A model generated the notes under the pieces. That model was given only the letters and a program-made list of their open reading frames with translations, made no database searches and was not told the origin of the DNA. Shown piece after piece: positions 1-38,230 of a DNA stretch of 38,230 nucleotides (positions are counted from its first letter, which is position 1; each line of letters opens with the position of its first letter). The translations under genes and the position numbers were made by a program. Source of the stretch: Leptolyngbya sp. Heron Island J (GTDB taxonomy: Bacteria > Cyanobacteriota > Cyanobacteriia > Phormidesmidales > Phormidesmidaceae); the NCBI RefSeq assembly GCF_000482245.1, contig NZ_AWNH01000056.1:1-38230 (forward strand). The letters are read 5' to 3'.

Positions 1-286
1 GACCCAGACTGTCGATAGCCCAGGCATTGAACGCCTCGGCTAACTCAGTAAAGTTGAGACGCACCATGATCCGGCGCAAGGTGGACAGGCTGGGCAACCG
101 CTCATGAGGCAACTCCATCACGCGCAATAGCTCTGCTTGATGACGTTGTACGAAAGTGGCCAAGGGGCGATAGCCATAGCACCCACTCATGGTCCCCATC
201 ACCACCAAGACTAAAATGATCCACAAGGGATACACCGGTTTAGTTCGATAGTCACGGACCTGCTGAAAGTGGCGAATTAAGCTCAT
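1..286 (-). CDS. ISAs1-type transposase, N-terminal part (runs off window)
   Basis: Reading the minus strand from an ATG at 286 gives an open frame to the window edge: it starts MSLIRHFQQVRDYRTKP and continues YPLWIILVLVVMGTMSGCYG, then RHQAELLRVMELPHERLPS and STLRRIMVRLNF. This is the DDE_Tnp_1-associated N-terminal region typical of ISAs1-family (H-repeat) transposases: a short helical start, a hydrophobic stretch ending in SGCYGYR, and a P-S-x-STLRR motif. About 95 codons are inside the window; the DDE catalytic residues lie outside, so intactness cannot be judged. The enzyme would move its own IS by cut-and-paste. It points out of the window, so the IS end should lie a little to the right of 286. 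Confidence 0.85.
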   Translation of the reverse strand, partial: MSLIRHFQQVRDYRTKPVYPLWIILVLVVMGTMSGCYGYRPLATFVQRHQAELLRVMELPHERLPSLSTLRRIMVRLNFTELAEAFNAWAIDSLG

Positions 287-334
287 GGAGAGAACACGGG
301 GGCGATAGAGCACACCCCCATTATCTTTTTTCTA

Positions 335-354
335 CCACCGATAGATCAGCCCTG
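335..354 (-). repeat. Possible terminal inverted repeat of the ISAs1-type element
   Basis: About 50 nt upstream of the transposase start, the minus strand reads CAGGGCTGATCTATCGGTGG. ISAs1-family ends commonly begin CAGGG, so this is the best candidate for the outer end. The other end is outside the window, so neither the pairing nor a target duplication can be checked here. Confidence 0.3.
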
Positions 355-426
355 CTGTGGAAAAGGGAGCGAGCTACATCAACTGTAATACTTGATATAC
401 GCATTAAATAGCCCCCAATACACAGG

Positions 427-482
427 CACTGAGGGCGGCTTTGTTATAGAAATTTGAATAGGCAGTATGTCTGCCCTCAGTG
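427..482. repeat. 12-bp imperfect inverted repeat between IS and response regulator
   Basis: CACTGAGGGCGG at 427-438 pairs with CTGCCCTCAGTG at 471-482 (11 of 12 positions), with 32 nt between. The arms sit in the gene-free stretch 287-546. No T-tract follows on either strand, so a terminator is not well supported; it may be a relic of a small mobile element or an RNA hairpin. I see nothing else coding in this gap. Confidence 0.4.
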
Positions 483-524
483 TCTAGAGTACCCAGTTCT
501 GTAGGGAGAGATCGCACCTTTCAA

Positions 525-573
525 GTGAGCACAATCCCTCAAGTTCTTATTGGGTTTGAGGGGTTGTGCTCAC
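525..573 (-). terminator. Long hairpin overlapping the 3' end of the orphan response regulator
   Basis: GTGAGCACAATCCCTCAA at 525-542 pairs with TTGAGGGGTTGTGCTCAC at 556-573 (17 of 18 positions, the other a possible G-T wobble) around a 13-nt loop. The right arm lies within the last codons of the minus-strand gene at 547. No clear U-tract follows, so it may act as RNA 3'-end stabiliser or factor-dependent stop rather than a classical intrinsic terminator. Confidence 0.45.
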
Positions 574-933
574 GCCTTCTATAAGATGGGAACGAACACA
601 AGTCAATAGGCTATTAAACCGGAAAGGCTTGGCAATGAATGCTTGAGCCCCTAAGGAGAGAACGTCTTCTCGAACTTCGTCATTGTCAAGAGCCGTCACA
701 ACAATCACAGGAATCTGCACTGCTTGCGCACGGATTTCCTTTAAAACTTCCCTGCCGTCCATTCCAGATAGCCCTAAATCTAGCAATATAAGGTCGAATT
801 TTCCTGACAAAGCTAAGGGAAGAGCTTGCTCTCCATCTAATACTATCTGGGTTTGATAGCCTGCTTTTTTCAATCCTTTTGACACAAAGGAGGCGATTCG
901 GGAGTCGTCTTCAACAATTAGAATAGTCGCCAC
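547..933 (-). CDS. Single-domain response regulator (CheY-like receiver)
   Basis: A 128-residue protein made of one receiver domain. The acidic pocket is E8-D9-D10, the phospho-acceptor is D52 in LILLDLGLSGMDG, the switch threonine is T80 in VVTA, and K102 sits in the conserved AKPF motif. All key residues are present, so it should be phosphorylatable. There is no output domain; such proteins pass phosphate on or act by binding partners. The last 12 residues (GVSTTPQTQ region) are a short tail lying over a hairpin. No histidine kinase is adjacent: its neighbours are an IS and gene remnants, so its partner must be elsewhere. The family call is secure; the pathway is unknown. Confidence 0.9.
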   Translation of the reverse strand: MATILIVEDDSRIASFVSKGLKKAGYQTQIVLDGEQALPLALSGKFDLILLDLGLSGMDGREVLKEIRAQAVQIPVIVVTALDNDEVREDVLSLGAQAFIAKPFRFNSLLTCVRSHLIEGVSTTPQTQ

Positions 934-1072
934 AGTACAAACTGTAATTCAAGTCGTCAACCCTGAAGCTTAAAGGCTTTTTTGGGAAGAAGATGTAAGC
1001 ATTGACTCAGAATTTGCGGAAAAGTGCCAATTATTCGTTTAATAGGACATCGTAGCTGATGAATGCAACCAT

Positions 1073-1417
1073 TCATAACACTGCGCGCCCGTTCACTCCC
1101 AACACCAACCGCTGCCGCTCTCCCTTCCCACCTTGAAAATTCTGGTCCAAGATACTCAACATCTCCCTGGGTAGCTTCTTGGTGACATGCGCTGCTGGCC
1201 CATCGATCCATTGAGTGTCATCAATCCCCATGGACCTGATCCATTCCCGGCACTGCTTATTGGCCTTGGTACCTCGACCGAAACCATACCGCTTGGATAA
1301 CTCAGTGATCGTCACCCCATCGAATTTCTCAGGACGGCCATAGGCATCAACAATTACGGTGACAGGCTTCTCAACTTCGATAACAGCTTCAGGCTTGCCA
1401 AAGGCCAAGGCGGGCAA
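1073..1417 (-). CDS. Hypothetical protein or remnant (unrecognised)
   Basis: An open frame of 114 codons whose apparent start is a TTG. The in-frame region upstream is a proline/asparagine-rich linker and meets a stop at about 1466, so there is no natural-looking start and the gene may have lost its 5' end. The body has ordinary protein composition, with segments such as VTVIVDAYGRPEKFDGVTI, ITELSKRYGFGRGTKA and KLPREMLSILDQNFQGG. The ELSKRYGFGRGT segment could be a helix-turn-helix-like region, as in plasmid or phage DNA-binding proteins, but I do not recognise the family. An overlapping open frame at 957-1211 in another phase looks less protein-like and was dropped. Confidence 0.4.
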   Translation of the reverse strand: MPALAFGKPEAVIEVEKPVTVIVDAYGRPEKFDGVTITELSKRYGFGRGTKANKQCREWIRSMGIDDTQWIDGPAAHVTKKLPREMLSILDQNFQGGKGERQRLVLGVNGRAVL

Positions 1418-1666
1418 TGCTGGGTTGTTGTTCCAGTTACAGGAATCTGGTGTTGGTTTTGTGGTTCAGGAGAATGCCCTGGGATGTACCCGAGTGCTCA
1501 AGGTACTGACCGATTCAGGCCGCTCTCAGGTTGTGTGCTTGGCTGCAATATCTATGCCCAGGGTTACGAGCTACTGAGTTGCCGAGGGACTAGAGGCAGA
1601 GTTCGGAGAAGGTTGAAGAGTCTAGGAAATTAATGGGTGTCAAGTATGGGAATACGGATTAATTAG

Positions 1667-1845
1667 TTAGTTGCAATGGAGCTCATCAACTGTTTGAGCC
1701 ACTTCAAAGAGCACTCCTTCTTCCAATACTGGAAAAAAACGAATTCCCACATTGCCATCAGTGGAAAGCAGGATCTCCATTCCATTGTCATACTGTGATC
1801 AAAGACATCCACATTAGACGCAACGGTACACTCACCTAGCAAACG
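1667..1845 (-). pseudogene. Frameshifted remnant of a small protein
   Basis: On the minus strand, codons from 1780 to a TAA at 1667 give MEILLSTDGNVGIRFFPV, then LEEGVLFEVAQTVDELHCN, which looks like a real C-terminus. Just upstream a different frame continues with similar quality (GECTVASNVDVFDHS, about 1835-1793), so one frameshift around 1785-1795 would join the two. An in-frame stop at 1846-1848 closes the upstream part. No start codon with a ribosome-binding site is evident. I read it as a decayed gene of unknown family; a 37-codon ORF from the ATG at 1780 is the alternative. Confidence 0.35.
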
Positions 1846-2217
1846 CTAGGGATTGGGTTTAAGGGGCATCACCACACCTTTCTCACTCTAATCATTCTTG
1901 CCTTAATTACAATGTTCCTGCTCTCTGCACTTCTCAACGGTGAATCCCTAGATGCTTCCATGAATAATGCTCAAATCGCTTATTCAAGCCACAGAAAATC
2001 GTTGACTCGCAGCTTCCCTGAAGAGCGAAACCAAGCTTCAGAAACAACCTCTTCAGAGGATTTACCCTTTTGCGATCGCACTCAAGCTATTGATGCTAAT
2101 AGTCGGGGTTGCGAAGGATAATCTGTACTCAATAATTAAGCTAACAAAAAGCGAGACCCCCACCCAGAGCCCTCGCCGTATTAGACATGATTGAAAAGGG
2201 ACTCACCGACTAACCCC

Positions 2218-2406
2218 TTATTCAGCACTATCCTCAGGCAGGAACTGCTTCAACTCTTCTTCACCCCAAATCATTGCCCTACACTTAATGCTTCTAGCTT
2301 CAAAAACATATACCGTTTCAACTGCGTCTTCAGAAAGCAACGTATTTTCCGTTGTGGCTGCCAGAAGAAGTACAGTATGGCACTTAGGGAAATGGCCACA
2401 CTGTAG
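2218..2406 (-). pseudogene. Remnant of an unknown protein (C-terminal 60 residues)
   Basis: The minus strand is open from an in-frame TAG at 2407-2409 to a TAA at 2218. It encodes CGHFPKCHTVLLLAATTENT, then LLSEDAVETVYVFEARSIKC and RAMIWGEEELKQFLPEDSAE. The composition, an alternating beta-type segment (ETVYVFEARS) and the acidic end look like a genuine protein. There is no ATG near the front; the only usable start, a TTG at 2340, would give 40 residues. The gene therefore appears truncated at its 5' side. It lies between other remnants and sodA. Family not recognised. Confidence 0.4.
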
Positions 2407-2454
2407 CTATGTGGGAGTAATCACTACTGGAAGCCGTGAAGCTTGCCCCAAAGC

Positions 2455-2481
2455 AAAACCCCCAGCGCGAACCGCCAGGGG
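2455..2481 (-). terminator. Probable intrinsic terminator of sodA
   Basis: Downstream of the SOD stop, the minus strand reads CCCCTGGCGGTTCGCGCTGG followed by GGG and then GTTTTG. CCCC pairs with GGGG and GCG with CGC around a small loop, with an internal mismatch, and a short U-run follows. Placement about 35 nt past the stop fits a terminator. Confidence 0.5.
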
Positions 2482-2514
2482 CATCAGGATTAGCTTCGAT
2501 TTCTACGTCGATGC

Positions 2515-3297
2515 TTAACCAGCTATATAGGCTTGGGCCCGCTCAAGCCGCTGATTGACTTCATCCCAGTTGACTACATTCCACCAGGCATCCAGGTAGT
2601 CTCCTCGGCGGTTTTGATACTTTAAGTAATAGGCATGCTCCCAAACATCATTGCCCAGGATGGGATAGTTACCCTCCATCAAAGGACTGTCTTGGTTCGC
2701 TGTTCTGGTTATTCTTAGCTGACCATTTTTAGTTAATGTCAACCATACCCAGCCGCTACCAAACTGACTAAGGCCCGCACTCTTAAAGATTTGTTTGAAC
2801 TGTTCAAAGTCACCAAATGTATCATCAATGGCGGCGGCTATCGCACCTGTGGGGCGTCCTTGACCATTAGGAGTCATAATTTCCCAGAACATGGTGTGAT
2901 TAGCATGGCCACCACCGTTTTTGCGAACATTTGCCCGAATATCCAAGGGTAGTTCATGAACCTTACTGATTAATTCTTCTAAGGAATCATTCTGCAATTC
3001 AGGATAGTTTGCGATCGCGGCATTTAAGTTTCGTACATAGCCAGCATGGTGACGATCATGATGTATCGTCATTGTTTCACTGTCTATATAGTCATCTAAG
3101 GCATCATAGTCATAGGGCAAAGGTGGCAAGGTAAATTCTCCAGCCGACCGTTCTGCCAGTTTAGTTTGAGAAAATAAAGGTTGACCAGCAGCGTCGCCGA
3201 CAGCAGCACGTACTGGAAAAAGTTGGACGTTACTCCATAATAACGACGTCAACAGCGCCATCGGAAACAGCCATAAAAACAAGCGTTTAAGTTTCAT
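2515..3297 (-). CDS. sodA: Exported Mn-type superoxide dismutase
   Basis: Converts superoxide to hydrogen peroxide and oxygen. The 260-residue protein starts with an n-region KLKR and a hydrophobic segment to about residue 28, i.e. a signal peptide or membrane anchor, followed by a short linker; the catalytic domain runs from about residue 54 ([13 protein letters not shown]) to the end. The metal ligands by alignment to the E. coli family are H79 (TIHHDRHH), H134 ([10 protein letters not shown]), D217 and H221 (NDVWEHAYY). Q202 in TANQDSPL is the manganese-type position, favouring Mn over Fe. With the leader it should act at the thylakoid or cytoplasmic membrane, or in the lumen/periplasm, as known for tethered cyanobacterial MnSODs. 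It looks monocistronic, with a terminator downstream. Confidence 0.95.
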
Positions 3298-3387
3298 AGG
3301 AAGATCCCTACTAAATCACATCTACCTATTCACGCAAAGCAGAACTCACCAAGATGAATAAAGATATGAATAATTAGTCTTTATAAA

Positions 3388-3419
3388 GATGAGTTTTTAA
3401 TTTTTACTAAAAACTCATC
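3388..3419. terminator. 12-bp perfect hairpin between sodA and the peptidase gene
   Basis: GATGAGTTTTTA at 3388-3399 is exactly complementary to TAAAAACTCATC at 3408-3419, with an 8-nt AT loop. It lies about 120 nt past the stop of the minus-strand peptidase gene and about 90 nt upstream of sodA. A weak TTTATAAAG follows on the minus strand. It may terminate the peptidase transcript or belong to the sodA leader. The rest of the 240-nt gap shows no gene. Confidence 0.4.
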
Positions 3420-3535
3420 GGGAACTTCTGGAGCAAAACATTCTCTTTTAGGAGATGAGCAATATAAGCTAGGCGGAACATTCCTATTTGATAGTCGCCT
3501 CTAAAGACATCACTTTTTCACGTATTACCTCTGAA

Positions 3536-4240
3536 CTACATCCGTTTTTTCTTGCTACTACACAAAGGTCGCATTAGAACGAGCGACACCCATTCCCAGC
3601 ATTTTCGGGGTCGTTTATATGGCTTCCTTTGCAGCCTAGGAGTGGCGAGGAAAACGCGATATGCCTTGCCCGTTCTCTTGTCCAGACCACTGCATAACCC
3701 CCTCTTTATAAAGCGATTCCACGTCCATCTGGCACCGTAACCGCCGATCTCCTTATGTAACTGGGCTGAATAGCGACTGAAATCATACACGTATGGCAGT
3801 TCACTGGATATCTCATCTGAGTCTAGATATTGCACCTGGTCCAACCTAGCCGCTAACCTCAAGACCTTGCTCCAATGCTCTATAAGGACAGAATAGGAAA
3901 ATGTCATCAACTCCTCAATCAGATGATCAACGCCACATTCTTGTATTCTGTCGTAGTCGCCCTGGCCACCTCCAAACATCAGCTTCGTAAGTATGGCGTT
4001 GATCTTGACCTCCCCATATTCGTGAATAGCTTCGCCTACAACGCCTGCAACCGATATAGCCCCATCTTGAGCATTGATCATCAATGGAAGGGATTCCGGC
4101 GAGTCGATGTTGTAGCGATGGACTCGCCCGGTTCCGTCAGGGTTGATTCTAACTCCATTGACCACGACGCCGAAAGCCCTATATAGGCAGCAGTGGCTGG
4201 CTTCATGGATGGCGGTTAGCGATATGTTCGTGTGAGTCAT
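3536..4240 (-). CDS. M41-like (FtsH-type) zinc peptidase domain protein without an ATPase
   Basis: The N-terminal half resembles the proteolytic domain of FtsH (peptidase M41). The zinc motif HExxH is HEASH at residues 12-16, directly after the start. A small-residue helix follows (SVAGVVGEAIHEYG, about 63-76), matching the AGxxAE element of M41. D95 in GGGQGDYDRIQ is in the place of the third zinc ligand. The AAA+ unfolding module and membrane anchors of true FtsH are absent, so it would act on accessible substrates or need a partner. From about residue 170 the tail is basic and rich in Trp, Arg and Lys, without a recognised fold. Such stand-alone domains occur in phage, plasmid and accessory regions. 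Function in this cell is unknown; the peptidase call rests on these motifs. Confidence 0.6.
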   Translation of the reverse strand: MTHTNISLTAIHEASHCCLYRAFGVVVNGVRINPDGTGRVHRYNIDSPESLPLMINAQDGAISVAGVVGEAIHEYGEVKINAILTKLMFGGGQGDYDRIQECGVDHLIEELMTFSYSVLIEHWSKVLRLAARLDQVQYLDSDEISSELPYVYDFSRYSAQLHKEIGGYGARWTWNRFIKRGLCSGLDKRTGKAYRVFLATPRLQRKPYKRPRKCWEWVSLVLMRPLCSSKKKRM

Positions 4241-4296
4241 TTATTCATCCTCACATAAACATTCACCGCCAGTCCAGCTGGAGTACCGAAACTATA

Positions 4297-4332
4297 ATTT
4301 ACGGGGCAATAATCACAACCTGCCCCGTAAAT
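4297..4332. terminator. 12-bp perfect hairpin upstream of the peptidase gene
   Basis: ATTTACGGGGCA at 4297-4308 pairs perfectly with TGCCCCGTAAAT at 4321-4332, loop 12 nt. It sits 80 nt beyond the stop of the MetX-like gene and about 55 nt before the peptidase start, both on the minus strand. It most likely ends the MetX-like transcript, although only a weak AT tract follows. Confidence 0.45.
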
Positions 4333-4411
4333 ATCAAGGATTATCTATAAAAGCAGTTCGGGTTTGAAGGCGTTCGTGTCGGCGAAGATTAACCGACAGC
4401 AGCTTGATTGC

Positions 4412-5416
4412 TCAGTTGACTAACAGCTGATTAACCGCTTTTTTAATAAATGCCTCATCTGCAGGGTTCTGATATGGGTTACCTGCTCGATGCCCCCAGA
4501 TTGAGGGAATCGGCAGGTATGTGCTCTCAAGCATCAGCTTCGCTTCTGCCTCACAGTCTTCGGGTGTAAAGTACAGGTCCGTCGTCGCAGGCATGACCAA
4601 AGTCTTGGCTGTAATCGCCCCCATTGCCTTCACATAATCTCCCTCGTAGACTGGGTTATTCCCCACATCACAGTGCAGCCAGGTCTCAATCATCGCCAGC
4701 AAATTATGGGGGTCACGCCGTCGATAGCCCGCCTCCCAACTGCGCATTAGATAATCTTCTAACGACTCATACCCCCATTCTAAATAGGGTTTGGCCCGAT
4801 AATAGGCCTGGGATGCAGCCCAGCTGGCATAGATCTGCGTAAACGTGTGAAAGCCCTTTTCCGGCACACCTTCAAATCGTTCACCATTCCAGGCCGAATC
4901 GCTCTGTAAAGCAGCCTTCAGGCTGTACAGAAAAATCCGATTATGGTCAGTGGTCTTAGCGGTGCCACACAATGCCGCAATCCGCTGCACTCGTTCAGGA
5001 TATAGCGCTCCCCAGTGGTACCCCTGCTGCGCCCCCATAGACCAACCATAAACCAGCGCTAACTGCTCAATCCCCAAACTATCTAACAGAGCAGCTTGAG
5101 CCCGAACATTGTCGTAATGGGTGAAGTAAAATCCTGGTTTTTTAGCCGCTTCACAGGTACTTGGCGATGTGGAGAGACCGTTACCAAACATATTGGGCAT
5201 AATTACAAACCAGTCCGTCGGGTCTAAAATTCCCCCCGGACGCACTAACCAATCCACATCACTATGCTGCGCACCATAGGATGTGGGATACAGCACTATA
5301 TTACTGCGCTCAGGATTTAACTCTCCATAGGTTTGGTAGATGACCTCAGCTTCAGGCAACACCAGTCCACACTGTAAAGAAAAATCCTTTAAAGCAAATC
5401 TGTTAGAAGCTGTCAT
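4412..5416 (-). CDS. MetX-like alpha/beta hydrolase (homoserine O-acyltransferase family)
   Basis: A 334-residue alpha/beta-hydrolase fold protein of the MetX branch, whose members acylate homoserine; many relatives are hydrolases of unknown substrate. The nucleophile elbow is GWSMG with S126, the acid is D280 in MPATTDLYFTPED, and the base is H309 in IWGHRAGNP, giving a full catalytic triad in the right order. NMFGNGLSTSPS (about 75-86) matches the MetX region before the nucleophile. The lid between about residues 185 and 250 is Trp/Tyr-rich. Neighbours are a desaturase upstream on the same strand (133 nt away) and a peptidase; there is no methionine gene nearby, so a role in methionine synthesis is not supported by context. 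Start ATG at 5416 precedes normal sequence (MTASNRFALKDF). Confidence 0.75.
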   Translation of the reverse strand: MTASNRFALKDFSLQCGLVLPEAEVIYQTYGELNPERSNIVLYPTSYGAQHSDVDWLVRPGGILDPTDWFVIMPNMFGNGLSTSPSTCEAAKKPGFYFTHYDNVRAQAALLDSLGIEQLALVYGWSMGAQQGYHWGALYPERVQRIAALCGTAKTTDHNRIFLYSLKAALQSDSAWNGERFEGVPEKGFHTFTQIYASWAASQAYYRAKPYLEWGYESLEDYLMRSWEAGYRRRDPHNLLAMIETWLHCDVGNNPVYEGDYVKAMGAITAKTLVMPATTDLYFTPEDCEAEAKLMLESTYLPIPSIWGHRAGNPYQNPADEAFIKKAVNQLLVN

Positions 5417-5549
5417 TATTGTTGCCTGTAGAACATAACTCTAATGCGGTCATGAATGCACAACCAATAGCTTTGTAACTGTCCCAGAGATACCGTTGGC
5501 TTCGACTCCGCTCAGGGGACGCTGACATACCTTTGATAAAACGTCTTCC

Positions 5550-6479
5550 CTACTCAAACCTGGCAACAATATCTTGATTCACTCCCACATACCCCCTATC
5601 AACCTGCCCCAAATACTCTTTCAGACTCTGATGTGCAGTTGGCAAGGCATGAAACGGAATCGACGGATACATGTGATGCTCGGCATGATACGGCATATTC
5701 CACATCAGAAACCTCACAGGCCAAAGCGTTAGTGTTGTGCGCGTATTGGTCAGTGGATTATTATCATCCGAACAACCTGTATGCTCAGCGATGAGAACAA
5801 ACCTTAAAAATGGTTGTCCAATCGCCAGGGGCAATAGCCAATAGGTGACGATAAACCACGGATGACCTAGGGCAGCTGTCACTAATCCAATCATCCCATA
5901 AGCCCCCAACTGCAGACGAGTTGAGCGAATTACGTCGCCATAGGAACTTTCTGGCAAATAGTAACGGTTCTCTACCTGGCCCAGGGATATTTTCACGTGT
6001 CCCAACACCTTGCCATACCACCAGGGAATACCACTTATTCTCCATAAATACTGCCCCCAGTTTTCTGGCTTCGGATCATCTAGCTCAGGATCTTTGCCTG
6101 CAATCTGTGTATAGCGATGGTGCCACTTATGGTAATACCGATAAAACGTACTGTTATAAAATGACAGCAACCCTGCCCACCAAGCAACAACATCGTTAGC
6201 TTTAGCATTGGCAAAGGCTGTTCGATGCACACACTCATGGGTCGGGCAGAACATCATGGCAAGACCAATCCCATAGACTAAGAGCGCTGTTAGCTTTAGC
6301 CAACCGGACGCACTTCCCCATATACAACCACTCACCCCGAGTACAGCTAAATGTACAGAAAATCTGGCAAAACCTGCTGCATTAGAGCGCGTATTTAAAA
6401 TCTTAAGCGCATCAACAGCTAATATTTTATGAGGCTGCGGCACGTATACTTTGGGAGATTGAACTGAGTCAGTTAACAT
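5550..6479 (-). CDS. Membrane fatty-acid desaturase family protein
   Basis: A di-iron membrane enzyme of the fatty-acid desaturase/hydroxylase superfamily. The three histidine clusters are HECVH at 81-85, HKWHH at 117-121 and HAEHH at 265-269. Hydrophobic segments at about 42-76, 98-110 and 195-232 provide the membrane anchors, and 309 residues is within the family range. Substrate cannot be read from sequence: lipid-acyl desaturation is most likely, but carotenoid-type hydroxylases share this layout. It is transcribed away from a GntR/UTRA regulator, with 142 nt between the starts and a palindrome in that gap, suggesting direct control by that regulator. The downstream MetX-like gene is on the same strand but 133 nt away, with a short CTTCGACTCCGCTCAGGG-type repeat between, so an operon is uncertain. 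Confidence 0.85.
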   Translation of the reverse strand: MLTDSVQSPKVYVPQPHKILAVDALKILNTRSNAAGFARFSVHLAVLGVSGCIWGSASGWLKLTALLVYGIGLAMMFCPTHECVHRTAFANAKANDVVAWWAGLLSFYNSTFYRYYHKWHHRYTQIAGKDPELDDPKPENWGQYLWRISGIPWWYGKVLGHVKISLGQVENRYYLPESSYGDVIRSTRLQLGAYGMIGLVTAALGHPWFIVTYWLLPLAIGQPFLRFVLIAEHTGCSDDNNPLTNTRTTLTLWPVRFLMWNMPYHAEHHMYPSIPFHALPTAHQSLKEYLGQVDRGYVGVNQDIVARFE

Positions 6480-6538
6480 CTTCTAAACACTGATGAAACA
6501 AGCGCCTGTAGACTTAGAGTATTCAATCTTTCTGTAAT

Positions 6539-6554
6539 ACTTGTTATGACAAGT
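6539..6554. promoter_or_regulatory. Palindromic operator candidate in the desaturase/GntR divergent gap
   Basis: ACTTGTTATGACAAGT is a palindrome with 6-bp arms. A related half, ATAACAAGT, recurs at 6579-6587 and equals part of the first site's complement. Position between two divergent starts and dyad size fit a dimeric GntR/HutC-type repressor site; this is inference. Confidence 0.45.
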
Positions 6555-6621
6555 AAAAGCTATCACACCCTTGCTGGTATAACAAGTCTACGTAATATTT
6601 TATTCAACCCCTGACATACGC

Positions 6622-7335
6622 ATGTCCTCTGTTCCCCTGCATATAAGTATCTCAGAGAAGCTTCGCCAGCAGATTGAGTCAGGTGATTATCTACCTGGGG
6701 AAAAACTACCTAGTGAGCATCAGCTGATGGCTACCTTTAACGTCAGTCGTATTACTGTTAGGCGTGCCGTTGCTAACTTGGTTAATCAGGGTCTTGCTAA
6801 GGCTCAGCAGGGTAAGGGGGTTTTTGTCACACCCCAGAAAAAAGTTGCTTATTCGTTGTCGAGTCCATTGACTTTTATAGAGCAAGACCTTGCTAAGAAA
6901 GGCATTCGGCTTACATTTGAAAACCTTACCTTTAGAAAGGTAAAACCATCTAAACGGATACAAACAATCTTGCAGCTAACAGATAAACCATCGGTTTATC
7001 TGCAAAAGAAACTGTTATGTATGGATAGTGCTGTTGGAGCAGTTGATATTAGCTATATCTTATTGGAACTAGGGCAGGAATTTGGCCCTCAGCTCAAGCA
7101 GCAGATGACATTCCCCACATTAGAGGCACATGGGATCATCATTGAACAGATTGATGCTGTGATTGAATGCACCCATGCTGATTATGAAATGAGTGGATAT
7201 TTGGCGGTGCCTCTAGGGCAGCCTCTTATTGTCTATCGCTACACAGCGTATACTCGTCAGCAGTGTCCAATATTGCATGGAGAAACCATCTCTCGGGCGG
7301 ATCGTTTTTGCTATTCTCTTTCACTTCAGAAATAA
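6622..7335 (+). CDS. GntR-family (HutC/UTRA type) transcription regulator
   Basis: Residues about 5-72 form the GntR winged helix, with the signatures LRQQIESGDYLPGEKLPSE, the recognition helix VSRITVRRAVANLVNQG, and the wing GKGVFV. Residues about 85-230 are a UTRA effector domain (SLSSPLTFIEQDL at its start, then alternating strands and GYLAVPLGQPLIVYRYTAYT), which binds a small molecule and releases or alters DNA binding. The length of 237 residues is standard. The gene is divergent from a desaturase, with a palindrome between, so control of the desaturase and of itself is the simplest reading. The effector is unknown; in this family they are often sugars, amino acids or acyl-type compounds. 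GntR/UTRA regulators are uncommon in cyanobacteria, which may indicate transfer. Confidence 0.9.
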   Translation: MSSVPLHISISEKLRQQIESGDYLPGEKLPSEHQLMATFNVSRITVRRAVANLVNQGLAKAQQGKGVFVTPQKKVAYSLSSPLTFIEQDLAKKGIRLTFENLTFRKVKPSKRIQTILQLTDKPSVYLQKKLLCMDSAVGAVDISYILLELGQEFGPQLKQQMTFPTLEAHGIIIEQIDAVIECTHADYEMSGYLAVPLGQPLIVYRYTAYTRQQCPILHGETISRADRFCYSLSLQK

Positions 7336-7439
7336 TTAAGATTTAGCCATTGCTGGTTGAGAGGATAAAGCGATTGGCCGAGACTGTACCATGGCATCGT
7401 ACCTCTGGCTTGGTATCCATATCACTTGGTTGTTTGGCA

Positions 7440-8378
7440 TCATCGCTCTGCACGATCTGCAATATGAGGCCGCGTGTTGATAGATCCTGTAGCTGTCCCT
7501 AAAAAGCTAGTCCCATTGGTATAAAGTCGTTGGGTCGGATAGGCAAAGTGAATATTATCTTCTTTGGCAAAGGCCTTGAGAATAGCTTCCCACTTTTCTT
7601 GTTCAGTGCTGCGGCGACGTCTGGGTTCACATAGATAGCGAGTGGTTAGCAATACTCCACTTTCTTTGACGGAGGTATAAACAATTGGGGTGAGCTTGGA
7701 GTAGAAGATTAAATATTTTTTGGTGGCCTGTTCCACCCGTTCCTGGGCCACTTTACTGAGCTGTTCGGTATGCTCGTTGGCAATGGCGGTCAATATAGAT
7801 TTAGCTTTTTCCCAATCGCTCTCAAAGGTAATCAAAACTGGAATTTCATTCCAGATGTACTGAAACCCTTTTGAGTAGTTTGCGATCGCAGTTTGAAATA
7901 CCCGGCTATTGGGCACATGAATAATGCGCCCGGTACTCTGGTCAGCCTCAACCCAGTTACCAATTTCCATCAGGGTAAACTGAAACATACGAACATCAAT
8001 GACATCGCCAGCATGTTCTCCAATTTCAATCCGATCGCCCACCTGAAACGGCTGCCGCCACAGCAAAAAAATCCAGCCAACAAAATCGACAATCGGCTCC
8101 CTGAGGGCAACCGTTAGACCCGCCGTAATAATCCCCAAAAATGTTGAGATATTACCAATGGCTGGCAGCCAGGGACCAATCACCAAAAAGAGTGAGATGA
8201 TTAGACTGCCATAGCTAATACTCTTACGCCAGGTATAACGGACCCTCGGATCGTCGATTTGATCATTGATCAAACGAATCGCCATTAAACGTAAGGTCAG
8301 TACCAAAAAAAGCCCCAGCCCGGAAGCAATCAGCTTTTCCTGGAGACCGATAGACGTGCTTAGTAACAATTGCAACAT
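7440..8378 (-). CDS. Small-conductance mechanosensitive channel, MscS family
   Basis: A 312-residue MscS-type channel that releases solutes on membrane stretch. Membrane segments are about 8-30, 52-72 and 78-105; the last contains the pore-lining helix (TFLGIITAGLTVALREPIVD). It is followed by the family signature FQVGDRIEIGEHAGDVIDV, which opens the beta domain, and by VPNSRVF at the usual place. The cytoplasmic alpha/beta domain covers about 175-280. A basic cluster EPRRRRSTEQEKW (about 252-264) and a Thr/Arg tail end the protein. It stands alone between an opposing regulator gene and a long gap. Confidence 0.9.
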   Translation of the reverse strand: MLQLLLSTSIGLQEKLIASGLGLFLVLTLRLMAIRLINDQIDDPRVRYTWRKSISYGSLIISLFLVIGPWLPAIGNISTFLGIITAGLTVALREPIVDFVGWIFLLWRQPFQVGDRIEIGEHAGDVIDVRMFQFTLMEIGNWVEADQSTGRIIHVPNSRVFQTAIANYSKGFQYIWNEIPVLITFESDWEKAKSILTAIANEHTEQLSKVAQERVEQATKKYLIFYSKLTPIVYTSVKESGVLLTTRYLCEPRRRRSTEQEKWEAILKAFAKEDNIHFAYPTQRLYTNGTSFLGTATGSINTRPHIADRAER

Positions 8379-8568
8379 TCGCTATACTTAATTGAAATGA
8401 TCAGCGTAAAATTCAAAACTCGGTCTAGTAAAAAAATAAATAAAAAGGGTCTATAGAGCATAGTGTAGCCAGCTAGCTGCATTAGCACCAAGGTGGATGA
8501 GTGATGGGGTAACGGGGGGCATGATTTAAGCGCGGGAGCCTATTCGATCAGAGGTTGCCGATGAATAC

Positions 8569-8582
8569 GGCTCTGTTGCAAA
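8569..8582 (+). repeat. Solo IS6-type terminal repeat candidate
   Basis: GGCTCTGTTGCAAA closely resembles the terminal repeat of IS6/IS26-related elements. No transposase or second end is seen near it, so it would be a solo relic or chance. Confidence 0.3.
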
Positions 8583-8806
8583 AATAATTTTATTTTTTTA
8601 GTCGTCAAATTATCCTTGTTGCCACTAGCTCAAAGGGGATTGCACAAATTTCAACCCCTTGATTCTATAGGGATTTGGCTATTGTCTCCTGTAGATAATT
8701 CTGTCTATACTCGTAGCTAGAAATTCACAGCCAACAACAATATGTCTGCTGGCTTTAGAAATAGTTAGGGATCAGGATTTTATCAGCTCCAAAAAAGTTT
8801 CTGCAG

Positions 8807-8826
8807 AGGCGTTCCATGGAACGCCT
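8807..8826. repeat. 20-bp perfect palindromic repeat
   Basis: AGGCGTTCCATGGAACGCCT is its own reverse complement. Many cyanobacterial genomes carry dispersed palindromes of the form GAGACGTTCCATGGAACGTCTC, and this matches that pattern with compensating changes in the arms (A/G and T/C). Only one copy is in the window. Confidence 0.6.
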
Positions 8827-8901
8827 GTACGGCAAAAGATAGGACCTAGTTGAATCCTCATTCCTTAGCAAAAGCGTGGTAGCAGTCATCAGGAGTATTC
8901 G

Positions 8902-9303
8902 ATGAAACAACAACTTAAGCGACGACCCAGGCGACAACAACGCTATCGTCTGATTAGCAGCACTGTTCTTGTCCTACTTGGTTTTGGCCTCGGTCTTGGC
9001 CTTCGTTTCCAGGCTAAAGCAGCCTCTGAGCAAAGAGATCTCTGCCAAGAGATTATCTCCAGTCAGGCTGTCCTCTCTCGACAACAGCTCACCCAGTTGC
9101 TCACTGTCCCTGAACGAGAGAATCGTCAAGCTATTGAAGCTATCACAGCAGATCCCTACTGCACTCTGACAGCGATCGAAGTGCGGGCTGGAGTTATCGC
9201 TGAACGAGCGGCTTATCCCCTGGCATTTGACCCGAATACCTGGCTGGTGGTGCTGTATGAAGATGAGGAGTATGTGGGCTATGGGTTCAGATTACAGCAT
9301 TAA
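8902..9303 (+). CDS. Membrane-anchored hypothetical protein
   Basis: A 133-residue protein with a strongly basic start (KQQLKRRPRRQQRYR), one transmembrane helix at about 17-36 (a Leu/Gly-rich stretch ending LGLRF) and a soluble domain outside. The soluble part has C48 and C86 that could pair (RDLCQEI and DPYCTL), and a well-formed end DPNTWLVVLYEDEEYVGYGF. I recognise the style from cyanobacterial hypotheticals but no function. AGGAG lies 6 nt before the ATG. It heads a plus-strand set of three genes for exported proteins (this one, a lipoprotein and a secreted protein), with gaps of about 85 and 6 nt, so a joint envelope role is likely. Confidence 0.75.
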   Translation: MKQQLKRRPRRQQRYRLISSTVLVLLGFGLGLGLRFQAKAASEQRDLCQEIISSQAVLSRQQLTQLLTVPERENRQAIEAITADPYCTLTAIEVRAGVIAERAAYPLAFDPNTWLVVLYEDEEYVGYGFRLQH

Positions 9304-9388
9304 AGAGCAAGGGGAGCAGGCTTTGACTGCGCTCAGCCGAGGGGAGGGGCGCGGGAGACAGGGAAGCAAGAGACTATCTCCTCAGGGG

Positions 9389-9820
9389 ATGATGCGACTA
9401 TTGGGTGGGTGTGGGCTTTTCCTGCTGGCTGCCTGCCAGTCGGGTCCACCGTCACCGCGCACCATTACTATTCAACAAACCTGGGACCTGCAGGTGGGTA
9501 ATCAGGTGGGTGACTACCGCATCAGCAGCGGTTTGGGTGATATCACTTTGGAGCTGGGCGGCGACTCGGTACACATGCCCTTTGCTGGCAAAGTCCAACC
9601 GATGGATGAGTACTGTGTTGCCCTAACCAGTCCGGAGGTACCGGCCTATCTTTTTCGTCTCTGTGGCATCAATCGCCCTAGCCTGGGCCAGCGTAGTCAG
9701 GGAGAGGCCATTGGTCGAGCACAGCAGCTGGTCTTTGCTGCTTTTAGAAAAGAACCTGACGGTACCTGGGCACTGGTTGAACCAGCTACGGATTTAATCC
9801 AACAATTTCTCGCGGAGTAA
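9389..9820 (+). CDS. Lipoprotein of unknown function
   Basis: The reading frame is open further upstream, but the front of that longer version is not protein-like. I place the start at 9389 (or the adjacent ATG at 9392), which gives a lipoprotein signal MMRLLGGCGLFLLAAC with lipobox LAAC and lipidation Cys at residue 16. The mature part begins with a Ser/Pro spacer, then a beta-rich domain with ITLELGGDSVHMPFAGKVQP, a reduced relative of the lysostaphin-like pattern GxVxxxxxx but without its zinc residues, so no peptidase activity is claimed. Two Cys (in DEYCVAL and FRLCGIN) could form a disulphide. The stop is 6 nt before the next ATG, indicating cotranscription. Confidence 0.7.
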   Translation: MMRLLGGCGLFLLAACQSGPPSPRTITIQQTWDLQVGNQVGDYRISSGLGDITLELGGDSVHMPFAGKVQPMDEYCVALTSPEVPAYLFRLCGINRPSLGQRSQGEAIGRAQQLVFAAFRKEPDGTWALVEPATDLIQQFLAE

Positions 9821-9826
9821 ATTACG

Positions 9827-10666
9827 ATGCGCTATCACTGGTCGATTTCTATGGGTCTGGTGTTACTGTGTGCCACTCCGGCCTTAGCTAAGAATATCGC
9901 CCTTTCATTTGATACATCACGGCCTGACCCTACTGCCAACCCGGTAGCCGTTCACTCGGATGCTCTAAAGTCAAGAGATTTGAAATCTTCTAGGAGCCAA
10001 CCTCAGGCAGCTAAGAAAACATCCAACACAGGCATAGCTAGTACGGTCATTGGTCTGAGCTTTAGCCCCAAACCCCCACAGACTTCAAAACCGATGACTC
10101 CAGTGACTCAAGCTGTACTCCATACCCTGGAAGCGCTATTTCACGGTGGCAGTCACTCCCTGGTTGCTCGGGCTGTGGGTAGCGCTGAGGGGACTCGTAC
10201 TCCCGATGGTGGCTACACTGCTGCTTACTATGGTCATGTGGACCCTGGCAACCATAAGTGGAATTTGGGTAGCTTTTCCTATCAGCATGGGGCCAGCTCT
10301 CCAGCTGAGGCCGATGCTCTCCAGCTTAAACGACTATACAGCCAGGCGCTTGAGCTGCGGCAACAGGCTAGCCAGCAGCAGATGACACTCTCGCTAGCTG
10401 AAGAACTGAATGGCATAGACCTGGCAAACCAGGCCCCGCTGGCGGCCCTGGACCGGGGATACATTGATTGGCTGGCTATTGCTAAACAACAGCCGATGGC
10501 CGAACGCGATCGCATCATCTGGGCTAGAACCCGTGCTTTTCTTGATCCTGACAGCGGTCGCTGGGATGCTCCTGGCTTGGGTAATACACTTAACTCGATC
10601 CGCTGGGATCAAGCCAGGCGGCAACAGGCTGTGCAACAGGCCACAAACGCACCTGCACACCCATAA
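9827..10666 (+). CDS. Secreted hypothetical protein
   Basis: A signal peptide occupies residues 1-21 (ends TPALAK). A Ser/Thr/Pro/Lys-rich linker follows to about 90. The conserved domain starts at about 92: AVGSAEGTRTPDGGYTAAYY, then GHVDPGNHKWNLGSFSYQHG and a helical half with many Gln/Leu (LKRLYSQALELRQQASQQQM) ending ERDRIIWARTRAFLDPDSG. The SAEGT...YYGHxDPG arrangement is reminiscent of lysozyme-like or muramidase folds with a glutamate near the front, but I cannot assign a family, so enzymatic activity is speculation. It is the last of three tightly spaced genes for exported proteins. The 45 nt after it hold no obvious terminator. Confidence 0.75.
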   Translation: MRYHWSISMGLVLLCATPALAKNIALSFDTSRPDPTANPVAVHSDALKSRDLKSSRSQPQAAKKTSNTGIASTVIGLSFSPKPPQTSKPMTPVTQAVLHTLEALFHGGSHSLVARAVGSAEGTRTPDGGYTAAYYGHVDPGNHKWNLGSFSYQHGASSPAEADALQLKRLYSQALELRQQASQQQMTLSLAEELNGIDLANQAPLAALDRGYIDWLAIAKQQPMAERDRIIWARTRAFLDPDSGRWDAPGLGNTLNSIRWDQARRQQAVQQATNAPAHP

Positions 10667-10711
10667 ATGAGCTTAGGCAGCCATAGAGCCAGACTTGCTA
10701 TCCCTTGCCAA

Positions 10712-11245
10712 CTATAACGTTACCGATTCCCGCTGCTGCATTTCTTCTAGCACCTGCCAGGCAATTTCACATTCTTGCTGAATCTGAGCATCCTCATCAT
10801 CAATAATCCGGGCATGTTGCAAGGCTGCTTGCACCTTTTGCGAGAGCTCATCGCGAGAGAAGGCACCTGGATGTCCCTTCATCAGAATATCGGTTAAAGA
10901 CACAATTCCTAATAGCTCATCATCTTCAATCACTGGAGCCCGATGTACGCCAGTTGCTGAAAAGATTTCTGCGGCTTCCTGTAACGTGGCATTCATTGGC
11001 ATCCGTATACAGGGACGTCGCATAATGCTACCCACCCGAACAAAGTGGGGAGAACTACCCCTGGCAATTACTTTATATACAATATCCCGCTCAGTAACAA
11101 TGCCGTAAGGCCCCTGTTCATAGGCTGTTTCTACAATCAATGAGCGTACTCGTTTGGTCCTCATCAGCCAGATCGCATTTTCCACCGTAGCTGTACTGCG
11201 AATCACAATGACTGGTTTGGTCATAATGTCTTTTACGAATAGCAT
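10712..11245 (-). CDS. CBS-pair protein
   Basis: Two tandem CBS modules occupy most of the 177 residues: the first starts VKDIMTKPVIVIRSTATVEN and ends YGIVTERDIVYKVI; the second starts GSIMRRPCIRMPMNATLQEA and ends LLGIVSLTDILMKG. CBS pairs bind adenine nucleotides or similar ligands and act as energy sensors. There is no catalytic domain; the C-terminal 40 residues are an acidic helix. A good ribosome-binding site (AGGGAGA) lies 7 nt upstream of the ATG. Upstream at 11322-11339 is the paired TTCCTCA element shared with ppsA, which suggests it belongs to the same regulon. pstB is 113 nt upstream on the same strand, but the CBS gene seems to have its own promoter. Confidence 0.9.
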   Translation of the reverse strand: MLFVKDIMTKPVIVIRSTATVENAIWLMRTKRVRSLIVETAYEQGPYGIVTERDIVYKVIARGSSPHFVRVGSIMRRPCIRMPMNATLQEAAEIFSATGVHRAPVIEDDELLGIVSLTDILMKGHPGAFSRDELSQKVQAALQHARIIDDEDAQIQQECEIAWQVLEEMQQRESVTL

Positions 11246-11304
11246 GGTCGTTCTCCCTGGCCAATGAGTCCACCATCAGCAGATAATCTCTGCTTGATAT
11301 CTTA

Positions 11305-11339
11305 GTCTTATGTCAAAAGTCTGAGGAATCTATGAGGAA
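11305..11339 (-). promoter_or_regulatory. Direct-repeat activator-type promoter of the CBS gene
   Basis: Minus strand: TTCCTCA (11339-11333), TAGA, TTCCTCA (11328-11322), then 11 nt and TAAGAC (11310-11305) as a -10 candidate. The repeats are 11 nt apart start to start, one helical turn, as in PhoB/OmpR-type sites. Closely matched at ppsA and at 32796. Confidence 0.55.
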
Positions 11340-11358
11340 TTACTATTTGCTGTCATCC

Positions 11359-12165
11359 CTAGCCAAATCGACCACTAACGTAGTCTCGGGTTAACTTTTC
11401 GTGCGGTTCTTGAAAAATAGTTTCAGTGGTGTCGAATTCTACCAAATAACCATAGCGAAGTCCTCGATCGTCAGTTTTGGTGTTAAAAAATGCAGCCATG
11501 TCGGAAATGCGAGCAGCCTGTTGCATATTGTGGGTAACAATAATGATGGTGTAATGCTCTCGCAGCTCCTGCATCAGGTCTTCAATCAGGTGAGTTGCGA
11601 GTGGATCTAAAGCAGAACAAGGTTCATCCATCAGTAGAACCCTTGGCTCTATTGCAATAGAGCGAGCAATACACAGTCGCTGCTGTTGTCCTCCCGATAG
11701 GTCATACCCTCTACTGTGAAGTCGGTCTTTTACCTCATCCCATAGACCAACCCGATATAGAGAACGCTCAACTAACTGATCAAGGTTACCAACATATCCG
11801 TTGATGCGAGCACCAAAGGCAATATTCTCATAGATGGAATGGTCAAACGGATTAGGCTTTTGAAACACCATGCCAATCTGACGACGGAGTCTGTCTACTG
11901 CCATGGCCTCTGCATAAATGTTTTGACCATAAAAGTAGATTTCTCCCTGGGTGCGTGCCCCTGGAATCAAGTCATTAAGACGATTAAAACAGCGAATTAG
12001 AGTACTCTTGCCACATCCTGATGGACCAATCAAAGCAGTAATTTGATGCTCTGGAATATCAAAAGAAACATCGTGAACGCCTAAGGTAGAACCGTAGTGA
12101 ACAGTGGTGTTGCGAACACTCAGAACGGTCCTGGCAGGCGCTATTGTTGCTGCTTGAAATGACAT
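11359..12165 (-). CDS. pstB: Phosphate ABC transporter ATP-binding protein (stand-alone PstB)
   Basis: The ATPase subunit of the Pst phosphate importer family. Walker A is GPSGCGKST, the Q-loop is in [19 protein letters not shown] (the FQKPNPF motif is PstB-specific), the signature is LSGGQQQR, Walker B is [13 protein letters not shown] and the switch His is in [15 protein letters not shown] start at ATG 12165, with GAGG 8 nt upstream, rather than the GTG three codons earlier, giving 268 residues. The usual pstS, pstC, pstA and phoU are not adjacent, and no clear cyanobacterial Pho box precedes it. Instead one good TTCCTCA half-site with an aligned TACTGT lies upstream. It could serve a Pst system encoded elsewhere, possibly under energy or stress control. 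Confidence 0.93.
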
Positions 12166-12202
12166 GATCAGCACCTCGTCAAACTCTTTTGCCTACATCA
12201 GT

Positions 12203-12226
12203 ACAGTAGGTACAAATTCTGAGGAA
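12203..12226 (-). promoter_or_regulatory. Half-site version of the shared promoter upstream of pstB
   Basis: Minus strand TTCCTCAGA (12226-12218), then TACTGT (12208-12203) exactly 11 nt after the repeat, as at the three fuller sites. The distal repeat is poor (ACCTTCC, 3 of 7). Lower confidence than the others. Confidence 0.4.
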
Positions 12227-12278
12227 CTTAGGAAGGTAAATTTAAACACTAGTTTGAGAGATCTCTGTGTGACTTTTG

Positions 12279-12308
12279 TTGACCTAGGTATCAATGTGTA
12301 AACATTAT
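12279..12308 (+). promoter_or_regulatory. Sigma70-type promoter candidate for the DUF4278 gene
   Basis: TTGACC (12279-12284) and CATTAT (12303-12308) are 18 nt apart, leaving a leader of about 170 nt before the ATG at 12483. The long leader contains no evident riboswitch. The gene has a very strong ribosome-binding site, AAGGAGG, at 12470-12476. Confidence 0.35.
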
Positions 12309-12482
12309 CAGCAATAAGTTAAACCGTATACGATAATGCAGATGTAGGACAAATCGTTCATCTCTTTAATCATGGTTTCTCTGAGTAGTCTTGTCAGACG
12401 GAGGCATGGAAGGAGACGGAAGTAGGGATTTATCCTGAAGGAACGCGCCTCTCTTCGCTACACAGTCTAAGGAGGCGACATT

Positions 12483-12926
12483 ATGTTGACTTACCGTGGT
12501 GTTTCTTACAACCGCAAGCCTGCTGGTTTAACTACTCGCCCTACAGGTGAGGTAGGCAAGTATCGTGGACAGACTATTCAGTTTCGAGTTGTTGATAACC
12601 CGCCACCTGCATATCCCTTTACTGCAGAGTTGGTCTATCGAGGTGTACCCTATACCGTCGGTGCAACTACTCCTAAGGTAACTCCTCCAACACCTGTTGC
12701 GGCTGATACAGTGCCGGTTGAATTCCCACCGATCAATACTTGGATGCGCGGTCTTGTGATCAAGCATTTGCGTAATATTCGTCGGCGTGAACACTCTATG
12801 CTGGTTCGAGCTGCTGAAGATGTTGGCCTACCGACTAAAGATGCGGCTGAATATGAAAGCCACATTCAAGGGAAAGTGCCCCACGACTTTGCTGGCTATG
12901 ACCGTAGCAGAGCTGCTATGAGCTGA
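12483..12926 (+). CDS. DUF4278 domain protein
   Basis: A 147-residue protein. The front has the cyanobacterial DUF4278 pattern (LTYRGVSYNRKP at the start), with a second partial copy AELVYRGVPYTVG about 48 residues later, suggesting an internal duplication. After a Pro/Thr/Val linker, the C-terminal part (WMRGLVIKHLRNIRRREHSM, then VRAAEDVGLPTKDAAEYESH) is helical and basic. DUF4278 genes are often induced by stress in cyanobacteria, but their function is not known to me. A strong AAGGAGG site and a perfect terminator after the gene suggest a short, highly translated monocistronic message. It is divergent from pstB. Confidence 0.8.
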   Translation: MLTYRGVSYNRKPAGLTTRPTGEVGKYRGQTIQFRVVDNPPPAYPFTAELVYRGVPYTVGATTPKVTPPTPVAADTVPVEFPPINTWMRGLVIKHLRNIRRREHSMLVRAAEDVGLPTKDAAEYESHIQGKVPHDFAGYDRSRAAMS

Positions 12927-13012
12927 CAACTATGGTCGTGTGGTTAGGTGCAAATTTACGATCGCTAAACTGTTGAGTTGAGTCACCTCGAGTTTAATCG
13001 TGGTAAAGCTCC

Positions 13013-13048
13013 AAAGCCCAATGTTCCTAGGAACATTGGGCTTTTTTC
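13013..13048 (+). terminator. Perfect intrinsic terminator of the DUF4278 gene
   Basis: A 32-bp perfect palindrome (13013-13044) with arm AAAGCCCAATGTTCC runs into TTTTTTCTT on the plus strand. The convergent minus-strand gene ends at 13049, so the same hairpin can protect both 3' ends. Confidence 0.9.
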
Positions 13049-14143
13049 TTAGAATAGAGAGCGTAGTGTTGAATACTCACCTCCTGCCTGGCCGCTAAAT
13101 TTTAATAGTTGGGTACCCTCTTTTACACTGTATATGGCTCCTTTGCAGAAAGGAAAGAGGGCAAAAATTACATAGATATTGGTATACCAGCTGTTGTTAT
13201 AAAGCAGAGGAACCTGATTTTTCCCAATAAATAGCTGAGTTTCGACCCGGTAGTCCTGATTATGGGCATAGACTGTTGTATCCAGCGGATATTTTTGTCG
13301 GGCTTGGGGGTCAAATTGCCAATGTTGGTGCTGCCACTGGAGTTGACCGGTTTGTGCGAAAAAACGAACGGTCTTTTGAACTCCGTCCAGGGGAAAACTT
13401 AGATCTAAATAGCTGAGCTCTTGGGACCGATGATAGGTTTGCCAGACCCACTGCACACCCGATTGATGATCTGAGACAACTGCAAAATCCCAACCGCCCG
13501 CCCAAAATAACCATTGTCCAAAGGCGTTTTCTCGATAGCCATGACCGGTAATCTCAACGGTTTTGTTTTTGTTTAGGTCTCGAATATAGCCGGATACGTT
13601 TGCCCGCGGCCAAATCACATCGACGGTCCACTGTTCATTGGGCAGATGTCCCATGTCTCTACCTGTGACCGGGGTAAATGCATTGTCCCTTGGCAGCAGG
13701 CACGGTTGAGCGGCCAGGATATCAAGCTGGTACTCAATATCCTGGGTAATCCCTTCTAGTTGTAAACCACCATCTGGGTGTACCTTTAAGGTTGCCCACA
13801 GATGGGTATTGTGATCTTGGGCGGTGAGCGATTTAGTATTGGCAGATAGCTGGACATTGTTAAACGGAAAATTGATGAAATTGGCTAGCTTACGACCATT
13901 GGCAAACATGCCTGCGATCGCAACACTCACACCACTAGGCAGCAGCTTAAATCGGTTACACCAATGGGTCTTTTGAACCATCGGATCGGCGACCACATAG
14001 CCAATAGACCCAGTAAAGGCACCCTGATGGTCATGCACCATACAGTAATCCCATTCCAGACTCAAACGGCCATACAAACTAGACCTCTGCTGGGTGGGCT
14101 GTAAAATATGCCAGCCGGGTGCCTGGGCCCCAATCGCCTCCAT
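13049..14143 (-). CDS. Lipocalin-like protein related to CrtC/AttH-type hydratases
   Basis: A 364-residue beta-rich protein. The central segment ITGHGYRENAFGQWLFWAGG, followed by WDFAVVSD, resembles the GxGYxxxNxG...W.W motif of the CrtC (carotenoid 1,2-hydratase)/AttH lipocalin-like family, and the start (LYGRLSLEWDYCMVHDHQGAF) fits its first domain. Two lipocalin-like halves would be about 20-180 and 190-360. Family members bind or modify hydrophobic molecules; no signal peptide is seen here. It is the third gene of the ppsA-uspA set, only 9 nt after uspA, so it is expressed with them. The function in that setting is not obvious. The assignment is from motif memory and is moderate. Confidence 0.55.
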   Translation of the reverse strand: MEAIGAQAPGWHILQPTQQRSSLYGRLSLEWDYCMVHDHQGAFTGSIGYVVADPMVQKTHWCNRFKLLPSGVSVAIAGMFANGRKLANFINFPFNNVQLSANTKSLTAQDHNTHLWATLKVHPDGGLQLEGITQDIEYQLDILAAQPCLLPRDNAFTPVTGRDMGHLPNEQWTVDVIWPRANVSGYIRDLNKNKTVEITGHGYRENAFGQWLFWAGGWDFAVVSDHQSGVQWVWQTYHRSQELSYLDLSFPLDGVQKTVRFFAQTGQLQWQHQHWQFDPQARQKYPLDTTVYAHNQDYRVETQLFIGKNQVPLLYNNSWYTNIYVIFALFPFCKGAIYSVKEGTQLLKFSGQAGGEYSTLRSLF

Positions 14144-14152
14144 CGGTATCGG

Positions 14153-14695
14153 CTATTCCACTGTTGCTTCAGCTGTTGCTGCAGCGACAGCTGAAGCTTT
14201 GGTTGTTGCTGATTGTGGGTCATGCACCACCAAAACAGAACAGGGGGCATGGTGCATCACATAATTACTCACACTCCCCAGCAACATCTCGCCCAGCCCT
14301 TTACGCCCATGGCTCCCCACAATCACCAAATCAGCTGGCCAGGTTTTGGCCTGTTCGCAGATCCCCCGTCCTACATCATTGTTGATTTGTTTAAACTGAC
14401 TGCAGACCCCGGCTTCAGTAGCTCGATCAACAAAATTACGCAATCGTTCTGTGGCCGCAAGTTCATACTCACGATAGCTTTTGAGATATACATCCCAAAG
14501 ACTTTCTTGCATACCCAGGCTAAAAGATGTCAGCCCAGAATTATCAGGCAGGGGCAAATGTCCACCGCCATCAGGGGTGAGCACACTCAAAAACAGTAGC
14601 TCAGCCCCTGTTGCTTTAGCCAGGTCTAAAGACTTCTGAAAAATCACGCCACAGGTGTCGCCATGGTCGAGGGCAACCAAAATTTTAGTGAACAT
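14153..14695 (-). CDS. Universal stress protein (UspA family)
   Basis: A single Usp domain, residues 1-158. It begins FTKILVALDHGD with D10 at the usual ATP-contact site, and the nucleotide motif G-2x-G-9x-G-S is complete: G127 S H G130 ... G140 S141 (VGSHGRKGLGEMLLGS). It is therefore of the ATP-binding type. An insertion between about 40 and 75 (PDGGGHLPLP, DNSGLTSFSL) is longer than in short Usps. The last 20 residues are an Ala/Thr/Glu tail. Its start overlaps the end of ppsA by 11 nt, so translation is probably coupled. Coupling of a Usp to PEP synthase suggests it adjusts gluconeogenic flux or reports on ATP; this is inference. Confidence 0.92.
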   Translation of the reverse strand: MFTKILVALDHGDTCGVIFQKSLDLAKATGAELLFLSVLTPDGGGHLPLPDNSGLTSFSLGMQESLWDVYLKSYREYELAATERLRNFVDRATEAGVCSQFKQINNDVGRGICEQAKTWPADLVIVGSHGRKGLGEMLLGSVSNYVMHHAPCSVLVVHDPQSATTKASAVAAATAEATVE

Positions 14696-17138
14696 CTCTC
14701 CTTCCTTCCTCCATCTCAGCCACCGTCAATGTTGTTTTCACCACGGAATCTGGATTGAGGCTAATGGAATCAATTCCCTGTTGAACCAGAAACTGGGCAA
14801 ATTCAGGGTAATCACTGGGGGCCTGACCACAAATACCAATCTTGCGTTGGTTCTTTTTCGCCTTCTCAATGACGTAGCTAATCATGGCTTTGACGCCACT
14901 GCTGCGTTCGTCAAAGAGATGGGCCACCAGGGCTGAATCACGATCTAACCCCAGGGTGAGCTGGGTCAGATCGTTGGAGCCAATGGAGAAGCCGTCAAAG
15001 ATTTGGCTAAATTCATCGGCCAAAACCACATTGTTGGGAATCTCACACATGACGTAAACTTGCAACCCATCTTCACCCCGCTGTAAGCCATGACGGGCCA
15101 TCTCTGCGAGTACGTTGCGGCCTTCTTCAGGTGTGCGGCAGAAGGGGACCATGGGAATCACGTTGGTTAATCCCATATTCTGGCGAACCCGCTGCAGAGC
15201 CTGACACTCAAGGGCAAACGCGTCTCGATAGCGAGGATCGGTATAGCGGGAGGCCCCGCGCCAACCAATCATGGGATTTTCTTCCTGAGGCTCAAAGGAT
15301 GCTCCACCTAGCAAATTGGCATACTCATTGCTCTTCAGGTCAGATAGACGAATCACCACAGGATTAGGATAGAAGGCAGCAGCAATCATCCCCAGACCGT
15401 GGGCCAATTTTTCAACAAAGTAATCGGGTTTATGGGTATGGAGAGCTGTCAGCGTATCAATCTCACGCTTAGTTTGGTTGTCCTCTAGCTGGTCAAAGTG
15501 CAGCAGGGCCAGGGGATGTACTTTAATGTGGTTAGCGATGATAAACTCCATGCGGGCTAAACCAACACCGTCGCAGGGAATCTCTGCTAGCCGGAAGGCT
15601 TCTTCTGGATTGCCCACATTCATCAGAATTTGTGTGCGGGTTTGGGGTAGCTGGTCAATGGCGGTTTCTTCGACTGTAAATGGGATCTGACCTGCATAAA
15701 CTTTACCCACTTCGCCTTCTGCACAAGTGATAGTAACGGCCTGATCAGTGGTGAGACGCTGGGTGGCATTGCCACAGCCGACAATGGCGGGAATTCCCAT
15801 TTCTCGGGCAATAATGGCGGCGTGGCAGGTGCGACCCCCTTGATCGGTAACAATGGCACTGGCCCGTTTCATAATGGGTTCCCAATCCGGGTCAGTGCGC
15901 TGGGTAATCAACACATCTCCCGGTTGAAAGTCGGCAATATTTTGGACCGATTGGATCACGCGGGCGGGTCCCTGGCCAATCATTTCACCCACGGCCTGAC
16001 CTGTTACCAGAGGGGTGAGGGTTTGATTTTCGCTATGCAATACATAGTTGCGTAACACAGAGCCCGATTTTTGGGATTGTACGGTTTCGGGTCGAGCCTG
16101 GACAATAAATAGCTCGCCGGTGAGACCGTCTTTGGCCCACTCAATGTCCATCGGGGTATAGGTGTCTCGTACTTGGGAATAATGGTCTTCGATGATGCCA
16201 GCCCAGCGAGCCAGGGTGAGAATCTCGTCGTCTGTCAGGGCATAGCGCTGACGGTCTACCTCCGATACGGGCACATTCTTGGTGAGCTTACTCCCACCAA
16301 CGTCGTAGACCATCTTAATTTCTTTGCTGCCCAGGTGTTTTTTCAAGATGGGGCGGTAGCCCTGGTGTAGCGTGGGCTTAAACACCAGATACTCGTCGGG
16401 GTTTACGGCTCCTTGCACAACATTCTCCCCCAGACCATAGGCGGCTGTGACCAGGGCGGCATTTTTAAACCCGGTTTCGGTGTCAATGGAGAACATGACG
16501 CCAGATGTGGCGAGGTCAGATCGAACCATACGCTGTACTCCCACCGAGAGGGCCACGGTAAAGTGGTCAAATCCCTTGATGGTTCGATAGGAAATGGCTC
16601 GGTCCGTAAACAACGAGGCAAAACATTTGTGACAGGCTTCTAAAACCCCTTTGACGCCATGGACATTGAGATAGGTTTCTTGTTGTCCAGCAAAACTGGC
16701 GTCGGGCAGATCCTCGGCGGTGGCGCTGGAACGGACGGCCACATCAAGGGCTGGGTTGTCAGCACATAGGTTCAGATAGGCACGGGCAATGGCAGCCTCA
16801 ATCTCGGGGGGAAATGGGGTTTCCAAGATTAATGAGCGGACGCTGCGGCCACAGTGGCGCAGGGCGGTAACATCTTCAATATCTAGATCGGTGAGATGCG
16901 ATCGCAACTTTTCCTCTAGGCCTGCTTGCTGAATAAAGTAACGATAGGCATAGGCAGTTGTTGCAAACCCCGTGGGTACACGGACTCCTTGAGGGGCCAG
17001 CTGTTGAATCATTTCACCTAGCGATGCATTTTTTCCACCCACTCGTGGAATGTCATGGATATTAATCTGTTCAAAATCAAGAATAAAGTCAGCTTGGGTA
17101 TTGCTAGAAGCCAAATTGACACGTGTCGTTTGCACCAT
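14685..17138 (-). CDS. ppsA: Phosphoenolpyruvate synthase
   Basis: Makes PEP from pyruvate, ATP and water, opening gluconeogenesis. I start at ATG 17138 (817 residues), where AAGG precedes by 5 nt; the frame is open 33 codons further, but that part overlaps the promoter. Domain order: N-terminal ATP/pyruvate-binding domain about 15-350 (VGGKNASLGEMI, AVRSSATAEDLPDASFAGQQ, IVQARPETV); swivelling phosphohistidine domain about 380-480 with catalytic H439 in GGRTCHAAIIAREMG; C-terminal PEP/pyruvate domain about 500-810 with GFSIGSNDLTQLTLG and catalytic C770 in GICGQAPSDYPEF. All key residues are present. First gene of an operon with uspA and a lipocalin-like gene. A paired TTCCTCA promoter lies at 17193-17227. 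Confidence 0.96.
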   Translation of the reverse strand: MVQTTRVNLASSNTQADFILDFEQINIHDIPRVGGKNASLGEMIQQLAPQGVRVPTGFATTAYAYRYFIQQAGLEEKLRSHLTDLDIEDVTALRHCGRSVRSLILETPFPPEIEAAIARAYLNLCADNPALDVAVRSSATAEDLPDASFAGQQETYLNVHGVKGVLEACHKCFASLFTDRAISYRTIKGFDHFTVALSVGVQRMVRSDLATSGVMFSIDTETGFKNAALVTAAYGLGENVVQGAVNPDEYLVFKPTLHQGYRPILKKHLGSKEIKMVYDVGGSKLTKNVPVSEVDRQRYALTDDEILTLARWAGIIEDHYSQVRDTYTPMDIEWAKDGLTGELFIVQARPETVQSQKSGSVLRNYVLHSENQTLTPLVTGQAVGEMIGQGPARVIQSVQNIADFQPGDVLITQRTDPDWEPIMKRASAIVTDQGGRTCHAAIIAREMGIPAIVGCGNATQRLTTDQAVTITCAEGEVGKVYAGQIPFTVEETAIDQLPQTRTQILMNVGNPEEAFRLAEIPCDGVGLARMEFIIANHIKVHPLALLHFDQLEDNQTKREIDTLTALHTHKPDYFVEKLAHGLGMIAAAFYPNPVVIRLSDLKSNEYANLLGGASFEPQEENPMIGWRGASRYTDPRYRDAFALECQALQRVRQNMGLTNVIPMVPFCRTPEEGRNVLAEMARHGLQRGEDGLQVYVMCEIPNNVVLADEFSQIFDGFSIGSNDLTQLTLGLDRDSALVAHLFDERSSGVKAMISYVIEKAKKNQRKIGICGQAPSDYPEFAQFLVQQGIDSISLNPDSVVKTTLTVAEMEEGRRDVH

Positions 17139-17192
17139 AAAACCTTGATCCAACAAACAATGGGTAGAAGCGATTAAATCGTTTCCAATTTG

Positions 17193-17227
17193 GGTATAAG
17201 CCAATAGTCTGAGGAAATTATGAGGAT
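17193..17227 (-). promoter_or_regulatory. Direct-repeat activator-type promoter of ppsA-uspA
   Basis: Minus strand: ATCCTCA (17227-17221), TAAT, TTCCTCA (17216-17210), then 11 nt and TATACC (17198-17193). The segment after the second repeat, GACTATTGGC, resembles GACTTTTGAC of the CBS promoter, so similarity extends beyond the repeats. Confidence 0.6.
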
Positions 17228-17504
17228 AGAATTTCACGTATCTTTTCGTTTCTTTTCATTAAAACTGTGAGACTGGGCAACGGTTTACCCCTATCCATGC
17301 GAAAATTAAAACAGGGTAGAGGAGATTCTTATCTGCCCTGTCCTGACAGAGTCTAGTCCATCTTCAAACCGTCATTAACCTATCTTGGCAAAGCCTTTTA
17401 TCGGACTATGGCCTGTTAATACCATTTAACAATGAGTCAACATGGACGATGGCCCATGGAATCAGGAGCCATCAGCAGCACCCACCATGTTGCCAGGAGG
17501 GGAT

Positions 17505-18110
17505 ATGAAAAGACATTATCTAGCTGCACTACCTTTAGTCTCGATCTTGCTATGGGGCTCTGCTAGCCTAGCCGAAACTCCGGCAGAGGCAGTAATTGAT
17601 GAAATGCGAGCCACTAACATCCAGCGGCTAATGATCACCAACCAATGTTATGAGTGTGATTTAGTCGGTGTGGACCTTAGCAACGCCCATCTAATTGGGG
17701 CCGATCTGCGAGGCGCGATCTTGACTGGTGCGAATCTTTCCTGGAGTAATCTAGAAGGCGCTGATCTGACGGGAGCTACTCTTACCGGAGCCGACCTCAC
17801 CGGCGCTTTTTTAACCAATGCCAGTCTGGCCAATGCCGATTTGGACAATGTTAACTTTTCCCAAGCAATTCTGCATGATGTCGATGTAGCCGGGGCATCG
17901 ATGGAGAATCTCAATCTTGCAGGAGCCACCATTGAAGGGACTGGTATTAGCATTGGTGGCGGTACTGACCCCTTAGAGGACGAAGAATTACCGATTCTGG
18001 TACCCAGTAATGGTGAAGACCTGATGCCACCCAGTCAGCCATGGTTTGTACCGGGGGCACCCACCGACAATATTCTAGATGTCCCACCGCAAATTGTTCC
18101 GCAAGTTTAA
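17505..18110 (+). CDS. Exported pentapeptide-repeat protein
   Basis: Start chosen at ATG 17505, which has GGAGGGG just upstream and is followed by a signal peptide (MKRHYLAALPLVSILLWGSA, cleavage near SLAET); the frame is open 21 codons earlier without these marks. About 200 residues. After a helical segment (EAVIDEMRATNIQRLMITNQ) comes CYECDLVGVDLSNAHL, the entry typical of cyanobacterial lumenal pentapeptide proteins, then about 20 A(D/N)LxG-type repeats (residues about 55-145) that should fold as a right-handed quadrilateral helix. The C-terminal 50 residues are acidic and Pro-rich. It should act in the thylakoid lumen or periplasm; molecular role unknown. Divergent from ppsA, with about 370 nt between the starts. 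Confidence 0.85.
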   Translation: MKRHYLAALPLVSILLWGSASLAETPAEAVIDEMRATNIQRLMITNQCYECDLVGVDLSNAHLIGADLRGAILTGANLSWSNLEGADLTGATLTGADLTGAFLTNASLANADLDNVNFSQAILHDVDVAGASMENLNLAGATIEGTGISIGGGTDPLEDEELPILVPSNGEDLMPPSQPWFVPGAPTDNILDVPPQIVPQV

Positions 18111-18180
18111 AGGTGCTGACCCAGGTCGATCAATACTCTGACGCCGATCAATACGCTTTGTAAACATCTGGCTGTTTTTT

Positions 18181-18501
18181 GTTGGAAGGAGTATCTTAAA
18201 GATAAGGCACATATCAACGATGTCTTCTTGGCATCGAAACCTTAAGAACTAAAGCCTGTGCCTCCTGCTTTTAGTTCATGCAATGAGTTCGATTCTCATC
18301 AGACATTCCATTTATGAGGTCAGTATCATTCTGATTTCCTGCTTTGTTACTGTCTCTTCGGTCTGTAGCAGGCAGTGGAGGAGAGCTGACCTAAGCTCTA
18401 TAGTCTCCTAAAGAGGCTGGGATGTATGCAGATAGAGCTGATTGCACCAATAAAAATCAGTTAGTATGGGGCTAGTCGTGCACGCTAGCCCCATACTTTT
18501 T
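18181..18501 (+). ncRNA. Structured RNA candidate with tRNA-like T-arm and CCTCCT loop
   Basis: No gene fits 18111-18538, but the plus strand is rich in hairpins and ends in a strong terminator. Seen: CGATG...CATCG (18218-18236); AACTAAAGC (18247-18255) with GCTTTTAGTT (18267-18276) around loop CTGTGCCTCCT; a perfect T-arm ATGAG-TTCGATT-CTCAT (18283-18299) followed by CAGACATTCCA; CCTGCT...AGCAGG (about 18338-18372); AGAGCT...AGCTCT (about 18382-18399). ATGTCTT at 18220 could pair with CAGACAT to close a tRNA-like acceptor, but D and anticodon arms do not form, so it is not an ordinary tRNA. The 5' end is a guess. Expression is unproven; the terminator with no ORF before it is the main support. 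Confidence 0.4.
18463..18501 (+). terminator. Strong intrinsic terminator
   Basis: AGTATGGGGCTAG (18463-18475) pairs with CTAGCCCCATACT (18485-18497); the inner CGTG/CACG extends the stem past one bulged T. TTTTT follows on the plus strand. It lies 350 nt after the pentapeptide gene with no ORF between, so it probably ends an independent RNA or a long 3' UTR. Confidence 0.85.
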
Positions 18502-18518
18502 AGTATTTGTATTTATGC

Positions 18519-18546
18519 AGCACTAAGGCTCCTCAGCCCTAGTGCT
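18519..18546 (-). terminator. Hairpin at the 3' end of the small gene at 18539
   Basis: AGCACTAAGGCT (18519-18530) and AGCCCTAGTGCT (18535-18546) pair at 11 of 12 positions with a CCTC loop. The hairpin overlaps the stop codon of the minus-strand gene. No long U-tract follows. Confidence 0.45.
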
Positions 18547-18703
18547 GACTAGTGTTTTGAATATCTCCTTCGAAGGGTTGGACCCCGGTTTTAGGATAAT
18601 CATTATCGTTGGGAGAGAACAGCCGTTTAGCTGCATCTAACAACCAAACTGCAGACCGTTGAACAGACTGACCAGTTGAGTTCACCATTCTTTGTAATTT
18701 CAT
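18539..18703 (-). CDS. Small conserved cyanobacterial protein with YPxTGVQPFEGD end
   Basis: A 54-residue protein starting at ATG 18703, where AAGAGGG lies 5 nt upstream; a longer reading to 18736 lacks this. The sequence is an amphipathic basic helix (MKLQRMVNSTGQSVQRSAVW, LLDAAKRLFSP) and then NDNDYPKTGVQPFEGD, a C-terminal motif I recall from many small cyanobacterial proteins. No enzymatic motif, no signal peptide. It may bind a membrane or a partner through the helix. It follows two AT-rich small ORFs on the same strand (17 and about 200 nt upstream), possibly as one transcript, and ends in a hairpin. Function unknown. Confidence 0.7.
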   Translation of the reverse strand: MKLQRMVNSTGQSVQRSAVWLLDAAKRLFSPNDNDYPKTGVQPFEGDIQNTSQH

Positions 18704-18719
18704 AACAACCCTCTTGTAC

Positions 18720-18905
18720 TTAACTGTGCTTTTCACGGGAGGAATATTGCAATTCCCAACAGTTTTCTAAAAACTGTATTTTGTTGTAATGGTCAAACTT
18801 CCACGGATTGAGAACTGTAGGACTATTTTTGTCAAACAGTGGTTGATTTATATAACTCCATAACACTGTCCAAACATTCTTTAAGCTGTCTTTCCAGGTA
18901 TTCAT
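18720..18905 (-). CDS. Small hypothetical protein (uncertain)
   Basis: A 61-codon open frame, Trp/Asn-rich (MNTWKDSLKNVWTVLWSYIN at the start). AAGGGG touches the ATG and GAGGAG is 10 nt upstream, so translation signals are only fair. It is 4 nt after the stop of another short frame and 16 nt before the start of the gene at 18703, a spacing that would suit an operon. The region is more AT-rich than its surroundings. No family recognised; could be non-coding. Confidence 0.35.
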   Translation of the reverse strand: MNTWKDSLKNVWTVLWSYINQPLFDKNSPTVLNPWKFDHYNKIQFLENCWELQYSSREKHS

Positions 18906-18909
18906 CCCC

Positions 18910-19041
18910 TTAATACTCCTCAGCTTTTACTGCCGAATACTTTGCAGAATAGAAGAAAAGTTTGGGGATGTTATGAGGACAGCAATGGGCTTTGCCGATT
19001 TGGTTTAACCCTACAAAATGCTCATATTCTTTATCTAACAT
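18910..19041 (-). CDS. Small hypothetical protein (uncertain)
   Basis: From ATG 19041 the frame gives 43 residues (MLDKEYEHFVGLNQIGKAHC and onward to KAEEY); a GTG at 19092 would add 17. It holds two adjacent Cys and several aromatic residues. The end GAGGAGTATTAA doubles as a possible ribosome-binding site for the next frame. No Shine-Dalgarno sequence precedes either start, and the family is unknown to me. Kept because of its tight spacing with the following small frames. Confidence 0.3.
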   Translation of the reverse strand: MLDKEYEHFVGLNQIGKAHCCPHNIPKLFFYSAKYSAVKAEEY

Positions 19042-19100
19042 TTTAGGTGGCCAGGTACGACAGATCTGAGCTGTTCTGTTACTAATAGTCACACGTGATT

Positions 19101-20666
19101 ATGGTTTCCCAGGTGTTGCCTCCTCTGATTGAGCACATGTTGCGGTCTAGTTTTTATCCCCACTGGACCCAAGACCCAATTGAGCTGATCCAAACCCACA
19201 CTGCCTATGTCTTACTCACGGGAGACTATGCCTATAAAGTTAAAAAGCCGGTGAACTATGGATTTTTGGATTATTCCACGGTGGCAGCTCGCAAACACTT
19301 TGTAGAAGAAGAGCTGCGGTTGAATCGGCGGACTGCCGAGGAACTGTATTTAGCGGCTGTTCCGATTTATCAAGTTGGCACCACCTTTAGTCTCCTGGGG
19401 CAGGGTGAGCCGGTGGACTATGCGGTCAAAATGAAGCAGTTTCCAGCGGGCGCTTTATTTTCTGACTTGCTGGCCCAGGGACAGCTGACGCCTGCACTGA
19501 TGCAGGCCCTGGCTCATCAGGTGGCAGAGTTTCACCAGCGAGCCGCTGTTAGCGATCGCAGCCAATTCTTTGGCACAATTCCCCAAATTCGGGCTGCCTT
19601 TGACCAAAACTACACCCAAACCCAAGCCTATATCGGTCGTGGTCAAACCCAACAACAGCTACAAGAAACCCAGGCCTACACCGATCGCATCTTTACCGAA
19701 TGGCCAGAACAGTTTCAAACCCGCATCAACCACCACAAAATCCGGGAATGCCATGGCGATTTACATCTGAGAAATATATGTCTCTGGCACAACCGTATCT
19801 TTTTGTTTGATTGTATTGAGTTTAATGACGCCTTTCGCCATGTCGATACCCTATACGACGTCGCCTTTACCGTGATGGACTGCGATGCGCGGGGGCGGGC
19901 CGACCTGGGCAATATCTTTCTCAACACCTATCTAGAGGACACAGCCGACTGGGAAGGGGTCGAACTGTTGCCGCTGTATTTAAGCCGTCAAGCCTATACC
20001 AGAGCTAAGGTCACCTCCTTTTTACTCGATCAGCCCAGTCTGTCTCCCCAGCAGCAGCACACACTCCAAACTGAAGCTCAGGCCTATTACACCCTGGCCT
20101 GGCACTATACTCAACGCCCTCGAGGTCGCTTGATTCTGATGTCAGGGCTTTCCGGCACGGGGAAGAGTACGGTAGCGCGACGGCTGGCGCAGCGACTCAG
20201 GGCCATCCATATTCGCTCCGATGCGGTGCGAAAACATCTAGCCGGTCTGCCTTTGCAACAGCGTGGGGCTGCCAGTCTCTATACATCGACCATGACCCAA
20301 CAGACTTACGACCGTCTATGGAAGTTAGGCATTCATCTAGCATCCCAGGGGCACACCGTGATTCTGGATGCAAAATATGATCGAGTTGCTACCCGGCAAA
20401 TAGTCCTAGCACAGGCCAAAGCTGCCAATATTCCAGTTACCATCCTGGTCTGCCACGCTCCTCTGACCGTATTGCGCCAGCGTCTACAGCAGCGTACAGG
20501 TGACATTGCCGATGCCACAGTGGAGCTACTCAGCCGTCAACAGGTCACCGCCGAACCTCTCACCGCCGATGAGCAGTTGCTGGCTATCGATCTCGATACC
20601 AGCGCTGGAGTAGACGACGATCAGCTCCAGGCCGTTGCCAACGGCTGCATCGGGTGTGACAGCTGA
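19101..20666 (+). CDS. Aminoglycoside-phosphotransferase-like / P-loop kinase fusion
   Basis: About 521 residues from ATG 19101 (a GTG two codons earlier is possible). The N-terminal part, about 1-340, belongs to the COG2187-type aminoglycoside phosphotransferase-like fold: GDYAYKVKKPVNYGFLDYST carries the ATP-site Lys, HGDLHLRN (about 218-225) is the catalytic loop and LFDCIEF supplies the metal Asp. The C-terminal part, about 343-510, is a gluconate/adenylate-kinase-like P-loop domain: Walker A GLSGTGKST (349-357), IRSDAVRKHLAG and DAKYDR. Fusions of this kind are widespread, and their true substrate is unknown; a small-molecule kinase is the general reading. It stands between the small-gene cluster and a cyanobacterial hypothetical on the same strand. 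Confidence 0.9.
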   Translation: MVSQVLPPLIEHMLRSSFYPHWTQDPIELIQTHTAYVLLTGDYAYKVKKPVNYGFLDYSTVAARKHFVEEELRLNRRTAEELYLAAVPIYQVGTTFSLLGQGEPVDYAVKMKQFPAGALFSDLLAQGQLTPALMQALAHQVAEFHQRAAVSDRSQFFGTIPQIRAAFDQNYTQTQAYIGRGQTQQQLQETQAYTDRIFTEWPEQFQTRINHHKIRECHGDLHLRNICLWHNRIFLFDCIEFNDAFRHVDTLYDVAFTVMDCDARGRADLGNIFLNTYLEDTADWEGVELLPLYLSRQAYTRAKVTSFLLDQPSLSPQQQHTLQTEAQAYYTLAWHYTQRPRGRLILMSGLSGTGKSTVARRLAQRLRAIHIRSDAVRKHLAGLPLQQRGAASLYTSTMTQQTYDRLWKLGIHLASQGHTVILDAKYDRVATRQIVLAQAKAANIPVTILVCHAPLTVLRQRLQQRTGDIADATVELLSRQQVTAEPLTADEQLLAIDLDTSAGVDDDQLQAVANGCIGCDS

Positions 20667-20791
20667 TGAACTTACCATTGAGGCCAGCCATGTATCGGTT
20701 ATCGTTAAAGTTGAGCAACACATCTAAGCCTAAAACAGCGGGGGTGTAAGCTACACAGGCGGCTGGCCAAGCATAAGGAGGGTTACCCCAC

Positions 20792-21892
20792 ATGAAACAA
20801 CGTCGTCTTAACGCCTATCTCAAACTTATTCAAGAGTTGTTAACCTGCCCTCGGGGTGAAGAATGGATACGCCTCAAGCAGCATGAGGACTTGGTCGATG
20901 CTAATCTCGTCCAAATCATGGAACAGATTGCCTCACAGCTGTTACAAGAGGGGAATCGCCAGGCCGCTATTTTCTTACACAACTGGGCGGCAAAACTACA
21001 TCATATTTTGGTCAAAGAGACCCCATCCGCCAAACCCGCAGACGATAAATCCGAGGCCTATTTGTCATTGATACAGGAGTTGTTAGCCTGTTCAGAAGAC
21101 GAACAAGAAACCCTACTGGCCGATCACCGTGATCTGGTGGGCCCCGGTTTAGTCCATAAAATGCAGCAAGTGGCTCAACAACTTCAGCAGCAAGGCTCTG
21201 AGTCCTCAGCCATCTATTTACAAAATTTGGCCAATGAGCTGAACCAGGCCTGGATTGAGGCCCATGCGTTTCGTCCCGACTTGCAAAAAGACTTGCCCAT
21301 TGTTCCTAGCGCTGAGACAGCGGCAGCGGAGACCACTGCAGAACCAGCTGATACCCCGTCGTCTTTGCCCTCCACCCAGCCTGTGGCTACATCCCTGCAG
21401 TTAGAGGTTAATCAGCAGCTGGCCACCGCAATTGCTGAGATCTCCCAGTCACTCCGTCAGCTGAATCAAATGATTGCGGCGCAACAATCTACCCCGCCCA
21501 ATCCACTGTGGTATATGGAGGTCTTAGAACGAGCGGCCACCGCCCAATGGATACTGACTACCGATGAAATCGAACAGCTGATTGGGGTCAAACCGAAATG
21601 TCACGGTAAAGAACACACCTATGAGCGCGGTACCTGGACCTTTGTAAAGGTTGGTAAACTCGGGGCTCAAACCGCCTGGAAAGTGATCAAGACCCAGCTG
21701 GTGCCTTCTGTTGCTACGGTGGATACCTCGGACAATAACGGTCAGCCCAAGCATCGCCAGGTCAACGCCGTCAAACCTAGAGCATCCCTGGCCAAACATC
21801 CGCCGCTACAGCCAACGATTTTAAATAATGCCCCCGAGCGTGAGCAGTCTGAGCCCCTGGAGATACCGGAAATGGAGGATGTTTGGGCCTAG
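20792..21892 (+). CDS. Hypothetical protein with tandem helical repeats
   Basis: A 366-residue protein with AAGGAGGG 10 nt before the ATG. Two related helical units of about 75 residues open it: AYLKLIQELLTCPRGEEW to about 76, and AYLSLIQELLACSEDEQE from about 89 to 160. This repeat occurs in many cyanobacterial proteins, often in front of TPR, CHAT or caspase-like domains. An Ala/Pro/Glu linker (about 175-205) leads to a coiled-coil-like segment (QQLATAIAEISQSLRQLNQM). A compact C-terminal domain of about 235-295 follows (LERAATAQWILTTDEIEQLI, GVKPKCHGK, WTFVKVGKLG), probably for protein contacts. No enzyme motif. It may be a scaffold for its neighbours, including the phosphorelay downstream, but that is a guess. 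Confidence 0.75.
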   Translation: MKQRRLNAYLKLIQELLTCPRGEEWIRLKQHEDLVDANLVQIMEQIASQLLQEGNRQAAIFLHNWAAKLHHILVKETPSAKPADDKSEAYLSLIQELLACSEDEQETLLADHRDLVGPGLVHKMQQVAQQLQQQGSESSAIYLQNLANELNQAWIEAHAFRPDLQKDLPIVPSAETAAAETTAEPADTPSSLPSTQPVATSLQLEVNQQLATAIAEISQSLRQLNQMIAAQQSTPPNPLWYMEVLERAATAQWILTTDEIEQLIGVKPKCHGKEHTYERGTWTFVKVGKLGAQTAWKVIKTQLVPSVATVDTSDNNGQPKHRQVNAVKPRASLAKHPPLQPTILNNAPEREQSEPLEIPEMEDVWA

Positions 21893-21983
21893 TAAACAAT
21901 CGGAATTCTTGCTGTTCACCACATTTTCACAATTTGTTAGTAGGCTAGGATTAAGGAAAGTTAAGAAATGTCCATCCTGCACC

Positions 21984-22220
21984 ATGGCAATACGTCAACT
22001 TACTAACGCTGAAGTCAATCAGTTGCTGCTGACATTAACCCTGGCTGGTTATGTGCCAGAACGTGATTTTAAGATTGATGAGAACGGTCAGATTTTGGCA
22101 AGAAAAGAGATTATGCCAGTGATTCGACGAATTCCGGCATTGTGTGAAACAGATGAGCGATTGCTCAATAACTCGTCCCTCGCTGCTCCCTCATCGTTGA
22201 GCACGTCGTGTTCTAACTGA
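21984..22220 (+). CDS. Small hypothetical protein
   Basis: A 78-residue product from ATG 21984 (MAIRQLTNAEVNQLLLTLTL then AGYVPERDFKIDENGQILA). The frame is open further upstream into the previous gene, but that part is out-of-phase shadow. The ribosome-binding site is weak. The first 50 residues look like a compact conserved unit; the end is a Ser/Leu-rich tail after ETDERLLNN. Function unknown. It lies between the repeat protein and the response-regulator operon, all on the plus strand. Confidence 0.55.
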   Translation: MAIRQLTNAEVNQLLLTLTLAGYVPERDFKIDENGQILARKEIMPVIRRIPALCETDERLLNNSSLAAPSSLSTSCSN

Positions 22221-22383
22221 TTTTGGTCATACATTTTTAGGGTGTCTCCACCATCTGGCTTGGTTGGGAGCGGCTGTTGGCCCTTCGCGATACCCGAGTA
22301 TTGCAATTTACAAACACCTGCTGAAGCCTTCATAAACTCGCGCTAGCGTTGGCATAAGAATCCAGGGTGGCGGGGAGTTGAAC

Positions 22384-24741
22384 GTGAAGATCCTCCTAGT
22401 TGAAGACGATGCCATTTTAGTAGAAGCGCTGGTTAGGGCCTTAACGACGGAGCGCTACACCGTCGATGTGGCTACTGATGGAGAGATGGGTTGGGAGCTG
22501 GCGTCTGCATCTGTCTACGATGTGATCTTGCTGGATGTCATGTTGCCAAAGCTGGATGGCATTAGTCTCTGCCGCAGGTTGCGATCGCACGGCAGCCAAA
22601 CCGCAATTCTGTTACTGACAGCCCAGGACAATAGCAATAGCAAAGTCGTTGGTCTGGATGCCGGAGCCGACGACTACATGACTAAGCCCTTTAATCTGGC
22701 TGAGCTACTAGCCAGAATTCGGGCGCTACAGCGGCGGGAGTCAGTCACCCTACAGCCGGTGCTCACCTGGGAAGCCCTATCATTAGATCCCAGTACCCGT
22801 GAGGTCACCTGTGACGGTAAACCGATTTATCTGCGTCCACGGGAATATGACCTGCTAGAACTGTTTTTACGCAATCCCCAGAGAGTCTTTAGCCGCAGTG
22901 CCATTCTCGACCATCTTTGGTCCTTTGACGAATCCCCTGGGGAAGAAACGATTACGGCCCACATTAAAGGTCTGCGGCAGCACCTCAAAGCCGCCGGTGT
23001 CCCCCATGATCCAATTGAAACGGTCTACGGCATTGGCTATCGGCTGCATGCCGAAACCCTAACTCCGACCCCAGAACAAACGAATACGGCAACCGCTGCT
23101 ATTTGGGAACGTGCCAAACAACGGTTGAGTGAGCGGATTGAGGTGATTGAAAAAGCCACCACCGCTGGTGTCACGGATACCCTGGCCGACGATCTACGTC
23201 AGCAGGCGGAGCAGGAAGCCCATAAGCTAGCCGGTTCTCTGGGCATGTTCAATCTGGATCATGGCTCCAAACTGGCCCATAAAGCCGAGCAAGCATTTCA
23301 AAACTGGCCAGAACTGCTTGACCATGAACGCACCCAGCTAGCCGATGTGATTGGTCAACTGCGGCAAACGGTGCAAAGCGCTGTGCAGGGTGAGACTCCC
23401 ACCCTGTTTTATCCCAAGACAGTCGGGCGGGCTGCATTTATGCCCCATACGGCCTGTTTGCTAGTGGTCAGCACCGATGAGGACTTTCAGGCTGGGTGTG
23501 CGTCAGCGCTGACCACCGTCGCTAGGGATTGGACCCTGCAGCTGCAAAGCGATCCAATCGCGGCTTGTCGGCTATTGAGCCAGCAGCAGCCAGATGTCGT
23601 GCTGTTAGATCTGACTGGAGTTCCCGATGGGGAAACCGTCTGTCTGACGACCGATATGGTCACCTTTTTAACCGAATTGCAGGCCTTGGCTCCGCCTGTG
23701 CCTGTGCTGTTACGCACCGATCATGATAGTTTGCTAGACCGGGTAAAGGCATCGCGGTTGGGATGTCGGGGCTTTGTGCCATCTAATGCTACAGCGGCGG
23801 TGGTGGTTGAAACTGTGATTGATCTATGGATGCGATCGCACGCCGATGCCGCCAAGGTATTGGTGGTCGATGACGATGCCCAGATTCTAGAAGCCATGGG
23901 ACAGCTGTTAAAACCTTGGGGGCTCAAAGTCTATACCTTGGTAGATCCACGGCTGTTTTGGGACATTCTCAACGAGGTCCAGCCCGATGTTTTGGTGCTC
24001 GATATAGAAATGCCCTATGTGGACGGTCTGGCTCTTTGTCAGGTAGTTCGCAGCGACTTACGCTGGAGCCATTTGCCGATTTTGTTTCTCACCGCCCACA
24101 CCGATGCCACCACCAAGCACCGGGTGTTTGCCATCGGTGCTGATGATTATGTCTCAAAACCCATTGTGGGTCCCGAACTGGCTACCCGCATTCTCAATCG
24201 ACTAGAACGCTCACAGCTAGCCCAATCCCAGATAGAAATAGACCCTTTGACCCGGCTGGCCACTCGTCGTCACGCGATCCAGGCTCTGACCCAGACCCTG
24301 GCGCTAGCCCATCAACAGCGACAGCCGGTCTGTATCGCCATGGTGACCGTTGATGGGCTAGACCCTATTAACCAGCACTATGGCTATGATGCGGGGGACA
24401 AGATCCTGGTCCATTTTGCCTATCTACTCCATCAAACCTTTGTCGGTCATGATGTCGTAGGACGCTGGGGCGGTCGGTTGTTTATTGTGGCCATGTACGG
24501 CCTGAACATTGAGGATGGCAAACGTCGTTTAAGGAATCTTCGTAAACGCCAGGTACCCCTACCGGCAGGGATCAGCCAAAAACAACGTCCAACCATGCAC
24601 GCTGGCTTTGCCACCTATCCCCCAAACCCATCATTACTAGAGTGGCCAGCAGCAGACTGGTCAGCCCTGGTCACCAAAGCTATACAGCAGCTGGCCCAGG
24701 CTAGTCCACCGTTTATTGCCTTCAACAATCAGAAAAACTAG
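22384..24741 (+). CDS. Multi-domain response regulator: REC-wHTH-Hpt-REC-REC-degenerate GGDEF
   Basis: Start chosen at GTG 22384, six nt after GGGGAG; a TTG at 22378 would touch it. About 785 residues. Domains: REC1 1-115 (D51, K101); OmpR-type winged helix about 125-222 (LRPREYDLLELFLRNPQRVF, ETVYGIGYRLH); Hpt about 240-335 with H280 in EAHKLAGSLGMF; REC2 about 355-480, with D409 (VVLLDLTG) but no conserved Lys (GFVPSN), so probably impaired; REC3 about 488-605, intact (D540, K592); GGDEF-like about 615-770 with GGRLF at 696-700 in place of GG(D/E)EF. It thus combines DNA binding, a phosphotransfer His and several receivers, a relay hub. The stop overlaps the ribosome-binding site of the kinase gene, so the two are cotranslated. 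Confidence 0.9.
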   Translation: MKILLVEDDAILVEALVRALTTERYTVDVATDGEMGWELASASVYDVILLDVMLPKLDGISLCRRLRSHGSQTAILLLTAQDNSNSKVVGLDAGADDYMTKPFNLAELLARIRALQRRESVTLQPVLTWEALSLDPSTREVTCDGKPIYLRPREYDLLELFLRNPQRVFSRSAILDHLWSFDESPGEETITAHIKGLRQHLKAAGVPHDPIETVYGIGYRLHAETLTPTPEQTNTATAAIWERAKQRLSERIEVIEKATTAGVTDTLADDLRQQAEQEAHKLAGSLGMFNLDHGSKLAHKAEQAFQNWPELLDHERTQLADVIGQLRQTVQSAVQGETPTLFYPKTVGRAAFMPHTACLLVVSTDEDFQAGCASALTTVARDWTLQLQSDPIAACRLLSQQQPDVVLLDLTGVPDGETVCLTTDMVTFLTELQALAPPVPVLLRTDHDSLLDRVKASRLGCRGFVPSNATAAVVVETVIDLWMRSHADAAKVLVVDDDAQILEAMGQLLKPWGLKVYTLVDPRLFWDILNEVQPDVLVLDIEMPYVDGLALCQVVRSDLRWSHLPILFLTAHTDATTKHRVFAIGADDYVSKPIVGPELATRILNRLERSQLAQSQIEIDPLTRLATRRHAIQALTQTLALAHQQRQPVCIAMVTVDGLDPINQHYGYDAGDKILVHFAYLLHQTFVGHDVVGRWGGRLFIVAMYGLNIEDGKRRLRNLRKRQVPLPAGISQKQRPTMHAGFATYPPNPSLLEWPAADWSALVTKAIQQLAQASPPFIAFNNQKN

Positions 24742-24751
24742 GAAGAGATCC

Positions 24752-27700
24752 ATGGGGCTGTCATTGAGATTATCCCAACCCTGGCAAGCCAAATGGCTAC
24801 CAGTCGCCGTAGGAACCAGTATTGTCGCCATCACGCTAGGCCTGTGGCAGTCTCTTAAGATTCAGGAACAGACGCGGATTCACCGTCAGATTGACTTTGC
24901 CACCATTAGCATTGGCCGAGAAGTTTATTCCCAGGCTAATAACCGGGTGCAGGCCCTGGTGCGCATGTCACAACAATGGGCCGCCCAAGGCAGACCCTCA
25001 CAACAAAACTGGACCATTGATGCCGAGAGTTTACTATACGATTACCCTGGCTATCACGCCTTTGAGTGGATTGACCCCACATTGGAGAGGCGTTGGATCG
25101 TGTCCATTGCCGATGATGAAGCCATCCAAGACTTGAATGTAGCCGCTGAGTTTCGGCGCAAAGATGCCCTAGAATCAGCCAAACAAAATCGTACCGTCAG
25201 TCTTTCCCCAACGGTGGCACTAAACCAGAATGAAACCCAAATGCTGGTGTATGCGCCCATTTTTCTGACCTTGGACCAGTCCTTTGATGGCTTTATTTTG
25301 GGTGTATTTCGCGTACAGCATCTGCTTGATACCATTTTGAATCAACAGGTAGCCCCCGACTATGGGATCACAATCCGCGAACAGGGAACTGAGATCTACC
25401 GACGAGGGCCTGTTGGCACAACCGCAAACAATCTCAAAACCCGCTGGAGTCAGCATACCGAAATCAATTTACACAACATGGTGTGGGAACTGGAAGTATG
25501 GCCGACACCAGCCCTCCTAGCTCAGGAACAATCCCCCTTGCCTGCAGTGGTGCTGATTAGCGGGCTACTCATGGCCGGGTTATCCACCTGGGTAGTCTGG
25601 CTGACCCAAACCTGGCAACAGCAGTCTAGCCAGCTGATGACCGAAACCAGCGAACGACAGCGAGCGGAACAAGATTTAGAACGGTTTTTTAATCTGTCGG
25701 TTGATTTGTTATGTATTGCCGGTACTGACGGCTACTTTAAACGAATTAACCCTGCGTTTGAAACCACCCTGGGCCATTCAACAGAGATACTGCTGTCCCA
25801 ACCCTTTCTAGATTTTGTTCATCCGGACGACCAGGCAGCAACACTGGCTGAAATTGAGACCCTTGCCACTGGTCAGCCGACCCTGAACTTTGAAAATCGC
25901 TATCGGTGCCACGATGGTACCTACCGCTGGCTGAGTTGGGCCGCATTTCACATCGCGCAGTCGGGGTTGCTCTATGCCATTGCTCGGGATATTAGCGATC
26001 GCAAAGCCACTGAGGAAAACCTGAGACAGTTTAGTGCCAATCTAAAACATTTGCACCGGATTAACACCACACATTATGAGAACTTTGATCACCTATTTAC
26101 CGACTGTTTAGAAACCGGCTGTCAAATTCTCGGTTTAGAAACCGGTATCATTAGCCAAATTACGGGTCAAACCTATACCATCCGTTCAGTCCATTCAACC
26201 TTAACCTCCCTGGCTGCCGACCAATCCTTCGCCCTGGCCAATACCTACTGCGCTGCCGTGGTTCAGAAGCACCAAACCGTCACCTACAAACATGTGGGCA
26301 GTCTTGCCACCATGAAAGGCCACCCGGTTTATCAAAGCCTGCATCTGGAGAGCTATCTAGGCACCCCCATTTGGGTCAATGGAGAGATTTATGGCACCCT
26401 AAATTTTTCCTCTACCCAGATTCGCGACCAAAATTTTTCTTGCCATGAGCAAGAGATTATTGAACTAATGGCCCAGAGCCTTGGTCGATTTCTGGCCGCC
26501 GATCTTGCTCAGCAGCAGCAACAATCTGTCGAAGCAGCGCTGCGAGAGAGCGAGGCCCGGTTTCGTACCGTGGCCAACAGCGCCCCCGTGCTGTTATGGA
26601 TGACAGACGCCAACAAACGGTATACCTTCTTGAATCAAACCTGGCTTACCTTTACCGGTCGTAGCCTGGAGCACGAGCGAGGTAACGGCTGGGACGAAGG
26701 GATTCATCCCGACGATCGCGATCGCTGTTTAGCTACCTACGCTAATGCGTTTGACACCCGCCGCATGTTTGAAATGGAGTATCGTCTGCGACGGCATGAC
26801 GGTCAATATCGCTGGCTATTAACCCGTGGCATTCCACGTTTTAGCCCCGATGGTAGCTTTGCCGGCTATATTGGCACTTGCATTGACATTAGCGATCGTC
26901 ACGACGTGGAAAAACTCAAAGATGAGTTTATTTCTGTTGTTAACCATGAGCTGCGCACCCCATTAACCTCGATTTTGGGGTCCCTCGATCTGCTCGCCAG
27001 CGGTGTTTTGAATAGTAAACCTGAAAAGGGGCAGCGAATGCTTCAAATTGCTGCCAATAATGCCGATCGATTGGTGCGGCTAATCAACGACATGCTAGAC
27101 ATTGAACGGATCGAATCCGGCAAAATGACCCTTAACAAACAAGTGTGTGATGGGGCCGAGCTGATGTCCACCGCTGTTGACGAAATTCGGAGTCTGGCCA
27201 CCCAGGCCGATATCCAGCTATCAGTGACTCCCCTGCCAGTACGAGTCTGGGCCGACCCCGACCGGATTCTCCAGGTATTTACCAATCTGCTTAGCAATGC
27301 CATTAAGTTCTCGTCACCAGGAGATACCGTAGAACTAACAGCCACCATCGAAGCTGGCCAGGCAACTGCTGACAGCACCAACGAACGTCTGGCAGTCTCT
27401 ACTCAGCAGGTAAGATTTCAGGTCAAAGACCAGGGGCGCGGCATTCCTGCCGATAAGCTCAAAACCATTTTTGATCGGTTTCAACAGGTGGATGCCTCTG
27501 ACTCACGCAAACGCGGTGGTACCGGCTTAGGCCTGGCGGTTTGCCGCAGCATTGTCCATCACCATGGCGGCAGCATCTGGGTTAAGAGTATCCTCGACCA
27601 GGGCAGCACGTTCTTTTTTAGCCTGCCGGTGTTACCATCACCGACACCGCTGCCCGCCTGCAAACAGGAACAGCCCCTGGTGCTAGTGTGTGATGACGAT

Positions 27701-28417
27701 CCGTCGGTACAGACAGTAATTGCCACGATGCTAGAACATCAACAGTATCGAGTGATGACGGTCAGTTCTGGTCAGGCCGCTGTGGCCCAGGCAGCGGCGC
27801 AACGACCCCAGGTGATTTTGCTAAATTTGCTGATGCCGGGGATGTCTGGCTGGGAAACATTGGCAGCGCTAAAGGCGCGATCGCAAACTCGAAATATCCC
27901 CGTTATCATCCTCAGCGGACTCAGCCCTGAAGAAGGAGCCCACCTATCAGCTGAGATCAGCGACTGGATTGTCAAACCGCCAGACGAAGCCATTTTATTT
28001 AGAGCCTTACAACAGGCCCTAGCCCCATTACCCCAAGACATTCGCGTATTGATTGTAGAAGACGATCTCGACCTGGCGCAGGTATTAATCGCCATGTTTG
28101 AGCGCCATGGCATTACCCCCCACCATGCCGCTACTGGACAGGCAGGCATTCACCTCAGCCAACAGGTTATGCCCGACCTACTGGTGCTAGATCTAGCCCT
28201 GCCCGAGAGTAATGGCTTTGCCGTCGTCGATTGGCTGCGACAACATAACCAGCTCTGTCGGGTTCCCCTGGTAATCTACACAGCTAAAGATTTAGATGAC
28301 GCTGAACGACAACAGCTGCGGCTGGGGCAAACTCTATTTTTGACCAAGGGGCGTGTATCGCCAGACGAATTTGAAAAACAAGTCATGGGATTAATTGAAC
28401 GAGTCACCTCGCTATGA
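24752..28417 (+). CDS. CHASE-PAS-GAF-PAS hybrid histidine kinase with two receivers
   Basis: Start at ATG 24752 after AGGAAGAG, 1221 residues. Order: TM1 about 16-34; CHASE sensor outside the membrane about 48-200 (FEWIDP, RRKDALESA, APIF); TM2 about 263-285; PAS about 308-420 ending ARDISDRK; GAF about 436-582; PAS about 598-718 ending CIDISDRH; HisKA with H732 in SVVNHELRTPL; HATPase with N849, DQGRGIP (893-899) and GGTGLGLAV (922-930). REC-A about 975-1092 has N1025 where the phospho-acceptor Asp belongs (VILLNLLMPG), with K1075 kept. REC-B about 1097-1218 has D1147 and K1199. The GAF lacks an obvious bilin Cys motif. It should sense an external ligand plus internal cues and feed the flanking regulators. 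Confidence 0.95.
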   Translation: MGLSLRLSQPWQAKWLPVAVGTSIVAITLGLWQSLKIQEQTRIHRQIDFATISIGREVYSQANNRVQALVRMSQQWAAQGRPSQQNWTIDAESLLYDYPGYHAFEWIDPTLERRWIVSIADDEAIQDLNVAAEFRRKDALESAKQNRTVSLSPTVALNQNETQMLVYAPIFLTLDQSFDGFILGVFRVQHLLDTILNQQVAPDYGITIREQGTEIYRRGPVGTTANNLKTRWSQHTEINLHNMVWELEVWPTPALLAQEQSPLPAVVLISGLLMAGLSTWVVWLTQTWQQQSSQLMTETSERQRAEQDLERFFNLSVDLLCIAGTDGYFKRINPAFETTLGHSTEILLSQPFLDFVHPDDQAATLAEIETLATGQPTLNFENRYRCHDGTYRWLSWAAFHIAQSGLLYAIARDISDRKATEENLRQFSANLKHLHRINTTHYENFDHLFTDCLETGCQILGLETGIISQITGQTYTIRSVHSTLTSLAADQSFALANTYCAAVVQKHQTVTYKHVGSLATMKGHPVYQSLHLESYLGTPIWVNGEIYGTLNFSSTQIRDQNFSCHEQEIIELMAQSLGRFLAADLAQQQQQSVEAALRESEARFRTVANSAPVLLWMTDANKRYTFLNQTWLTFTGRSLEHERGNGWDEGIHPDDRDRCLATYANAFDTRRMFEMEYRLRRHDGQYRWLLTRGIPRFSPDGSFAGYIGTCIDISDRHDVEKLKDEFISVVNHELRTPLTSILGSLDLLASGVLNSKPEKGQRMLQIAANNADRLVRLINDMLDIERIESGKMTLNKQVCDGAELMSTAVDEIRSLATQADIQLSVTPLPVRVWADPDRILQVFTNLLSNAIKFSSPGDTVELTATIEAGQATADSTNERLAVSTQQVRFQVKDQGRGIPADKLKTIFDRFQQVDASDSRKRGGTGLGLAVCRSIVHHHGGSIWVKSILDQGSTFFFSLPVLPSPTPLPACKQEQPLVLVCDDDPSVQTVIATMLEHQQYRVMTVSSGQAAVAQAAAQRPQVILLNLLMPGMSGWETLAALKARSQTRNIPVIILSGLSPEEGAHLSAEISDWIVKPPDEAILFRALQQALAPLPQDIRVLIVEDDLDLAQVLIAMFERHGITPHHAATGQAGIHLSQQVMPDLLVLDLALPESNGFAVVDWLRQHNQLCRVPLVIYTAKDLDDAERQQLRLGQTLFLTKGRVSPDEFEKQVMGLIERVTSL

Positions 28418-28782
28418 AGCATATTCTGATTATTGACGACGAAGACGACATTCGTGATGTGGCCCAGGTAGCGCTTGAAACTGTTGGTGGATGGCAGGTG
28501 TCAACGGCTAGCAGTGGTCAAGCAGGGCTAACCTATATGCAGACGACGTTACCAGATGCTGTTTTGCTCGATGTGATGATGCCTGATATGGATGGCATCG
28601 AAGTCTTTAAGCACATGCAAGCTAATGCCAACACCCAGGCAATTCCTGTGATTTTGATGACGGCAAAAACCCAAACCAGCGACCAACAACGTTTCTTTGA
28701 TCTGGGGGTGACAGCGATTATTACCAAACCTTTTAAGGCGATGTTGCTGGCCGATCAAATTGCTGAAATCCTTAATTGGTAA
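28414..28782 (+). CDS. CheY-like response regulator, third gene of the phosphorelay operon
   Basis: A 122-residue single receiver. Pocket D8-D9, phospho-acceptor D53 in AVLLDVMMPDMDG, switch T in LMTAKTQ and K in ITKPFK are all present. Its ATG overlaps the TGA of the hybrid kinase (ATGA), a classic translational coupling, so it is made in step with the kinase and is its most likely direct target. Having no output domain, it probably carries phosphate between the kinase and the Hpt of the large regulator. The 175 nt after it show no gene. Confidence 0.95.
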   Translation: MKHILIIDDEDDIRDVAQVALETVGGWQVSTASSGQAGLTYMQTTLPDAVLLDVMMPDMDGIEVFKHMQANANTQAIPVILMTAKTQTSDQQRFFDLGVTAIITKPFKAMLLADQIAEILNW

Positions 28783-28957
28783 GCAGGATGGTATTGTACT
28801 GCCTACCCTATGCTCAATGCGGCCAGAGTCATTTCAGAACTTTTTCATTTTTAGGATTTAGGCTTTGCAGTATGGTGACTTATAGGTCGCTATGCTCTAC
28901 AGCCCTATCGAGAGACACATCACGATCTCCGGTTCTAAAATTCAGTAGGTTTTAACA

Positions 28958-29557
28958 ATGTCGATTCAACACAACGACTTATCAAGACTGTTACCCCATA
29001 ATGAGCGTGGGCGAACTGCTATTTTCATCGATGGTTCCCATGTCTTTTATGCGGCCTTACAACTTGATATTGAGTTGGACTACAGCCAGCTGTTGTCTGC
29101 ACTAACAAAAGATGCTCAGCTGCTGCGAGCATTTTTCTACACGGGGGTTGACAGCACTAATGAAAAACAGCAAGGCTTTTTGCTATGGATGCGTCGCAAC
29201 GGCTATCGAGTTGTTACTAAAGAGCTGTTGCCGATGCCGGATGGCTCTAAGAAAGTTAACTTAGATGTGGAAATGACCGTTGATATGCTCACCCTGGCTC
29301 CCCATTATGATACGGCAGTGGTGGTTAGCGGCAATGGCAACCTGGCCTATGCAATTGATGCAGTGAGCAAACAAGGGGTACGGGTTGAAGTCGCTGGTCT
29401 CAAGTCCATGACTAGCGATAGCCTGATTAATGTAGCGGATACCTATCTGGATCTAGCCACCCTGCGTACAGACATCCAGAAAACCCATCATAAAAAGCTG
29501 CCTAAAACCTCTGAAGACCAGTATATCTATCGCCCATTGACGGCTAGAGTGTTATAA
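28958..29557 (+). CDS. LabA-like NYN-domain protein with altered SGDGD motif
   Basis: A 199-residue protein of the NYN (PIN-like, DUF88) family, closest in style to cyanobacterial LabA, which works in circadian output. The domain covers about 18-168. D25 in AIFIDGSHVF and the acidic pair D103/D109 (NLDVEMTVDM) are kept. The second motif, normally SGDGD(F/L), is SGNGNLAYA here, with N126 and N128 replacing Asp. This probably weakens or abolishes metal binding and nuclease activity and favours a binding role. The conserved end GLKSMTSDSLINVADTYLDL matches the LabA group. It stands alone with its own promoter region; its 3' end overlaps pta by 6 nt (convergent). Confidence 0.88.
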   Translation: MSIQHNDLSRLLPHNERGRTAIFIDGSHVFYAALQLDIELDYSQLLSALTKDAQLLRAFFYTGVDSTNEKQQGFLLWMRRNGYRVVTKELLPMPDGSKKVNLDVEMTVDMLTLAPHYDTAVVVSGNGNLAYAIDAVSKQGVRVEVAGLKSMTSDSLINVADTYLDLATLRTDIQKTHHKKLPKTSEDQYIYRPLTARVL

Positions 29558-31660
29558 ATTTGTCTGTGCTTGGATAGCGGTAATTACCACCGTATTCACA
29601 ATGTCATCAACAGAGCAGCCTCGGCTAAGATCATTGACGGGTTTTTTCAAGCCCTGAAGAATGGGGCCAATGGCAATGGCTCCAGTTTCTCGTTGCACAG
29701 CTTTGTAGGTATTGTTGCCAGTATTCAAATCTGGAAAGATGAGAACGGTGGCTCGTCCGGCTATGGTGGACTGTGGAAGCTTGTGGGCGGCGACCTCTGG
29801 ATCAACGGCAGCATCGTATTGAATTGGGCCTTCCAGTAGGAGAGTGGGCCGACGCTTACGGGCCAGGTGGGCCGCCTGACGTACTTTCTCGACGTCTTCT
29901 CCTGTGGCTGAATCCCCAGAAGAATAGGAAAGCAGCGCCACACGGGGTTCAATGCCAAAGGACTGGGCGGTATCTGCTGAGGCGATCGCAATTTCTGCCA
30001 GCTCAGCAGCATCAGGGTTTGTATTCACTGCACAGTCACCATAGACCCGCACGTGGTCACCCAGATACATTAAAAACACCGACGAGACCAGGGCCACCCC
30101 TGGTTTAGCCTTAATCAGCTGCAGAGGTGGCCGAATCGTATGCTGAGTTGTGTGGGCTGCCCCAGAAACCATGCCATCCGCGTCGCCCTGGTAGACCATC
30201 ATGGTGCCGTAGTAGGCGGCATCAAGCATGTAGTCATGGGCAATATCGAGGGTGCCTCCCTTGTGTTTTCTAAGGTGGTAGAAGGTGCGGGCATAGTCTT
30301 CTAAATGGGGACTCTCGGCTGGATTGATGATAGTGAGGTCATCTAGATCCAGGGGAATGGCGTATTGTTTAATCCGCTGTTCAATCTGGTCTCGTTTGCC
30401 CAGGAGAGTGAGGTGAACAATTTTTTGCGATCTCAACACGGCGGCTGCCCGCAGAATGCGCGGATCACTACTCTCCGGCAAGACAATATGCTGGGGATTG
30501 GCCTTAGTCTGCTGCACGAGATTATAGGTAAACATGCGCGGCGTTAGCTCCTGGCGCTGCTCTAGGCTAATTTGTGCTTCCAGGCGAGCTAAATCGACAT
30601 ATTGTTCAAAGGCATGGATACTCAGTCTAATTCTTTCGGAGTCATCAGGCTTGAGGGTAATATGCATCTCTTTGATTTGAGATGCGGTGGTGTAAGTGTC
30701 GGTAGGTACCGAGAGAATCGGTGGCGGTTGGGGTGAGCCTTCAATTAACTTTGCGATCGCAGGTTCGGGCTTTAATCCTGTCGATAGCAGAATACCGGCC
30801 AGGTTGGGATAGTTGCTGGACTGATGAGCCTGGAGCATGCCTACAATCACATCGCCGCGATCGCCAGGGGTAATAACTAGACTATCTTTTTTGAGCCAGG
30901 TAAGGGCATGTTGCATTTGCATCGCGGCCACCAAGAAATGGACAGCCAATCGACCCAGAAGATTTTGACCATAGAGGACTTCTGCCTGCAGTTGTTGGAC
31001 AATATCCTGTATCCGGGGGCTAATCAGCCTGGGTTCATAGGGAATCACAGCTGAGACATAGCCGGTATGGTTACTTTTTAGAGCAATTTCCAACGCTTCC
31101 ACATGGTCGGGAGCTGCTTTGTTGAGGATAATTCCGGCAATGGGGCAGTGGTGATTGCGATAGGTATCGACGGCAATTTGGATCGGACGAATGGCGTCGA
31201 CCACAGTTCTGTTATCGGCATTGCCCAGGATTAAGATGGGGCAGCCCAAACTTTTGGCAATTTCTTGGTTGAGGTTAAATTCAAAGGCGGCACCTTTGCC
31301 GAGATAGTCTGAACCTTCACAAAGGATAAAGTCGCTACGCTGCTCCAGAGCCTTGAATTTGTCGATAATAATGGCAATGGCCTGGTTGATTTGGTGCTGA
31401 CCGAGGAGATCATTGACCTGGTGAGATCTCAAGCCAAAGGATTCCTCATAGGTCTGCTGCAGACCAAAGTGCTGCAGGATGAGCTCAATATCTTCATCTG
31501 GCTGAAAGCCATGGCCATCTGACACAGCTTCCGTCTGAATCACCGGTCGAAAAAAGCTAACTTTTGGAGTGCGTCTCAGGATGAAATTAATCATCCCCAG
31601 CGCCACCAGAGCTTTTCCGCTACCAGCCTCAGTAGTGCTGATATAAAGCGAGTTTCCCAT
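29552..31660 (-). CDS. pta: Phosphate acetyltransferase
   Basis: Interconverts acetyl-CoA plus phosphate with acetyl phosphate, for acetate fermentation or uptake; acetyl phosphate can also feed response regulators. The 702-residue length is that of the long class. Domains: BioD-like P-loop part about 1-230 (STTEAGSGKALVALGM with GSGK), DRTGG domain about 235-345 (TPGDRGDVIVGMLQAHQ), and catalytic PTA_PTB domain about 375-700 (VLPESSDPRILRAAAVL, DGMVSGAAHTT, VALLSYSSGDSA, LEGPIQYDAAVD, FPDLNTGNNTYKAVQR). All are well conserved. ackA is not adjacent. No copy of the paired TTCCTCA element is seen in the short upstream gap. Confidence 0.96.
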   Translation of the reverse strand: MGNSLYISTTEAGSGKALVALGMINFILRRTPKVSFFRPVIQTEAVSDGHGFQPDEDIELILQHFGLQQTYEESFGLRSHQVNDLLGQHQINQAIAIIIDKFKALEQRSDFILCEGSDYLGKGAAFEFNLNQEIAKSLGCPILILGNADNRTVVDAIRPIQIAVDTYRNHHCPIAGIILNKAAPDHVEALEIALKSNHTGYVSAVIPYEPRLISPRIQDIVQQLQAEVLYGQNLLGRLAVHFLVAAMQMQHALTWLKKDSLVITPGDRGDVIVGMLQAHQSSNYPNLAGILLSTGLKPEPAIAKLIEGSPQPPPILSVPTDTYTTASQIKEMHITLKPDDSERIRLSIHAFEQYVDLARLEAQISLEQRQELTPRMFTYNLVQQTKANPQHIVLPESSDPRILRAAAVLRSQKIVHLTLLGKRDQIEQRIKQYAIPLDLDDLTIINPAESPHLEDYARTFYHLRKHKGGTLDIAHDYMLDAAYYGTMMVYQGDADGMVSGAAHTTQHTIRPPLQLIKAKPGVALVSSVFLMYLGDHVRVYGDCAVNTNPDAAELAEIAIASADTAQSFGIEPRVALLSYSSGDSATGEDVEKVRQAAHLARKRRPTLLLEGPIQYDAAVDPEVAAHKLPQSTIAGRATVLIFPDLNTGNNTYKAVQRETGAIAIGPILQGLKKPVNDLSRGCSVDDIVNTVVITAIQAQTNL

Positions 31661-31819
31661 CTGTGATTCCCTAATTAGCTTAGATTGTAGGCAACTATCT
31701 CGATAAAAAGCAATGACCTGGAGAAACTTATGGGAGCTCTAATTTTGTGGCAGCTTTAGAGCTATTCTCCAAATCGTTCTTGAATTATTTTTACCGCCCT
31801 AGCTAACTCATACAGCACT

Positions 31820-32698
31820 TTAGCCACGGACAACACGCTGGCCACGTCGCTCTCCGCGAGTTTCGGTTACCACCGTACACTGTCCTTGATAGCCATTGTG
31901 TTCATAGTAAACCACGACCCAGTCATGGGTTTTACCCAGTTCATGGGCGCGGGCCGTGTTGGAATACAAAGCGCTAAACCACCAGCCATCCCGTTCTGTA
32001 TGCATAACAGGTAGCCAGCGTTTGCCAGTGGGGTTAAATCGACGCGGGGCAATCATCGGTAATTGTCCTGCCCCTGCTAAACGACGGTATTCAGCATCAA
32101 TGTCCAAGATTAAACCCACAGGAGGCACCGTGTAGGTAGTCTGAATTTCTCGCCAACGGTTCACCCGCATTCGTTGGCGAGATGAGCGGTTGAGAATTGT
32201 TTCGAGGGCATCTCGCACTAGCCGGGTTCGACTACTGCCAAACCCTGGAACTGTGTCGAGTTTACCTGTATGGGCTGCCAGCTCTAGTTCCTCTAAGGTT
32301 TCAATGCCTAGTTCCTGTTGAACACGATGGGCTAGCACATCACCAATTCCTGGGATGAGCTTAAATACATCTTCAGGAGACACCTCCGCCAGCAGCAGTT
32401 TGAGCAGACTTAGTTCCCCCGTTTGCAGTAGCTCCTCAATCGATAGCGACAGATGCTGACCAATATGGGGTAATTTCTCCAGACCGGCTCGACCGTCACA
32501 TTTCAAAATCTCTATAATGGCTCGCTCCAGGCTACGAATAGTTTGTGCCGCCTCACGATAGGCTCTGATGCGATAGTAATTTTCCGCTTTGATCTCTAAA
32601 AGATCGGCAACCTGCTCAAACATATTCGCAATCTCATCATTTGAAATTGCAAAATAGCGAGGTGATGTGGTGTGAGGTGATGTGGTGTTTTGTATCAT
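31820..32698 (-). CDS. Helix-hairpin-helix protein related to the PolX N-terminus
   Basis: Residues about 18-190 match the N-terminal DNA-binding part of family X polymerases (PolX): SNDEIANMFEQVADLLEIKA, YRIRAYREAAQTIRSLE, then HhH motifs LEKLPHIGQHLSLSIEELL, LIPGIGDVLAHRVQQELGI and VPGFGSSRTRLVRDAL. There is no nucleotidyl-transferase or PHP domain. Instead the C-terminal 100 residues form a separate conserved unit (WFSALYSNTARAHELGKTHD, WVVVYYEHNGYQGQCTVVTE, TRGERRGQRVVRG). Proteins with this two-part layout occur in several phyla and lack a known function; structure-specific DNA binding is likely. The N-terminus contains a 15-bp tandem duplication. Starts divergently from the membrane gene at 32849. 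Confidence 0.85.
   Translation of the reverse strand: MIQNTTSPHTTSPRYFAISNDEIANMFEQVADLLEIKAENYYRIRAYREAAQTIRSLERAIIEILKCDGRAGLEKLPHIGQHLSLSIEELLQTGELSLLKLLLAEVSPEDVFKLIPGIGDVLAHRVQQELGIETLEELELAAHTGKLDTVPGFGSSRTRLVRDALETILNRSSRQRMRVNRWREIQTTYTVPPVGLILDIDAEYRRLAGAGQLPMIAPRRFNPTGKRWLPVMHTERDGWWFSALYSNTARAHELGKTHDWVVVYYEHNGYQGQCTVVTETRGERRGQRVVRG
32659..32688. repeat. 15-bp perfect tandem duplication in the 5' end of the HhH gene
   Basis: GAGGTGATGTGGTGT occurs twice in a row. It encodes the repeated TTSPH/TTSPR near the N-terminus, outside the conserved domain. Confidence 0.9.
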
Positions 32699-32795
32699 GG
32701 GTCTAGAGCGTCATGCTACAACACAAAACAGCACGACTGCCTCTTCTATCATTCAAGCATTTAATTCTGAGACACTTGTGAAGACATGATCGGTT

Positions 32796-32830
32796 TGCCT
32801 CACAGGTTCCTCATGCTTCTTTCCTAAAGT
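32796..32830 (+). promoter_or_regulatory. Direct-repeat activator-type promoter of the four-helix membrane gene
   Basis: TGCCTCA (32796-32802), CAGG, TTCCTCA (32807-32813), then 11 nt and TAAAGT (32825-32830). Same spacing as at the CBS and ppsA promoters. The predicted transcript start, near 32837, leaves a leader of about 12 nt before ATG 32849. Confidence 0.5.
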
Positions 32831-32848
32831 AGCAATGTAGGTCAGCGT

Positions 32849-33364
32849 ATGGGGCTAGGAGCAATGCAAAGTTCCACCGATCAAAATCTAAACAGCTACA
32901 ACAATAAAGAAAAGTCTTTTAATCGAATCACGTCTCTGTGGTCGAGCATAAAGGCTGGACTCATCTACTTTGTGACTGTTTTTGGAGTCGGTTTTGGGTT
33001 GGGGGTTATTCGAGTTGTGTGGATCGAACCTCAATTGGGGGCCAGACTGGCTGAACTGTTGGAAATGCCTTTGATGTTAGTGGCCGTTGTTGTCGCTGCC
33101 TACTGGGTTGTAAAAAGGCTAGCTGTACCTCCTGTTTTATGGTCCAGGCTTAGTATGGGCTTGGTGGCCCTAGTTTGTTTGCTTTGTGCAGAATGGGGCT
33201 TGGTTCTGGGGCTACGAGGGCTTTCTATGACTGAGTATATTGCCACCCGTGATCCGATCGCTGGTACGGTCTACTACATCATGCTCTGCTTGTTTGCAGT
33301 GATGCCCTGGCTGATTGCTCGCAAAGATAGCCAGGCCCCTCCATCATCATCAAACCCTACTTAA
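32849..33364 (+). CDS. Four-helix integral membrane protein
   Basis: 171 residues with hydrophobic helices at about 36-58, 72-88, 102-122 and 138-155. The loop between helices 1 and 2, IRVVWIEPQLGARLAELLEM, is conserved in a widespread family of unknown function. The N-terminal 30 residues are polar (Asn/Ser/Gln-rich) and cytosolic. ATG 32849 has a weak AGG upstream; ATG 32864 is possible but has AGGAG too close. The paired TTCCTCA element upstream places it with ppsA and the CBS gene. Its last 8 nt overlap the convergent Uma2 gene. Biochemical role unknown. Confidence 0.8.
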   Translation: MGLGAMQSSTDQNLNSYNNKEKSFNRITSLWSSIKAGLIYFVTVFGVGFGLGVIRVVWIEPQLGARLAELLEMPLMLVAVVVAAYWVVKRLAVPPVLWSRLSMGLVALVCLLCAEWGLVLGLRGLSMTEYIATRDPIAGTVYYIMLCLFAVMPWLIARKDSQAPPSSSNPT

Positions 33365-33929
33365 CATCCAAAACAAAACCAGGTAGTATCTCCTCTCCTG
33401 AAATTGTAGTCGGACACTTCACTATCTCTACTGCCTGTCCCGGTCGGTAGACCTCAACGGTTTGCCCCTGAGGATTGATCAGCCACCCCAGCCGTAGACC
33501 ACTATCAAGATATTCCTGCATCTTTTCTTGCAGTGGCTTCAGCCTATCGCTCTCAGACCGCAGTTCAATTACAAAATCAGGGCAGATCGGTGGAAAATTT
33601 GTCTGTTGCTCACGGGTCAAACTATTCCAGCGTTCCAACGTCACCCATGCCGCATCAGGAGAGCGATCGCCCCCATTAGGTAGCTTGAAAATCGTTGAAG
33701 AGCTAAAAACTTCCCCTAGACCAGTTTGACGATTCCAGAACACCAAATCAGCAATGTAGTTTGCCTCTTGCCTGCCACTTTCACCACCCACTGGGGATAT
33801 AATGATTAACCTTCCTGTTGGACTCCGCTCCATGGCAATATCTTTGTTTGCCATGCATAACTTATAGAATTGCTCATGGGTCAGTCCCTGGACTAATGGC
33901 TCTAAATTTAGGCTAATAGCAGTCATCAC
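33357..33929 (-). CDS. Uma2-family protein (DUF820, PD-(D/E)XK fold)
   Basis: A 190-residue member of the Uma2 family, abundant in cyanobacteria and predicted to have a restriction-endonuclease-like fold. The start (LTHEQFYKLCMANKDIAMER) and GRLIIISPVGGESGRQEANY are typical. Catalytic candidates are D92 in RSPDAAWV and E122 in PDFVIELRSESD, followed by LQEKMQEYLDSGLRLGWLIN. The whole domain is present, so it is not truncated. Biological role is not established; many copies are carried per genome, and they move between strains. It stands alone, convergent with the membrane gene. Confidence 0.92.
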   Translation of the reverse strand: MMTAISLNLEPLVQGLTHEQFYKLCMANKDIAMERSPTGRLIIISPVGGESGRQEANYIADLVFWNRQTGLGEVFSSSTIFKLPNGGDRSPDAAWVTLERWNSLTREQQTNFPPICPDFVIELRSESDRLKPLQEKMQEYLDSGLRLGWLINPQGQTVEVYRPGQAVEIVKCPTTISGEEILPGFVLDVK

Positions 33930-34037
33930 GAGTGACCTTACGTATCCTTAATTTTTACTATTCTAAGCTTTTGAAGCTGTGGCTAAATCCATGCAAAGCA
34001 TATTGGTCTAGCCGGATAATAGGCCCATAGCCCAGAT

Positions 34038-37000
34038 TTATTCTCTGACTGACTGTACGTCTAAAGTTGCAGTTGCCGCTCGACCAAATTCTTCGGGGGC
34101 GTACTCTAGCTGCACCTCTGAACCGGGCCAGAGGAAGGTGCCGGGTGTGACTGAGCGGACGAGATAGTGCATGGTGTAGACACCGGTATCTAGATAGTCA
34201 GCGTAGGCGAGGATGCGATCTCGACCCAACTGCTGATAGCCAATATCCCAACTATCCTGCTGCGGTTGAAAATAGGCCGTGCTTGTCTGGAATGACGTGT
34301 CAATCGGCTCCAGACCCGCAGGCAACGGATCCGTAATCACCACATGGTTCACCGGATGGTCAGTGATAATTTCCAGACCCACATCAAACACCTGGCCTAC
34401 GTTCAATGAAAGATTCTCGTCTATCGAACTCAGGCCCATCCGGTAGAGCACGTCCGACTCATTTGCCGGACGAACCTGGCGGGTTACTCGTAACCCCTGC
34501 AAACGACCCGGAGCATTACCTTTTAGCCGATAGCGATAGGCTGTGAGGTAGTGCAATTCTCCTTCACCAGCTTTGCCCAATACCAAATCTGACTTACCCT
34601 CAGGCAGCTCTGCCATGGGAACAGAGAGTTCTAAACTAGGTTGCTGATAGCCCTGGAACTGTTGCTGAGCCAACTGCTTACCGGCAAGTTGTACCGTTGC
34701 TTCAAAGTTAGGCGGCTCCGGCAGCCGCTGAGCATAGGTCACCAGGGCACTCAGGGCCTGAGCATTGTTGTAAGGAAATCCCCAGCTACCGTCTTGTCGC
34801 AGGGCCAACAATCCATCGACGATCCGCCCCAACAGTTCAGGACTGCTCTCACGCGCCACAAACAGATTTAACACCTCAGCCTGGGCCGTTACAGGAAAAT
34901 GATACCAACCCCAAGTATCAGGCAGATTCACCGTAGCACTGCGGGCCGTTTCATAAACCGATTCCTGAATCTGATCTGTCAGGGTATCGGCTTCGGTTTG
35001 CCAATTATCTAACTGAGAAAGATAACGCGCCAACTTGATTTGCCCAACCCAGTCAAATTGTTCTTCATGATTGTCGTATAAATATGCCAGAAAGTCTTGT
35101 CGCACATCGCCTAGATCCGCCAGGGCCAACAGTGTTGCCAACCGAACCTGACTTTTACACTGGGGTGATACACACCAATCCACCTTCCCTGGATTTTTTA
35201 GCAGCTCAGATAGATACTTCTGGAGCTGGCTGATCAAGGCTCCATCCACTGAAAAACCAGCCGCTTTGGCCTGGGCTAGAGACCTGGCCGCATAGGGAGT
35301 GACAAAGGGATCAGACTGTTCCCCTCCGGGCCAGCTGGAAAAGCCACCGTCGGGTCGCTGTAGTATCTTGAGCCGCTGCAGTGCCTGATTGGCTTTGGCT
35401 TGTGGATCAAATCCATCCAGCACCTGACCATATTGCTGACTGAGAATTTGTAGATTAGCCGCAATGCTCAGCTGACTGGCCACCGTAGAGAGATTCGGTA
35501 ACGACTCAATCCACTCCATCTGCTGCACCGGTGCCTTGATATCCGTTAGCAGGGTGCTAGAGAGGGATACATCTAAGCCGCCCACATCCGACACCACATC
35601 TTTATCCACATTCACAGGAATGGTGACCGGGTCCGTAGTCGCCCCGGCATCCACCACCTGTTCCGTAATCGTCAACTGTTTTACAGCTAACGGTAGCTGG
35701 AAGCCGTCGCTCTCATCGCCTAGCTGAGTCTGAAATCGCACCTGAGCCTCTCCCGCTGCCGTTACTTCCATGGGGAAACGATAGGCCTCGGTGCCCTTTT
35801 TACCCCGTTCTGCCAAGGTAGTAGAGGCTGCTCCATCGCCAAAGCTGAGACCATTGATGGCATCTCCCTGGATTGTTATCCGTCCCCGCTGGTCTGTGGT
35901 GTTAGTCACCGACAAGCCAGCCATCATGCGATCGCCAGGTCGAGCAAACTGAGGCAGAATCGGTGCGGTAATTAAAGGCTGTGTAGCCACAAAGGTGGCA
36001 TCACTATTACCAAAGTGCAGATTGCCATCGGTGGCTACCACCATCACCCGCCAGGTAGTGAGATTATCGGGCAGGTTAAAGCTTACCTCCGCCTGACCCT
36101 GGTCATCCGTCAGCACTGCACCGTTGTAGTAGGCCAGCGCCTGGAAGTCTTTGCGAATGCGGGTACTCTCACCCCCTACGGAGAAACCGCCACCGTAGCC
36201 CCAGCCTTTTTCTAGGGGGGAACTTAGCGATCGCAGCACCACATCAGAGCGATTATCGGCAAAGCGGGTGGAAATGGCTTGCTCAGCATAGACCGTCTCC
36301 ACCAAATCCGGCGGACGATGACCGCTCAGCTGCAGCACCGCTTCATCCACCACCATCACCGTAAACTGACCGGCAACCGGCTGATCCTGCCCATCTTTGA
36401 GGGTGAGCTGGAGCGTTTGCTCGGTGGCCGGACGAATCTCCGCTTCTGTGGGTGAAACTTCTGGCTTGAGATAACGATCCGCCAGATCCACTTGAAATGG
36501 GGCAAACCCAATATTGGTAAGGTTTGCTAAATTGTTAACTTCAACCGTTTCCAGGGGCTCTCCCTGACGCACAAGTACCACCTCCACGGCAGCATTGGGC
36601 AGCATATCCGGGGTAACGGTGAACTGCACCTGGGGCGCACCACCGCTGACAGCAACCACCTCTTCATAAAGAGTGTTTTGGCGAACGACGGCAAAGTACA
36701 GTTCACCTGCCTCATAGGGGGACTGGATCATGGCCGTAGCCGTTTCTCCAGGGACATAGCTGTCTTTATCCAGCTGTACCTCTAGCCGGTTATTGTTGTA
36801 GCGACTGCCCCAATAAACCGGGCTAGCACCAGCCACCCAAATCCGGGTATCCGTAGCGGAGCTCTCATCACCAGCAAATGTGGCCCGAATGCGGTAAGAA
36901 CCTGCCTCTTGAGCCGTTAGCTGCACTGTTTTAGCCTCGTTACCAGAACGAACCGTGACCTCATCAACCAGCTCATATTCCACCTGATAGTTGGGGCTAA

Positions 37001-37926
37001 CACTGCCCTCAACCACCTCAGTGACGCTGCTATAATTCATCCGCTCCAGCGCCACCTGCACCGACTGACCAGACTGAGTCTGTCCCTGGGCATCGGTGAC
37101 AATCACCTCCACATCAAAGGGCTCTCCGGCATCGGCCACAAAGTCACTCTGCAAGCCGATCAACCGCTCCTCGGGCAGTACCATCACCTCTTTTGTATCG
37201 GCCACCGATAGATTGGAGACATCCACCACCTCAGCATCTAATCGGTAGGTCATGGGGTAGGGCAGGTCGTCCGTAATCTCTACTGAAAGCTGACTTTGCC
37301 CCTGGTCGTTCAGGGTTTTACTCGTCTCTAATACATCGCTAGAAACAACTGGCCGCTCCTCTGGCCAGTACCACCGACGCCCAAAGGAGAAATCCTCCCA
37401 GCCCTCTGGACGGAATGTGGTTGGCTGGCGGGTGACATAGTAATTAACCTCGCTGCCCTGGACAGGGGCTCCAAACAGATAGTTGCTCTCCACGTTAGCA
37501 GCAAGACTCCCGCCAGCCGTTGCCGTTTCCTGCTCAAGACTTAAGTCAACCTGGAAGTTAGGGGGCTTAAATTCGGCTACCCGTAGATTGCCTAGCAGTT
37601 CCACACCATTCTCGGCGGTAGCAACAACCGAGTAGTAGCCCAGGGGCTGATCGGCACCAATGTCCCATTTCACCGAAAAAGTGCCAAACTCATTGGTGGT
37701 TTGGGAACCTAGGTCAATTTCATCACCTTCAGGTCCCCTTAGCTTAATCCTGTAAGCCGTGTTTTTGTCCTGGCGTAGAATACCCTGTTTAAGATAATAA
37801 GCATTACCCGTCAGCCAGGCAGTTTCTCCTGGCTGATAGAGCAAGCGATCCGAAAAAACAGTGCCGCGAGAGATGGGCTGACTGCCTTCCCAACCTGCAT
37901 AGATGCCATAGCGATAACTGCCGGTG
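34038..37926 (-). pseudogene. Alpha-2-macroglobulin family protein, 5' part cut off by an IS630-type insertion
   Basis: About 1295 codons of a bacterial alpha-2-macroglobulin, an envelope protein that traps or resists proteases. The frame is homologous from GSYRYGIYAGWEGSQPIS (37925 downward), through VFSDRLLYQPGETAWLTG, and reaches an in-frame stop only inside the IS sequence, so the TTG at 37844 is not a real start. Visible: MG domains, a Gly-rich bait-like stretch (EKGWGYGGGFSVGGEST), the A2M domain (LPDNLTTWRVMVVATDG), a terpenoid-cyclase-like domain (LQRPDGGFSSWPGGE) and a C-terminal beta domain (VVITDPLPAGLEPID). No CxEQ thioester: that place reads SLPNLSTVASQLS. Homologues usually exceed 1600 residues, so several hundred N-terminal residues and the signal peptide are missing here. 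Confidence 0.85.
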
Positions 37927-38230
37927 TAATACCAATTCTGTAATTAAGAGCTACACATGGTAGAACTGAGGTGCAGCCTTCAATGTGAGCGATGTCAGGC
38001 ATTTACCATCTTGAAATTACCGAAAGTGAAGACGAGCTCAAAGCTCTCCTGAGAAGTCAAAAAACGGCCTCGTCAAAAGAGCGAATTCAATTCCTCTATT
38101 TGCTTAAAAGCGAACAGGCTTCGACAATCCAGCAAGCTGCCAAATTATTAGGTCGTCATCGGGTCACGGTCCAAAAATGGGCGAAGCGTTATCGAGACGG
38201 TCAGCTAGCGGGATTGTTGAGTCATAAGCC
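37927..38230 (+). mobile_element. Left end of an IS630-type insertion sequence
   Basis: The element begins at or next to the TA at 37927-37928, followed by ATACCAATTCTG. Alpha-2-macroglobulin coding sequence stops exactly here, and the transposase gene begins 65 nt further in. IS630-family elements insert at TA, which fits. The right end is outside the window. Confidence 0.75.
37992..38230 (+). CDS. IS630-type transposase, N-terminal part (runs off window)
   Basis: From ATG 37992 the frame is open to the window end (79 codons): MSGIYHLEITESEDELKALL, then SSKERIQFLYLLKSEQA. This is followed by a helix-turn-helix, TIQQAAKLLGRHRVTVQKWA then KRYRDGQLAGLL, the standard DNA-binding front of IS630-family transposases (helix-turn-helix plus R-x-G-x-x-G/L-L). 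The DDE domain is outside the window. It reads away from the interrupted alpha-2-macroglobulin gene. Confidence 0.85.
   Translation, partial: MSGIYHLEITESEDELKALLRSQKTASSKERIQFLYLLKSEQASTIQQAAKLLGRHRVTVQKWAKRYRDGQLAGLLSHK

Follow-up and report, generated by a model that had tools for sequence, protein, structure and literature searches.

A probable IS630-type insertion in the alpha-2-macroglobulin gene of Leptolyngbya sp. Heron Island J, and a second lesion in its 5′ half

The window analysed here is the complete contig C56 (bases 1–38230) of the 8.06 Mb draft genome of Leptolyngbya sp. Heron Island J. Near its right end lies the 3′ part of an alpha-2-macroglobulin (A2M) gene, which is followed by a TA dinucleotide and the truncated end of an IS630-type element (Table 1). 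MG2, bMG5, bMG6, A2M_BRD, A2M and bMG10 all scored above their Pfam cut-offs in this 3′ part, and the domain order of bacterial A2Ms (MG2, bait region, A2M, bMG10) is present in the A2M halves of this genome, in which a search found no other A2M or MG2 match. The sequence-only reading of this DNA had described about 1295 unbroken codons continuing past the nominal start as far as a TA, with a transposase of the opposite strand behind it. This description proved accurate: the frame is stop-free across 1296 codons, passes the mechanical start at 37844 and reaches the TA at 37927–37928, and a plus-strand frame begins at 37992. A gene for a putative endonuclease of the Uma2 family (33357–33929) adjoins A2M, and a similar frame was seen by eye beside A2M in Leptolyngbya sp. 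PCC 7375.

Table 1. Positions of the A2M part, the target dinucleotide and the element in the window (contig C56)
Feature	Position	Strand	Remark
3′ A2M part	34038..37928	-	1296 codons plus stop; equals the intact same-genus frame from codon 669 onward
Mechanical start (TTG) of the listed ORF	37842..37844	-	Homology extends upstream; no real start
TA target dinucleotide	37927..37928		Second copy on contig C77, at the opposite end of the element
Left element part, cut by contig end	37929..38230	+	Terminal repeat (A)TACCAATTCT; 302 bases
Transposase, N-terminal 79 codons (HTH domain), cut by contig end	37992..38230	+	HTH_23 match

Directly after the TA, ATACCAATTCTG starts at 37929. The element has terminal inverted repeats, with TACCAATTCT at one end and AGAATTGGTA at the other. 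The N-terminal part of its transposase matched HTH_23 above the cut-off, but its score with the IS630 model NF033545, 30.5 bits, stayed below the cut-off of 100. The C-terminal part, which is located on contig C77, reached 57.2 bits with DDE_3 (cut-off 28.6) and 113.7 bits with NF033545 (cut-off 100). Unbroken A2M frames of 1959 and 1962 codons were found in Leptolyngbya sp. PCC 7375 (G004) and Adonisia turfae CCMR0081 (G005), respectively, and, counted on the intact same-genus frame, codon 668 is the last before the break in Heron Island J and codon 669 the first after it. When the Heron Island J genome was searched with 668 residues of the PCC 7375 protein, the 5′ part was found at C77:471–2294 and 2288–2452 (85% and 82% identity). 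It lies directly behind the other element end, which occupies C77:1–470 and contains the C-terminal transposase part. On C77, the element finishes with GAGAATTGGTA, which is followed by TA and then by the codon preceding the break; the A2M halves meet around the duplicated TA, which belongs to one codon. The second element end, the repeated TA and the missing N-terminal part beyond the IS had all been predicted from the window.

With both junctions and both gene halves found, the interruption proposed in the sequence-only reading was confirmed, and we conclude with a probability of about 0.93 that an IS630-type insertion split the single A2M gene that was detected in the genome, the halves of which lie on C56 and C77. 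The join of the two contigs is based on homology and not on reads, and the middle of the element is absent between them. A cut-and-paste element of the IS630 type would have entered the TA at the boundary that corresponds to codons 668 and 669, with its transposase opposing the gene.

Further copies of the IS, which were also expected, were detected at other contig ends. The left end is present at five of them (C56, C60, C64, C71 and C72), with 301 identical bases, and the complete right end at four (C77, C78, C100 and C75), three of which are identical and one of which has a difference; one right-end partner is therefore unaccounted for. All five left copies share one internal end point and the four right copies a different one, each coinciding with a contig end, and the identity among the element ends could partly result from the collapsing of copies by the assembler. 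As a control, a 20-base end pattern was searched with up to three mismatches and was found at six places in the genome, compared with two for the reversed pattern. A 41-base remnant of the right end, devoid of the rest of the element, is located at C53:169827–169867.

Chance is excluded since five contig ends share an identical stretch of 301 bases and the other gene half stands beside the other element end. The split might also have been produced by the assembly, C56 and C77 having been misjoined to a repeat while the cell carries an unbroken gene. Both contigs indeed terminate within a repeat, and nine contig ends coincide with just two internal positions of the element. However, on each of the two contigs the boundary of the element lies exactly at the duplicated TA, inside a single codon, and random mis-joining would not produce such an arrangement; we consider this explanation most improbable. 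Recombination between element copies is a possible alternative to the simple pairing of C56 with C77. Pairing of the other element ends was also attempted, but the C78 flank matches PCC 7375 and A. turfae CCMR0081 only from about 2 kb onward, and the other left-end flanks carry no obvious partner frame. Only the C56/C77 pair is therefore established.

Complete elements of the IS630 family are about 1.1–1.2 kb long. Full-length siblings of the Heron Island J element were found in two other genomes (G039 and G054) and measure 1141 and 1142 bp; judged by these lengths, about 370 bases from the middle of the Heron Island J element are absent from the contig ends found. In both full-length siblings (loci L093 and L094), the transposase is spread over two frames, which may reflect programmed frameshifting. 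Protein matches to the C-terminal transposase part at E 1e-40 or better were obtained in 4 of 59 genomes, Heron Island J included, and the left end was found at the DNA level in none of the seven other genomes of the genus. Five insertions were compared by eye: the C56/C77 pair, those in G039 and G054, and the plasmid siblings L095 and L096. Duplication of TA fits all five if an extra terminal A or T is allowed at either element end. The three-base reading TAA/TTA, with the element written as TACC...GGTA, fits four of them and fails in L096; a strict three-base target duplication was dropped because this plasmid sibling does not conform to it when the element ends are defined as in the others. 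As far as the IS630/Tc1-mariner elements, including ISY100 of Synechocystis, are described in the available parts of PMC2170065 and PMC6400869, the present element resembles them in its DDE_3 transposase with an N-terminal helix-turn-helix, its short terminal inverted repeats and its TA target. It differs in that the Heron Island J copy is known as two ends only and in that its duplication is readable as either TA or TAA/TTA.

The IS insertion is not the sole lesion of the A2M gene, and it may not have been the first one. In an alignment with two same-genus genomes, the single draft assembly of Heron Island J exhibits a perfect tandem 14-bp duplication at C77:2279–2306, which shifts the frame at the lipoprotein-like signal LLLA(T/S)C. 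Reading from the ATG at C77:2368 departs from the A2M frame at the duplication and ends after 96 codons, and the remaining 606 codons of the 5′ half, as far as the element, contain no stop. In addition, 875 bases (C77:2446–3320) separate A2M from the neighbouring pbpC gene, compared with only 17 bases in PCC 7375. This stretch contains two small genes, one encoding a protein with DUF4926 and DUF2281 and the other a protein with DUF6883, which possibly form a toxin-antitoxin pair. The DUF4926/DUF2281 protein matched a VapB antitoxin model, though below the threshold. The split gene would probably yield no functional product: in its 5′ half the frame is shifted at the lipoprotein signal and the coding sequence is interrupted between the bMG3 and MG2 regions, and its 3′ half has no export signal.

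The timing of these events was estimated from a comparison with PCC 7375. The dN/dS ratios (Nei–Gojobori) were 0.079 for the C-terminal part (1291 codons), 0.108 for the N-terminal part (605 codons) and 0.096 for the intact pbpC (799 codons), and no stops were found in the 1296 and 606 codons of the two halves. The low dN/dS and the absence of stops indicate that the A2M gene was functional until recently, which supports the earlier suggestion of a recent insertion. With G014 as an outgroup, unique amino-acid changes in Heron Island J and PCC 7375 numbered 40 and 40 in the C-terminal part and 29 and 20 in the N-terminal part; the total excess amounts to 9 (standard error about 11), and the slight excess in the N-terminal part lies within the error calculated for the total. 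The polarised codon counts (synonymous and nonsynonymous, respectively) were 82 and 21 for Heron Island J against 126 and 14 for its sister in the C-terminal part, and 46 and 14 against 55.5 and 12.5 in the N-terminal part, nonsynonymous change being somewhat higher in Heron Island J at the codon level. Since G014 is near or beyond synonymous saturation (dS of about 2 or more, or undefined), the bound on the period of relaxed selection was computed from the amino-acid counts. The calculated share of the Heron Island J branch without constraint is about 1%, with an upper bound of about 3–4%, on the assumption that half of the synonymous distance belongs to this branch and that 50–75% of the changes can be polarised. 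From these comparisons we infer that both lesions are probably young relative to the split from the sister species.

The gene may have been dead already from the 14-bp frameshift or the upstream inserted stretch, in which case the element would have inserted into a pseudogene and changed nothing more. The perfect duplication, the 875-base stretch in place of 17 bases and the 29 against 20 amino-acid changes in the N-terminal part all speak for this order of events, to which we give a substantial chance, though somewhat less than an even one. The two halves nevertheless contain no other stops in 1902 codons, and their dN/dS is like that of the intact pbpC, which means that, irrespective of the order of the lesions, any pseudogene period was brief. 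The state of the gene could also be mixed or switchable, the 14-bp repeat or the element being gained and lost in the population and some cells retaining a working gene. Perfect 14-bp tandem copies could slip, and the past purifying selection shows that the gene was useful until recently, but one cell would have to be free of both lesions at once, and we regard such a state as very unlikely.

The 1296-residue A2M query gave matches in 16 of 39 genomes, Heron Island J included. The PDB matches of the intact relative, 4u48 (the best, E 4.8e-34), 5a42, 4ziq and 4rtd, are A2Ms of Salmonella and E. coli, and a lipoprotein-like signal was recognized by eye in several of the A2M relatives. The pbpC gene at C77:3335–5743, assigned to PBP_1c by TIGR02073 above the cut-off, agrees with its PCC 7375 counterpart in gene order and strand. 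The two genes are adjacent on C77 of Heron Island J, in PCC 7375 and in A. turfae CCMR0081, and non-adjacent in the other ten genomes that have both. With a limit of 1e-60 for pbpC, at which more divergent pbpC genes would be missed, both genes were found in 13 of the 39 genomes, A2M only in three (G012, G027 and G033), pbpC only in none and neither in 23; this co-occurrence gives a Fisher p of 7e-8, a value that ignores relatedness.

The thioester motif CxEQ was examined in an alignment of 20 rows, which comprised the longest frame per locus; the broken genes of G012, G019 and G030 were left out. The motif is missing at the aligned site in all 18 rows of the cyanobacterial A2M clade (Heron Island J and 17 others; the 18 rows stand for 17 different genomes since G026 and SIO2G6 are one record) and present in the two distant sequences of the alignment, those of G027 and a spirochaete. 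Bacterial A2Ms reside in the periplasm and trap proteases once their bait region has been cleaved, and Type I A2Ms trap them covalently via CxEQ and are encoded beside pbpC in a number of bacteria, according to the available parts of PMC4498604 and PMC5764988. Type II A2Ms, represented by MagD of P. aeruginosa, are described in the accessible text of PMC5764988 as devoid of CxEQ and encoded in the six-gene mag operon. The protein studied here resembles the Type I proteins YfhM of E. coli and SaA2M of Salmonella (4u48, 5a42, 4ziq) in the PDB match of its intact relative, the lipoprotein-like signal of several relatives and, in this genus, its pbpC neighbour, whereas the absence of CxEQ from the cyanobacterial clade sets it apart from them. 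In the absence of CxEQ and the presence of a bait-region domain it is similar to MagD; Type II genes, however, lie in the mag operon, and the neighbour here is pbpC. A thioester-less A2M clade accompanied by pbpC does not fit the Type I/Type II division as it is presented in the available parts of PMC5764988. Judging from the family, the intact protein would be a periplasmic lipoprotein which acts as a protease trap via its bait region, with no covalent thioester step, and is perhaps a partner of PBP1C. Among open-licence papers, screened by title and the beginning of the abstract, none was on cyanobacterial A2M.

Insertions of IS elements into genes are everyday events, and the present case is well supported and ordinary in this respect. 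What is new is the second lesion in the 5′ half, and the pairing of a thioester-less A2M with pbpC is the more interesting part. In Heron Island J, a conserved cyanobacterial A2M gene has been knocked out naturally and recently, and intact genes of the same genus are at hand for comparison. The proposed partnership of A2M and PBP1C is made testable by comparison among harmless cyanobacteria.

It could be speculated that the A2M gene is being shed, strong selection having lasted until recently and two independent lesions having then followed in a short time, although we consider this rather unlikely. If it were true, loss of the A2M/pbpC pair may be favoured once the protease or attacker guarded against disappears, and the decay of both genes in G019, a second genome of the family, would be relevant in this respect. 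A broken A2M gene was found in 3 of the 16 A2M-bearing genomes: Heron Island J, G019 and G030. Apparent A2M splits in G012 and G033, both at contig ends, and the frame of G032, which runs off the contig start, were not counted as breaks. The A2M frame of G030 is broken once. In G019 (contigs C86 and C21), two C-terminal stretches of A2M are kept behind an apparent signal peptide (stretches by tblastn, signal by eye) and the middle of pbpC is missing, both genes having been degraded by internal deletions.
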